64,000 nt of DNA from Pontimonas sp. (GTDB lineage Bacteria; Actinomycetota; Actinomycetes; Actinomycetales; Microbacteriaceae), in assembly GCA_017857245.1 (NCBI GenBank), contig JAFMDO010000003.1, positions 1 through 64,000 of the forward strand. The letters run 5' to 3'. How positions within the stretch are numbered: position 1 is the first letter of the stretch; every line of letters begins with the position of its first letter. Shown one piece after another: positions 1 through 64,000 of this stretch. The notes beneath the pieces are model-generated. The model saw nothing but the letters and a program-made list of their open reading frames with translations, searched no databases and was not told the DNA's origin. The position numbers were made by a program, and so were the translations under genes.

Positions 1-118
1 TCCCCGAAATGTGGGCAAGAACCTTGTGACCGTTGGTCAACTCCACACGGAACATTGCATTGGGAAGGGCTTCGACTACCGAGCCTTCGATTTCAATGAC
101 GCCGTCTTTGTTGGCCAT
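1..118 (-). CDS. infA: Translation initiation factor IF-1, 5' part (runs off window start)
   Basis: Reverse-strand translation from ATG at 118: [39 protein letters not shown]; missed by the ORF track because it is truncated. Confidence 0.95.
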
Positions 119-249
119 AGCCTCATGTCTTGTTGTAGCGAATGTGCACTGGTCATGCGTTGTGGGCAGAAAAACCGTAAAAGCCTTTTTGACACCAAAG
201 TCCTATCCTAGACCCGCTTTTCTCCAGGCACAAGTCCCAGATCACGAAG

Positions 250-843
250 TTAGGACGGGGTGATTCTCCGGGCCGTCAGCGCAGCCATAATCCGATGGGT
301 GACCTCCGTGATGTCACCAATTCCATCAATCGGCGCGACCAGGCCCCGGCTTGTAAAAATATCAATCAGAGGCGCTGTCTGCTCTTGATACACCTGAAGG
401 CGGTGGCGAACAACGCTTTCGTCATCATCGCTTCTGCCCTGATCGATGGCGCGTAAACGAAGACGCTCCACCACGACATCGGGGTCTGCGACCAGCTGGA
501 CGACGACATCCAACGCGGTGTCATGAGTGGCGAGAAAGTCGTCGAGGTGCCGAACCTGATCTGGTGTGCGGGGATAACCATCCAAGAGAAACCCACCCCC
601 ACAATCCGGGTCCGCTAAGCGGTCTGTGATCAAATCATTGGTGAGGGAGTCGGGGACATTGTCCCCGGCGTCCATAAACGCTTTGGCCTGAAGCCCCAGT
701 GGTGTTTCATTCTTGACGTTGTGGCGGAAAATATCTCCGGTCGAAATCGCTGGGATGCCAAAAGCTCTCGAGAGCTCCAACGCCTGAGTCCCCTTCCCCG
801 CGCCCGGTGGGCCAATCAAGAGAAGTCGGGTGCCGGAGGTCAC
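250..843 (-). CDS. adk: Adenylate kinase
   Basis: GPPGAGKGTQ P-loop, STGDIFR, DGYPRT motifs; next to secY. Confidence 0.97.
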   Translation of the reverse strand: MTSGTRLLLIGPPGAGKGTQALELSRAFGIPAISTGDIFRHNVKNETPLGLQAKAFMDAGDNVPDSLTNDLITDRLADPDCGGGFLLDGYPRTPDQVRHLDDFLATHDTALDVVVQLVADPDVVVERLRLRAIDQGRSDDDESVVRHRLQVYQEQTAPLIDIFTSRGLVAPIDGIGDITEVTHRIMAALTARRITPS

Positions 844-2192
844 TTGAGCAAGCCCTCATAGTGACGCTGTTGGAGCTGCGCATCGATTTGCTTCACCGTA
901 TCCAGCCCCACACCCACGATGATCAAAATACTTGCACCGCCGAAGGGGAAGTTTTGATTGGCGTTCACCGTGGCCAAGGCCACCAAAGGAATCAGCGCAA
1001 CAAGACCGAGATAGAGCGAGCCAGGGAGCGTAATTCTGGTCAACACGTAATCGAGATACTCCGCCGTGGGGCGTCCCGCTCGGATACCAGGAATGAAGCC
1101 GCCGTAGCGCTTCATATTGTCGGCCACTTCTTCGGGGTTGAAGATGATAGCCACGTAGAAGTAGGTGAAGCCAACAATCAGAAGGAAGTAGACCGCCATA
1201 TAGAGCGGGTTGTCACCGGAGGTGAGGTTGTTCTGAATCCAGACAACCCATGCCGAGGTTGTCCCATCAGCACTGGTGGTGTTGAACTGTGCCAACAAGG
1301 CAGGCAGATACAGCAGTGACGAGGCGAAGATAACGGGAATAACACCGGCCATGTTGACCTTGATGGGGATGTAGGTGTTCGTTCCGCCGTAGGTGCGGCG
1401 GCCCACCATGCGCTTGGCATATTGGACGGGCACCCGACGCTGCGACTGCTCGACAAAGACGACGAGGCCCATAATGACAATTCCCACAGCGATCACAATC
1501 ACGAAGATGGTGGAACCGTTGGACTGGGCAATAGCCCACAAGGACGAGGGGAAAACAGCAGCGATGGACACGAAGATCAATAGCGACATCCCATTGCCCA
1601 CACCGCGTTCGGTGATCATTTCGCCGAGCCACATAATGAGGCCCGTTCCAGCCGTCATGGTGATAACCATCAGGATGATGGCGTACCAGGCATCATTAGC
1701 CAAAAGTTGGTTACATGCGGGACCTCCGGAGTTACCGAACATCGCACCGCTTCGCGCCACAGTAATCAAGGTGGTCGACTGGAGAAGTGCCAACCCAATG
1801 GTGAGGTAGCGGGTGTACTGAGTGAGTTTGCTCTGGCCCGCCTGGCCTTCTTTATGGAGGGCTTCGAAGTGAGGAATCACAACGCGAAGCAGCTGGGTAA
1901 TAATTGACGCCGTGATGTAGGGCATGATTCCCAGCGCAAAAATTGACAGCTGAAGAAGTGCGCCGCCGCTGAAGAGGTTAATCAGCTCATACAGGCCAGC
2001 AGTGTTACCCGTTCCGGCAAGACACTGTTGAACGTTGCGGTAATCCACAAACGGAGCGGGGATAAATGACCCCAGACGGAAAAGACCGATGATGGCCAAC
2101 GTAAAGAGAACTTTTCGCCTCAGATCGGGAGTCTTAAAGATTCTCCCTATGGAACCGATCACATCATCCTCCTGCACCGTGCCTACTGGCAC
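840..2192 (-). CDS. secY: Preprotein translocase subunit SecY
   Basis: 450-aa multi-TM SecY sequence, end of spc operon, 4-nt overlap with adk. Confidence 0.97.
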   Translation of the reverse strand: MPVGTVQEDDVIGSIGRIFKTPDLRRKVLFTLAIIGLFRLGSFIPAPFVDYRNVQQCLAGTGNTAGLYELINLFSGGALLQLSIFALGIMPYITASIITQLLRVVIPHFEALHKEGQAGQSKLTQYTRYLTIGLALLQSTTLITVARSGAMFGNSGGPACNQLLANDAWYAIILMVITMTAGTGLIMWLGEMITERGVGNGMSLLIFVSIAAVFPSSLWAIAQSNGSTIFVIVIAVGIVIMGLVVFVEQSQRRVPVQYAKRMVGRRTYGGTNTYIPIKVNMAGVIPVIFASSLLYLPALLAQFNTTSADGTTSAWVVWIQNNLTSGDNPLYMAVYFLLIVGFTYFYVAIIFNPEEVADNMKRYGGFIPGIRAGRPTAEYLDYVLTRITLPGSLYLGLVALIPLVALATVNANQNFPFGGASILIIVGVGLDTVKQIDAQLQQRHYEGLLK

Positions 2193-2263
2193 GTGGGTTT
2201 GAGCTTACTGCCTCAGCGGACCCGGTGGAAAAGCGCTAGGCGCTGCCCCACCGGGGGAAACGC

Positions 2264-3070
2264 TTACTCCTTGACGGAACCGCCGGCTTTAGCGATTTTC
2301 TCTGCGGCTTGCTTCGACACTTTGTCGACACTCACCGTGAGAGCAACGCTGAGGTCGCCATCCGCCAATACCTTGACTTTTTCGTTCTTGCGAACAGCCC
2401 CCTTGGCCACCAAATCATCAATCGTGACGTCTCCACCCTTGGGGTAGAGCTCACTCAGGCGCCCGACGTTCACGACCTGATACTCCACGCGGAAGGGGTT
2501 CGTGAAACCACGGAGCTTCGGTGTGCGCATGACGGAGGTCAACTGGCCACCTTCGAAACCAGGACGAACCTGGTAACGGGCCTGGGTGCCCTTTGTTCCA
2601 CGACCAGCGGTCTTACCCTTGGACGCTTCACCACGACCCACGCGGGTTTTGGCTTTCTTGGCTCCAGGTGCGGGACGCAGGTGGTGGAGTTTCACCACAC
2701 CAGGTCGCACAACTTTCTCAACAGGAGCCTTTTTTGCTGCGGGCTTCTTAGCCGTCGCCGCGGCAGGAGCCTTCTTTTCTGCAGCGGCAGCAGGCTTGGC
2801 GGCCGCTGTCTTTGCAGCAGGTGCCTTAGCAGCAGGTGCTTTGGCGACAGGCGCTTTAGCGGCAGGTGCCTTAGCAGCAGCTGGCTTCTTCGCAGCCGGT
2901 GCTTTCGCCGCGGGTGCTTTGGCAGCAGCCTTGGCAGCAGGCGCCTTTGTTGCAGGAGCTTTCGCAGCGCCAGCAACTGGCTTCTTCGCAGCCGGTGCTT
3001 GTGCTGCCGCAGGCTTTGCGGCGGGCTTCTTTGCAGCGGGCTTAGCCGCTGGCTTCTTCTCTTCGGCCAT
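2264..3070 (-). CDS. rplO: 50S ribosomal protein L15 with ~125-aa Ala/Lys/Pro-rich N-terminal extension
   Basis: C-terminal L15 core [37 protein letters not shown]; start codon overlaps rpmD stop (TAATG). Confidence 0.95.
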
Positions 3071-3255
3071 TAGTCAATCTCCTCGACCTTCACCAGGTGT
3101 GCGACGGTGCGCACATACCCGCGGTTGGCGGACGTGTCTTCACGGACGACGGAATCGCCGATCCTTCTCAATCCCAAGCTTCGAAGAGTGTCCCGCATGT
3201 TCTGCTTTTCACTGATCTTCGACTTGATCTGGGTGATTTTGAGTTGCTTAGCCAT
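3070..3255 (-). CDS. rpmD: 50S ribosomal protein L30
   Basis: [43 protein letters not shown] at 3255 overlaps rpsE stop; the longer ORF to 3462 is spurious. Confidence 0.95.
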
Positions 3256-3938
3256 TACGCACCAGCCTTCACTGCTGCCGCTGCGTCTGCCTCGGCACGA
3301 ACCAAATGGGCAGGGGCAACATCTTCGAATTCCGCACCCCGGCGGGCTGCAACGGCGCGAGGCTCTTCGAGCATCTTGAGTGCCGCCACAGTGGCGTGGA
3401 CAATGTTGAGGGTGTTGGAAGAACCCAACGACTTGCTCAGCACGTCGTGAATCCCAGCACACTCAAGGACGGCGCGAACCGGTCCTCCAGCGATAACTCC
3501 AGTACCGGGGGTAGCGGGCCTCAACAACACGACACCGGCAGCCGCTTCACCTTGAACAGGGTGCGGGATGGTCTGGGCCACGCGAGGGACCTTGAAAAAG
3601 TTCTTCTTCGCGTCCTCGACACCCTTAGAGATGGCGGTGGGAACTTCGCGGGCTTTGCCGTAGCCAACCCCGACCATTCCGTTTCCATCCCCAACAACCA
3701 CCAGAGCGGTAAAGCTGAAACGACGTCCACCCTTGACCACTTTGGAAACACGATTGATGGTCACCACGCGCTCGAGGAACTGGCTCTTCTCCGTGTCCCT
3801 AGCTCCGCGGTCCCTGGCTCCGGGTGCACGTTCACGGCTACCACGACGGGCCTCGCGAGGCTCTTTGGTGATGTCCGTCTCGGGCGCCGTGGTTGCAGGA
3901 GCTTCGCTCACAGCAGCATCCTTCACTTCTTCGCTCAC
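3255..3938 (-). CDS. rpsE: 30S ribosomal protein S5 (with charged N-terminal extension)
   Basis: [43 protein letters not shown]. Confidence 0.97.
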
Positions 3939-4303
3939 AGTTCCAATCCACTCTCTCTGGCGCTGTCAGCGACAGCTGCTACTCGTCCGGCGTATCGGTT
4001 TCCACCGCGGTCAAAAACCACGGAGCCAACGCCAGCCTTCTTTGCGCGCTCGGCGATCAGCTTGCCAATCGACTTGGCTTTTTCGGTCTTGTCGGCCTTG
4101 GATGACCTGAAATCAGGCTCCATGGTCGAAGCGGAGGCCACGGTGTGTCCGATGGCGTCGTCCACAACCTGGACAAAGAGGTGACGTGCGGAACGCGTCA
4201 CGACCAAGCGAGGCTTTGTCGCCGTGCCAACAATTTTCTTCCGAAGCCTGGTGTGGCGACGATCTCTGGCCGCAGAACGGCTCTTTCCTCTAACGAAAGC
4301 CAT
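3935..4303 (-). CDS. rplR: 50S ribosomal protein L18
   Basis: R-rich N-terminus, [10 protein letters not shown].. L18 family; spc order. Confidence 0.96.
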
Positions 4304-4305
4304 CT

Positions 4306-4842
4306 CTACTTACCAGCCTTTCCAGCCTTGCGACGAACGTGCTCACCCTCGTAGCGCACACCCTTGCCTTTATAAGGCTCTGGCTTACGCAACTTGCGGA
4401 TGTTTGCAGCAACTTCACCGACAGCTTGCTTGTCAATGCCGCTCACAGTGATCTTGTCATTGCCCTCGATCGTGAAGGTGATTCCTGCGGGAGGATCTAC
4501 CGAGACAGGGTGAGAAAAACCAAGCTGCAGTTCAACGCCCTGGCCCTTCGCCGCGATACGGTAACCCGTTCCGACAATCTCAAGTGACTTCTTATAACCC
4601 TCAGTCACACCAATGATCTGGTTGTTGATGAGGGTCCTGGTCAATCCGTGCAACGACCGCGATTCGCGCTCGTCATCGGGGCGGGTGACAAGAACCTGGT
4701 TTTCCGCCATGGTGGCGACGATGGGCTCCTTGACGCGCAAGGAAAGCTCCCCTTTGGGGCCTTTCACTGCAACATCTTGTCCCTGGATACTGACGGTGAC
4801 GCCAGTTGGGATCTCAATGGGCATGCGACCAATACGTGACAT
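4306..4842 (-). CDS. rplF: 50S ribosomal protein L6
   Basis: [17 protein letters not shown]; start trimmed from ORF start 4854. Confidence 0.96.
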
Positions 4843-4847
4843 CAGAG

Positions 4848-5246
4848 TTACCACACGTAGGCGAGGACTTCCCCACCCACGCCTTTCTTGGTCGCCTGAC
4901 GGTCGGTCAAAAGCCCCGAGGATGTGGACAGAATTGCTACGCCCAATCCGCCGTGAACTTTCGGAATCTCAGAAGACTTTGCATAGACACGAAGGCCAGG
5001 CTTCGACACGCGCTTAATGCCCACGATGGAGCGTTCGCGGTTGGGCCCATATTTCAGATCCAACGTCAGTGTCTTGCCCACGCGGGCTTCTTCCAACTTC
5101 CAGCTGGCGATGTAACCCTGAGCTTTGAGAATCTCAGCGATGTTTATCTTCAGTTTGGAATTTGGCATCGACACTGTGTCGTGGTGCGCCTGATTCGCAT
5201 TGCGCAGTCTGGTCAGCATGTCTGCGACCGGATCTGTCATTGTCAT
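4848..5246 (-). CDS. rpsH: 30S ribosomal protein S8
   Basis: [27 protein letters not shown]. Confidence 0.97.
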
Positions 5247-5313
5247 GGTGTTTCTCTTTTCTCAAACTGGTTTCGACTCGGGGACACCCTTGCCGACCTA
5301 GTTAGTTAGGGGC

Positions 5314-5907
5314 TTAGGAGCCCTCGGTTGGAGTCTTGCTCGCGAAGGGGAAACCTAGCGAGCGCAACAGGGCTCGACCTTCATCGTCAGTCTTTGCGGT
5401 GGTGACAATGGTGATGTCGAAGCCGCGAACGCGATCAATGTTGTCCTGGTTGATTTCGTGGAACACCGACTGCTCAGTGATACCAAAGGTGTAGTTACCG
5501 TTTCCATCGAACTGACGGTCGCTCATCCCGCGGAAGTCGCGGATACGAGGCAGTGCCAGGTTGATCAGACGGTCCAGGAACTCCCATGCGCGGTTACCGC
5601 GCATGGTGACGTGGGCCCCAATGGGCATCCCTTCACGCAGCTTGAACTGTGCGATAGAGACCTTGGCGTTGGTGACGACGGGCTTCTGACCGGTAATCGC
5701 GGTCAGATCCTTGATAGCGCCCTCAATGACCTTGGAGTCACGTGCTGCTTCACCAACACCGGTGTTGACAACAACCTTGACGATCCCTGGCACCTGGTGA
5801 GGGTTCGTGAAACCAAACTCTTCCTTCAGCGCCGGAACGATCTCGTTGCGATAAATCGCCTTCAGGCGAGGAACACTCGAAGTGCTCGGGGCAGTAGCTG
5901 TTGCCAT
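5314..5907 (-). CDS. rplE: 50S ribosomal protein L5
   Basis: [42 protein letters not shown]. Confidence 0.97.
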
Positions 5908-6266
5908 TAGAGCTCTTCTCCTGACTTCTTGGCGATGCGCACGCGCACCTGCTTCGTGACACCGCGCTTCTCAACGGTGGTGGTCTTGTAGCCCACGCGA
6001 GTGGGCTTCTTGGTCTTGGGGTCAACCAAGGCGACGTTCGAAATATGGATGGGAGCCTCCATGGTTTCCTTGCCACCAGTCTTGCCGCCGCGCTGGCTTT
6101 GGCCTACCCGAGTGTGCTTGGTCACGTAGTTCACGCCTTCGACCAGGATGCGGTTGCGCTCGGCAATCACCTCGATAACCTCGCCCTGCTTGCCTTTGTC
6201 TCCACCGCGAGCTTCGCTCGCGCCAGTGATGACCTGAACCAGGTCACCCTTCTTAATTTTTGCCAT
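5907..6266 (-). CDS. rplX: 50S ribosomal protein L24
   Basis: [18 protein letters not shown]-type start. Confidence 0.96.
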
Positions 6267-6268
6267 GG

Positions 6269-6640
6269 TTAGATAACCTCCGGTGCCAACGAGATGATCT
6301 TCATGAAGCGCTTGTCGCGCAGTTCACGACCCACGGGCCCAAAAATACGGGTTCCGCGTGGCTCACCTTCTTTGCTCTTGATCAGGACCGCTGCGTTCTC
6401 ATCGAACTTGATGTACGAACCATCTGCACGACGGGTCTCTTTCACGGTGCGCACGATGACGGCCTTGACGACCTCACCCTTCTTGACGTTGCCGCCAGGA
6501 ATTGCGTCTTTGACGGTGGCGACAATGATGTCACCCAGGCCCGCATAGCGGCGCCCGGAGCCACCCAACACACGGATAGCCAAAAGTTCTTTGGCACCGG
6601 TGTTGTCAGCCACCTTGACTCGGGATTCTTGCTGAATCAT
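6269..6640 (-). CDS. rplN: 50S ribosomal protein L14
   Basis: [27 protein letters not shown]. Confidence 0.97.
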
Positions 6641-6643
6641 GGG

Positions 6644-6958
6644 TTACTTCGCCTTCTCAACGATGTTGACTAGACGCCACCGCTTGGTGGCGGAGAGTGG
6701 ACGGGTCTCGGTGATCACAACGAGGTCACCAATACCTGCGGAGTTGGTCTCATCGTGAGCCTTGACCTTGGAGGAGCGGCGCAGAACCTTGCCATACAGG
6801 GGGTGCTTCACGCGGTCTTCGACCTCAACAACAACGGTCTTATCCATCTTGTCGCTGGTGACGTATCCCCGGCGGACCTTGCGGTATCCACGGGCATCCG
6901 CGTCGCGAACATCGCGCTCAGAGGACTCGTGGCCCTTCTTCACATCGGCGGCCATCAT
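6644..6958 (-). CDS. rpsQ: 30S ribosomal protein S17
   Basis: [27 protein letters not shown]. Confidence 0.96.
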
Positions 6959-7263
6959 GCACTCTCCTCAGTTGCTTCAGGCTCTGGAGCCTTCTCGCTC
7001 TTCTTGGTCGTCTTCTTCGCAGCCTTCTCCACGGGAGCAGGCGTAGCCCGAATCCCCAGTTCACGCTCGCGAATCACGGTGTAAATGCGGGCGATATCGC
7101 GCTTGATGGCGCGAAGTCGTCCATGGTTGTCGAGCTGCCCAGTCGCAGACTGGAAGCGCAGGTTGAAAAGCTCTTCTTTGGAGCGACGAAGTTCGTCCAA
7201 AAGACGCTCGTCTTCGAAGGTGTCCAGCTCAACGGGAGCCAATTCTTTCGATCCGATAGACAT
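6955..7263 (-). CDS. rpmC: 50S ribosomal protein L29 (with K/E/P-rich C-terminal tail)
   Basis: [40 protein letters not shown]. Confidence 0.95.
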
Positions 7264-7679
7264 TACATGCCCTCCTCACGCTTGATGATGCGAGCTTTCA
7301 GGGGAAGCTTGTGAATAGCTCTGGTGAGCGCTTCCTTTGCCAACTCTTCAGAAACACCGGCGACCTCGAAAAGAACGCGGCCTGGCTTGACGTTGGCGAT
7401 CCACCACTCGGGTGAACCCTTACCGCTACCCATGCGGGTTTCTGCAGGCTTCTTGGTCAAGGGGCGGTCAGGGTAGATGTTGATCCACACTTTTCCACCA
7501 CGCTTGATGTGACGGGTCATCGCGACACGCGCTGACTCAATCTGACGGTTGGTGACATAGGCGCTGGTGATCGCCTGAATTCCGTACTCACCAAACGACA
7601 CCGTGGTGCCGCCGGTTGCGTGCCCACCGCGCTTGGGATGGTGCTGCTTACGGAACTTTACTTTACGAGGAATCAACAT
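7263..7679 (-). CDS. rplP: 50S ribosomal protein L16
   Basis: [36 protein letters not shown]. Confidence 0.97.
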
Positions 7680-7681
7680 TC

Positions 7682-8449
7682 TTACTCGGCTCCCCCTGCA
7701 GCAACGGGTGCTGCTTCAGTGGCTGGAGCACCAGCCGGTCCACGACGTGCTGGGCCACCGCGGTCAGGACGCTGCGAACGCTGTGATGCTTGCTCGCGCG
7801 CGAGTTCCTTGTTCGTGATGTCGCCCTTATAGATCCAGACCTTCACACCAATGCGGCCGAAGGTCGTGCGGGCCTCGTAGAAGCCGTAGTCAATGTTGGC
7901 GCGAAGCGTGTGCAGTGGCACACGACCCTCGCGATAGAACTCGGAACGGCTCATTTCAGCGCCACCGAGTCGACCAGAAACCTGGATACGAACACCCTTT
8001 GCACCAGCGCGCTGTGCGCCCTGGAGTCCCTTACGCATCGCGCGACGGAAAGCCACACGTCCTGCAAGCTGCTCGGCAATTCCCTGAGCAACCAATTGAG
8101 CTTCGCTCTCGGGGTTCTTCACCTCGAGGATGTTCAGCTGAATCTGCTTGCTGGTCATCGTTTCCAAGTCGGCACGGATGCGCTCTGCTTCGGCACCGCG
8201 GCGACCGATAACGATTCCGGGACGAGCGGAGTGGATGTCCACGCGCACGCGGTCACGGGTGCGCTCAATTTCGATACGAGCAATACCTGCACGGTCGAGC
8301 TCTTTCTTCAAGAACTCGCGAATGCGGATGTCTTCAGTCACAAAATCGGAGTAGCGCTGACCCTTCTTGGTGGAGTCAGAGAACCAACGCGACACGTGAT
8401 CGGTGGTGATCCCCAAACGGAAGCCGTAAGGATGTACTTTCTGACCCAT
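7682..8449 (-). CDS. rpsC: 30S ribosomal protein S3
   Basis: [25 protein letters not shown] domain. Confidence 0.97.
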
Positions 8450-8847
8450 TACTTGCCAGCCTTCTGTGTCGTGCGGCTCGGATTAACCGAAGCCTCGTCG
8501 GGCGTAGCCAAGACCACGGTGATGTGGCTGGTGCGCTTGAGAATGCGGAACGCCCGACCTTGAGCGCGCGGACGGAACCGTTTCATGGTGATTCCCTCGT
8601 CCACGAAGGCTCGGGCGATGAACAGGTCTTGGTCGTCCAGGAAAACGCCATTCTTGTCAGCGGTAACGCGGGCGTTAGCCATGGCGGATGCGACAAGCTT
8701 GGCCACAGGCTCACTCGCTGCCTGGGGGGCAAACTTCAACACGGCAAGAGCTTCAGCAGCCTGCTTGCCTCGAATGACGTCGACAATACGACGTGCTTTC
8801 TGCGGGGTGACGCGAATGTTGCGCACCTTGGCGATGGATTCAACCAT
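8449..8847 (-). CDS. rplV: 50S ribosomal protein L22
   Basis: [31 protein letters not shown]. Confidence 0.96.
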
Positions 8848-8871
8848 GTCTTTTCCTCCTCGTCACCGCGC

Positions 8872-9153
8872 TTAGCGGCGACGGCCTTTCCGGTCGTCTT
8901 TTTCGTGACCACGGAACGTGCGGGTCGGAGAAAACTCGCCGAGTTTGTGACCAACCATGGTTTCCGTGACAAAAACAGGGATGTGCTTGCGTCCATCGTG
9001 AACGGCAATGGTGTGACCAAGCATGGCGGGCACAATCATGGAGCGACGCGACCACGTCTTGATGACGTTCTTGGTACTGGCTTCGTTTTGGCGCACAACC
9101 TTTTGCATGAGGTGCTCGTCCACGAAGGGTCCCTTTTTCAGACTACGAGGCAT
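8872..9153 (-). CDS. rpsS: 30S ribosomal protein S19
   Basis: [19 protein letters not shown]. Confidence 0.97.
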
Positions 9154-9167
9154 GTCTAACTCTCCTA

Positions 9168-10004
9168 CTAGCGCTTCTTGCCGACAGTGCGACGACGGAC
9201 AATTTGTTTGTTGCTGGCTTTCTTACGTGAACGGGTTCGTCCTTCAGACTGGCCCCAGGGGCTGACGGGGTGACGACCACCAGAGGTCTTACCCTCACCA
9301 CCACCGTGGGGGTGATCCACAGGGTTCATGGCAACACCACGGACAGTGGGGCGGACACCCTTCCAGCGCATACGCCCGGCTTTACCCCAGTTGATGTTTG
9401 CCTGTTCAGCATTTCCGACTTCACCGATGGTTGCGCGGCAGCGAGCGTCAACGTTGCGGATTTCACCAGAGGGCAAACGCAGCTGCGCGTTAGGGCCATC
9501 TTTAGCTACAAGACGAACAGCTGCTCCTGCGGAGCGGGCCATCTTGGCACCGCCGCCGGGACGCAGCTCAATGGCGTGAATAACCGTTCCCACGGGGATG
9601 TTGCGCAAAGGCAAGTTGTTTCCAGGCTTGATGTCGGCGCTGGGACCAGACTCGATGATGTCGCCCTGACGAAGCTTGTTGGGAGCGAGGATGTAACGCT
9701 TGGTTCCATCTACGAAGTGCAACAGGGCAATACGTGCGGTGCGGTTGGGGTCGTACTCAATGTGAGCAACCTTGGCGTTCACGCCATCTTTGTCATTACG
9801 GCGGAAATCGATGATGCGGTACTGGCGCTTATGGCCACCACCGATGTGGCGGGTGGTGATTCGACCCTGGTTGTTACGTCCACCAGTCTTAGGCAGGGGA
9901 CGAAGCAAAGACTTCTCGGGGGTGCTGCGGGTGATTTCCTGGAAATCAGCAACCGAAGAACCACGACGACCGGGGGTCGTCGGCTTGTATTTACGAATAG
10001 CCAT
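9168..10004 (-). CDS. rplB: 50S ribosomal protein L2
   Basis: [33 protein letters not shown]. Confidence 0.98.
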
Positions 10005-10018
10005 GTTCTACTTCCTAC

Positions 10019-10330
10019 CTAGCCGACAGCCGTGAAGATATCGATGGACCCAGAGGACAGGGTGACAATCGCACGCTTGGTGTCTTTGCGCTTTCCTGTT
10101 CCGAACTTGGTGCGACGGGTCTTGCCCGTCTTGTTGAGGGTGTTGACTCCGGAAACCTTGACCTTGAAGATCTTCTCGATAGCGAGCTTGATTTCGGTCT
10201 TGGTCGCGCGGGGGTCAACCTCAAAGGTGTACTTGCCCTGATCAATCAGGGTGTAACTCTTCTCGCTCACGACGGGGCGGAAGACGACGTCCCGGGGGTC
10301 TTTATTCCAGGCTGCTTGGTGAATCGTCAT
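10019..10330 (-). CDS. rplW: 50S ribosomal protein L23
   Basis: [36 protein letters not shown]. Confidence 0.96.
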
Positions 10331-10977
10331 TACTTGCCTCCCTTAGCTTCTGACTTCTCAGCAACAAAGGACGCGAAGGCCTCTGCGGTGAAGACAATGT
10401 CATCCGAGTTCAACACGTCATACGCGTTGAGCTGATCGGGGTGAACATAGTGAATGCCGGGTATGTTGCGAACGCTCTTCTGGCCATTGACGTCATCGCG
10501 ACCGATCACAACGAGAACGTTGAAACCAGGTGCGGTCTGAGCCAACAAGGAAGAGGCGACCTTCGTCGAAGGAGCCTTTTCTGTTCCCAAGCCCTGGACC
10601 ACATGGATGCGGTCGGCGCGGGCCCGGTCAGACAACGCCGAGAGCAAAGCCTTGGCCACCATCTTCTTAGGCGTGCGCTGGGAATAATCACGGGGGACGG
10701 GGCCGTGAACGACGCCACCACCACGGTGCTGAGGGGCGCGAATCGAACCCTGACGGGCACGACCGGTTCCCTTCTGCTTGAAGGGCTTGCGACCCGATCC
10801 TGAAACCTCACCGCGGTGCTTGACCTTGTGAGTTCCTTGACGGGCAGCAGCGAGCTGAGCAACGACGACCTGGTGCATGAGTGGGATGTTCGTCACCACA
10901 TCAAACACGTCGGCGGGAAGCTCGACAGAGCCAGACTTCTTGCCTGTCTGATCCAATACGTCAATGGAGGTAGCCAT
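10330..10977 (-). CDS. rplD: 50S ribosomal protein L4
   Basis: [33 protein letters not shown]. Confidence 0.97.
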
Positions 10978-10979
10978 GA

Positions 10980-11630
10980 TTAGGAACCCTTCCGTGCGTT
11001 ACGAACAAACACCAGACGACCCTTGGCGCCGGGAACGGCGCCCTTGACCAACAGCACTCCGTGCTCGGCGTTCACAGAGTGAACAGCGAGGTTCATGACG
11101 GTAACGCGGTCGCCACCCATACGTCCGGCCATCCGCATACCCTTGAACACGCGCGAAGGCGTGGAAGAGGCACCGATGGAGCCAGGCTTGCGGTGGTTAC
11201 GGTGCGAACCGTGCGAAGCGGAGACACCCTTGAAGTTGTGGCGCTTCATGACACCTGCGAAACCTTTACCTTTGCTGGTGCCGACGACGTCGACCAGCTG
11301 GCCGGCTTCGAAGACCTCAGCAGTGAGCTCCTGGCCCACGGTGTAGTTCGCGGTGTCGCTGGTGCGAATCTCAGTCACGTGACGGCGAGGCGTGACGCCT
11401 GCCTTCTCGAAGTGGCCCTTCAGCGGCTGGGTCACCTTGCGAGGATCAATTCCACCAGAGGCAATCTGAATAGCTTCATAGCCATCGATTTCGTGGGTGC
11501 GAATCTGGGTCACCACGTTTGGGGAAACCTGAATAACGGTGACAGGAATCAACAAGTTGTTGTCGTCCCACACCTGAGTCATGCCGAGCTTGATGCCCAA
11601 CACCCCTCTTGTTGCAGTCACAGTAGACAT
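10980..11630 (-). CDS. rplC: 50S ribosomal protein L3
   Basis: [16 protein letters not shown]...[20 protein letters not shown]. Confidence 0.97.
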
Positions 11631-11641
11631 GTCTTACTTCC

Positions 11642-11950
11642 TTAAAGCTTAATTTCGATGTTGACGTCAGCGGGAAGGTCGAGGCGCATCAGGGAATCCA
11701 CTGCCTTGGGAGTGGGATCAATGATGTCGATCAGACGCTTGTGGGTGCGCTTTTCGAAGTGCTCGCGAGAGTCTTTGTACTTGTGCGGCGAGCGGATAAC
11801 AGCAATCACGTTCTTCTCCGTAGGGAGCGGAACAGGACCAACAACGGTCGCACCTGCGCGGGTGACCGTGTCAACAATCTTCTTGGCTGAAATGTCGAGA
11901 CCTGCGTGGTCATACGACTTCAGTCGGATGCGGATTTTTTGTCCCGCCAT
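11642..11950 (-). CDS. rpsJ: 30S ribosomal protein S10
   Basis: [34 protein letters not shown]. Confidence 0.98.
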
Positions 11951-12280
11951 GATTATCTCTTTCTCTTACTCGCACAAGACTCTCGTTTTGCGCTTCAAGG
12001 GCAATCAGGCACTTTCGTACCTTTTTGCACACACCACTATTTTTCTGTCAACACACTTCGATGCGCCAGGGGCGCACTCCGCTCCAAAGGATCTCTCCGA
12101 GGGAGGGGATATATCGATGACGTTGTGTTCTGCTGCCTGCGGCCTAGGGGAATTCGCGAGAGCGAACCTATGCACAACCTGGCAGTGAGCCAAACACAAG
12201 TGTTTGACGTGTTGAACCTTGGAAACTATCCCACAGGCTGAGCATTCGCGCAACCCGGGCGTGTCGGATTTTTTCGCGGA

Positions 12281-13453
12281 TTACCGAGGTTTCCTGAGGA
12301 AAGTTTTCGACCAGGCCGTGAGCAGCCTTTCCATGGGCCCCTGACTAAATCGGGAGAGCACAACCCTCGCAAACAGCGCGAGAAGCACCGTGACGCCAGC
12401 GCTGATCAACACAGCCACCCAATACGGCGTTTGCTGGTACAAACCCAGTCCCCACGGGCTGAAAACGAAGCTCAACAGTACTGATTGCGACAGATACACC
12501 GTCAGTGACATCCGCCCCATCGCGCCAAGCCACGAAAACAATGTGGGGCGGCGTCTGATCAACCACAGAAGGGTGCCCACGTAACCGGCGCTCAGCAGCG
12601 GTGCGGTGAGGAAACTCCCAAAAACCCCCACCAACTCGGGAGTCGCCGCCGGGGACTCAGACAGCGCGTTGCCGATCCACAGCCCACCGAAAAGGAGCTG
12701 GAGTCCTAGCCCCAGACCCCAACCCCAGATAATGAGCTGGCGGAGTGCGGCCGTTGAGATTCCTCCTGCGGAGAGTGCTTGTGCTCGGGAGGCCAGGACT
12801 CCGGCTAAAAACGCGACGAATGTCAGTGCTCCCTGGAAGAACACCAGGAAGATCGCTTCGCTGGTCCAGAAGCCCCAGCGAGCAGAAATGGCGTCGACAA
12901 AACCGCCCGCCATCATTGCTTCGTTGTATGCCTGGCCGGCAACGGTCGGTCCGACGTTGTCGGCGAAGCCCCGACTCTCTCCCAGCCAAGTTAGGGCAAC
13001 AAGCGCCACCAATACGGTGGCGAAGACGCCATAAATCCAGGCCATCCACCCAACTATAGTTTTGCGGTTGCACCCGTAAAAGGCTAGGAGAAGAAGCCCC
13101 AAGAGTCCGTAGAGAAACAGAATGTCGCCGACAAACAACAGGCTGGCATGCGCCAGGCCCAAGACCACGAGCCCGAGGGAACGCGTTACCCAGCGAGTTT
13201 TCCCTGTTTGCTCGTTGCCCAACACGTAGTCCGCACTGTAACCAAACAAGAAGGAAAAGATCAGGTAAAACTTCCCCTGGGCGAGCACAAAGACGAGGAA
13301 GGCTGCGAGCGCATCACCGGTTCCCGCGAGGGCTTCCGCGGTGACACCTGAATAAACCGAGGTAGAAAAGTAGGCAACATTCACGAGAATGATTCCCCAG
13401 AGCGCAAAACCGCGCAGTACGTCGGGGGCAATATCGCGGACTGAATTACTCAA
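12281..13453 (-). CDS. DUF418 (YeiB-like) family membrane protein
   Basis: RGFALWGIILVNVAYFS N-terminus, multi-TM, typical DUF418 architecture; TTG start. Confidence 0.75.
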   Translation of the reverse strand: MSNSVRDIAPDVLRGFALWGIILVNVAYFSTSVYSGVTAEALAGTGDALAAFLVFVLAQGKFYLIFSFLFGYSADYVLGNEQTGKTRWVTRSLGLVVLGLAHASLLFVGDILFLYGLLGLLLLAFYGCNRKTIVGWMAWIYGVFATVLVALVALTWLGESRGFADNVGPTVAGQAYNEAMMAGGFVDAISARWGFWTSEAIFLVFFQGALTFVAFLAGVLASRAQALSAGGISTAALRQLIIWGWGLGLGLQLLFGGLWIGNALSESPAATPELVGVFGSFLTAPLLSAGYVGTLLWLIRRRPTLFSWLGAMGRMSLTVYLSQSVLLSFVFSPWGLGLYQQTPYWVAVLISAGVTVLLALFARVVLSRFSQGPMERLLTAWSKTFLRKPR

Positions 13454-13484
13454 AGTTGTACCTTATTGCAGGAAAGTTAGAGAA

Positions 13485-13516
13485 CAAAGGACCCGGAGTC
13501 TCCTCCGGGCCCTTTG
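13485..13516 (-). terminator. Hairpin downstream of tuf
   Basis: CAAAGGACCCGGAG-tctc-CTCCGGGCCCTTTG, 13 of 14 bp paired. Confidence 0.65.
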
Positions 13517-13526
13517 CTGAAAGGAA

Positions 13527-14720
13527 CTACTTGACGATTTTGGTCACCGTTCCGGCGCCCACAGTGCGGCCACCCTCACGGATGGCGAAGCTGAGGCCCT
13601 CTTCCATGGCGATGGGCTGAATCAGCGCAACGGTCATGTCAGTGGTGTCGCCGGGCATCACCATTTCGGTGCCCTCGGGCAACGAAATAACACCGGTCAC
13701 GTCAGTTGTACGGAAGTAGAACTGAGGACGGTAGTTGGTGTAGAACGGGTTGTGACGTCCGCCCTCATCCTTACCCAGGATGTAGGCGGTGCCTTCGAAG
13801 TCAGTGTGAGGAGTCACGGAACCGGGGGCAACAACCACCTGTCCACGCTCGACATCTTCACGCTTGGTGCCACGAAGCAAAAGACCACAGTTCTCGCCGG
13901 CCCATGCTTCATCCAACTGCTTGTGGAACATCTCGATACCGGTGACGGTGGTCTTCTGTGTGTCACGAATACCCACGATTTCCACGTCAGAGTTGATCTT
14001 CAGAGTTCCACGCTCGGCGCGACCGGTAACAACCGTTCCACGACCAGTGATGGTGAAGACGTCCTCAACGGGCATCAAGAACGGCTTGTCCTTGTCGCGC
14101 ACGGGGTCAGGAACGTTGTTGTCAACGGCATCCATGAGCTCCATGATCTTGTCGCCCCAGGCTGCGTCACCCTCGAGGGCTTTCAGACCGGAAACGCGGA
14201 TCACGGGGGCGTTGTCGCCATCGAAACCCTGAGCAGAGAGCAATTCGCGAACCTCGATTTCGACGAGTTCAAGGATCTCCTCGTCATCAACCATGTCGGA
14301 CTTGTTCAGCGCGACCAAGAGGTAAGGAACACCCACCTGCTTGGCAAGAAGAACGTGCTCGCGAGTCTGAGCCATCGGGCCATCGGTAGCGGCAACCACG
14401 AGGATTGCGCCGTCCATCTGTGCAGCACCGGTGATCATGTTCTTGATGTAGTCGGCGTGGCCGGGGGCATCGACGTGTGCGTAGTGACGCTTGTCGGTTT
14501 CATACTCCACGTGGGAGATGTTGATGGTGATACCGCGTTGACGCTCTTCAGGAGCAGAGTCAATGGATGCGAAGTCACGCATCACGTTGACAGCTGAAGG
14601 GTGGCGATCTGCGAGCACCTTGGAAATAGCAGCGGTAAGAGTGGTCTTGCCGTGGTCGACGTGACCGATCGTACCGATGTTGACGTGCGGTTTGGTCCGC
14701 TCGAACTTGGCCTTAGCCAC
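13527..14720 (-). CDS. tuf: Elongation factor Tu
   Basis: [32 protein letters not shown]. Confidence 0.99.
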
Positions 14721-14819
14721 TATGGTCCTCCTCGGGACTGTTGCTCTGAACTTTGTGGGATCAGAGGTTGGGTACTTGTCTTGTTTGTTTCGTAGGCCAC
14801 ACGAGCCTATTCTTCGGGC

Positions 14820-16934
14820 TTAGTCGCCCTTGCCCTTCTGAATAATCTCGTCGGCCACAGCCTTCGGGACTTCAGCGTACGTCTCGAAAGTCATCGAATA
14901 CATTGCGCGACCGGAAGTCTTCGACCTCAAGTCACCTACATATCCAAACATCTCCGAGAGTGGCACGAGTGCGCTAATGACTTTTACGCCCGTTGCGTCC
15001 TCCATGCTCTGTATTTGCCCGCGCCTAGAGTTTAGGTCACCGATGACGTCCCCCATGTATTCCTCGGGGGTACGCACCTCGACGGCCATCAACGGCTCGA
15101 GCAAGACAGGTTGTGCTTTTCTCGCGGCCTCTTTAAAGACCATCGATCCAGCGATTTTGAACGCCATCTCCGAAGAGTCGACGTCGTGGAACTGCCCATC
15201 CAGGAGTGTCGCTTTGACACCCACGGTTGGGTAGCCCGCCAGAACGCCCACCTGCATGGCGTCCTGAATTCCTGCATCCACGGAAGGAATGTATTCCCTA
15301 GGGATACGTCCACCGGTAACTTTGTTATCAAATTCGTACATGGTTTCACCCGTCACCTCAAGAGGCTCGAGCGAAATCTGTACCTTGGCGAACTGTCCGC
15401 TTCCACCCGTTTGCTTCTTGTGGGTGTAATCAATCTTGTCGATTGTCTTACGGATCGTCTCGCGGTAGGCAACCTGAGGCTTACCCACGTTGGCTTCCAC
15501 ATTGAATTCACGCTTCATCCGGTCGACCAAGATGTCGAGGTGAAGCTCACCCATGCCCTTGATCACGGTCTGGCCTGTTTCCACGTTCTGCTCAGTGCGG
15601 AAAGTGGGGTCTTCTTCAGCCAGCTTCTGGATGGCCAAGGAGAGCTTCTCCTGGTCAGCCTTGGTCTTGGGCTCAATCGCGACCTCGATAACAGGCTCTG
15701 GGAAGGTCATAGATTCCAGAACCACGGGGCTACCGGGATCACACAGGGTGTCACCGGTAGTGGTGTCCTTCAAACCAATCACGGCGTAAATGTGCCCTGC
15801 GGACACCTTTTCGACCGGGTTTTCCTTGTTGGCGTGCATCTGGAAGATCTTTCCGATGCGCTCCTTCTTGTCCTTGGTGGAGTTAATCACCTGTGCACCA
15901 GAGTCGATACCACCGGAGTAGACGCGAATGTAGGTGAGGCGACCAAAGAAGGGGTGAACCGCAACCTTGAACGCTAGTGCCGAGAAGGGCTCGCCAGATT
16001 CTGGCTTGCGAAGAACAATCTTCTCTGCATCCCGCACATCATGCCCTTCCACTGCTGGAACATCCAGAGGCGAAGGAAGGTAGTCAACAACGGCGTCGAG
16101 CATGGGCTGCACGCCACGGTTCTTGAAGGACGAGCCACACAACACGGGGTACGCGTCGCCAGCGATGGTCATCGAACGAATTCCTGCTTTGAGCTCGGGA
16201 ATCGAAATCTCTTCACCCGCGAGGAACTTCTCCAGAAGTTCATCACTGGATTCAGCGACGGCTTCAACCAGCGCTGCGCGGTACTCTTCGGCTTTTGCTT
16301 GCAAGTCCGCGGGGATGGGCTGGGTTTCGTACTCAGCACCCAAGGTCACATCACCCTTGGAGTCACCAGGCCACACCATGGAGTTCATCTCGATGAGGTC
16401 AACGACGCCAGTGAAAGTGCTTTCGAAACCAATGGGCAACTGAATGACCAAAGGCTTCGCACCAAGGCGCTTGATGATCGTGTCAATCGTGTAGTAAAAA
16501 TCTGCACCGAGCTTGTCCATCTTGTTCACAAAGCAAATGCGAGGAACGTTGTACTTGTCAGCCTGACGCCACACTGTTTCCGACTGTGGCTCCACACCCT
16601 CTTTACCGTCAAACACCGCAACGGCACCATCGAGAACGCGAAGGCTGCGCTCCACCTCGACGGTGAAGTCCACGTGGCCTGGGGTATCGATGATGTTGAT
16701 CTGGTGGTTATCCCAGAAACACGTCGTCGCCGCAGAGGTGATGGTGATGCCGCGCTCTTGCTCTTGTGCCATCCAGTCCATTGTGGCTGCGCCATCGTGG
16801 ACTTCACCGATTTTGTGGGAAATACCCGTGTAAAACAGAATGCGCTCTGTCGTCGTGGTCTTTCCCGCATCGATGTGGGCCATGATGCCGATGTTGCGGA
16901 CCTTGTTCAGGTCAGTTAGCACGTCCTGTGCCAC
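14820..16934 (-). CDS. fusA: Elongation factor G
   Basis: [26 protein letters not shown]; 704 aa. Confidence 0.99.
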
Positions 16935-16973
16935 AGTGTTCCTCCGAGTTTGGGGGTTAGGGGATGTTTTGGT

Positions 16974-17444
16974 CTACCAGCGGTAGTGAGCGAAAGCCTT
17001 GTTGGCTTCTGCCATCTTGTGGGTGTCTTCACGGCGCTTCACCGCGGCACCGAGGCCGTTGGAAGCATCCAAGATTTCATTCGTCAAACGCTCGGTCATC
17101 GTCTTTTCACGACGGTCCTTCGCGTAGCTGGAAAGCCAACGCAAAGCGAGAGTGTTAGCACGGTGAGGCTTGACCTCAACGGGCACCTGGTAGGTGGAAC
17201 CACCCACGCGACGTGACCGAACTTCCAAGGTGGGACGCACGTTGTCCAGAGCCTTTTTCAGGGCGACAACGGGGTCTTGGCCACTTTTGGTGTTTACGCC
17301 TTCGAGCGCGCCATACACGATGCGCTCGGCGAGACCCTTTTTGCCGCCCACAAGAATCTTGTTGACCAGCTGGGACACGACGGGAGATCCGTATACGGGA
17401 TCGGCGACGACGGGGCGCTTAGGAGCGGGACCTTTACGTGGCAT
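16974..17444 (-). CDS. rpsG: 30S ribosomal protein S7
   Basis: [31 protein letters not shown]. Confidence 0.98.
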
Positions 17445-17818
17445 TACTTCTTCTCCATCTTTGCGCCGTAGAGGCTACGAGCCTGCTTACGGTTCTTGAC
17501 GGCCTGAGTATCCAGTGCGCCGCGGACAATTTTGTATCGAACACCGGGGAGGTCTTTCACACGACCACCACGAACCAGCACCATGGAGTGCTCCTGGAGG
17601 TTGTGGCCCTCGCCGGGGATGTAGGCGGTAACTTCCGAACCATTGGAAAGCTTCACACGAGCAACCTTCCGCAAAGCCGAGTTCGGCTTCTTGGGTGTCG
17701 TGGTGTACACACGCGTGCAGACGCCGCGCTGTTGGGGATTGGCCTTCAGGGCAGGCGTCTTGGTCTTAGAAACCTTAGGCTTGCGTCCCTTACGGACCAA
17801 CTGTTGAATCGTTGGCAC
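17444..17818 (-). CDS. rpsL: 30S ribosomal protein S12
   Basis: [55 protein letters not shown]. Confidence 0.99.
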
Positions 17819-18099
17819 AGTTCACTCCTTATTGGTGCTGCACGGTGACAGCTCATTGATGGTGGTTACTAGGTGGTGGTTTTTGTCCAACACCTAGCGA
17901 CATCTTCACCAAGATGCGCCAGGCGACTAACACTTGGTATGCCGTGGGGGTTGGTGGTGCTGTGTTGCCACTGCACTCACCTCTGGACCCAATGTTGTGG
18001 AGTTGATGACCCGTGTCTTGTCCGCCCGGAACCGGGCGCAAAAAACGGACGTGCCATCGCGCACACAAACTCCAACAGTAATGGCGTTTGGGCCTGCGG

Positions 18100-18570
18100 T
18101 CAAATGATTTTTAGACTTTCTGCAGCCGCGATGGTGACAAAAGCCGCCGCCACCATGAAAGGTCCAAAGGCTACGCCCTCATCCGCACGAATCTTCCCCC
18201 GCACGAGTAGCCATCCAGCCCCCATTCCGCCCAAAACAAAGGCAAGAGATGCCTGAATGAGGCCTCCCCCTGGGAACACCAATGAGGTGTAGAACCCGAG
18301 GCTTGCCTGAAGCTTCACATCTCCCCAGCCCAGCGGTTTGGCGGGGAGGACAGCGCACAGCGCGTAGGCCGCAGTGGTGAGCGCTGAATCCTGAAACGCT
18401 TCCATAAGCAACGGTCTCTCACCCCACACCACAGCCCACACGACGAGAACAATGGCGAGGGACCCGGTCAAACGATCGGGCAGCCGGTGATAGGCGGCAT
18501 CAATTGCAGCGAGTCGAATCCCCCAGGCAGCAACGATGACGTGAAGGGCCAGGAGCGCGAGCAAGGGCAT
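18100..18570 (-). CDS. A24-family prepilin peptidase-like protein
   Basis: Membrane protein with AAIDAAYHRLPDRLTG and GWGDVKLQASLG (GxGD-type aspartyl protease); ATG at 18570 preceded by TAGCCT-N6. Confidence 0.75.
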   Translation of the reverse strand: MPLLALLALHVIVAAWGIRLAAIDAAYHRLPDRLTGSLAIVLVVWAVVWGERPLLMEAFQDSALTTAAYALCAVLPAKPLGWGDVKLQASLGFYTSLVFPGGGLIQASLAFVLGGMGAGWLLVRGKIRADEGVAFGPFMVAAAFVTIAAAESLKII

Positions 18571-18623
18571 CACCCCAGGCTAGAAAGCTTCAGATTTCTC
18601 GGGGAAAGTTGTCCCCAGAATGA

Positions 18624-18652
18624 CGAAAGGGCCAGCAATGCCGGCCCTTTCG
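18624..18652 (-). terminator. Hairpin downstream of rpoC
   Basis: CGAAAGGGCC-agcaatgcc-GGCCCTTTCG. Confidence 0.65.
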
Positions 18653-18665
18653 TGGTGTGAAATGT

Positions 18666-21600
18666 CTACTCTGCGTCAGCACCCTTTTTTGCATCGTCAG
18701 GTTCGGCGAAGGACTCGAAGTCCACGAAAGACAAGTCGTCCTCAGAGCCAAAATCCTGGTCGCTGGCATACAGGCGTGCGGGGTAGTGCTCGGCGCGTGC
18801 CTCTTCGGTGGGCTCGACGGTGACGTCGCGGTAGGTCGCAAGACCGGTACCTGCGGGGATGAGCTTTCCGATGATGACGTTCTCTTTGAGACCGACAAGT
18901 GGATCGCTCTTTCCTTGCATGGCAGCTTCGGTCAACACCCGAGTGGTCTCCTGGAAGGAGGCCGCCGAGAGCCAGGACTCTGTCGCCAGTGATGCCTTGG
19001 TGATACCCATGACTTCCTGACGCGCGGAGGCCGTCTTACGGCCTTCCCCGAGTGCTTCGCGGTTGATCGAGTTATACCGGGTACGGTCAACGAGTTCACC
19101 AGGCAACAAAGTGGTTTCTGCGTGGTCAACCACGGTCACCTTGCGCATCATCTGGCGCACGATAACCTCGATGTGCTTGTCGTGGATGGGCACACCCTGT
19201 GAGCCATACACGCCCTGCACACCATCGACCAAGTGTTCCTGGACCGCACGCACACCCTTGACGCGAAGCACTTCCTTCGGATCAAGCGGGCCTTCGTGGT
19301 ACTGCTGGCCCAGCTGAATGCTTTGACCATCTTCCACGAGCATGCTCATGCGCTTGGACACGGTGTGGAGAACAGGCTCATCACCGTTATCCGGAGTCAT
19401 CGTGATCTTGTACTGAGTGTCCGTTTCCTCAATCGAGATGCGACCGTTAGCTTCCGCAATGGGGCTAGAACCCTTGGGGTTACGAGCCTCGAAGAGCTCG
19501 GTGACCCGGGGTAGACCCTGGGTGATGTCATCTGCCGAAGCAGATCCACCCGTGTGGAAGGTGCGCATTGTCAGCTGGGTACCGGGTTCACCAATCGACT
19601 GAGCGGCGATAATTCCCACTGCTTCCCCGAGGTCGACGGCGATACCCGAGGCAAGTGAGCGACCGTAACAGGCAGCACACACACCGCGGAGTGACTCACA
19701 CACCAGGACCGAGCGAACCGTGATTTCACGCACACCTCCGGCAACCAGGGCGTTGATCAAGACGTCACCAACATCGGATCCTGCTTCCGCAACAACCTTG
19801 CCTTTTTCGGTGGTCGCATCAGTGGCCAAGTTACGGGCATACACCTCGTTCTCGACGTTTTCGGCGCGAACCCATTCACCCTCGGCGTTCTTGGTCGCGA
19901 TGGGGAAAATGATTCCCTTGCTGGTGCCACAGTTGTCTTCACGGATGATGACGTCCTGTGCCACATCGACGAGACGACGGGTGAGGTATCCCGAGTCAGC
20001 GGTGCGAAGGGCCGTGTCAGCCAAACCTTTACGCGCACCGTGGGTGGCGATGAAGTATTCGGCTACCGAGAGGCCTTCGCGGTAGCTGGAGATAATCGGG
20101 CGGGCGATAACTTCACCGCGGGGGTTGGAGACCAATCCACGCATACCGGCGATGTTTCCGACCTGCAACCAGTTACCACGGGCACCGGAGGTGACCATGC
20201 GGTTGATGGTGTTGTCCTCCGGGAAGGCAGCGCGCATTTCGTCGTTGACTTCCTTCGTGGCGGCACTCCACACCTCGACAAGCTCACGGCGACGCTCGAC
20301 GTCAGAAATTAGTCCCTTTTCGAACTGGGACTGAATCTTGGCGGCTAACTTCTCGTACTTGGCGATGATGGCTTTCTTGCCCTTGGGGGTCAAGACATCA
20401 CTCAGCGCCACGGTCACACCCGAGCGCGTAGCCCAGTAGAAACCTGCGTCCTTGACGCGGTCCAGGGTTTCCGCAACGGCAACCTTGGGGTAGCGCTCAG
20501 CCAAGTCATTGACCAGGGAAGAAATCAAACCCTTGTCTGCAACTCCGGACACCCAGGGGTAATCCGCAGGCAACGCCTCATTGAAGAGAGCGCTACCGAG
20601 AGTGGTGTCATGAATGGCAGTGCTGCCCTGAACAAAGCCCTTGGGGGCATCAGGCAAGTGAAGGCCCGTAATGCGAATCTTCACCTTGGCGTTCAGGCTC
20701 AACGTGTGCTGATCCATGGCCATGATGGCTTCCGAAACCGAGCTAAACGCGCGGCCTTCGCCTTCCGCGCCAGCCTTCACCGTGGTGAGGTGGTGCAGGC
20801 CGATAATCATGTCCTGTGTGGGGACGGTGACCGGGCGGCCATCAGAGGGCTTCAAGATGTTGTTCGAAGCCAGCATCAAAATGCGGGCTTCGGCCTGCGC
20901 CTCGACGGAGAGAGGAACGTGAACGGCCATCTGGTCGCCATCGAAATCCGCGTTGAAGGCAGCACAGACGAGAGGGTGAAGCTGAATCGCTTTACCTTCC
21001 ACCAGTTGTGGCTCAAAGGCCTGGATTCCCAAACGGTGAAGCGTCGGTGCGCGGTTGAGCAACACCGGGCGCTCGCGAATGATTTCTTCCAGCACATCCC
21101 ACACCTCGGGGCGTGAACGCTCGACCATACGCTTCGCGTTCTTGATGTTGCTGGAGTGACCCAGATCCATCAGGCGCTTGATCACGAAAGGCTTGAAGAG
21201 CTCGAGTGCCATGATCTTGGGCAGACCACACTGGTGCAGTCTCAGCTGAGGACCAACCACGATAACGGAACGTCCGGAGTAGTCCACACGCTTGCCGAGC
21301 AGGTTCTGACGGAAACGACCCTGCTTACCCTTGAGCATGTCGGAGAGGCTCTTGAGCGGACGGTTTCCCGTTCCCGTAACCGGACGTCCACGACGGCCGT
21401 TATCAAAGAGCGCATCCACAGCTTCCTGGAGCATCCGCTTTTCGTTGTTGACAATGATCTCTGGTGCACCGAGATCCAACAGACGGCGCAGACGGTTGTT
21501 TCGGTTGATCACGCGACGGTAAAGGTCGTTCAGGTCAGAGGTCGCAAAGCGCCCACCATCCAACTGAACCATGGGGCGGAGCTCCGGCGGAATTACCGGG

Positions 21601-22550
21601 ACAACCTCCAACACCATCGATGCAGGTGAGCCACCGGTCTGCAAGAAGGCATTGACAACCTTCAAACGCTTGATGGCACGAATCTTGCGCTGGCCTTTGC
21701 CATTGGCGATTTCATCGTGAAGGCTTTCTGCTTCTCCTGCGAGATCAAAAGCTTCCAAACGCTGGCGAATTGCTTCCGCACCCATGTGGGCGGTGAAGAA
21801 CATGCCATAACGATCTTGAAGATCCTGGAAGACAGCGTCCTCAGCGCGCAGGTCGCCAACCTTCAACGAACGGAAGTCATCCCACACGCGCTCAAGGTGA
21901 GCAATGCTGTCGTCGAAGTTCTTGCGAATGGCGCCAAGTTCTTTCTTACCGGCGTCATCAGTCTTACGCTTTTGGTCAGCCTTGGCATTCGCAGCCTCGA
22001 GCTCTGCCAAAGCATTCTCGAGTTCCTTCATGCGGTCGGCGAGGAGCGCGTCGCGCTCCTTCTCCAGCTGCTTGATTTCTTGACGGAGTTCTTTTTCCAA
22101 CTCGGGCATTTCGCGGTGGCGAGCATCCTCATCCACCGTAATGATCATGTAGGCCGCGAAGTAGATGACCTTTTCGAGGTCCTTGGGTGCCATGTCCAGG
22201 AGGTAACCCAGACGGGAAGGGACGCCCTTGAAGTACCAAATGTGAGTAACGGGAGCCGCCAGCTCGATGTGACCCATGCGCTCGCGGCGCACCGAGGACT
22301 TGGTGACCTCAACGCCACAACGCTCGCAGACGATTCCCTTGAAGCGAACGCGCTTGTATTTTCCACACGCGCACTCCCAGTCACGGCTGGGTCCAAAGAT
22401 CTGCTCACCGAAGAGGCCATCCTTCTCAGGCTTGAGCGTGCGGTAGTTGATGGTCTCTGGCTTCTTGACCTCACCGTGGGACCAACCACGGATGTTGTCT
22501 GAAGTGGCCAGGCCGATGCGCAGGGCGTCAAATGTTGTTGCTTCCAGCAC
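18666..22550 (-). CDS. rpoC: DNA-directed RNA polymerase subunit beta'
   Basis: [16 protein letters not shown] catalytic motif; 1294 aa. Confidence 0.99.
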
Positions 22551-22586
22551 GATTAATCTCTCTCGTTAGTTTCTGTCGTCGAATTC

Positions 22587-25500
22587 TTAGATTTCGTCCA
22601 CGGACGAAGACTCGAAGCGGGTCGAAAGGTTGATGCCGAGTTCTTCCGCTGCGCGGTAGAGCTCGTCATCAGAATCCTTCAGCGAGACGACTTGGCCGTC
22701 TGCCGAGAGAACCTCGACATTGAGACACAGGGACTGCATCTCTTTCATCAGCACCTTGAAGCTTTCGGGAATACCGGGCTCCTGGATGTTTTCACCCTTG
22801 ACGATGGCTTCGTAGACCTTCACGCGGCCGAGGATGTCATCGGACTTGATGGTCAGCAGTTCCTGCAGCGCGTAGGAAGCGCCGTAAGCCTCCAGTGCCC
22901 ACACTTCCATTTCACCAAAGCGCTGGCCACCAAACTGTGCTTTACCCCCGAGAGGCTGCTGCGTGATCATCGAGTAGGGACCTGTGGAGCGTGCGTGGAT
23001 CTTGTCATCGATGAGGTGGTGAAGCTTCAAGATGTACATGTAGCCCACCGACACAGGTGCGGGGAAGGGTTCGCCAGAGCGACCATCGAAGAGGTTCGCT
23101 TTACCTGAGGATCCAACCATTCGGTTTCCGTCACGGTTCACCAGGGTCGAGTCCAAAAGCCCCGCGATTTCTTCTTCGCTCGCACCATCAAACACCGGGG
23201 TCGCAACCTTGGTGCCAGGAAGGGCTTCCTTAGCTGCCGTCGCCAAACGCTTGGCCCATGCGGGGTCTCCGCTGACTTTCCAACCCTGCTTGGCAGCCCA
23301 CCCGAGGTGGATTTCCAAAACCTGACCGAAGTTCATTCGTCCGGGGACACCCAAGGGGTTCAAGATGATATCGACGGGAGAGCCGTCTTCCAGGAAAGGC
23401 ATGTCTTCGACGGGAAGAATCCTGGCGATAACACCCTTGTTCCCGTGACGACCGGCAAGCTTGTCACCCTCAGAAATTTTGCGCTTCTGTGCGATGTAGA
23501 CAACCACGCGCTGGTTCACACCAGAGCCCAGTTCATCATCACCATCGACCGCGTCAAAGACCTTGACACCAATGATGGTGCCTTGCTCGCCGTGGGGAAC
23601 CTTCAGAGAAGTGTCGCGAACCTCGCGGCTCTTCTCGTTGAAGATGGCTCGGAGCAAACGCTCTTCCGCACTGAGTTCCGTCTCGCCCTTGGGAGTGACC
23701 TTACCCACGAGGATGTCGCCGGGGCGAACCTCGGCACCAATACGAATGATGCCTCGCTCGTCCAAGTTCGCAAGCATTTCCGGTCCCACATTGGGGAGAT
23801 CGCGGGTGATCTCTTCCTTGCCAAGCTTGGTGTCGCGGGCGTCAACTTCATACTCTTCGATATGAATCGAAGAGAGGGTGTCGTCCTTGACCAGGTTCTG
23901 GGAAAGGATAATCGCGTCTTCGAAGTTGTAGCCCTCCCATGACATGAATGCCACGAGCAGATTCTTGCCCAATGCCAATTCGCCGTCTTCGGTGGCGGGG
24001 CCATCAGCAATAACCGAGCCTTCGACAACCTTGTCGCCCACGTTCACGCGGACCTGGTGGTTGTAGTTGGTGCCCTGGTTGGAGCGATCGAACTTCCGCA
24101 AGATGTAGGTCTTCGTTCCACCCTTGTCCTGCTTGACTACAGCGAAGTCAGCAGACACCTCGGTGACAACACCGGGTGCCAAGGCCGTAATCACGTCGCC
24201 AGCGTCAACCGCCGCGAAGGACTCCATGCCGGTTCCCACCAACGGGGACTCGGAGCGCAACAGGGGCACTGCTTGACGCTGCATGTTCGCACCCATGAGG
24301 GCACGGTTCGCATCGTCGTGCTCGAGGAACGGAATCAGCGAGGTAGCAACAGAGACCATCTGACGGGGCGAAACATCTACGTAGTCGACCGTTTCTGGGC
24401 CAACCAGTTCAACCTCTCCACCCTTCTTACGGACCAGAACGCGGTCCACCGCGAAGGTTCCGTCAGCATTCAACGGGGTACCGGCCTGAGCCACAACGAA
24501 TTCGTCCTCGTCGTTGGCGGTCAAGTAGTCAATTGCCTTACCGACCTTGCCCTTGGACACGCGTCGATACGGAGTCTCAATGAACCCAAACGCGTTGATA
24601 CGCGCAAACGACGCGAGGGAACCAATCAGACCAATGTTCGGGCCTTCGGGGGTTTCGATGGGACACATGCGGCCGTAGTGCGAAGGGTGAACGTCACGGA
24701 CCTCAACGCCGGCACGCTCACGGCTCAGACCGCCGGGGCCCAGTGCCGAGAGACGACGCTTGTGAGTCAGACCTGAAAGAGGGTTGTTCTGGTCCATGAA
24801 CTGCGAGAGCTGGCTTGTGCCAAAGAACTCCTTGATCGCAGCAACGACGGGACGAACGTTGATCAGGGTCTGCGGCGTGATTGCCTCGATGTCCTGAGTC
24901 GTCATGCGCTCGCGAACCACGCGCTCCATCCGGGAAAGCCCCGTGCGGACCTGGTTCTGAATGAGCTCGCCCACGGCACGAATGCGACGGTTACCGAAGT
25001 GGTCAATGTCATCAACATCAATACGGATGTCGACCTTTTTGCCCGCGCGGGTTCCTTCGATGTGGGTGCGTCCATCGTGAAGGGCCACCAAATACTTGAT
25101 GGTCGCAATAATGTCCTCAACCGTCAGAACAGAGTTCTTCAAGGGCTGCTCAAGACCCAGCTTGCGGTTGATCTTGTAACGACCGACCTTGGCCAGGTCA
25201 TAACGCTTGGGGTTGAAGTAGAAGTTATCGAGCAACAGACGTGCTGCTTCAGCAGCTACCTGCTCGCCCGGACGCAGCTTGCGGTAGATGTCTTTGAGAG
25301 CTTCTTCCTTGGTAAGGATGGTGTCCTTCTCCAGGGCTTCCAAGATCGAGGTGAACCCAGCGAAATGCTTCGCGATGTCTTCGGAGGTCAGACCCAATGC
25401 CTTCAGGAAGACGGTGACGGACTGCTTGCGCTTGCGGTCAATTCGCACGCCGACCTGGTCGCGCTTGTCGACCTCAAACTCCAACCATGCACCGCGGCTA

Positions 25501-26081
25501 GGAATCACGCGGACAGAGTGAATTTCTTTGTCGCTCACCTTGTCGAGCGAGGTGTCGAAATAAACACCAGGGCTTCGCACCAGCTGAGACACCACAACAC
25601 GCTCGGTGCCGTTGATGATGAAGGTTCCCTTTTCGGTCATCAGGGGAAAGTCACCCATGAAGACGGTCTGGGTTTTGATTTCACCGGTCAAGTGGTTCAT
25701 GAACTCAGCTTCGACATACAGCGGTGCTGCGTAAGTCTTGCCGCGCTCTTTACACTCATCCAGCGAATACTTCTCTTCTTCGAGGTAGGGGTTTTGGAAC
25801 GACAGTTGCATCGTCTCGCCCGAATCCTCGATGGGAGAAATCTCTTCGAAGATTTCTGTTAGGCCACTGCGCTCGGTGACAACGGTCTCGCCGGCAGCTT
25901 TCGTTGCCTTGACCCTTGCCTTCCATGCGGGGGCGCCGACGAGCCACTCGAAGCTCTCGGTCTGCAAGGCAAGCAGATCGGGCACGTCGACGGTGTCGGA
26001 GATTTTGGCAAACGTGAGTCGCTGGGCGACTCGGCCGTTCGTGGGAGTGGTGGTTGCGGGACGCGCAGCAGCCAAGAGCAA
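22587..26081 (-). CDS. rpoB: DNA-directed RNA polymerase subunit beta
   Basis: [34 protein letters not shown]. Confidence 0.99.
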
Positions 26082-26342
26082 TTACCTCCAGGGCTCACAA
26101 AAGAGCCTCATTGTGGGTGACCAAACCGGATAGAAGCAACGCCTGGAACTCAGCACAATGAGTTCACCCCGCCGTTATACTCGGGGCTCTCTTATCGACC
26201 GCAATATGAAGATAAGGGAAGTCAGGGAAGCAATCTCTAACGATATACCGTGTGAAGGCTGTTTGTCCACCCAACTTTTTGATTTTTCCGGGGGTGGGGA
26301 TAACGAGCTCCCTCGAGGTTCGCCCCTGACTAACCTGGAGCG

Positions 26343-26831
26343 ATGTCGGAATTGAAATGGGTTGAGAACAGGGCGGAATCCCTCCTGGCAACCCATGGAT
26401 TGCTTTCTGAGTGGCGATTCGAATGGGATCGCGCCACCACCCGGTTTGGTCAGTGTGACCACAGGACCAAACGCATCACGCTGTCTCGGCACCTCAGCGA
26501 CAAGGCCAGCGATGACGATGTGGAGCAGGTAATTCTGCACGAAATCGCTCACGCGCTCGCGGGGTCTCGCGAAGGGCACGGAACAAAATGGCGCAGCATC
26601 GCCGCACGCATCGGCTACACCGGAGGTCGCACCCACCATCAAGCACCCGCCACTGATCGAGCGAAGTGGCTTGGTCGGTGCCCCAGTGGCCACGAGATAA
26701 TTCGTTTCAGAAAACCAGGAAAACCTACCTCCTGCGCACAGTGCAATCCCCGCTTTGATAAAACCCACCTGATTGTGTGGTCGGTTCGAGCGACCTACTC
26801 GACTGAGACGTCCTTCCAGAAACAGACGTAG
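26343..26831 (+). CDS. SprT-like zinc metalloprotease-family protein
   Basis: HEIAHALAGSREGHGTKW zinc-binding motif; FGQCDHRTKRITLSRHL. Confidence 0.75.
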   Translation: MSELKWVENRAESLLATHGLLSEWRFEWDRATTRFGQCDHRTKRITLSRHLSDKASDDDVEQVILHEIAHALAGSREGHGTKWRSIAARIGYTGGRTHHQAPATDRAKWLGRCPSGHEIIRFRKPGKPTSCAQCNPRFDKTHLIVWSVRATYSTETSFQKQT

Positions 26832-27094
26832 CCGGCAAAATCGTGTCCCACCCGTTCGACAGCACCGGGTCGGAGATTCCGATACGCAAAGGTCCGGTCC
26901 TGGAACGCAGCGCCGTTCACCGTGATCGTGAAATAGGTAGAGTCCCCCTTCCACGGGCAGTGATATGCGGTGGGGCTTTCTTCCAAGAAAGGAAAGTTGA
27001 CCGAGGCAGGTGGGAAATACCAGTTTCCTTCGATCTTCACCAGATCGGCCTCTGGTGCATCGGCAAGGACAAGCCCGTCGAGGACAGCTTTCAT
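26795..27094 (-). CDS. DUF427 domain protein
   Basis: YHCPWKGDSTYFTITVNG ... AFAYRNL-like DUF427 signature. Confidence 0.8.
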   Translation of the reverse strand: MKAVLDGLVLADAPEADLVKIEGNWYFPPASVNFPFLEESPTAYHCPWKGDSTYFTITVNGAAFQDRTFAYRNLRPGAVERVGHDFAGYVCFWKDVSVE

Positions 27095-27151
27095 GAAATC
27101 AGGCTAGCTTTCCAAGCTGAAGATTAGGCGGGGTAGGGCAAGCTGGGAGAT

Positions 27152-28237
27152 ATGAAAATCTGTCTCACCACAACGCTTGGCTGCTCCGTTAGTGAGGCAT
27201 GGAACGCCCTCAATAACCCCGAGGTCTTTCAGCAGGTCTCTCGGCCTTTTCTTTCTTTCCGCCCCGTCAGACCTGGGGTCTTTCCTGCAGCCTGGGTCAG
27301 CGGTGAAAGCTACCTTGTGAAAGCTCTCGCCCTGGGATTTCTCCCTATGGGGACCCAGGAAATTAACCCTCGGACCAGCGAAGAGGCAATGACGAAAACC
27401 TTTCGGGATGAGGGTCGTGGGATCAGCGGCGCCCTCGGAGCGGTGAACTCTTTCCACCACACCATGACGGTGTCCCCCACGGGGGTGGGGCCCACACAGC
27501 TCACTGACGAGCTTGAATTTCGTGCCGGAGCTCTCACGCCCCTTCTCTGGGTCGGTTTTCGATTGTTCTGGTGGTGGCGCCACCGCACCATGCGAAAGCT
27601 CGCTGCGTCCTGGCGATCAGAATCCGGGGCGTCATGGGATGCGCGGTATCGCACGACGAAGATGTGGAGCGGCAAGGTGAACCAAGCTCTCGAGGCAATC
27701 GCCTCGGATCTCACCCCTGGGAGGGCTCTGGATGTGGGGGCAGGAGAAGGTGGTGACGCCCTCTGGCTCGCAGGGCGGGGCTGGGCTGTGACGGCGACGG
27801 ATATTTCGGTCGAAGGCTTGGTGCGCGGCGAGAGCAGGAGGCAAGAAACCGTGACCCAGGATCACCTCCCACGAAGTATCCGCTGGATTGCTCTCGATGC
27901 GGCACGCGAAGAGTTGCCATCCCCTTCAGAAAAATATGACCTCGTCCTCAGCTTTTTTGGTCACTTCCTAGCGCCCGAACGCCACGCGCTCTGGAGCGCG
28001 ATGGCAGCAGCCGTAGCTCCGGGTGGCCAACTTGTCATTGTCGGTCACAGCATCCTGGATCTCCACGCCGGGCTTCGCCGGCCCCCCGAGGATCGATTGT
28101 TCCACGAAGCGGAACTGCGAAGAGTCCTCTCGCCTCACCTGGCCGAACTCTCCGTGGAGAACTGGCCCCGCCAGCAGACTGGCCGCGACGGACTATCGGT
28201 CGAGGTAATTGACATCGTCGCCATCGGAAAACGCTAG
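27152..28237 (+). CDS. Fusion protein: N-terminal SRPBCC-like domain + class I SAM methyltransferase
   Basis: SRPBCC-like first ~150 aa; then WDARYRTTKMWSGKVNQAL..GRALDVGAGEGGDALWLAGRGWAVTATDIS (MTase motif I). Confidence 0.7.
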   Translation: MKICLTTTLGCSVSEAWNALNNPEVFQQVSRPFLSFRPVRPGVFPAAWVSGESYLVKALALGFLPMGTQEINPRTSEEAMTKTFRDEGRGISGALGAVNSFHHTMTVSPTGVGPTQLTDELEFRAGALTPLLWVGFRLFWWWRHRTMRKLAASWRSESGASWDARYRTTKMWSGKVNQALEAIASDLTPGRALDVGAGEGGDALWLAGRGWAVTATDISVEGLVRGESRRQETVTQDHLPRSIRWIALDAAREELPSPSEKYDLVLSFFGHFLAPERHALWSAMAAAVAPGGQLVIVGHSILDLHAGLRRPPEDRLFHEAELRRVLSPHLAELSVENWPRQQTGRDGLSVEVIDIVAIGKR

Positions 28238-28773
28238 GGCAGCGCTCCCACACTGGCTAGCGCTGCTTTCACCAGGGACCCGCGACCACCCTCCATTTCG
28301 GAGAGGACCTCGGAGGCGGTTGCCTCAGCCGGGGTCATCCAAGTCATATCGAGTGCGTCTTGACGCGGTTCACACGTCCCCGTGACGGGGACCACAAACA
28401 CTAACGACACTGCGTGCTGGCGAGAGTCCTGATACTTGGAACCGGGGAAAGGGAAATACTCGGCAATGTGCGCGGGCGTTGGCGAGGGTGGCAACTGAGG
28501 GAAGGCCATGGGGCCTAAATCTTTTTCCAGATGGCGATAGAGCGCATCCCGCAAAGTTTCGCCAAACATCACTCGACCCGACACAAGTGCACGGGTGATA
28601 GCGCCCTCGTTAGAGACACGCAAGAGCAAACCAACTTCGGTAACCTCACCCATTCCATCCAGTCGAACCGGGACTGCCTCGACATAGAGCAGGGGCAATC
28701 TGTGCCTTATCTCGGCTAACTCTTCATCGGAGAGCCAACCGGGAGTGGGGTCTGGGGTTCTCGTCGAGGACAT
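28234..28773 (-). CDS. DUF4916/NUDIX-like hydrolase
   Basis: PGWLSDEELAEIRHRLPLLYVEAVPVR, FGETLRDALYRHLEKDLG. Confidence 0.65.
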   Translation of the reverse strand: MSSTRTPDPTPGWLSDEELAEIRHRLPLLYVEAVPVRLDGMGEVTEVGLLLRVSNEGAITRALVSGRVMFGETLRDALYRHLEKDLGPMAFPQLPPSPTPAHIAEYFPFPGSKYQDSRQHAVSLVFVVPVTGTCEPRQDALDMTWMTPAEATASEVLSEMEGGRGSLVKAALASVGALP

Positions 28774-28789
28774 AACTACAGTTCTACCC

Positions 28790-29062
28790 CTAATCCTGAG
28801 CTAACAGAAGACCCCCAGCGCGCAGCACCGCTTCGCGGAGGGCTTCGTACTGAACGTGCCAGTGACAATGTTCGACCGAGTCAATCAAGACCACCGGAAC
28901 TTTGTCCGAATACAGCTCGAGCCAGCCTGGCTGATCCTCCACCTTCGCCTTCGCGAGGCTGACATTGGAAAAGGCTGCAACAACTTCCTCGACAATGGGC
29001 AACGCTTCATCACAGAGATGACAAGCATCTCTTCCAATCACGGTGATGGCGACCTGGTTCAT
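28790..29062 (-). CDS. Glutaredoxin-like (DUF836) thiol protein
   Basis: VIGRDACHLCDEA CxxC motif; VPVVLIDSVEHCHWHV. Confidence 0.75.
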   Translation of the reverse strand: MNQVAITVIGRDACHLCDEALPIVEEVVAAFSNVSLAKAKVEDQPGWLELYSDKVPVVLIDSVEHCHWHVQYEALREAVLRAGGLLLAQD

Positions 29063-29087
29063 GTACTCAGCCTATGCTGAGTGTCCA

Positions 29088-29846
29088 ATGGCTCAGGAGA
29101 AAAAACTTCCCACAAGCACAGAAACTCCTGTGCTTGTTTTTGTCGACGTTGATAACACTTTGATCAGAGGCGCAACAATTTTCATGTTTGCCATCGAAGC
29201 CTGGAAATCCGGCTACATCAAGTGGCGCCACGTCATCCCCGCGCTGTTTCATCAGCGGGCGTTCATCAAAAAAGGGGAAAGCCCCGCGCGCATAACATCC
29301 ACAAGAGAACGTTCTCAGGCGTTAGTCGCAGGACATTCGGTGGCGGAATTCGATCGCATCGCAGAGGTCGCCTGGCGCCGGTCTATCGCGCCGAAAATTT
29401 TCCCCAAAGTCCTCCAACAACTCCGCGACCACCAGGACCGGGGTCACCAAGTCTGGCTTCTCACCGCGAGCCCCCAGGGTCTCGCGTCCGTCATGGCGCG
29501 GGACTTGCGCCTGGCAGGTGCGTTCGGCACCACGTTGATCGAAAGCGACGGAAAGTTCACCGGAGAAATTGACGGCGAACTACTCCATGGCCCGCTGAAA
29601 GAAGAAAAAGCTGTCGCCTTCGCCACGAAGCTCGGGGCAGACCTTAACGAGTGTTACGCCTACTCGGATTCCGTCGCGGATCTTCCTCTGCTGGGCCTCG
29701 TCGGGCACCCGGTTGCCGTCAATCCCGACGCGGGCCTTTTGAAACATGCCACCGACAATGCCTGGCCCATTGTGTGGCCGGAAGGGTCTAAAAGATACCA
29801 GGCCTCACGGACCAAGAGGGCAGAGAAAAGCGCTGGTCACGACTAG
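29088..29846 (+). CDS. HAD-IB family hydrolase/phosphatase
   Basis: VFVDVDNTLIRGAT and YSDSVADLPLL motifs; start trimmed to ATG 29088. Confidence 0.85.
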   Translation: MAQEKKLPTSTETPVLVFVDVDNTLIRGATIFMFAIEAWKSGYIKWRHVIPALFHQRAFIKKGESPARITSTRERSQALVAGHSVAEFDRIAEVAWRRSIAPKIFPKVLQQLRDHQDRGHQVWLLTASPQGLASVMARDLRLAGAFGTTLIESDGKFTGEIDGELLHGPLKEEKAVAFATKLGADLNECYAYSDSVADLPLLGLVGHPVAVNPDAGLLKHATDNAWPIVWPEGSKRYQASRTKRAEKSAGHD

Positions 29847-29858
29847 CGGGACCAGCGC
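29830..29858. terminator. Bidirectional hairpin between HAD gene and bS22 gene
   Basis: GCGCTGGTC-n11-GACCAGCGC between convergent genes (overlaps HAD 3' end). Confidence 0.55.
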
Positions 29859-29872
29859 ATTCGCTCAGCGAG

Positions 29873-29971
29873 CTACTTCTTGTTGCGACGCTGGTGGCGG
29901 GTTTTGCGAAGCAACTTGCGGTGCTTCTTCTTCGCCATACGCTTGCGACGCTTTTTGATAACGGAGCCCAT
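29873..29971 (-). CDS. bS22-type small ribosomal protein (AURKAIP1/COX24 domain)
   Basis: Reverse-strand translation MGSVIKKRRKRMAKKKHRKLLRKTRHQRRNKK (32 aa); below ORF-track cutoff. Confidence 0.9.
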   Translation of the reverse strand: MGSVIKKRRKRMAKKKHRKLLRKTRHQRRNKK

Positions 29972-30048
29972 TAAGTTTCCTTATAAAGCTTGGGAATAGG
30001 TCGTTGTCCGTCTGGACAACTTCCCCACTCTAGCGCAGAGGCTGGGCG

Positions 30049-30258
30049 CTATCCGACCTGGTCGAATTTGTCTGACACCACAGACTCCTGCGCCATCTCA
30101 AGCACCACCGATTCAGGGATGCGGAAGGAGCGTCCAAAACGAATTGCTGGAATGTCACCCGAGTGGACCATCCGATAGACGGTCATCGTTGACACGCGCA
30201 TCATCTGAGCTACCTCACCGACGGTGAGAAAGCGGATCTCTGCAAATGTCTGATTCAT
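30049..30258 (-). CDS. MerR-like/excisionase-family DNA-binding protein (BldC-like)
   Basis: FLTVGEVAQMMRVSTMTVYRMVHSGDIPAIRFGRSFRIPESVV. Confidence 0.8.
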   Translation of the reverse strand: MNQTFAEIRFLTVGEVAQMMRVSTMTVYRMVHSGDIPAIRFGRSFRIPESVVLEMAQESVVSDKFDQVG

Positions 30259-30335
30259 CCGGCCGATGATGTTAGGGAGGTGTGGCCAGGTGGCCACCTT
30301 CCCACACTAAATGCCGGTCCGTAGCTTGTAAAGGG

Positions 30336-30722
30336 TTATCCCTGCAGCTTTCCCCACACTGCAGACAGCCGATCGCTGGCGTCACGAAGAATGCCCCCCA
30401 GTGCTCGACCTGCAAAAGTGAGATCCACATAGGGGGAAACCCGAGGCTGTGACGGTCGCTGGCCAACCTCGCTCATCCACATGCTCAGATCTGCCAACGC
30501 ACCTGCCTCAAACCGGTAGTAGCGGTGCTGACCGTCTTCGCGAACTCCGACAAGCCCCGCTTCTCGCAGAACCTTGAGGTGCTTGGAAACGGTGGGCTGG
30601 GTGATACCCAAAGCCTCCACCAACTCACCCACACTCATTTCGCCAGAACCTGGGTGGTCATGAAGCAACCGCACAATGTCGCGCCTAGTCGGGTCTGCCA
30701 CCACATCAAATACGTCTGCCAT
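30336..30722 (-). CDS. ArsR-family transcriptional regulator
   Basis: MADVFDVVADPTRRDIVRLLHDHP..GITQPTVSKHLKVLREAGLVGVREDGQHRYYR; start trimmed. Confidence 0.9.
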   Translation of the reverse strand: MADVFDVVADPTRRDIVRLLHDHPGSGEMSVGELVEALGITQPTVSKHLKVLREAGLVGVREDGQHRYYRFEAGALADLSMWMSEVGQRPSQPRVSPYVDLTFAGRALGGILRDASDRLSAVWGKLQG

Positions 30723-30804
30723 GGTTTCAATCGTACTTCGCCCCGGGGAGGAGTACCATGGCTGGCGGTTGTCCTCCTGGCAGCCAGGAAGCGAGTAGGC
30801 GAAG

Positions 30805-32334
30805 GTGTCCTCGTGGCTTACCAACCTCAAGCGTCGCGTCAAGCGGTCTCGAAGCGAACGCTTGATGGGTATCCCGGGACTTGCCCCTTACTCCGTTCCC
30901 AACGGCATCCGAGGCATTGCGTATCGCCTCCAGGCTCTTCTCGGCGGTCAGGCAGCAACGACAACGGTCGCCATTTTCATTTTTCTCGTCGGCGTTACGA
31001 CCGGTTTGCTGATGATGCCCTTTGCCTCCGCGAGCGGAGAGGCAACGCCTCTCGCTGACGCGCTCTTCACCGCCACCTCCGCGATTTGTGTAACCGGGCT
31101 GACCACCGTGGACATGGCAACCCACTGGTCTGGCGTGGGTCACACCATTGTTTTTGTTGCCCTGCAGGTCGGCGGAATCGGCGTCATGACACTTGCCACC
31201 CTCCTCGCCGTGATTGCCTCCAAGCGCCTGGGCCTCTCGGTGCGCAAGATGATGGCCGGCGATGTCGACCCCTCTCGCCTCCATGAACGCGAAACTTCAG
31301 AGGGATATGGCATGCGCCTAGGCGATGTGAAGGGCCTGCTAAAGACAGTGTTCATCAGTGTGATCGCGATCGAGCTCGCTCTTGCGGCCATCATTATTCC
31401 CCGACTAATTGCTTGGGGCCTTGACCCTGTCACTGCCGCATGGCAGGGCGGTTACCTCGCGGCATCTGCCTTCACCAACACGGGTTTTGTTCCTCTCGTC
31501 GACGGGCTTACACCCTTCGTACAGGACCCCCTCATGATCTTCACCATCGGGGTGGGAGTCTTCCTAGGGAGCATAGGTTTCCCGGTAATTTATGCAATTT
31601 CTCGCGCCATCCGAACGGCGCGCATGCGCCGTCAGCGGCGCACGTGGGATCACGCACGCCTGGGAATGCACGCCCGTTTGACCCTGGTTACGACCACTGT
31701 GCTGCTGGTTGTCGGAGCCCTGGCAATCGGTGCGTTGGAATGGTCAAACCAGGACACCCTCGGTTCACAGCCCGCCGGCACGCGAGGCATGACGGCCCTC
31801 TTTAGCTCGATGATGGCCCGCTCTGGCGGATTCTCCACCGTCGATACCTCCGAATTCGGTAGCGCCACCTTGTTGGTGTTGGACATGTTGATGTTCGTGG
31901 GAGGTGGGTCCGCCTCGACCGCAGGAGGCATCAAAGTGACCACCCTGGCTATTCTTTTTCTCGCCGCTTTCGCAGAATCTCGCGGCAACCAGGACATCGT
32001 TGTGTATGAGCGTCGCATTCCCTCCGACACCGTTCGTCTGGCTGTCAGCGTGGTGTTGTGGGGGGCAAGCATCGTGGCGATTTCGACCATCGCCCTGCTG
32101 CGCGTGACCGATGCGCCCCTAGATCGGGTGCTCTTTGATGTGATTTCCGCCTTTGCCACCTGCGGTTTGACGGCGGGATTCACCACCTCAGATTTGCCCG
32201 AATCCGCAAAGTTCATCCTCTCGGCCACCATGCTGTTGGGTCGTGTTGGTACAGTGACGCTGGCTACTGCTTTGAGTGGAACCCACCGGCAGACGATTTA
32301 TCGCCGGGCAAAAGAAAGGCCAATCGTTGGTTGA
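30805..32334 (+). CDS. TrkH-family potassium uptake protein
   Basis: TATSAICVTGLTTVDMATHW and further pore-loop repeats. Confidence 0.9.
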   Translation: MSSWLTNLKRRVKRSRSERLMGIPGLAPYSVPNGIRGIAYRLQALLGGQAATTTVAIFIFLVGVTTGLLMMPFASASGEATPLADALFTATSAICVTGLTTVDMATHWSGVGHTIVFVALQVGGIGVMTLATLLAVIASKRLGLSVRKMMAGDVDPSRLHERETSEGYGMRLGDVKGLLKTVFISVIAIELALAAIIIPRLIAWGLDPVTAAWQGGYLAASAFTNTGFVPLVDGLTPFVQDPLMIFTIGVGVFLGSIGFPVIYAISRAIRTARMRRQRRTWDHARLGMHARLTLVTTTVLLVVGALAIGALEWSNQDTLGSQPAGTRGMTALFSSMMARSGGFSTVDTSEFGSATLLVLDMLMFVGGGSASTAGGIKVTTLAILFLAAFAESRGNQDIVVYERRIPSDTVRLAVSVVLWGASIVAISTIALLRVTDAPLDRVLFDVISAFATCGLTAGFTTSDLPESAKFILSATMLLGRVGTVTLATALSGTHRQTIYRRAKERPIVG

Positions 32335-32998
32335 GAAAATTCCCCATGATGCACCAGTCCTCGTTATTGGACTAGGCCGCTTTGGCGCTGCCACCGCGGG
32401 CGAACTCGACAAACTCGGCAGAGACGTGCTTGCCGTCGACGAAGACCCCGCCCTCGTCCAGAAATGGTCCGAGCGCGTGCGGCACACCGCCGTGCTGGAT
32501 GCTCGAAATATGAGTGCCCTGCAGCAAATTGGTGCGGCCGATTTTCCTGTGGCTGTTGTCGCCACCGGATCTTCCATCGAGGCAAGTGTCCTCATCACCA
32601 CGAACCTGGTGGATCTCAAAGTGCCACAGATTTGGGCCAAAGCCATTAGCGAGTCCCATGGAAAGATCCTGACCCGCATTGGTGCCCACCGCGTGATTTA
32701 CCCCGAGCGTGAGGCCGGAGAGCGAGTTGCTCACCTCGTGTCGGGGCGAATGATCGACTTCATTCGATTCGATGACAACTTTGCGTTGGTCAAGATGTAT
32801 CCGCCCAAGCCCATTCGAGGACTGTCACTCGAGGATTCCAAAGTTCGCTCCAAACACCACATCACCGTGGTGGGAGTCAAATCACCGGGCAAGCCTTTTA
32901 CGTATGCAACCGAAAAAACAGTCGTCACCAATCACGACTTGATTATCGTGTCGGGTACCAACGAAGACATCGAAGCCTTTGCGGCCCTAGAAAAATAG
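32327..32998 (+). CDS. TrkA/KtrA-family potassium channel regulatory subunit (RCK)
   Basis: VLVIGLGRFGAATAGELDKLGRDVLAVDEDP; probable TTG start overlapping TrkH stop. Confidence 0.9.
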   Translation: MVEKIPHDAPVLVIGLGRFGAATAGELDKLGRDVLAVDEDPALVQKWSERVRHTAVLDARNMSALQQIGAADFPVAVVATGSSIEASVLITTNLVDLKVPQIWAKAISESHGKILTRIGAHRVIYPEREAGERVAHLVSGRMIDFIRFDDNFALVKMYPPKPIRGLSLEDSKVRSKHHITVVGVKSPGKPFTYATEKTVVTNHDLIIVSGTNEDIEAFAALEK

Positions 32999-33823
32999 CT
33001 ACTCGCTCGCCATTTCGTCCGACCGTGTGATGGCCGCCTGCGTAGCTTTGCGGATAATGGCTCCGATATCAGCTTCCTCAAAAACCCTGAGTGCTTCGTA
33101 GGTGGAACCTTTCGGGCTGGTGACTTCTTCACGGAGCTGACCGGGATCTTTCTGCGTCGCTTCGAGAAGGTCCAGCGCCCCGGCAAAGGTGCCCGTAACC
33201 ATGGTGCGAGCCTGAGCCGGCGTGAAACCGTACTCGTGGGCGATGTCCATAAAGCGCTCCATGAAGAAATACACATAGGCAGGGCCCGAGCCTGACAGGG
33301 AGCTCAGTGCGTTAAGAGAGGACTCATCAATCGTGATGACGTCGCCGACGGTGGCAAAAAGAGCTTCAACATCAGCGACTTGATCATCACTCACCCGACT
33401 CCCTCGGCTCACCCCGGCAACACCCTTGCCCACCTGCGAGGGTGTGTTGGGCATACACCTCACCACGGCGCCTGGCCAGCGCTCTTCCATCGATGCGATG
33501 GTGATTCCACCGGCAACGCTCACAATGGTCGCTCCCGCCTTTGCCCGGCCGGCAATCTCGGTTAGCACCTCGAGAATTTGGTAAGGCTTGACGCCCAGAA
33601 CGATCATGTCGGCCTCCGCTACCGCCCAGAGATTGGCGTTGGGGTCTGCTTCAAGGGCTTTGGCATCAATCCCGTGGGCCCCTAACGCCCGGGCAGACGC
33701 GGCGGTTCGCGTGGTGGCACGGATGCCTGCCGCGTGCTGTTCGCCGCCGACAAGCCCCGAGACTATGGCGCCACCCATGTTTCCGGCACCAATGAACGCA
33801 ATGTGAGGAAGTGATCGGGTCAT
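32999..33823 (-). CDS. proC: Pyrroline-5-carboxylate reductase
   Basis: IAFIGAGNMGGAIVSGL; VRCMPNTPSQVGKG; SGSGPAYVYFFMERF. Confidence 0.95.
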   Translation of the reverse strand: MTRSLPHIAFIGAGNMGGAIVSGLVGGEQHAAGIRATTRTAASARALGAHGIDAKALEADPNANLWAVAEADMIVLGVKPYQILEVLTEIAGRAKAGATIVSVAGGITIASMEERWPGAVVRCMPNTPSQVGKGVAGVSRGSRVSDDQVADVEALFATVGDVITIDESSLNALSSLSGSGPAYVYFFMERFMDIAHEYGFTPAQARTMVTGTFAGALDLLEATQKDPGQLREEVTSPKGSTYEALRVFEEADIGAIIRKATQAAITRSDEMASE

Positions 33824-33880
33824 AGTGCCAGTGTAGATTGGAGATGTTGCCAGCGAAGATGCGTGATGACAGGAGCCACG

Positions 33881-34201
33881 GTGGGCAAGAAAATTTCTCA
33901 CGAACCGCTTCCCGAGCGAGAGCCTATTCTTGGCGCCCTCATGGAGGGCCCTGATGCACAGGCGGTGCTTCGCCTCTCGGTGACCAGCGAGCCCGATGGT
34001 CACCCGGTGATTGCCGCCACCGTTCAAATGAGCGATTCGCTCCCCGTCTATGTCCTCTCGAAAGCCCTCGACGACACCAAAAGACGGGTGCGGGAGATTG
34101 TCGGTGACACGGTGGAAATCTATATCGAGCCTGAACTTGCGAGGGATCCTTCCCGAGAAGATCCCGCCACCGACGTTATTGTTATTAGAGCGTCCGACTA
34201 A
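33881..34201 (+). CDS. Conserved hypothetical small protein
   Basis: ORF with SD (aggag) before GTG 33881; VGKKISHEPLPEREPILG.. Confidence 0.6.
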   Translation: MGKKISHEPLPEREPILGALMEGPDAQAVLRLSVTSEPDGHPVIAATVQMSDSLPVYVLSKALDDTKRRVREIVGDTVEIYIEPELARDPSREDPATDVIVIRASD

Positions 34202-34213
34202 CTAAGGATTCCC

Positions 34214-34594
34214 GTGGAATTGGCCCGCAGCCTCACCCTGATCGCTCACTTCTTGGGGTTAGCCATGATTCTTGGACCATTCTTTATCCAGATGCGCGCC
34301 CGCACGAACTACGCCTTTGGCTGGGTGCTGACCGGAGCTACCGTTCAACTGTTGACCGGAATCGCCCTGACCGGCGTGGCCGAAATGCGCCTCGCAGACG
34401 ACGAAATGTCCCTTAATTACCTGAAAATTGGGGTGAAACTCGTCGCGACCTTGGCCATCTTTGTTGTTGCTCTGAAGGCCCGAGTACGCCAACGTGGAGT
34501 GTCCCCCACCGGCAACCAGCGGGCCCTGCTGCCTCTTCTCCACGTCTCCGGCGCGTTAGCACTGGCAAACGTAGCTATTGCTGTGCTGTGGTGA
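34214..34594 (+). CDS. Small integral membrane protein, hypothetical
   Basis: Four hydrophobic segments, MILGPFFIQMR. Confidence 0.6.
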   Translation: MELARSLTLIAHFLGLAMILGPFFIQMRARTNYAFGWVLTGATVQLLTGIALTGVAEMRLADDEMSLNYLKIGVKLVATLAIFVVALKARVRQRGVSPTGNQRALLPLLHVSGALALANVAIAVLW

Positions 34595-34602
34595 GGCGCC
34601 GC

Positions 34603-35061
34603 CTAGCTCTTCCTGATGGAAAAGAAATCCGTCAATAATCTCGAGCACTGTTCTTCCAGGACGCCCCCGATGACTTCCTCTACGCGGTGCGGCAAAGTTC
34701 GATCGCGCACTAAATCGTGCTTGCTCCCCGCAGCACCTGCTTTGTCATCCCACGCCCCAAAAACCAGTTGACTAATCCGAGCCTGGGTAATCGCACCGGC
34801 ACACATTACGCAGGGCTCCAGGGTCACCATGAGCGTGTGGCCCTGGAGATTCGCCAGCCCTAAGGCCTTGCCTGCTGCGCGAAGTGCGAGAATTTCAGCA
34901 TGAGCGGTCGGATCGCTGTCGCGTTCTTTGGTATTAGTGGCGGTGGCAATGACAAAGCCCTCGGGGTCCATCACCGCGGCCGCCACCGGCACGTCGCCCG
35001 TCTCCAGCGCGTGCTGAGCCACCTGAATTAGGCGCTCCATCGCCTCTTCATGCTCAGCCAT
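34603..35061 (-). CDS. tadA: tRNA-specific adenosine deaminase
   Basis: HAEILALRAA and PCVMCAGAI deaminase motifs. Confidence 0.9.
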   Translation of the reverse strand: MAEHEEAMERLIQVAQHALETGDVPVAAAVMDPEGFVIATATNTKERDSDPTAHAEILALRAAGKALGLANLQGHTLMVTLEPCVMCAGAITQARISQLVFGAWDDKAGAAGSKHDLVRDRTLPHRVEEVIGGVLEEQCSRLLTDFFSIRKS

Positions 35062-35095
35062 GGCCTAACCCTAGCTCGGCTAGGGTTAGGCCATG
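35059..35095. promoter_or_regulatory. Perfect palindromic divergent promoter of tadA/upp
   Basis: CATGGCCTAACCCTAGC-tcg-GCTAGGGTTAGGCCATG; each arm holds TAGGGT-N6-ATG. Confidence 0.75.
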
Positions 35096-35728
35096 CAGGT
35101 TCATATCGCCGATCATCCGCTCATTTCCCACAAGCTCAGCCTGCTTCGAGACAAGAGCACGCCCTCTCCAATCTTCCGCGCTTTGACCTCCGAGCTCGTG
35201 GCGTTGTTGGCGTATGAGGCCACCAGAAACATCAGGGTGTCTGAACAGGAGATTCACACACCCGTCACCACCATGCTCGGCACCAAGCTTGCGGAACCGC
35301 GACCTGTTGTGGTTCCTATTCTTCGAGCTGGTTTGGGAATGCTGGAGGGTATGGTCCAACTTCTTCCCAGCGCTGAGGTGGGATTCCTTGGAATGGTCCG
35401 CAATGAGGAAACCCTGCAGCCCAGTGTGTACGCGGAACGCCTGCCCGAAGACCTTGCCGACCGTCAGTGCTTCATCCTGGACCCTATGTTGGCCACCGGT
35501 GGCTCACTGTTGCAGGCCATTAATTTCATCTTCGACAAGGGCGCAACCGAGGTCACTGCGGTGTGCCTACTGGGGGCCCCTGAGGGTCTCGCGGCAATTG
35601 AGAAAGCGACCCAAGGTCGCGACGTGACCATTGTTCTTGGGGCACTGGACGAAAAACTTAACGAAAAAGGTTTTATTGTTCCAGGGCTTGGCGATGCAGG
35701 CGACCGACTCTATGGCACCGTCGGCTAA
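35093..35728 (+). CDS. upp: Uracil phosphoribosyltransferase
   Basis: [32 protein letters not shown]. Confidence 0.97.
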
Positions 35729-35737
35729 CTTCGTTAC

Positions 35738-35767
35738 TTGACCAGGAATCAATACCTTCGCCATAAT
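35738..35767 (+). promoter_or_regulatory. Putative sigma70-type promoter for Cys leader ORF
   Basis: TTGACC-N18-CATAAT, 6 nt before ATG 35774. Confidence 0.65.
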
Positions 35768-35773
35768 CAAGTC

Positions 35774-35845
35774 ATGGACCTGGCCCGCGCTTCCCTGGTG
35801 AAAACCTCTGCGCCCTCCAGCTGTCGCTGTCGAATGTGTCGCTGA
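35774..35845 (+). CDS. Putative cysteine-rich leader peptide (uORF)
   Basis: ATG..TGA: MDLARASLVKTSAPSSCRCRMCR; three Cys codons in last seven; below ORF-track cutoff. Confidence 0.65.
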   Translation: MDLARASLVKTSAPSSCRCRMCR

Positions 35846-35896
35846 TCCTTCCCATTCCCCTTTTCCGGGCTTGTGCCCCTCAAAGAATCGACAGTT

Positions 35897-36499
35897 ATGA
35901 CTCCCTCTTCTTCGAGTGAACCCCGAGGGTTCGCTCTTTATGTCGGCATCAGTGAAACGGATGCCTTGGCCGCCGGCCAGAGCCTTCAACAAATTGTGAC
36001 GAACCTGAAAGCCTCGGTAGAAAATTTCGTCCCTGGATCCGAAACTCATGCGGCCATCGCGCTGGCTCCGCGCGGTGCAGGCGGCAAGGATCTCGACATC
36101 GTTCGGATGGCGCTGCATGACCCGGTCGCACTGGCTAAGCTCCAGCCGCCTACCCCCGCCAAAGCGGCCGGGGTGAAAATCGATATTTCCCGCAAGCGCG
36201 TCATCCTCGATGGCGAGATTGCCCCTCTCACGTTTAAAGAGTTCGAGATGCTGCAATTCTTGGTCCTGCGTGAAGGACAAACCGTGAAGCGGGAGGTAAT
36301 TATCGAGGCGCTCTGGGTCGAGGGCGAGGAAGAAACCCCCAGCGCGAGAACGATTGATGTTCACGTGCGACGTTTGCGGGGCAAACTTGCTCGTTTCGAA
36401 GACATCGTTCGCACGGTGAGGGGTGTGGGATACCGCTTTGATCGCCATGCAGACGTCGCCATCGAATACGGCGTCGCTCCTTCGCCGGACATGATTTAG
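35897..36499 (+). CDS. Orphan winged-helix (OmpR/PhoB-type C-terminal) DNA-binding protein
   Basis: LTFKEFEMLQFLVLREGQTVKREVIIEALW..SARTIDVHVRRLRGKL..IVRTVRGVGYRF; start uncertain (GTG 35873 or ATG 35897); no receiver domain. Confidence 0.8.
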   Translation: MTPSSSSEPRGFALYVGISETDALAAGQSLQQIVTNLKASVENFVPGSETHAAIALAPRGAGGKDLDIVRMALHDPVALAKLQPPTPAKAAGVKIDISRKRVILDGEIAPLTFKEFEMLQFLVLREGQTVKREVIIEALWVEGEEETPSARTIDVHVRRLRGKLARFEDIVRTVRGVGYRFDRHADVAIEYGVAPSPDMI

Positions 36500-36600
36500 C
36501 GATTTCTCGACGCCGTTACCATTTTGTTATATAGTGGGAGAATCGTTGGTGACGCTGCGACAGCTCTCGAACATGTGATTGCAGAACCTCTCTTGGTGAA

Positions 36601-36640
36601 GATTAGGGCCGGCTACTCGCCTCAGTAGCCGGCCCTAATC
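36601..36640. terminator. Perfect 16-bp stem hairpin terminator
   Basis: GATTAGGGCCGGCTAC-tcgcctca-GTAGCCGGCCCTAATC followed by ttct. Confidence 0.8.
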
Positions 36641-36682
36641 TTCTGCCTCGGAACTATCAGCTAGCCGCTCTAGGCTGGGCCC

Positions 36683-38053
36683 ATGAACTCGGGTCCCAGC
36701 ATTGTGTGGTTGCGCAATGACCTGAGGCTTGCCGATAATCCTGCGCTTGTGGCGGCTACCGAGCGTGGCGAACCGCTCCTCGTCGTTTACATTCACGACG
36801 AGGTATCGCCAGGAATCAGGCCCCTAGGCTCCGCTACGCGATGGTGGCTCCACCATTCACTCCAGGCCTTGGCCACGGAGATTACAAGCCTCGGCGGCCA
36901 CCTCGTCCTGCGCAAAGGCGAGGGCACAGCAATTATTCGCGAGCTGGTGGAAGAACATGACGCCGGGGCGGTGTTCTGGAACCGCCGCTATGGGCACGCT
37001 CGCGAGGGAGATGCCACTCTCAAAGAAGACCTAAAGTCCCAGGGCCTTATCTGCGAAAGCTTTGCCGGGAACCTGATGTTTGAACCCTGGACCGTGACAA
37101 CGGGGGAAGGAAAACCTTTCCGTGTGTTCAGCCCTTTTTGGCGGGCCTGTCTCGCTTCCACTCCCCCTCGAAGCCCCCTCGAAGCCCCCGAAAAGTTGGT
37201 AGCTGTTGAAGGCATCACCAGCGATGATCTGGACACCTGGGATCTGCGCCCAACGAGTCCCGACTGGTCTGCAGGATGGGCGGAATTATGGACGCCAGGC
37301 GAAGCGGGTGCTCTCAATAGGCTGGAAGACTTCGTTGCCAACACCCTTTCCCACTATCACCGGCGCGATGAGCCAGGCATTGAATCCACCTCGAGGCTCA
37401 GCCCACATTTGAGGTTCGGGGAAATCAGCCCCCACTTGATTTGGCACACCGTGCAGGATGGCGTCCCTGCCGGGAGCGAGAAAAACAGCACCAAGTTTCT
37501 CTCCGAGATTGGCTGGCGAGAATTTTCGTACAACATTTTGTTCCACCAGCCCGATATCGCCCAGAAGAACTTCCGGCCCGAATTTGACCTGTTTCCCTGG
37601 GGGACAGCTGACCCACCCACCATGAAGGCGTGGCAGAAGGGCCTCACAGGGGTGCCGCTCGTTGACGCGGGAATGCGGGAGCTCTGGAACACGGGCTACA
37701 TGCACAACCGCGTGCGCATGGTGACCGCCTCCTTCCTGATTAAGAACTTGCTCGTGGACTGGCGCCTGGGCGAAGCGTGGTTTTGGGACACGCTGGTGGA
37801 CGCTGATGAAGCAAACAATCCGGCGAGCTGGCAATGGGTTGCCGGCAGCGGCGCAGACGCTGCCCCCTACTTCCGGGTGTTTAATCCTCTCCTGCAGGCC
37901 GACAAGTTTGATGCGGACGGGGTGTACCAAAACCGGTGGCTAGGGGCGGATCGAAGCGACTACCCCGCCGAACCCATCATTGATATGAAAGCGAGCAGAG
38001 AGCGAGCACTCCAGGCTTTTTCAGACCTTAAGGCCTTGCGCCAAGCCGAGTAA
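36683..38053 (+). CDS. phr: Deoxyribodipyrimidine photolyase (cryptochrome/photolyase family)
   Basis: IVWLRNDLRLADNPAL; TGVPLVDAGMRELWNTGYMHNRVRMVTASFL. Confidence 0.95.
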   Translation: MNSGPSIVWLRNDLRLADNPALVAATERGEPLLVVYIHDEVSPGIRPLGSATRWWLHHSLQALATEITSLGGHLVLRKGEGTAIIRELVEEHDAGAVFWNRRYGHAREGDATLKEDLKSQGLICESFAGNLMFEPWTVTTGEGKPFRVFSPFWRACLASTPPRSPLEAPEKLVAVEGITSDDLDTWDLRPTSPDWSAGWAELWTPGEAGALNRLEDFVANTLSHYHRRDEPGIESTSRLSPHLRFGEISPHLIWHTVQDGVPAGSEKNSTKFLSEIGWREFSYNILFHQPDIAQKNFRPEFDLFPWGTADPPTMKAWQKGLTGVPLVDAGMRELWNTGYMHNRVRMVTASFLIKNLLVDWRLGEAWFWDTLVDADEANNPASWQWVAGSGADAAPYFRVFNPLLQADKFDADGVYQNRWLGADRSDYPAEPIIDMKASRERALQAFSDLKALRQAE

Positions 38054-38912
38054 CGCACTCCGCAGCGAGCTGCGCAGCCAGGGGTGTGGAATCCAAAATG
38101 CCGAGGCCCCGCGAAAGGCCCGCAAGTATTCCCGCATTGAAAGCGTCTCCAGCGCCAGTCGGGTCAAGAATCTTCGCGACAGCCATTGCGGTGACGTGGT
38201 GGGGGGCGCCGTCTTCCCAGACCAGGGAACCCCGGGGACCCTGGGTGACGATGACGCGGTCGAACCGCTCACCCAAGCTCTGAAGGGCTCTCTCGGCCGT
38301 GTTCTCGCCACTGAGCAAATGTGCTTCTTCTTCGTTACACCGCAAAACGGTGGCCTGGGAAACGAGCCCCAGGAACACTTCTGGGCCCATGTCGGAGAGG
38401 AACCCGGTGGACGAAGCATCCACCATTACCCCCAGCCCGCGCGAACGGGCCCGCGTCAGCAAATCACTCACGGCAGCAGGTCTGGTGTGATGGAAGAAGC
38501 CATAACCGGTGAGATGAAGCCAGGAGGCTGAATCAAGTACTTCTTCGTCAATCACCTCAGGTTCGAAAGCGACATTCGCTCCGCGGTCACTGAGCATGGA
38601 ACGGTCTTCGCCATGGGCGATGATCACGATGGTCCCTGTTTCCAAGTTGTGGTCCCCGGCGAGGTGGGCCGTCACCCCCGCCGCTGAGAACTCCCACTGA
38701 CAGCGCGCAACATCCCCAAGACCCACGCGACCAAAGAAATCTACCGCGCACTCTTGCTGCGCAAGCCACACCGCTGTGTTTGCCGCCGAACCACCGAGCG
38801 TCCGCTTTATCTGCGCGGGAGTGTCGGTATTGATTCGAATCTCGTCCTGAACCACCGCGATGACGTCGTCGATGACATCACCGGCAACAATCACCCGCGA
38901 GGTGGTGGTCAT
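38028..38912 (-). CDS. psuK: PfkB-family carbohydrate kinase, probable pseudouridine kinase
   Basis: DPTGAGDAFNAGI; 4-nt overlap with psuG. Confidence 0.7.
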   Translation of the reverse strand: MTTTSRVIVAGDVIDDVIAVVQDEIRINTDTPAQIKRTLGGSAANTAVWLAQQECAVDFFGRVGLGDVARCQWEFSAAGVTAHLAGDHNLETGTIVIIAHGEDRSMLSDRGANVAFEPEVIDEEVLDSASWLHLTGYGFFHHTRPAAVSDLLTRARSRGLGVMVDASSTGFLSDMGPEVFLGLVSQATVLRCNEEEAHLLSGENTAERALQSLGERFDRVIVTQGPRGSLVWEDGAPHHVTAMAVAKILDPTGAGDAFNAGILAGLSRGLGILDSTPLAAQLAAECVTRLGARP

Positions 38913-39820
38913 GCCCGGCGCTGGGACCAGGCGATGGCGATCTCCGAGGCCAAGGCGACATTGTTGGTGACCAAGTCAAGGTTGACCCGCAAACTCTCCC
39001 CTTGGGATTTCTCCAAAACATAGGCGAGCAAGAACGGCGTCACGTCATTGCCGCGAATCCCCTGATCGTGCGCCGCGGTCAGGGCTGAAGCCAGAATCTC
39101 GTCGTGAATAGAAGGATCCCACTGCTGGTGCTGGGGCACAGGGTTCGCTACCAAGATCCCGCCCTGCTGGCCAAGGTCATCGCGTGCGCCCATGATGGCG
39201 GCGATCTCGCTCGCTTCTTCCACCCGCCATTCGAGGGAAAAAGCGCTTTCGCGAAGCCAGAAGGCAGGGAAGGTGTTGGTGCGATATCCCACGACGGCGA
39301 CGCTCAATGTTTCCAGGCGCTCCAGTGTTGCTCCAATGTCAAGGATCGATTTCACTCCGGCAGAAACCACCGTGATCGGCGTGGTGGAGAGGATGGGGAG
39401 GTCTGCTGATTCGTCGAAGCTTTCTTGTGCCCCGCGGTGGACACCGCCAAGGCCGCCAGTGGCAAAAACCCTCACACCCGCGAGGTGGGCCAAATACGCC
39501 GTGGAGGCAACGGTTGTCGCTCCGGAGCTTCCCACACCCATCACTACGGGAAGGTCCCTCACACTCGCTTTGGGGATGTCTTCGCTGGCAATTCGCTCGA
39601 GTTCCTTAGCGCTGAGTCCCACCTTCGGGACGCCGTCGATGACGGCCACAGTTGCCGGCGTTGCTCCCGCATCGAGGACCTGGTTTTCCCACGCCCTTGC
39701 TGCTTCGAGGTTCTGGCCCCGAGGCAAGCCGTGGGAAATAATGGTCGATTCCAAGGCAACAACGGGTTTCCCCGCTTCGAGCGCGGAGCGGACAGCGGGA
39801 GAGAGATCGGGTATTTTCAC
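38909..39820 (-). CDS. psuG: Pseudouridine-5'-phosphate glycosidase
   Basis: VALESTIISHGLPRGQNLE; GGVHRGAQESFDESADL. Confidence 0.93.
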   Translation of the reverse strand: MKIPDLSPAVRSALEAGKPVVALESTIISHGLPRGQNLEAARAWENQVLDAGATPATVAVIDGVPKVGLSAKELERIASEDIPKASVRDLPVVMGVGSSGATTVASTAYLAHLAGVRVFATGGLGGVHRGAQESFDESADLPILSTTPITVVSAGVKSILDIGATLERLETLSVAVVGYRTNTFPAFWLRESAFSLEWRVEEASEIAAIMGARDDLGQQGGILVANPVPQHQQWDPSIHDEILASALTAAHDQGIRGNDVTPFLLAYVLEKSQGESLRVNLDLVTNNVALASEIAIAWSQRRA

Positions 39821-39932
39821 TTCTCTAGCGTAGGGGGAGGGCTCCGCTGATGTTTCTCAAAACCCCTTGTGGTGTTTCGGTGGGATGTGTGAATACACGC
39901 CACTCAGCAGAAAGTCGCTTTGTACCTCGCTC

Positions 39933-40763
39933 CTAAAGCTTGCTTCTCATCTCCCACAGGTCTGGGAACACAGGGTTAAACAGGGTGGCCGCAAGATAAC
40001 CAACACCGGCGGAACCGCCAGATCCGATTTTCTTACCTAGCGTTCGCTCCACCATCTTCACGTGGCGGTATCTCCACTCGCCCAACCCCTCATCAAAGTC
40101 CACCAGCGCTTCGCACACCATGGAGGATTCGGGGTCATTGCGGTGGAGGGCAATCAGCACCTCTTGCACATCCTCTCGGGCTTCCCAGGGAAGGCTCACA
40201 TCGTATTCGAGGGCTTCCTGGGGCATGGGATGTCCCCGCTTGTGGCAATAGCGAAGGGCCGAGTGCCAGACGCTTGCTCGCCCCATGGCCGCCTCGACGC
40301 GCAACCGCGCGGGAGAACCGGGAACAAGGTGTTCCGCCATCTTCATGCCCGAGCCTTCCTTGGCCCCAGCGCCCGCATGGTCCCGTCGCCCCAGTACCGC
40401 TTCGAGTTCCCGGAACTGTGCTGACTGGAAGCCACTGGCCGAAGAGAGGCGGGCTCGGAAGGAGGCGAACTGGAGTGGAGTCATCGTTTCCAACACATCG
40501 ATTTGCGCCACGCAGGTTTTCATTATGGTGCGGGCACGAGAAAGAAGCGCCAAGCTCCGGTGGGTGTCCCCCGCCTCGAGGGCTGGCTGGAGCGCTGCCA
40601 ACTCGTGAAGGATTTGTTGGAACCACAATTCATACACCTGGTGGATGGTGATGAAAAGCAGTTCATCGTGTTCGGGACCATCCGAGAGAGGAACCTGAAG
40701 CGAGAGCAATTCATCCACCTTGAGATAGGTGGTGTAGGTCACTGCTTTATCATGCTCGACCAT
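39933..40763 (-). CDS. kynA: Tryptophan 2,3-dioxygenase
   Basis: TYLKVDELLSLQ..EHDELLFITIHQVYELWFQQIL. Confidence 0.95.
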   Translation of the reverse strand: MVEHDKAVTYTTYLKVDELLSLQVPLSDGPEHDELLFITIHQVYELWFQQILHELAALQPALEAGDTHRSLALLSRARTIMKTCVAQIDVLETMTPLQFASFRARLSSASGFQSAQFRELEAVLGRRDHAGAGAKEGSGMKMAEHLVPGSPARLRVEAAMGRASVWHSALRYCHKRGHPMPQEALEYDVSLPWEAREDVQEVLIALHRNDPESSMVCEALVDFDEGLGEWRYRHVKMVERTLGKKIGSGGSAGVGYLAATLFNPVFPDLWEMRSKL

Positions 40764-42079
40764 TAGGTCACTCTGCTTTCGCTGGGCTTGAGGGTCCTGT
40801 ATTCCCCAGTTTCCATCAGGCGCCGCAACCGATCAAACCCGTCCCACACCTCCGCAAAAGAGGTGGGCAAGGGAGAAATGGCTAGGCGAATGGCATCGGG
40901 TTCGCGGTAGTCAGGAATTACATTGGAGATTTCCCGGAGTCCGTGGGCGATGGCGGCGGCCTCAGGGTGATGAATGATGATGTGGCCTCCACGATGGCTC
41001 GCCTCGCGCGGAGTGCCCAAGCTCGCGCCCAGCGGGGTCAGCCACGCATCCACCAGAGCAATCATGAGTTCCGTCCCCAGAGAGGCCTTATGTTCAATGG
41101 CCTTGATTCCCGCTTCTTCAATCATCGAATAGCTGGTTTCCACACCACGAATTCCGATGATGGAGGGGCTAGCAATCTGGAAGGCTCTCATGTCCGTGGC
41201 CTTCTCGAATTCAGGACCCATCACAAACTGGTCGCGTTGAGCAAACCACCCCTGGATGGGAACGTTGAGTTCCTCCTGGAGCTCTTTCCTCACAAACAAC
41301 CACGCGGGTGAACCTGGGCCGGAATTTCCATACTTATAGGTGCACCCCACGGCCAGGTCAATCCCCGCAGCGTCGAAATCCAGGGCAATCGCTCCGCCGG
41401 CATGGGAGCAATCCCAAAGCATTAAAGCGCCCACGTCTTTCACGGCTTGTGAAATGGCCGCCAACTCTGGCCGGGAACCTGCGCGATAGTTGATGGCTTG
41501 AAGGGTCACCAGCGCCACGTCATCGCTCAAGAAAGGGGCGAGAGCGTCGGCGGTCACCCGTTCGTGCTCAACACCAATCGGGAGGGAACCTGGAGCCCCA
41601 CTGTCATCGGTGTCGAGGGTAATGAGGGTAAGTCCCAGGCGCTCGCAGATTCCTTGGATGATGTAGCGATCGGTGGGAAAGTTTGCCGAATCCATGATGA
41701 CCGTCTTGCGCCCTGGTCGCGCCGTCACCGCAGCGACAGCAAGCTGGTAGAAATTCACCGACGTCGTGTCGCACACCAGTGTCTGACCAGGTCCTGTGCC
41801 CAAGATGGCACGAGCTAAGAGGTCTCCCGCGGTTTGGGCTTGATCAATCCACTGCGACCACCCACCCACCAACAACGTTCCCCATTCTTGCGTGAGAAAG
41901 CCGGAGACGGCATCGATCGTAGCAAGGGGCAACTTTCCCAAGGAGTTGCCATCGAGGTAGCACTGATCGGGGTCGGCGTGAAAGAAGCGCTCTCGAAAAG
42001 AGGCGAGAGGATCTTCTCGATCCATCGCCTCCGCTGTGGACCGGAGAGTGGGGTCGCCCGGAAAAGTCTGAGAAGCCAT
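40763..42079 (-). CDS. kynU: Kynureninase
   Basis: CYLDGNSLGKLP; GCTYKYGNSGPGSPAWLFV. Confidence 0.95.
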   Translation of the reverse strand: MASQTFPGDPTLRSTAEAMDREDPLASFRERFFHADPDQCYLDGNSLGKLPLATIDAVSGFLTQEWGTLLVGGWSQWIDQAQTAGDLLARAILGTGPGQTLVCDTTSVNFYQLAVAAVTARPGRKTVIMDSANFPTDRYIIQGICERLGLTLITLDTDDSGAPGSLPIGVEHERVTADALAPFLSDDVALVTLQAINYRAGSRPELAAISQAVKDVGALMLWDCSHAGGAIALDFDAAGIDLAVGCTYKYGNSGPGSPAWLFVRKELQEELNVPIQGWFAQRDQFVMGPEFEKATDMRAFQIASPSIIGIRGVETSYSMIEEAGIKAIEHKASLGTELMIALVDAWLTPLGASLGTPREASHRGGHIIIHHPEAAAIAHGLREISNVIPDYREPDAIRLAISPLPTSFAEVWDGFDRLRRLMETGEYRTLKPSESRVT

Positions 42080-42122
42080 CGCGCTAGCTTAGGCCGGAAA
42101 GCAGATTCCCTCTAGCGAATTG

Positions 42123-42902
42123 CTAACCGAATTTTCCCGACACGTAGTCTTCGGTGGCTTTGATCGAAGGGTTAGAGAAGATTTTTGCCGTGTCATCAAA
42201 TTCGATGAGCTTGCCGGGCATGCCTGTTCCCGCAATGTTGAAGAACGCGGTGCGATCACTCACGCGGCTGGCCTGCTGCATGTTGTGGGTGACAATGACG
42301 ATGGTGTATTTCTCTTTGAGCTCTTCGATGAGATCCTCGATGGCCAGGGTTGAAATCGGATCGAGAGCGGAACAGGGCTCATCCATCAGGATGATTTCTG
42401 GTTCCACCGCAATAGTGCGAGCGATACACAACCGCTGTTGTTGTCCACCAGAAATTCCTGAGCCAGGCTTATCCAGGCGGTCTTTAACCTCTTCCCACAG
42501 GTTCGCCCCGCGCAGGGATTTCTCGACCAAATCGTCGGCGTCAGACTTTGAAATGCGACGATTATTGAGCTTGACCCCAGCAATCACATTGTCTCTAATC
42601 GACATGGTGGGGAAGGGGTTGGGGCGCTGGAACACCATGCCGATTTGGCGTCTGACCATCACCGGGTCCACTCCGGGTGCATAAAGGTCATCGCCATCGA
42701 TCAGTACTTCGCCCTCCACATAGGCACCGGGGATCACCTCGTGCATGCGGTTGAGTGTGCGGATAAGAGTCGACTTACCGCAGCCAGAGGGCCCGATAAA
42801 AGCGGTCACGCTGCGCGGCTCAATTTCCATGCTGACGTCTTCCACCGCCCGAAACTTGCTGTAGTAGCAGTTGAGGTCTTTGATTTCAATTCGCTTTGAC
42901 AT
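42123..42902 (-). CDS. pstB: Phosphate ABC transporter ATP-binding protein
   Basis: [41 protein letters not shown]. Confidence 0.97.
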
Positions 42903-42919
42903 TGTCTTCCTCAGTGTTT

Positions 42920-44008
42920 CTAGCGGCCTAGTTTGGGGGCAAAGGTTCGGGCAATGAGTCTGGCTCCCAGGTTGAGAACCATCACAATCAGGATGAGAGT
43001 GAGCGCTCCCGCCCAGGCTCGGTTGAGATAGGCCTCGGGAACAGACCCCTGGGCGATGTAGGAGTAATACACGAAGTTGGGAAGGCTTTGCATCCGGTCT
43101 TCGAAAATGTTGAAGTTGAAGTCGTTGCTGAAACCTGCTGCAACCAGGAGCGGGGCTGTCTCTCCCATCACACGCGCAATCGCAAGCATGATTCCCGTGG
43201 TGATTCCCGCAATGGACGTGGGAAGAACGACCTTAAGGATGGTGAGCCACTTGGGGACCCCCAGTGCATAGGCAGCCTCACGAAGTTCATTGGGGACCAA
43301 ACGCAACATCTCTTCGCTCGAGCGCACCACGATCGGAATCATCAACACTGCAAGCGCGGCAGAGCCGGATATACCAACCCTGGTTCCCGGCCCCAGCAAA
43401 ATCTCAAACAGTGCGTAGGCGAACAAGCCGGCAACAATCGACGGTATGCCTGTCATGACATCAACGAAGAAGGTAATCCATTTCGTCAGTCGCTTTCCGG
43501 TGCCGTATTCGACGATGTAAATCGAGGTCAGGAGGCCGATGGGTACGGAGATAATGCTCGCCGCCAGGGTCATTATGAGGGTGCCAATGATGGCGTGGGC
43601 CGCTCCACCGCCCTCCCCCACGACATTTCGCATGGAGAGGGTGAAGAAGTCCACATCAAATCGAACTGCACCTTTGCTCACGACGGTAATGATGAGCGAA
43701 ATCAGCGGCGTGAGGGCAATGAAGAAGGCAAGAGTTACCAAAATCGTGGCGAGTCGGTCAACCGCTCTTCTTCTGCCCTCAACCCGAGCTGCAAGGCCGA
43801 AAAGTCCGAGCGTGAAGAAGATGATTCCCACCACAGCCACCACGATGAGGTTGATTTCATAGTCGGTGTCATTGGGCGCAAACACGGCAAAGAGTGTCCA
43901 TGAAAGAACGAGCCCCCCCACCAACAAAAGACTCGGAACAGAAGACCCAAGCTTTCCTCTAGCAAAAGCGTTCGAGTTCTGATCCCTTCGCGGGCTACTA
44001 AGGCTCAT
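42920..44008 (-). CDS. pstA: Phosphate ABC transporter permease PstA
   Basis: Multi-TM permease with [17 protein letters not shown] loop; between pstB and pstC. Confidence 0.95.
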
Positions 44009-44977
44009 CTAGTTTGCCCCCGAGAATTCGGAGCGTCGGTTGACAATCCAGCGGGCAACAGAGTTCACCACGAGGGTGATGGCAAAGAGAATCAGTCCCG
44101 AAGCGATGAGGACATTAACGTTGAGCCCGTAGGCCTCTGGGAAGCTCAGCGCGACGTTTGCCGCGATGGTCGAGGGATTCACAGAGCTAATGAGGTTGAG
44201 TGAGATAACTCCCGTTGCGGAGAGCACCATCGCTACCGCGAGGGTCTCTCCGAGTGCGCGGCCAAGCCCCAGCATCGCGGCAGAAATGATCCCTCCTCGC
44301 CCCACCGGCAACACGACGGTCCGAATCATTTCCCACCGTGTTGCTCCCAGTGCCAGCGCTGCTTCTTCATAGAGGACCGGTGTTTGGAGGAAAACCTCTC
44401 GCGAGACAGCCGTAATGATCGGAAGGACCATCACCGCCAGCACAAGCGAAGCGGTCAAGATCGTGCGACCGGTGCCCGAGGCAGGGCCAGCGAAGAATGG
44501 AATAAAGCCGAGGTTCTCTTCCAGCCACACGTAGAGCGGTTGCAAGGCAGGGGCAAGAATCACTGCTCCCCACAATCCGTACACCACGGATGGCACCGCA
44601 GCCAAAAGGTCCACCAAATAACCCAAGGTTGTTGCGATCCGGCGCGGCGCGTAGTGGGAAATAAAGAGGGCAATCCCAATGGCGAGGGGGAATGCCACCA
44701 AAAGTCCCAGCGCTGATGCCCAGAATGTTCCAAAAACCAGGGGCCCGACCCACAGCCAGAATGACTGCCCACTCAGCAGAGAAATGTCCTCTGGGTCTGC
44801 CACAATCGCAGGAAATCCCTCGAGAAGAAGAAACCCCGATACCGCTGCCAGCATCGCCAAGATGAAGATTCCGGCGCCACGGGCTGAGCCAGAAAAAACT
44901 CGATCTCCGACGCGGACAACCACTTTTGGCCGGGCAGGCGGGGTTTTGGCTGAAGCGCCACCCATCTCCTGCGTCAT
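44009..44977 (-). CDS. pstC: Phosphate ABC transporter permease PstC
   Basis: EEAALALGATRWEMIRTVVLP EAA loop; start trimmed to MTQEMGG. Confidence 0.95.
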   Translation of the reverse strand: MTQEMGGASAKTPPARPKVVVRVGDRVFSGSARGAGIFILAMLAAVSGFLLLEGFPAIVADPEDISLLSGQSFWLWVGPLVFGTFWASALGLLVAFPLAIGIALFISHYAPRRIATTLGYLVDLLAAVPSVVYGLWGAVILAPALQPLYVWLEENLGFIPFFAGPASGTGRTILTASLVLAVMVLPIITAVSREVFLQTPVLYEEAALALGATRWEMIRTVVLPVGRGGIISAAMLGLGRALGETLAVAMVLSATGVISLNLISSVNPSTIAANVALSFPEAYGLNVNVLIASGLILFAITLVVNSVARWIVNRRSEFSGAN

Positions 44978-45049
44978 CGTCACGACCTTCACAATTTCAA
45001 GCAAGCTTTGCGTGGGGGTGGGGCTCTAAAGAACTCTAGCGGGAGTAAA

Positions 45050-45089
45050 GATGGTGGGGGTCTCACACATATCTGAGGCCCCCACCATC
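45050..45089 (-). terminator. Hairpin between pstS and pstC
   Basis: GATGGTGGGGG-t-CTCA...TGAG-g-CCCCCACCATC. Confidence 0.7.
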
Positions 45090-45097
45090 ACACCGTG

Positions 45098-46210
45098 TTA
45101 CTGAATTGTTGCGAGGATTGCCTCAGCTTGCGCGCGGGTGTTTGCCGAGACGGGGGCATTTCCAGCGTTTGCTTGAGCAGCCAGCTGGCCCTCTTCGCTC
45201 ATCACGTAGGAGACGTAACCCTTCACGAGGTCCACCACACTGTCATCGTTGTAGTCGTTGCACCCAATGAGGTAACTCACCAGAACAATCGGGTAGGTAC
45301 CACTGGCTTCGGTCGCCCGGTCCAGTTCGATGGCGAGGTCATTTTCCCCGCGCTCACCAGGGTTGGCTGCGGGAGAAGCATCGACGATGGCCGCTGCCGC
45401 TTCTGCGCTGTAGGGAACGTATTCCGCACCCACCTTTACCGAGACAACACCCAGCGAGCCTGCGCGAGATGCGTCCGCATAACCGATGGTGCCAACACCA
45501 TTGGTCACAGCATCAACGACACCGGAGGTCTGAGGAGCTCCCTCGCCACCCCACTCGGCTGGCCATGACTCGAAAGACCCTGCATTTTCTCCACCAAGGA
45601 GCCAGTGGTCAGGGGAGGCCTTTGACATGTAGTCCGTGAAGTTCGCCGTGGTTCCCGAGTCATCGGATCGGTGAACTGCGGTGATGTTTTGATCAGGAAA
45701 CTCAAGGCCAGGGTTCTGGTCAGTGATTGCCGAATCAGTCCAGTTGGCGATTTCTCCAGTGAAAATCTTCGCCACGGTGTCTGCATCCAAGTTCATTGTG
45801 GCAACGCCATCGAGGTTGAAGATAATCGCAATCGGAGAAATGTAGGCAGGAATTTCCCAGATCCCAGCATCAACGACACACGAGCCGAAGTTACCTTCAG
45901 CAATTTCGTCGACTTTGAATGCGCGGTCAGAACCAGCGAACGAAGACGCTCCGCTTTGGAAGGTCTCGCGTCCACCACCGGAACCGATGGGATCGTAGGT
46001 GACGGTTACTTCTTCATTTGCTGTCTGGAATCCAGCAACCCACGCTTCTTGCGCTGCACCCTGTGAGGATGCACCTGCGCCGACGAGGGTTCCACTGAGG
46101 CCAGACCCATCTCCTGCAGAGCTGCCCTCTGAGGTTGAACAACCTGCGAGCACGAAGGCTGCAGACGCGAGGAGAGCTACCCCCGCAAGAGTTTTGGAAC
46201 GAGTGATCAT
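45098..46210 (-). CDS. pstS: Phosphate-binding lipoprotein PstS
   Basis: MITRSKTLAGVALLASAAFVLAGCS lipobox; GAGASSQGAAQEAW; SDDSGTTANFTDYM. Confidence 0.95.
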   Translation of the reverse strand: MITRSKTLAGVALLASAAFVLAGCSTSEGSSAGDGSGLSGTLVGAGASSQGAAQEAWVAGFQTANEEVTVTYDPIGSGGGRETFQSGASSFAGSDRAFKVDEIAEGNFGSCVVDAGIWEIPAYISPIAIIFNLDGVATMNLDADTVAKIFTGEIANWTDSAITDQNPGLEFPDQNITAVHRSDDSGTTANFTDYMSKASPDHWLLGGENAGSFESWPAEWGGEGAPQTSGVVDAVTNGVGTIGYADASRAGSLGVVSVKVGAEYVPYSAEAAAAIVDASPAANPGERGENDLAIELDRATEASGTYPIVLVSYLIGCNDYNDDSVVDLVKGYVSYVMSEEGQLAAQANAGNAPVSANTRAQAEAILATIQ

Positions 46211-46359
46211 GTTGTGAACCCATCCTTGGTAAGTAGAGAGTGCGGACCGACACTGATGTGTCCCCCATACTGTCGCCGTCGCAAGTGACACTGAAGATGC
46301 GTGATGGTGAACACGGGGTGAACAATTCAGGCCCGAAAGGCTATGGAAGAGTAGTGCTT

Positions 46360-47331
46360 GTGAGTAAGAATTTTCAGGTCATTACTGTGACACCGGCGCC
46401 CGCCATCGATCGGACCTATCTGGTGTCATCGCTGGATCTTGGCGGGGTCCACCGCGCCACTCGTTCGGGCGCGGAGTTCGCCGGCAAAGGAGTGAACGTC
46501 ACCCAGGCTCTGGTTCTCGGCGGCGTTCCCTCACAAGCCATCGCCCCGCTCACCGCAACCGACCTAGCACAGTGGTCTGGAGCATCTTTTCTTCTTGGGT
46601 CCCCCTCATCACAGAGTGTGCGCAACAACATCACCATTCTCGAACCTGACGGGCGCACGACCAAGATCAACGAAGCTGCACCGGCCCTGTCGGAATCTGA
46701 GTGGGACGCCCTTCAGTCGCTGGCTGTGGCTGAGGTTAAGCTCAACAACGCCGCCTGGCTTTTGGTTGCAGGAACAATTCCCACCGCCTCCTCGGGCACG
46801 CCCCACGCGCTGTCTTCGCTCTTGAAAGAAGCTTCCGGGGTGGGTTGCCAGGTTGCCTTAGACACCTCCGGCCCGGCTCTTCTTGAATCCGCTCGGGCAG
46901 GCATTCCCGACTTCATCAAGCCCAATGCCAGCGAGCTTGCCGAATGTGTGTCTCGCCCAATGACAACGCTGGGCGATGTCATTGACGCGGGTCAAGAAAT
47001 TGCCAGCTGGGGAGTCGACATGGTGGTTGTGAGCTTGGGCCCCGACGGGATTGTTGGGATGAGCGCCACCGGTGCTGTCCATGCGTGGACCGAACCCCTC
47101 GAGGTGCTGAACACTATTGGGGCCGGGGACGCCAGCGTTGCGGGATTCCTCGCCCACCAGGTGTCCCACCCCGGTGATCTCGCTGGCGCAGTTTCGCAAG
47201 CCGTTGCCTGGGGAGCCCAGAAAGTTCAACAAGCCGGATCTCAGTTGGAGAACCTCACTTCCCTTCCCGCTGTGCACTCAACACATTCACCAGACCGGTC
47301 GTGGAAGCTGGCGGAGCCCGGTCGCCTCTAG
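46360..47331 (+). CDS. PfkB-family hexose-phosphate kinase (1-phosphofructokinase/tagatose-6-P kinase type)
   Basis: VITVTPAPAIDRTYLV..GKGVNVTQALVLGG; GAGDASVAGF; GTG start. Confidence 0.85.
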   Translation: MSKNFQVITVTPAPAIDRTYLVSSLDLGGVHRATRSGAEFAGKGVNVTQALVLGGVPSQAIAPLTATDLAQWSGASFLLGSPSSQSVRNNITILEPDGRTTKINEAAPALSESEWDALQSLAVAEVKLNNAAWLLVAGTIPTASSGTPHALSSLLKEASGVGCQVALDTSGPALLESARAGIPDFIKPNASELAECVSRPMTTLGDVIDAGQEIASWGVDMVVVSLGPDGIVGMSATGAVHAWTEPLEVLNTIGAGDASVAGFLAHQVSHPGDLAGAVSQAVAWGAQKVQQAGSQLENLTSLPAVHSTHSPDRSWKLAEPGRL

Positions 47332-47354
47332 CCCTTCGAGTACGGCATTATGGT

Positions 47355-47408
47355 TTTCTGTGGGTTTGGATGTTGCTTTCTGTGGGTTTGTGGTAGTTTT
47401 CTGTCAGG
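47355..47408 (+). promoter_or_regulatory. Three helically phased direct repeats, putative DeoR-type operator
   Basis: TTTCTGTGGGTTTG (47355) / TTTCTGTGGGTTTG (47377) / TTTCTGTCAGG (47398). Confidence 0.55.
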
Positions 47409-47438
47409 TATTTCATAGAAACCTGGAAGGCAACAACG

Positions 47439-48197
47439 ATGTTGGCAGAAGAGCGGCGACTTCTCATCACTGAATGGACGCTTGAAGCGGGCCGTCTCGA
47501 CGCTACTCAAGCTGCCACCAAACTTCAGGTAGCAACAGAAACTGTTCGCCGCGACCTCGATAGCCTCCAGCGCCGCGGTGTCGTGCGCAGGGTCCATGGC
47601 GGCGCCATTGCAATGGAACGCTTTGCCCACGAATTCACAATTCCTGAGCGCCAAAACCTGAATCCCGAAGCCAAACGAAGGATCGGCGAAGCGGCGGCGC
47701 AATATGTTCCTCACGAAGGCTGCATTTTTGTTGATGGCGGAACCACGACAGAGTTTCTGGCGCCTGCTTTGCGCAACCGCCCAGACCTCCTAGTGGTCAC
47801 CAACAGTGTGAACCTGGCCGCTCGCATTGCCGATAGCTCCACAAAGACCTACATGCTCCCCGGTCGCATACGTCCCACAACCCTCAGTGCACTCGGCTCC
47901 CGCACCGTGGAAGACCTCGGTCGGCTCAACGCCGTAGTGGCCTTCATGGGAACGAACGGGATCTCTTCGGATTTGAAGCTCACTGCTTTTGACACCGATG
48001 AGGCAGCCGTCAAGAAAATAATGCTCTCGAACGCCGCGGAAACAATTCTGCTGGCGGATAACAAGAAGTTTGGCTCCACTTACCCCGCAACGTTTGGGGC
48101 CCCTGGTGACTTTGATCGGCTCGTGACCGATTTGGATACCCAGCAAAGCTTTATTGACAAGTTCACCCACTACGGGGTGGAGGTGGTCGTCGCATGA
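47439..48197 (+). CDS. DeoR/GlpR-family transcriptional regulator
   Basis: MLAEERRLLITEWTLEAGRLDATQAATKLQVATETVRRDLDSLQRRGVVRRVHGGA. Confidence 0.93.
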   Translation: MLAEERRLLITEWTLEAGRLDATQAATKLQVATETVRRDLDSLQRRGVVRRVHGGAIAMERFAHEFTIPERQNLNPEAKRRIGEAAAQYVPHEGCIFVDGGTTTEFLAPALRNRPDLLVVTNSVNLAARIADSSTKTYMLPGRIRPTTLSALGSRTVEDLGRLNAVVAFMGTNGISSDLKLTAFDTDEAAVKKIMLSNAAETILLADNKKFGSTYPATFGAPGDFDRLVTDLDTQQSFIDKFTHYGVEVVVA

Positions 48198-48338
48198 TGG
48201 CCACGACACTAGGTTTCGTTTCCAACTCTGGGAACGGAAACGCCCGAGAAGCCGGGGAAGGGAGCTCATTCTCCCTGAGCCCACTTCCCCAGCGACTCGA
48301 GCAAAAATAATACAACCTCTCGAAGGAAGGTAGTACCA

Positions 48339-49451
48339 ATGAGTGAATTTATTCCCTCCGGCGCTGGTGGCCAAACAGGCTTCCGTGCCGGAATTCAGAA
48401 AGTGGGAGGAAACCTCGCAGGAATGGTGATTCCGAACATCGGAGCATTCATCGCCTGGGGTCTCCTCACCGCCCTCTTCATTCCCACCGGATGGTTGCCA
48501 AACGAGAACTTCTCGTCAATGGTCGGTCCGATGATTTTGAACCTGTTGCCGATCCTGATCGGTTACACCGGTGGTCGCATTGTTCACGGTCAGCGCGGTG
48601 CGGTGATTGGTTCGATTGCCACTGTTGGTGTGATTGTCGGAACCGACATCCCCATGTTCCTCGGCGCCATGATTATTGGACCGCTAATGGCATGGATCCT
48701 CAAGTACATCGACAAGGTACTTGACCCCATCACCCCTCCCGGCTTCGAAATGCTTATTGGCAACTTCTCGCTGGGTATCGCCGGAATGCTCGGAGCCATG
48801 CTGGGTTACCTCGGCATTGGCCCCATCGTTTCCGGGATCACCACTTTCCTCGGAAATGGCGTGGGATGGCTCGTCGATAACTCCTTGCTACCACTCGCAT
48901 CGTTGTTGATCGAGCCAGCAAAGATCCTCTTCATGAACAACGCCATCAACTTCGGTGTTCTCGCTCCTCTGGGAGTCGTGGACGCAGAAGCGACCGGTCA
49001 ATCCATCATGTTCATGCTGGAAACAAACCCTGGTCCAGGACTTGGGTTGTTGGTGGCCTTCTGGCTCGCCGGTCCGAAACTGCTCCGCGGTTCCGCACCC
49101 GGTGCAATCGTTATCCAGTTCCTTGGTGGAATCCACGAAATCTACTTCCCCTACGTTCTCCTCAAGCCTCAGGTTGTCCTGGGTGTCATTGTTGGTGGCA
49201 TGGTGGGAGTAACTACCTTCATGATCACCGGAGTAGGGCTTGTTTCCACACCTTCCCCCGGATCGATCTTCGCGTACATGGCAGTGACCCCCGCAGGTAA
49301 CCACCTGGGTGTCTTGCTGGGTATTGTGTTGTCGGCCGCAGCGTCGTTCGTGGTGACCTGGTTCATTCTCAAGCTCTCGAAGGTTGACTCCACCGAGGCT
49401 GAGTTCGAAGCAGCACAGGACCGCAGCAAAGAAATGAAGGCTGGTAAGTAA
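48339..49451 (+). CDS. PTS mannitol-type EIIC component
   Basis: NLAGMVIPNIGAFIAWGLLTALFIPTGWLPN; GGIHEIYFPYVLLKP. Confidence 0.9.
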   Translation: MSEFIPSGAGGQTGFRAGIQKVGGNLAGMVIPNIGAFIAWGLLTALFIPTGWLPNENFSSMVGPMILNLLPILIGYTGGRIVHGQRGAVIGSIATVGVIVGTDIPMFLGAMIIGPLMAWILKYIDKVLDPITPPGFEMLIGNFSLGIAGMLGAMLGYLGIGPIVSGITTFLGNGVGWLVDNSLLPLASLLIEPAKILFMNNAINFGVLAPLGVVDAEATGQSIMFMLETNPGPGLGLLVAFWLAGPKLLRGSAPGAIVIQFLGGIHEIYFPYVLLKPQVVLGVIVGGMVGVTTFMITGVGLVSTPSPGSIFAYMAVTPAGNHLGVLLGIVLSAAASFVVTWFILKLSKVDSTEAEFEAAQDRSKEMKAGK

Positions 49452-49453
49452 CC

Positions 49454-49768
49454 ATGGCCTCCGTATCGGCTAGTGATATCAAGCAAATTGTTGTTGCCTG
49501 CGAAGCAGGCATGGGGTCTTCCGTCATGGTCGCCCGGCAACTTGCGAAGCAACTGAAGGCACAGGGGATTGCGGTCACGCATTCTCCCGTCAACCAGCTC
49601 GCAGAAACACCGCACGAGATTGTGCTTGTCCACCGGGGGCTTAGTACCCGCGCGAAGCAAGCGGTTCCCGATTCGGTGGTGATCGTCTTCGACATGTTCT
49701 TAGGTGATCTCAACATCGCGAAGTTGGTTGGAGCTATTCAGAACGGTGACGTCATCTCCGATGGCTAA
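49454..49768 (+). CDS. PTS EIIB component (mannitol-type)
   Basis: IVVACEAGMGSSVMVARQLAKQL Cys active-site loop. Confidence 0.9.
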   Translation: MASVSASDIKQIVVACEAGMGSSVMVARQLAKQLKAQGIAVTHSPVNQLAETPHEIVLVHRGLSTRAKQAVPDSVVIVFDMFLGDLNIAKLVGAIQNGDVISDG

Positions 49769-50192
49769 TCTGCTTCAACTGGCCGGTATCGCCTTAGACG
49801 CTACGGCCTCCTCGCGAGAGGAGGCCGTAGCGCTCTGCGGTGCAAAGCTCGTGGAGCTGGGGGCCGTTTCCCCCGAATACGCCGACGCTATGTGGGAGCG
49901 GGAGAAAATTTTCCCCTCCGAAATGGGCGAGGGGTTCGCTATCCCCCACGGAACCGATGAGTCACGCACATACGTGAACTTCGACCAACTTGTTTTCATC
50001 CGACTCAAGGAAGAAATCACCTGGGTCAACGAACCCGTTACCGTGTGTGTAGGCATTGCCTCCGCTGGAGATGGCCATGTAGAGATCCTCGGTAATTTGG
50101 CAGACGTCCTGATGGACGACGATGCTGCAACTATTCTTCGAACCTCCCAGAATCCACAAGCAATTCTCGATCTCATCTTGAAAGGCGTTTAA
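49761..50192 (+). CDS. PTS EIIA component (mannitol/fructose type)
   Basis: FAIPHGTDESR active-site His; start overlaps EIIB stop. Confidence 0.9.
   Translation: MANLLQLAGIALDATASSREEAVALCGAKLVELGAVSPEYADAMWEREKIFPSEMGEGFAIPHGTDESRTYVNFDQLVFIRLKEEITWVNEPVTVCVGIASAGDGHVEILGNLADVLMDDDAATILRTSQNPQAILDLILKGV
49799..49832. repeat. Perfect 15-bp inverted repeat with GCGA tetraloop within EIIA CDS
   Basis: CGCTACGGCCTCCTC-gcga-GAGGAGGCCGTAGCG. Confidence 0.95.
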
Positions 50193-50195
50193 TCC

Positions 50196-51251
50196 GTGAG
50201 AGCCGCGCTGTTTACTAGTCCAGGAAACCTCGACGTCGTCGACGTCGAGACCCCGCAAGCAACTGCAGACGAGCTCAAGATACGGGTCGAATCCTGCGCC
50301 ACGTGTGGCACCGACGCCAAAATTTTTCACCACGGACACCCTCGACTTGACCCACCCCAGATCATCGGCCACGAAATTGCTGGCGAAATCATCGACGTGG
50401 GCGCAAACACGACCGGCTTCGCCCCCGGCGACCGCGTCCAGGTCATCGCGGCGGTCCCCTGCGAAGAGTGCTGGGCCTGCAAGGCAGGAAAGCAAGGAAT
50501 TTGCATCAACCAAACCTCCATGGGTTACCAATTTGCCGGCGGTTTTGCCGAAGAAATGGTGATCCCCGCCGCCGTGCTCAAAGCTAACGGCGTGAACAAA
50601 ATCCCCGGTGATCTCAGCTTCGATGAAGCCTCCGTCACCGAACCCCTGGCCTGCGTGCTGAACGCTCAGCGCCTCGTCCATGTGGGCGAAGGCGACACCG
50701 TATTGGTGATGGGTGCCGGACCGATTGGTTGCCTGCACGTTCGTTTGGCGAGGGCCCTGGGCGCCAAGCACGTCATGCTCGCCGACATCAACGGCGACCG
50801 TCTGGCGCTCTCAGCCAACGCGGTCAGGCCCGATCGTGCCATTGACATGTCCTCGGAGGACCTCGCAGCCATTGTGTTGGAAGAAACCCACGGCGTGGGC
50901 CCGAGCGTGATTATCACTGCGGCTCCCGCTGGAGCAGCCCAGGAACAAGCCATCGCCATGGCAGCGCCTGGGGGTCGGGTCAGTTTCTTTGGTGGCTTAC
51001 CCAAAGACAAGCCGATGATCGCGGTCGATTCCAACGTTGTGCACTACAGGGAGCTCATTCTCGCCGGCGCTAACGGCTCTTCCCCCGCGCAAAATGCGGA
51101 AGCCCTGGCATTGATTGCCTCGGGCAAAGTGCCCGTGGCTGACCTAATCACCCACAGGATGTCGCTGGAGAACGTGAAGGGCGCCATCGACGCTGTGACC
51201 TCAGGTGACGCCATCAAGGTTGTCATCAAACCTCAAGGAGTCTCGGCGTGA
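50196..51251 (+). CDS. Zinc-dependent polyol(-phosphate) dehydrogenase, MDR family
   Basis: CATCGTDAKIFHHG, GHEIAGEIIDVG, CEECWACKAGKQGIC. Confidence 0.85.
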   Translation: MRAALFTSPGNLDVVDVETPQATADELKIRVESCATCGTDAKIFHHGHPRLDPPQIIGHEIAGEIIDVGANTTGFAPGDRVQVIAAVPCEECWACKAGKQGICINQTSMGYQFAGGFAEEMVIPAAVLKANGVNKIPGDLSFDEASVTEPLACVLNAQRLVHVGEGDTVLVMGAGPIGCLHVRLARALGAKHVMLADINGDRLALSANAVRPDRAIDMSSEDLAAIVLEETHGVGPSVIITAAPAGAAQEQAIAMAAPGGRVSFFGGLPKDKPMIAVDSNVVHYRELILAGANGSSPAQNAEALALIASGKVPVADLITHRMSLENVKGAIDAVTSGDAIKVVIKPQGVSA

Positions 51252-51517
51252 CCATCAACCACACCTTCACCGTGACGGACCCCATCGGTCTTCACGCCCG
51301 CCCCGTGGGTCAAATCGTTACCCTGGTGCGCGAGAGCGGAGCAACCGTAACCCTCCGCAACAGCGAAGGCAAGGAAGCGTCTGCTGCCTCCGCTCTCAAA
51401 ATGCTCGCGATGAAGGTCAAGAGTGCCGAATCGTTGGAACTCGTCATCGACGCCGAAGATGATGCGGCAGGGCATGCGCTCGCCGAGGCGATTGAAGCCC
51501 TCGTCAACGAAGGGTAA
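51248..51517 (+). CDS. ptsH: Phosphocarrier protein HPr
   Basis: VTDPIGLHARPVGQIVTLV. Confidence 0.93.
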   Translation: MTINHTFTVTDPIGLHARPVGQIVTLVRESGATVTLRNSEGKEASAASALKMLAMKVKSAESLELVIDAEDDAAGHALAEAIEALVNEG

Positions 51518-51527
51518 TACTGGGGTA

Positions 51528-53138
51528 GTGAGCGCCACAGAGTTAACCGGAATTGGGGTCGGTTCCCGCGCCGCCGTTGGCGAAGTGTTCCTGCTGGAAA
51601 CTTCTGACGCTGTCTACGAACACCAATCGACGAAACACAGTCCTGCTGAGGAAGCCAGCGTCTTAGCCACAGCAATCGCCACCACAGCAGCAGGAATTAG
51701 AGACGAATCCGCGACCAGCGATCCCACTGCTCGCGAAATCCTTGAGGCGCTGCTGATTATTCTGGAAGACCCTGAGCTCCAAGAAATGGCGAAGCCCTAC
51801 CTCTCAGAAGGCGACGATGCCCCCACAGCATTATTCAAAGCTCTGGATGAATTTGCCGAACTCATGGGTGATGATGAAGAATTCCTGTCCCGGGTGGCAG
51901 ACCTCCGGGGTATTGCGGCGCGCATTTCTGGATGGGTGCGCGGTATCGCCGCTGGCCCCAGTATCCCGACCGAGGGAACCTGGATCATCGTTGCCGAAGA
52001 CCTCACCCCACTGGAGACCTCCCAGTTTGGCGACTCCGTCGTGGGGGTTGTGACGGAACTCGGGGGCCCCACCTCCCACACCGCGATTATTTGTCGTGCA
52101 CTCTCGCTCCCTGCCGTTGTTAGCGCCAAAGGAGCCATGACACTCACCCCAGGCGAGTCAGTCCTGGTGGACCCGGAAGGAAACAGAGTTGTCAGCGGCG
52201 GCACCCTGAGCGACGCAACCCAAGCGCTCACCTTCATTCCTCAATCGGATGCGCCGCTGATCACGGTCAGGGCCAACATTGGCGGTCTCGAAGATGCCAC
52301 ACACGCCGCAAAGACCTCTGCCCGCGGCGTGGGTCTGTTCCGCACCGAAGTCCTCTATCTCTCCGCATCCCGGGAGCCCACCCTGGATGAACAGGTCGCC
52401 AGCTATGTCGAGGTGCTAAAAGCCGCACCGGCAGGAAAAATCATCATCCGCACCATCGATGCCGGAAGCGACAAACCCGTTCCCTTCCTAGCGCTGGGTC
52501 ATGAAGAGAACCCTGCCCTTGGTGTTCGCGGCTTCCGTCTTGCCCATGATTTCGGGGATTTCCAAAAGTCCCAGCTCGCTGCACTCGCGGCCGCCATCGA
52601 CGCAACTGGCCGGGACGTGGGTGTGATGGCCCCGATGGTGTCGACGGTGGAAGAGGTGAAATCCTTCCATGCCCTGTGTCATGAGGCAGGAATCACTCAA
52701 GTGGGAATCATGATCGAAACTCCCGCCATCATCCAGGTGTTGCCCGACCTCAAAGGCATTCTTTCGTTCCTCAGCATCGGCACCAATGACCTTTCCCAGT
52801 ACCTTTTTGCCGCCGACCGAATGCACCCGCAGCTGGGTGCCTTGAATAACCCCTGGCAGCCAGGTCTGCTGCGCAGTGTCAAACAGGTCGTTGAGAAAGC
52901 ACAGGACTTGGACATCCCCGTGGGTGTGTGCGGGGAGAGTGCAGCCAACCCCTTACTCTCCATCGTTTTTGCTGGTTTTGGAATTTCCTCCGTCAGCGTT
53001 GCGCCAAGCGCTGTCGAAGCGGTGAGCACCGCTCTGGCCTCGGTGTCCCAGAAGCAAGCGAAACAGGCCTCCCTGCTCGCCCTCGCAGCCAGCACTCCGG
53101 CCGAGGCGGAAGCAACTGTCCGCGCCATGTTTGGGTAG
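51528..53138 (+). CDS. ptsI: Phosphoenolpyruvate-protein phosphotransferase (EI)
   Basis: GGPTSHTAIICRALSLPAVV; GVGLFRTEVLYL; GTG start. Confidence 0.95.
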   Translation: MSATELTGIGVGSRAAVGEVFLLETSDAVYEHQSTKHSPAEEASVLATAIATTAAGIRDESATSDPTAREILEALLIILEDPELQEMAKPYLSEGDDAPTALFKALDEFAELMGDDEEFLSRVADLRGIAARISGWVRGIAAGPSIPTEGTWIIVAEDLTPLETSQFGDSVVGVVTELGGPTSHTAIICRALSLPAVVSAKGAMTLTPGESVLVDPEGNRVVSGGTLSDATQALTFIPQSDAPLITVRANIGGLEDATHAAKTSARGVGLFRTEVLYLSASREPTLDEQVASYVEVLKAAPAGKIIIRTIDAGSDKPVPFLALGHEENPALGVRGFRLAHDFGDFQKSQLAALAAAIDATGRDVGVMAPMVSTVEEVKSFHALCHEAGITQVGIMIETPAIIQVLPDLKGILSFLSIGTNDLSQYLFAADRMHPQLGALNNPWQPGLLRSVKQVVEKAQDLDIPVGVCGESAANPLLSIVFAGFGISSVSVAPSAVEAVSTALASVSQKQAKQASLLALAASTPAEAEATVRAMFG

Positions 53139-53180
53139 TGTCTCCTCAGACTTGGTGTCCCTCGAGCGGAAAGTGCGCAC

Positions 53181-54158
53181 ATGAAAGCAATAGTTGTTTC
53201 GCAGTCTGGTGGCCCCGAGGTATTGGAGTACCAGGACTGGCCAGAGCCCGCGCCGCTCCCTGATGAGCTGCTGATTGATGTCGCTGGTATCGGGGTCAAT
53301 TTCATTGACACCTATCACCGCTCGGGCATCTACTCCCTGCCCCATCCCTTCGTCCCAGGGTTAGAGGGGGCCGGGGTAGTAACCAGTGTGGGGGCTGAGG
53401 TAGGAGAGTTTGCGGTGGGCGATCGGGTTGCCTGGACCGGGCACATGGGAAGCTACGCCCCACGGATTGCCCTCCCCGCGGACAAAGCCGTCAGGGTTCC
53501 CCAGCCTCTCAGCCTTCACGAGGCTGCCGGCATCATGCTTCAAGGCCTCACCGCGCACTACCTGGTGACCAGCGTGTATGCCGTGAAAGCTGGTGACACC
53601 GCCCTCGTCCACGCAGCAGCAGGTGGGGTGGGGCTTTTGTTGTGTCAGCTGCTCAAAAACCGGGGAGTCACGGTGGTCGGCACCGTCTCCACTGCCGAAA
53701 AGGCCCAAGCCGCATCAGCTGCAGGAGCGACCCACATCATTCGATATGACCGGGACGACCTTGTCGAGGCAGTGATGGCAGCAACGGAGGGACACGGCGT
53801 CGATGTGGTCTATGACGGTGTGGGCAGGACAACTTTTGAAGCGGGCTTAAAGTGCCTGAAGGTGCGAGGAATGATGGCCATTTTTGGTCAAGCCAGCGGT
53901 CCGGTGGGAAGTTTTGATCCCCAACTCTTGAATGATGGGGGTTCGCTGGTGGTAACGAGGCCTAGCCTGACCCACTTCACAAGGACCCTTGAAGAGCTCC
54001 GGTGGCGATCTTCCGAGGTCTTCGGAGATCTCGTATCAGGGAAACTCTCCCTCACGATTCACGATTCCTACCCTCTTGCAGAGGCAGCGCGAGCCCACCT
54101 CGACCTCGAAAGCCGTTCCACGTCGGGCAAGCTTCTTCTTCTGCCTCCCCAGAGCTAG
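53181..54158 (+). CDS. Quinone oxidoreductase (MDR family)
   Basis: GVNFIDTYHRSGIY; VHAAAGGVGLLLCQLLK. Confidence 0.9.
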   Translation: MKAIVVSQSGGPEVLEYQDWPEPAPLPDELLIDVAGIGVNFIDTYHRSGIYSLPHPFVPGLEGAGVVTSVGAEVGEFAVGDRVAWTGHMGSYAPRIALPADKAVRVPQPLSLHEAAGIMLQGLTAHYLVTSVYAVKAGDTALVHAAAGGVGLLLCQLLKNRGVTVVGTVSTAEKAQAASAAGATHIIRYDRDDLVEAVMAATEGHGVDVVYDGVGRTTFEAGLKCLKVRGMMAIFGQASGPVGSFDPQLLNDGGSLVVTRPSLTHFTRTLEELRWRSSEVFGDLVSGKLSLTIHDSYPLAEAARAHLDLESRSTSGKLLLLPPQS

Positions 54159-54179
54159 TCGCCCCTCATCGGGTCCTAA

Positions 54180-54405
54180 AGCCATCGATAGCGCCTGGAC
54201 CGCAGAACACTTTCAAGTCCATGGCGCGTTCGGGCAAACTGCTCTTGCCCCAGGCCTTGCGCTGGAGGTGTTGGCAACGGGTGTGTGGTCTGGTTCGGGG
54301 GTTTTAGGCCCCGGGTCCTTTGCCGCGAAAACCTTTTTGGACCTGATGTCCCAACCAGAAGCCGAGGGCGGGTACGGCCAAGACTGGGGCTTAGAAGAGC
54401 GCTAG
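54180..54405 (+). pseudogene. C-terminal remnant of saccharopine dehydrogenase-family gene
   Basis: In-frame AFGQTALAPGLALEVLATGVWSGSGVLGPGSFAAKTFLDLMSQ..GYGQDWGLEER resembles C-terminus of saccharopine dehydrogenase-like proteins; no N-terminal domain or start. Confidence 0.65.
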
Positions 54406-55190
54406 GAGGGGCTAAAGCGCAGACTCAGGCAGGAGAGGCCGCCATCAATCTTCTGACATTCGGAATTATTTAGCTCGACAACCTCAAACCCACCATCCCG
54501 AACCGCCTGGGAAGTGTGAGGGAAGCCTTCGGGCATGAACACGACGTCGTTGACGCGAATACTGTTTGCCGCCGGTTCTTCCCCTTCTGCCACATCAATC
54601 ACGGTGTAGCCGTCAAAGCAGCCACTGGCTGAAAGGCGTCTGGTCGAAAGAACAGTGGTTTCATCGAGCAAAGAGCAATCGGACTTGAAGTGCAAGACAC
54701 CAGCAGGTGTGGTGACCTCCCGCACCTGATACCCCCAGGGCGACACAACCCCGGCAAGTGCAGCGATCCCTTCAGAGGTGCTCCGGTCCGAGACGCCGAT
54801 AAGGATTTCGTTCTCCATCGCGAGAATGTCTCCCCCCTCCAGTGTTCCCTCACCGGGAAGCTCAACGGCAGTGGGGTAAAACTGTTTCACCGCCTCAGCC
54901 ATCGCCATCGCTTCGCCACGGCGTGTGGGTGCACCCGGACGCAGGATCACTGCTCCCAGCGGCAAACACAGGGCAGTGTCCTCGACAAAGAGCGAATCAG
55001 GGAACTCTTCTAGACCCGGTAACACGGTGATCTGCACTCCCGCAGCTTCCAGAGCAGAGACATACGCAGTGTGGTGCTGCTTCAAGCCCACAACATCGGG
55101 ATTACCGACGTCGTTGGCCCTCAAGCCCGACACCGCGCTCGAGGGCGGTGTGCGCACAATGGCATGGGTAAAGCGATACGAAGAACCCAC
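54402..55190 (-). CDS. Dimethylarginine dimethylaminohydrolase-like (arginine deiminase superfamily)
   Basis: FPDSLFVEDTALCL; LEGGDILAMEN; C-terminal N-x-SECQKIDGGLSCLSLRF. Confidence 0.88.
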   Translation of the reverse strand: MGSSYRFTHAIVRTPPSSAVSGLRANDVGNPDVVGLKQHHTAYVSALEAAGVQITVLPGLEEFPDSLFVEDTALCLPLGAVILRPGAPTRRGEAMAMAEAVKQFYPTAVELPGEGTLEGGDILAMENEILIGVSDRSTSEGIAALAGVVSPWGYQVREVTTPAGVLHFKSDCSLLDETTVLSTRRLSASGCFDGYTVIDVAEGEEPAANSIRVNDVVFMPEGFPHTSQAVRDGGFEVVELNNSECQKIDGGLSCLSLRFSPS

Positions 55191-55192
55191 GA

Positions 55193-57316
55193 TTATCCGA
55201 ACTTGCTGGCTGTCATCTGTTTCCTAGGCCACCAGAACTTATCCCCAGCGATGAAGGCGGTAGCGGGAACAACGACGGTTCTCACCAACAGGGTGTCAAT
55301 CAAGACCCCAATACCCACGATGATCCCCACCTGGAAGAGCGCGATCAAAGGCAAGACGCCAAGCACGGCAAAGACCGCTGCCAGCAGGACGCCGGCGCTG
55401 GTGATGACCCCTCCGGTGGCGCCCAATGCCTTCACCATGGCTTGCCTGGTGGGCTGTCCCACTGTGCCCGCCAGGTTGGCGGCTTCTTCCCGCGCCCTGG
55501 ACACCAGGAAGATGTTGTAATCCACACCCAACGCCACGAGGAAGAGGAAGGAATAGAGGAAGACGCTGAAGTCCAGGCCCGACATGCCGAACACGTTTTC
55601 AAACAGTAGCCAAGCAGCCCCGATTGCGGAGAAGAAGGACAGCACCACACTCGAAAGCAGGAGAATCGGTGCGAGCAAAGCACGCAACAGAATCACCAAC
55701 ACAAGAAAGACCAAAATGAGAATCAGCGGAATAACCAGCAATTGGTCCCGCTCATAGGTTTCTTTGACCGCCAAACGGGTGGCGTCATCGCCTCCCACCA
55801 ACGCCCCAGCACCCGCGACACTTTGGACGGCCTCTCTCAAATCGACAATCGCAACATAGGCCTCGTCGCTTCCGCCTTCCGCGTCAAGGACGACATCAAT
55901 ACGCGAGACGGTGTCGTTGAAGTTGACCACCTCGGCAGAAGCCACAACGTCGAGAGTGAGGGCGGCTTCGACGACATCGTCAGCAAAATCGTTGTTTGCG
56001 ACAACCTGAGTAGGCGAGCTTTCTCCGGCGGGGAATGCTTTACCCAACACTTCAATCCCCAAAACGGCCTCAGGCTTGACCCGAAACTGCTCGGTCTCGG
56101 GAATGCCGATAGTTACTCCTGCAGAACCAAAGGAGAGACCGCCCAAAATGGCGACGCCAACAATGGCCACGGTGACGGGCCGCTTGCTAACACCCGTGCC
56201 CAGTTTCGCCCACCAGCCAGTCTCAGACTTGTTGACCCCACCAAAGCGAGGAACGAAAGGCCAGAAGAGTCCGCGCCCAAAGACAACGATTGCGGCGGGC
56301 AACACACCCAGGGCAGAAATCATGGCAACAACAATTCCCGTGGCACACACCACGCCCAGCGCTCGTGTGACACCCAGCTCAGCAAACGCCAGGGTCAGTA
56401 GCGCCAACACGACGGTTCCGCCCGAGGCCAAAATTGCTGGCGCCACGCCCTTCAGGGCTTTTGCCATCGCTTCGTGCCGGTCTTCAAATTTCAAAAGCTC
56501 TTCCCGGTACCGGGCAATTAACAGCAGGGCATAGTTGGTCCCCGCACCAAACACCAAGACCGACAAAATGCCGGTCACCGAACCATCTGCCGCAAGACCA
56601 AAGAAGTCCGCAACATTCCGACCAATTTGACCAGCCATAAGGTCTGCGGTTCCCACTACCAGCAGCGGAACAATCCACAAGGTGGGGCTGCGGTAGGTGA
56701 TGAGCAAGAGCAAGATAACGATGATGACGGTGGATCCCAGCAGAACGAAGTCAGCACCTTCAAAAACCCCAGCTAGGTCAACCTGAAATCCCTCTGGTCC
56801 TGTGACGTAGGTGGTAATTCCCGAAGGGGCCGAGTCAGCGGAGAGAGCGCGAATTTCTGCAATGCGCTCGCCACGAGGTTCGACATCGTCAATCTCATCC
56901 AAGGGCACCGTAATCACCGCGGTGGTGTTGTCCTTGGAAACAGTCGCCGGGGGAACAAACGCTTCTCCCATGATTTCGACGTTGGTGAAGTCCAGAAAGA
57001 GCTCGTTGGCGCCTCCTGAGGGCATTTGGATCATTGGGTCAAATTCACCCTGCAACCATGCGAGGTCTTCCTCCGTGAACTCACCGGAATCCTTTGCGAA
57101 CACGATCACCGCGGCGGTCCCCTCAGAATTCGGCATCGCCGCTAAAGCGTTATCAACCAAGACAACTTCCGAGTCATCGGGCAGGCCGTTTGTGGGGGCA
57201 ACGTCGCTTTCGTCAGCGGCGAAGGCTGTAAAGGATAAAACTGCGAAAACCAGCCCGATAAGCAGGGTGACCCAGGAGGTTTTCGGACCGGTAATAAAGC
57301 GCAAGATGGCATTCAC
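55193..57316 (-). CDS. MMPL/RND-family transporter
   Basis: 707 aa, two TM clusters, GVDYNIFLVSRAREE; GAGTNYALLLIARYREEL. Confidence 0.92.
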   Translation of the reverse strand: MNAILRFITGPKTSWVTLLIGLVFAVLSFTAFAADESDVAPTNGLPDDSEVVLVDNALAAMPNSEGTAAVIVFAKDSGEFTEEDLAWLQGEFDPMIQMPSGGANELFLDFTNVEIMGEAFVPPATVSKDNTTAVITVPLDEIDDVEPRGERIAEIRALSADSAPSGITTYVTGPEGFQVDLAGVFEGADFVLLGSTVIIVILLLLITYRSPTLWIVPLLVVGTADLMAGQIGRNVADFFGLAADGSVTGILSVLVFGAGTNYALLLIARYREELLKFEDRHEAMAKALKGVAPAILASGGTVVLALLTLAFAELGVTRALGVVCATGIVVAMISALGVLPAAIVVFGRGLFWPFVPRFGGVNKSETGWWAKLGTGVSKRPVTVAIVGVAILGGLSFGSAGVTIGIPETEQFRVKPEAVLGIEVLGKAFPAGESSPTQVVANNDFADDVVEAALTLDVVASAEVVNFNDTVSRIDVVLDAEGGSDEAYVAIVDLREAVQSVAGAGALVGGDDATRLAVKETYERDQLLVIPLILILVFLVLVILLRALLAPILLLSSVVLSFFSAIGAAWLLFENVFGMSGLDFSVFLYSFLFLVALGVDYNIFLVSRAREEAANLAGTVGQPTRQAMVKALGATGGVITSAGVLLAAVFAVLGVLPLIALFQVGIIVGIGVLIDTLLVRTVVVPATAFIAGDKFWWPRKQMTASKFG

Positions 57317-57398
57317 CCCCCCAGGTTAGCCCGTTGCTCCCTGATTCACGAACGACGCTCAGGTTAGGAAGGCAAGCTAACTAAAAGGAGGAAAGTCC

Positions 57399-57854
57399 GT
57401 GGAAACGATGCGCAGGCTAGCCTGGATTGCTGCGATCTCTGCTGTGCTCTCCGGCTGCGCACTCCCTGCCCCCCGCCTTTCCGAACCAGATAACTCCTGT
57501 GGCGCTGTGGTCGAAGAGGGTATTGCTCAGACGATTACGGCCCAAATCGACGCCCTCGAAAAGGGCGACTTTGACGCCGCCTACGCCATGGCTTCCCAGC
57601 AATTCCAGAGCCAATTTAGTGAAGAGGCTTTTCAAGGCGTTATTTCTGGTGGTTTTGCCTTCTTGATGGAGCCCGTCAGCGTTGTGTTCTCGGACTGCAT
57701 CTTCGACTCCGAAACAACGAGTGCGCAAACACGGGTTACGGTGACCACCGTTTCTGGTGAAGGATGGACGCTCATGTACCAACTTGCCAAGAGCGAAGAA
57801 GGGTGGCGCATTGAAGGCGCGGCCCTCACAGGTTCGGCTGCGGCCAACACCTAG
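57399..57854 (+). CDS. Small secreted lipoprotein, hypothetical
   Basis: Signal peptide with lipobox LSGCAL; SD aaaggagg upstream; GTG start. Confidence 0.7.
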   Translation: METMRRLAWIAAISAVLSGCALPAPRLSEPDNSCGAVVEEGIAQTITAQIDALEKGDFDAAYAMASQQFQSQFSEEAFQGVISGGFAFLMEPVSVVFSDCIFDSETTSAQTRVTVTTVSGEGWTLMYQLAKSEEGWRIEGAALTGSAAANT

Positions 57855-57870
57855 TCGTTAGCCTGGGCTG

Positions 57871-58938
57871 ATGGACTTCTCAGAAATCGACACTCCCTTC
57901 ACCGTTATCGACTACGAGCGCCTGGTGAGCAACCTGGAGCGCCACCTTCTCCGGACACAGCAGCAAGGCATTGCGTCGAGACCCCATGCTAAGACTCACA
58001 AAATTCCAGAGATGGCAAAGCTACAGCTGGAGTATGGCGCCCGTGGGATAACGCTCGCCACGATCGGTGAAGCAGAAGTATTCGTCGAGGCGGGAATCGA
58101 CGATATTTTTCTCGCCTACCCTCTCTGGCTGACGCCGCGCAAGGCTGCCCGCCTCCAAGCGCTCGCTCCTCGGGCAAGGGTGGGCATGGGGGTTGATTCT
58201 GTTGCTGGAATACAACAAGCTGCTAAAACACTCGGAACCACCACGATCGAGTTCATGATCGAAGTCGATAGCGGACACCACAGAAGTGGAATCGACCCGC
58301 ATCAGGTCGTCCCCCTAGCGCAGGCGCTCGCCGATCACGATCTGGCGCTTCGCGGTGTATTCACCTATCCCGGACACAGCTACCAACCCGATACCAAAGA
58401 CGATGCCTCCCAAGACGAAGTGACTGCTCTCACCATTGCGACCAGCGCGTTGGAATCTGCTGGATTCGAGGTGTTGGAGCGAAGCGGTGGCTCGACCCCC
58501 TCACTTCACAGCACTCAGAGTTTCCTGACGGAGACTCGCGCAGGAGTGTATGCCTTAGGAGACGCCCAACAACTTGAGCTCGGGGGCATGGACATGGATG
58601 ATGTCGCTCTCTCGGTGGTGACCACGGTCGTCAGCGCCCGAGGCCAAACCGTAGTGGTCGATGCGGGCAGCAAAATTATGGGAGCGGACAAAGCGTCCTG
58701 GGCCAGCGGCCATGGTCGGGTACTGGGTCATTCGGATGCCCGGATTGTGGCAATGTCGGAACACCACGCGACCGTGGTTTTTTCTGATTCAGAACCAGCG
58801 CCACGCTGTGGGGACATCATCCAGGTCATCCCCAACCATGTCTGTAACGCCGTGAACCTGGTTGACTCGGTGCTTGTGAAGAGAGCAAGAAAACCCGCAC
58901 AAGTCTGGCCCGTGGCCGCACGAGGAAAAAACTCCTAA
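57871..58938 (+). CDS. D-threonine aldolase / D-serine dehydratase-like fold III PLP enzyme
   Basis: RPHAKTHKIPEMAKLQLEYGARGITLATIGEAEVF; C-terminal H..C..CNAVNL-type metal-site region. Confidence 0.8.
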   Translation: MDFSEIDTPFTVIDYERLVSNLERHLLRTQQQGIASRPHAKTHKIPEMAKLQLEYGARGITLATIGEAEVFVEAGIDDIFLAYPLWLTPRKAARLQALAPRARVGMGVDSVAGIQQAAKTLGTTTIEFMIEVDSGHHRSGIDPHQVVPLAQALADHDLALRGVFTYPGHSYQPDTKDDASQDEVTALTIATSALESAGFEVLERSGGSTPSLHSTQSFLTETRAGVYALGDAQQLELGGMDMDDVALSVVTTVVSARGQTVVVDAGSKIMGADKASWASGHGRVLGHSDARIVAMSEHHATVVFSDSEPAPRCGDIIQVIPNHVCNAVNLVDSVLVKRARKPAQVWPVAARGKNS

Positions 58939-59064
58939 CTCCCGCATTCTGATTCCAGATACCGCTCGCGGGGGTTGGCTAGCCCCTTGCGTCTTTGCCA
59001 TTAAAGCAATTTTTGCCACGCTGAGGGTCGGCACATACTGGCTCAGCCTGGCTAGGGTTGGTGC

Positions 59065-59778
59065 ATGAGCGTCCCCCACGGTGTTGAACCGCACTCACTC
59101 ACTTTGGCTCCCCGCCTCAATTGGCTTCGCGCAGGCGTTTTAGGAGCAAACGACGGAATTGTTTCCATTGCCGCCTTGGTGGTGGGTGTTGCCGCAGCAA
59201 CTAACGAGACCCTCCCTGTGGTTATTGCAGGAACAGCGGGAATCATCGCCGGCTCCCTTTCCATGGCGCTGGGAGAGTACGTTTCCGTGTCTTCCCAGCG
59301 CGATAGCGAGGCCGCTCTGATTGAGCGTGAGCGACAAGAATTGAAAGATTTTCCTGAAGCCGAACTCCAAGAACTTGCCGAACTGTATGAAGCAAAAGGG
59401 TTAAGTCCTGCAACGGCAATGACGGTTGCCACAGAGCTCACCAGCAACGATGCCCTCGCCGCCCATCTCGAGGCAGAACTGGGAATCGATGAGCTCCAGC
59501 TCACCAACCCCTGGCATGCAGCAGTGTCTTCAGCCCTCTCTTTTCTTGCCGGTGCAGCGCTTCCCATGCTGGCGATCACCCTTGCCGAGGAATCCATCAG
59601 AATCCCCCTCACCTTCGCTGCATCCCTCGTTGCGCTGGGACTCACCGGTGGAATAGGGGCCTATTTGGGCCACAGCCCCCTGCTTCGCCCCGTCATCCGG
59701 GTGATGACTGGAGGGGCGCTCGCCCTGGCTGTGACGTGGGGAATTGGTCTACTCCTGGGTGGAGAGGTAGCGCTGTAG
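59065..59778 (+). CDS. VIT1/CCC1-family transporter
   Basis: RAGVLGANDGIVSIAALVVGVAAA; GSLSMALGEYVSVSSQRDSE. Confidence 0.93.
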   Translation: MSVPHGVEPHSLTLAPRLNWLRAGVLGANDGIVSIAALVVGVAAATNETLPVVIAGTAGIIAGSLSMALGEYVSVSSQRDSEAALIERERQELKDFPEAELQELAELYEAKGLSPATAMTVATELTSNDALAAHLEAELGIDELQLTNPWHAAVSSALSFLAGAALPMLAITLAEESIRIPLTFAASLVALGLTGGIGAYLGHSPLLRPVIRVMTGGALALAVTWGIGLLLGGEVAL

Positions 59779-59845
59779 GGAAAGTCTCAGGTGTGTTGAA
59801 TGAGTTATACCCTTGTCCCACTCCACAAAGAGAGATCCCATCACC

Positions 59846-60271
59846 ATGGCTGATAAAGAAAAGTCCAGTTCTGTCTTTTCCGATCAGGAACGCGAGGCAA
59901 TGCGGGAGCGTGCACGGGAACAACGTGAGTTCAAGAAGCTCCCCGGCGAAGAACAGGTGCAACGCAAAATTGCCGAGATGGCGGGCAACGACAAAAAACT
60001 CGCCCTCGGTATTCATGCCTTGGTGATGGGGATCTCACCGGAGATTACGACCAAGACCTGGTACGGAATGCCGGCCTACTACCTGGGTGACACAGTGATC
60101 TGCTTTTACCAAGCCGGCAGTAAATTTGACTCTCGCTATTCAACGTTCGGCTTCCAAGAAGCGGCCCGGCTTGACGATGGGTCCTTCTGGCCCACGTCCT
60201 ACGCCATTACTGAGCTCACCAACGAAGTGGCGAAGAAAATCACTGGGCTGGTGAAGAAGGCCATCGCGTAG
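59846..60271 (+). CDS. DUF1801-like protein
   Basis: TKTWYGMPAYYLGDTVICFYQAGSKFDSRYSTFGFQEAA. Confidence 0.65.
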   Translation: MADKEKSSSVFSDQEREAMRERAREQREFKKLPGEEQVQRKIAEMAGNDKKLALGIHALVMGISPEITTKTWYGMPAYYLGDTVICFYQAGSKFDSRYSTFGFQEAARLDDGSFWPTSYAITELTNEVAKKITGLVKKAIA

Positions 60272-60414
60272 CTGCAAAAGTTGGCTGTACCGGTGGGAGG
60301 AGAGCCCGCCGGTGACCCCCCAACCGCTGGCCTGTTGACGAACAAGCCCTGTTTTTCGCTGCCTACCTCACCCGATAGCGGTGAAGGCGCCAACCTCACG
60401 AACGGTGGCTTGGA

Positions 60415-61188
60415 CTAAACGCCTTCCATTGTGCCGAGCACAATGACCCATCCAAGGATCGACTTTGATATGAGGCTCAACACAATGTAGGCCCTCTCGC
60501 CGAAGGCGTACACCTTCCATTTTCCGATTTTTTTGTACTGCAAGAACATGTTGAGGGCGAAAGTGTTGAAGAAAATAAAGGTAAGGAGGAATCCGAACTG
60601 GGCATATACCGGGATGGCATCGGCAATGTTGTTCGTGGACACCACGAAGTAAATCCCTCCCATAATCCATGGAACGATTCCCGCCAGCACACCAACGTTG
60701 AAAGAGAACCAGCTGGTTTTCTGGGTGAGCTGATTGTGCATCTCCATCATCAGACCCATCATGTTCATGATGAAATTCAGGGTGAAAATAAACACGATCG
60801 CGGAAATCTCGATGAGTCCACCAAGCATGAGCAGGACAACCAGCATCAGGGAGGAGCTGATGGCATATTCCCACCAGCGGGCACGGTTGATGCCCTTTTC
60901 GATGTCGGTCTCATAGCGACGGACATACCAAGGGGAGGAGATGAAGAGGTGTGCAGCAGCAGAGAGCAATAAGAATATGGGGGCGATGAGGGCTACCGGA
61001 AACTCGAAAAGGATGTCGCTTTCTGGTCGAATACCCTCCGGGGTGTCCGTAAAGAAGCGGGTGATTACGGGTATTCTCGTTTCATTATTAAGAATAAAAA
61101 ATAGCGCGGCCCCTTGGACCAAATGGAAAACTCCTGCAATCCTGTTGAATTTCTGCAGTTGCTTTCCCAATGCCTTTTCTGGTTTCAT
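60415..61188 (-). CDS. Heliorhodopsin
   Basis: 7-TM protein with RARWWEYAISSSLMLVVLL, MHNQLTQ, FGERAYIVLSLISKSILGWVIVLGT (retinal Lys in SKS); start trimmed to MKPEKALG. Confidence 0.9.
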   Translation of the reverse strand: MKPEKALGKQLQKFNRIAGVFHLVQGAALFFILNNETRIPVITRFFTDTPEGIRPESDILFEFPVALIAPIFLLLSAAAHLFISSPWYVRRYETDIEKGINRARWWEYAISSSLMLVVLLMLGGLIEISAIVFIFTLNFIMNMMGLMMEMHNQLTQKTSWFSFNVGVLAGIVPWIMGGIYFVVSTNNIADAIPVYAQFGFLLTFIFFNTFALNMFLQYKKIGKWKVYAFGERAYIVLSLISKSILGWVIVLGTMEGV

Positions 61189-61299
61189 GACGGGTCCTCT
61201 CGATAGCCCAAAGCACAAACCTATCGGAGGAGCCCCTGCGGATTGGCTGAGTGAATGCCTGGCGCAAATCCCTCCGGAGGCTCAAAGTAAGCTAGTGGC

Positions 61300-62202
61300 G
61301 TGACCGACGCCGTCTACCAGGACGCTTCCTGGCCCAGGGCCGGAGATTACCCTGCTCACCAGGATCATGCGGATGTTGTTCTCATCGGTGTTCCCACGCA
61401 TGAGACCTCACTCTCCCCCACGCGCGCAGACACTACGCCGCGAGCAATTCGAGAGTCGCTCAGGCGCTACTCACACACGTTTTACCACGGAGATGGTGGC
61501 ACCCGCAGCCTGGAAGGTCTCACCATCACCGATGCAGGCGATATCGAGAATCCCGATGGTGACCGCGCGGGCGCCATAGAGCACCTGCGAAAGGTAGCCT
61601 CCCAGAGCTCACTGGTCATCGCCCTGGGAGGCGACAACTCTGCGACAGTTCCCGTGGCCACCGCGAGTCTCGATAGTGATTGGGACAGTGCCGGGCTCAT
61701 CACGCTCGATGCCCACTTCGACGTGCGAGCGGGCAAGAGCAATGGGTCCCCAGTGCGGGAGCTGCTCGAACTTGGGCTTCCGGGCCCCCACGTAGCACAG
61801 GTAGGGATCGCGGACTTTGCGAACTCAAAAGCATATTCAGAATTTGTCGCTCACCAAGGAATCACTGTTATTCCCCGCAGAGACATCACCGCCTCGAATG
61901 TGGAAAAAATCGCCGAGCAGGCCTGCAGAACTGCGGGAAGCGGGGGAGGAAATATCCACGTTGACATCGATGTCGACGTGTGCGATCGGGCAGTCGTTCC
62001 CGCCTGCCCCGCGTCTGCCCCCGGGGGAATTAGTGCATATGAATTAAGGGCACTGGTGCGCCGACTGGCCGCACACCCCCAAGTTGTGTCTTTTGACATC
62101 ACAGAAATTGACGCGACACAGGACTCTGCTGATGGGCGCACCATCCGACTGGCCGCCCTTTTAGTATTGGAAATTCTGGCAGGCTTTAACGAACGTCCCT
62201 AG
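61300..62202 (+). CDS. hutG: Agmatinase/formimidoglutamase-family ureohydrolase, probable HutG
   Basis: GGDNSATVPVA; LDAHFDVR; HVDIDVDVCDRAVVPACPASAPGG; next to hutI/hutU. Confidence 0.8.
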   Translation: MTDAVYQDASWPRAGDYPAHQDHADVVLIGVPTHETSLSPTRADTTPRAIRESLRRYSHTFYHGDGGTRSLEGLTITDAGDIENPDGDRAGAIEHLRKVASQSSLVIALGGDNSATVPVATASLDSDWDSAGLITLDAHFDVRAGKSNGSPVRELLELGLPGPHVAQVGIADFANSKAYSEFVAHQGITVIPRRDITASNVEKIAEQACRTAGSGGGNIHVDIDVDVCDRAVVPACPASAPGGISAYELRALVRRLAAHPQVVSFDITEIDATQDSADGRTIRLAALLVLEILAGFNERP

Positions 62203-63400
62203 CTTTTTCTACAACCATGTCGCCGTTGAGAAATACCCGTCGCACCACATCTACGCCCGGGCGATAGGCCACATACGCGTAATCCGGTGCCTGGAGCTGA
62301 ATCAGGTCAGCTCGGGCGCCCACTCGAATCTGTCCCCTGTCAATCAGGCGCAACGCGGCCGCTCCACCGGCAGTCGCGGACCACACCGCATCCGCCGGGG
62401 ACATCTTCATCTCTCGCACAGCAAGAGCAATCATGAACGACAGGGAGGAGCTAAAGCTTGACCCCGGGTTGCAGTTGCTGGCCAGGGATACCGTAATGCC
62501 GGCATCATGCAAAGGTCGAACATCAAGGTACGCTCCTGCGGTGGAAAAATCGGTGCCAGGAAGTGCTGTCACGACAACCCCACTTCCCCGCAGTAGTTGG
62601 ATATCTGATGTGGTGAGGTGATTTCCGTGAGACAGTGAGGCGGCACCCACCTCGAGAGCGATTTTTGCGCCCTCTCCTGGTCCTAATTGGCTGGCGTGGA
62701 GAGTGGGGATTAACCCGTGAGCCAGGCCTGCCTGGAGTACCCGTCGTGCCTGGCGGGCATCAAACGCCCCGGCTTCAAGAAAGACATCGATAAAGCGCGC
62801 GTACGGGGCGCATGCCTCCAACATGGGGCCGCAGACCTCCTCGACATACCTCTCAGGGTCGTTCGCGTGCTCGCCCGGGACCAGGTGCGCCCCTAAAAAA
62901 GTTGTCTGGTCGGTAATGCCCTGGGCGACCTCAAGAATTCTCTTTTCATGCTCCACGGTGAGTCCGTAGCCAGACTTGATTTCCACGGTCGTTGAGCCAG
63001 ACGCGAGCATTTCTTCCCGAAGCGCTCCCGCATTAGTCGCTAGGGCTTGGGTGGTGGCTTCCCGGGTGGCAGAGACCGTGTTGCCGATTCCGCCTGCGAG
63101 GTAGGGCGCACCAGACATCCGCGCCTTAAACTCCGCGACTCGATCTCCGCCAAAAACGATATGGCTGTGGGAGTCAACAAAGCCGGGCATAAGCACCTGG
63201 TCGTCCATCGACAGCGTGTTGACTCCCGCTGCGAGAGCGGCCTTCACGGCACTATCGTCGTGGCCTATCCCCGCAATGAGTCCCTCCTGGATAAGCACGG
63301 ACGTAGCAACAGAAATCGCCAGGGAGGCCTCGCCGGCGCCTGGTGTTCCTGTGCAGGTCACTAACTGGCCTATGTCAGTGAGTAACAGTGGCTCACTCAC
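62186..63400 (-). CDS. hutI: Imidazolonepropionase
   Basis: [38 protein letters not shown]. Confidence 0.95.
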
Positions 63401-64000
63401 TCGAGACCCATCGGGATCTTCAGGCCACGTTCGCGGGCGACATCCTTCGCCCGGTCATAGCCCGCATCAACGTGGCGCATAACCCCGGTTCCGGGGTCGT
63501 TAATCAACACACGCTCGATTTTTTGTGCCGAAAGCTCGCTTCCATCCGCGACAATAACCTGCCCGGCGTGGAGGGAGCGTCCGATTCCTACCCCGCCCCC
63601 ATGGTGCAAGGAAACCCAGGACGCGCCCGAGGCGGTATTGAGCAACGCATTGAGCATCGGCCAGTCCGCGATGGCGTCTGATCCATCCGCCATGGCTTCT
63701 GTCTCGCGATACGGCGAAGCCACGCTTCCCGAATCAAGGTGGTCTCTGCCAATGACTATCGGTGCGGACAGCTCCCCGCTGGCCACCATTTCGTTGAAGC
63801 GAAGACCCGCAAGGTGGCGTTCTTTGTATCCCAGCCAACAGATACGCGCCGGCAAACCCTCAAATCGAATCTTCTGTCCTGCTCGCTCAATCCAGCGCGC
63901 CAGGTGGACATCATCCGGGAAGAGCTCAAGTATGGCCTTGTCCGTCTTGCGGATGTCTTCCGGGTCACCCGAGAGAGCCACCCAGCGAAATGGCCCCTTC
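63397..64000 (-). CDS. hutU: Urocanate hydratase, C-terminal part (runs off window end)
   Basis: [53 protein letters not shown]. Confidence 0.95.

Follow-up and report, generated by a model that had tools for sequence, protein, structure and literature searches.

A conserved cysteine-rich leader peptide ahead of an orphan winged-helix regulator in Microbacteriaceae: a candidate leaderless cysteine-responsive attenuator

In this study we find that a short upstream open reading frame (uORF) with Cys codons clustered at its C-terminal end precedes the gene of an orphan winged-helix regulator in 77 of 80 named orthologous loci. Conservation of such a uORF before orthologues had been set beforehand as a test of the attenuation proposal made in the first-pass annotation, and the proposal comes through it. 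That the uORF is a conserved regulatory element is close to certain, a grade that reflects our judgement and not a computation. We further propose that it is a leaderless attenuator through which the regulator gene responds to cysteine, a reading drawn from sequence comparison to which we assign a probability of roughly 60%.

Results

The locus in Pontimonas

The window, that is, the whole stretch of 64,000 nucleotides that was analysed, belongs to the genome of a marine Pontimonas, 1.28 Mb in size and 97.7% complete. The genes at the locus run in the order tadA (minus strand), upp (plus), uORF (plus), regulator (plus), a conserved hairpin element and a photolyase gene (Table 1). The promoter proposed in the first-pass annotation, with 6 nt between the -10 element and the uORF start at ATG 35774, is confirmed in coordinates and spacing: the -35 hexamer occupies 35738-35743 and the -10 hexamer 35762-35767, they have 10 of 12 consensus matches across an 18-nt spacer, and 0.6 promoter-like sites would be expected by chance in the 1.1 kb scanned. 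The Cys-rich uORF described there is likewise found in the window sequence; it has 23 codons, ends in SCRCRMCR before the stop, carries three Cys codons near the C-terminus (mostly 2-3 in relatives, with a minimum of one), and stops 51 nt before the regulator ATG at 35897 and 27 nt before a GTG at 35873, as had been claimed. Two other start codons were considered. TTG 35738 was rejected as a uORF start, as this TTG belongs to the -35 element, and GTG 35873 is an unlikely regulator start because all of the 11 Pontimonas leaders that were aligned keep the ATG in place.

Table 1. Features of the uORF-regulator locus, in window coordinates.
Feature	Position	Strand	Evidence or remark
upp (uracil phosphoribosyltransferase), recurrent neighbour 5' of the locus	35093..35728	+	PF14681; synteny
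Promoter TTGACC-N18-CATAAT	35738..35767	+	6 nt 5' of uORF start, implying leaderless mRNA
Cys-rich leader peptide uORF, MDLARASLVKTSAPSSCRCRMCR and stop	35774..35845	+	77/80 named loci; diverged form in family f6
5' arm of predicted long-range RNA helix, GCUGUCGA, within uORF	35826..35833	+	MFE and centroid folds; enrichment
Conserved core TGT-CGA-ATG-TGT (Cys-Arg-Met-Cys)	35828..35839	+	CGA in 75/75 peptide-selected uORFs
3' arm of predicted helix, UCGACAGU, ribosome-binding region, immediately 5' of regulator start	35888..35895	+	MFE and centroid folds
Orphan OmpR/PhoB-type winged-helix regulator, 200 aa	35897..36499	+	PF00486; N-terminal domain without Pfam match
Separate conserved element, candidate small RNA	36507..36642	+	Promoter-like TCGACG-N17-TATAGT and 19-bp hairpin 36599-36642

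Conservation of the uORF

The 80 orthologous regulator loci came from one named scan. From 75 of them the uORF was extracted by a peptide-tail pattern that left the Arg codon free, and two more uORFs (L075 and L087, with the last Cys changed to Ser) were recovered through the DNA core. As for the three loci without it, the regulator stands directly 3' of upp in L050 and L111, while L088 retains the front of the uORF and has lost the Cys tail. The regulator is also present and the uORF absent in two more distant genus-labelled genomes (G005 and G010). The uORF starts and promoters in the 77 loci were picked by machine; TTGAC occurs in 64 of the 77 picked promoters, the spacer is nearly always 18 nt and the -10 element lies 5-8 nt from the start, so that leaderless transcripts are predicted for the relatives as for the window. 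However, about five picked starts (L041, L045, L049, L064 and L067) are internal codons, and the promoter statement is therefore not valid for every row.

A search of 148 genomes with TGYTGYCGAATGTGY gave matches in 55 genomes of 51 genera, with about one copy per Microbacteriaceae genome having it, nearly always before the regulator and mostly a few hundred bases upstream. Nine extra matches, each in unrelated sequence, were rejected as further uORF copies, as was the window match at 46938, which lies inside a frame read as carbohydrate-kinase-like. A longer and stricter pattern, run on 297 genomes of the class, matched three of them, each from one of the two families discussed here, and missed many true members. 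Among individual loci, the L049 uORF shows an in-frame tandem expansion with VLMMP four times; L157 (G023), from a small and A+T-rich-looking genome, has a divergent uORF ending in MRSKMCA, with AAA-ATG in place of CGA-ATG; and L041 is a typical Microbacteriaceae locus in a record titled as an Acidobacteria MAG, which is probably mislabelled.

A typical peptide outside Pontimonas reads MTxxxxxLTSxEAxGTAGMMMPxxAVMCCRMCA before the stop. The C-terminus is kept at the peptide level too; within Pontimonas the N-terminal two thirds of the peptide are not conserved. Short peptides can act in trans, and the kept C-terminus would suit a functional small protein; alternatively, the uORF might be a mere translational-coupling device that senses nothing. 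We find either hardly credible, since the N-terminal two thirds vary in Pontimonas, the gaps of 50-300 nt are too long for direct stop-start coupling, and the nucleotide-level constraint on CGA described below would be unexpected.

A diverged form of the uORF occurs in a second family, f6, which is probably Micrococcaceae as judged from Arthrobacter plasmid matches. Its regulator, about 50% identical, was found in all 61 f6 genomes searched. The f6 uORFs were sought by CGAATG itself, so the invariance of CGAATG in this family holds by construction. A CGAATG tail is present in 29 of 50 f6 loci, the other 21 showing no such uORF, and TGYCGAATG stands near the stop in 25 of the 50; in L167, L180, L182 and L184 another codon (Arg or Tyr) precedes CGAATG. 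The f6 peptides end in CCRM(H/Q/C/S)A and variants, and that of L184 has one Cys only. By our own reading, automatic f6 starts being unreliable, translation would begin at a leaderless GTG (VNxNS...).

Codon-level and nucleotide-level constraint

The 66 non-Pontimonas Microbacteriaceae uORFs of the peptide-pattern set allow two kinds of constraint to be told apart in one uORF. Cys invariably stands before CGA, written TGT in 47 and TGC in 19, and this synonymous variation indicates selection on the amino acid. The next two codons are CGA and ATG in 66/66 each, and CGA-ATG is also found in all nine listed Pontimonas uORFs. Among the Arg codons that the regulator genes use, CGA accounts for 5.8%, and its invariance despite such usage indicates selection on the nucleotides. 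The codon after CGA-ATG is TGT in 41, TGC in 23 and CAC in 2, some members carry His, Gln, Ser or Pro in place of the last Cys, and the stop codons vary freely. The best conserved block in an alignment of 33 leaders is TGYCGAATGT. Thus the Cys before CGA is kept in this family and the last one is replaceable; on the aligned sequences, the most conserved element of the uORF is CGA-AUG rather than the Cys run.

This pattern bears on two other proposals. The uORF could sense the decoding of rare CGA by inosine-34 tRNA-Arg, via TadA, or general translation stress, with the Cys codons as context. Indeed, no single Cys codon is as well conserved as CGA-ATG, and the gene next beyond upp (34603-35061, minus strand) is presumably tadA, recognised from its sequence. 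However, RNA pairing also explains the conservation of CGA, the preceding Cys is kept with synonymous variation, and the divergent L157 has AAA-ATG instead; we consider this proposal very unlikely. As a separate observation, the tadA product makes the inosine that decodes CGA, and it may be coincidence that tadA lies near this uORF and its invariant CGA. It is also highly improbable, in our view, that the peptide works as an arrest peptide or as a metal (copper or zinc) sensor through Cys, Met and CRMC, like the copper uORF CruR, which combines CXXC with a C-terminal RAPP. CRMC is a CXXC motif, and MMM precedes it in many Microbacteriaceae uORFs, but the RAPP arrest motif is absent, MMM is missing from Pontimonas uORFs, the last Cys can be replaced, and the motif lies one residue from the C-terminus and would thus be buried in the ribosome when needed. 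Its absence in Pontimonas led us to reject the MMM tract as a general uORF feature; elsewhere the tract may reflect a local hairpin, GGCAT-GATG-ATGCC.

Predicted pairing between the uORF tail and the regulator leader

In the window, both the MFE and the centroid fold pair GCUGUCGA with UCGACAGU, the overall z of -1.62 being unexceptional, and the GAATCGAC block at the 3' arm is invariant in 11 Pontimonas leaders. We counted complements to the uORF tail of at least 6 bp in the 20 nt before the regulator start, f6 being scored at -60 to -20. Such a complement lies at the ribosome-binding site in 7 of 9 Pontimonas loci (0.24 expected) and in the f6 interval in 23 of 25 (1.2 expected). The corresponding figure for other Microbacteriaceae is 16 of 63 (1.8 expected), the remaining 47 showing no clear complement there. 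Since related sequences are not independent, all of these counts overstate the evidence.

The f6 alignment comprised 23 leaders; L181 and L189, in which the partner is absent, were left out, and the partner block had not been used in the locus search. When aligned unguided, GCATTCG is the best conserved block in the rest of the leader, and RNAalifold pairs CGAAUGC with GCAUUCG unprompted, with all seven pairs in 21 of 23 rows and T-A for C-G in two rows. Among the 22 distinct rows the seventh pair is C-G in 19, U-G in 2 and U-A in 1. Five of the seven pairs never vary and are therefore silent on covariation; the covariation score was reached in 4 of 500 shuffles, a value not to be taken as a probability. 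A per-locus RNAduplex test in other Microbacteriaceae was not significant (median p 0.36), and the long-range helix was absent from the RNAalifold result for the Pontimonas set alone. Masking by a stalled ribosome, when modelled, shifted the predicted accessibility only slightly (from a mean of 0.44 to 0.50 in Pontimonas). The helix is shortened in the Pontimonas members with GCTCGAATG (L032, L033, L037 and L004), in which the downstream block is still conserved, so this block may have another role too. Taken as predicted complementarity, the match between tail and downstream leader stands out statistically in Pontimonas and f6 but reaches the ribosome-binding site in only 16 of the 63 other Microbacteriaceae leaders; in our judgement RNA pairing is likely to contribute to uORF action.

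The same Cys sensor could have another output, namely Rho-dependent transcription termination in the C-rich gap between uORF and regulator rather than control of regulator translation. The window gap contains 19 C and 8 G, and across the three groups the first 60 nt of the gap average 0.39-0.41 C and 0.18-0.24 G. The interval from uORF to regulator (35846-35896) yielded no intrinsic terminator, such as a trp-type attenuator would have, and Rho has been suggested for mycobacterial cys leaders (PMC1262725) and shown for CruR. On the other hand, rut sites are not reliably callable from sequence, and Rho would leave the complementarity of the uORF tail and the ribosome-binding region unexplained; we regard this output as unlikely. 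At the start of the regulator reading frame (35914-35936) a terminator-like hairpin, GAACCCCGAGGGTTC followed by TTTAT, was also observed, which is absent from some relatives.

The regulator and the element behind it

The regulator had been described as an OmpR/PhoB-type winged-helix protein with a non-receiver N-terminal domain, and our analysis agrees: the winged helix matches PF00486 at 4.8e-20, and a Pfam search of the N-terminal domain gave no match. The window protein contains no Cys residues. AlphaFold models the DNA-binding domain well and the linker and the end of the N-terminal domain poorly. It is the DNA-binding domain that carries the structure matches, and the solved structures nearest to this C-terminal domain are those of the GlnR DNA-binding domain (PDB 8hml and 8hig); the N-terminal domain has no recognised match. 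The regulator was matched in 149 of 149 relatives searched, distant-family matches reflecting the shared DNA-binding domain only, and nearly all Microbacteriaceae have an orthologue.

GTYAC, a pattern chosen post hoc, is enriched in 53 Microbacteriaceae upstream regions (28 observed against 8.5 expected; GTRAC, 8), and paired copies lie mostly at distances of 10, 12, 20 and 22 bp. Since OmpR/PhoB factors recognise direct repeats with about such spacing, it is possible, judging from these motifs, that the regulator controls its own gene. GTYAC direct repeats about 10-12 bp apart, possibly an OmpR/PhoB-type site, were seen 5' of the uORF promoter in L058, L075, L095, L096 and L102.

The first-pass annotation had also placed a strong terminator behind the regulator and called the locus a stand-alone unit. 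The hairpin exists, but it lacks a proper T-run and is part of another conserved element, distinct from the locus, that has a promoter-like site to itself; the stand-alone description is thus only partly right. This element, composed of a GTTACC-N5-GTTATA promoter region, TGTGATTGCAGGACACTCTTGGTGCAAGGG and the 19-bp hairpin, also lies 3' of the regulator in L023, L025, L041, L043, L051 and others, and on the opposite strand in Cryobacterium. An Rfam search of the locus, including this element, gave no meaningful match.

Sulfur context

NIR_SIR (PF01077) was found neither in the Pontimonas genome itself nor in 18 genus mates, many of them incomplete, and in only 4 of 24 genomes sampled from other Microbacteriaceae genera. 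The single PF01507 match in the Pontimonas genome was read from its length as CysD, not CysH. As sulfite reductase was not found, it is plausible that Pontimonas depends on reduced sulfur. NIR_SIR is present in the f6 genomes searched, and the uORF is therefore not confined to genomes that lack it. That the regulator governs a sulfur regulon is a tentative proposal, in our judgement less likely than not.

Discussion

Our preferred reading is that the uORF attenuates the regulator gene in response to cysteine. When Cys-tRNA is plentiful, ribosomes would complete the uORF and depart, and the tail of Cys codons and CGAAUG would then pair with the downstream leader, keeping regulator synthesis low. 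When Cys-tRNA is scarce, a ribosome would pause on the Cys codons just 5' of CGA-AUG and cover the tail, which would break the helix, free the ribosome-binding region and allow the regulator to be made. The uORF would thus probably turn the regulator on when cysteine is short, and in our judgement it is fairly likely to sense Cys-tRNA. Cysteine-responsive attenuation, as first put forward, gains from the conserved uORF, the synonymous Cys variation and the possible pairing; the modest share of other Microbacteriaceae with ribosome-binding-site pairing, the varying number of Cys codons and the dispensable last Cys speak against it. More speculatively, the regulator may then adjust the uptake or use of reduced sulfur. 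A family-wide cysteine-starvation switch, in which Cys-codon pausing beside the CGA-AUG arm controls a GlnR/PhoB-like master regulator of reduced-sulfur scavenging, among actinobacteria that in many cases lack assimilatory sulfite reduction, strikes us as rather unlikely in full. If true, one small uORF would convert Cys-tRNA supply into a transcriptional programme. The locus may give access to sulfur regulation in Microbacteriaceae, a family in which no sulfite reductase was found in Pontimonas or in 20 of 24 other genera sampled.

Leaderless polycysteine uORF attenuators in mycobacteria were reportedly described by Canestrari in 2020 (Mol Microbiol 114:93). Compared by description, the present uORF shares with the mycobacterial ones its predicted leaderless start, a C-terminal cluster of Cys codons and conservation before the downstream gene; it differs in occurring in other families, in having a winged-helix regulator and not a Cys enzyme as target, and in its near-invariant CGA-AUG tail, with usually 2-3 Cys codons and down to 1. 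One mycobacterial target, Rv0485, we take to be a transcriptional regulator, presumably of another family than the window regulator. Leaderless Cys-rich uORFs have been found in mycobacteria before cysA2, nirA and Rv0485 (PMC4633059), and the one upstream of Rv0485/Msmeg_0932 (PMC4633059, Fig 7B) is, by description, like ours in being Cys-rich, leaderless and placed before a regulator gene. Mycobacterial Cys uORFs act by Cys-responsive translation attenuation, according to work cited in PMC13236596. Short Cys leader peptides were predicted in 2005 in front of the cys operons of Mycobacterium and P. acnes and the cbs gene of B. longum (PMC1262725); they share with ours the runs of Cys codons next to the stop and the absence of an intrinsic terminator, and differ in that they precede biosynthetic genes. 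The literature found, in which subscription journals were thinly covered, held no paper on the present uORF-regulator locus and no report of Cys leader peptides in Microbacteriaceae or Micrococcaceae. The locus itself may thus be undescribed, but a Cys-rich uORF before a regulator has its precedent in Rv0485/Msmeg_0932; by the same token, a target within a cysteine-responsive gene set is no strict mark of such uORFs. The present system is therefore a variant of the mycobacterial polycysteine uORFs. Through it the cysteine-responsive uORF architecture of mycobacteria would reach two further actinobacterial families, where it is placed before an uncharacterised regulator that is itself nearly universal in those families.
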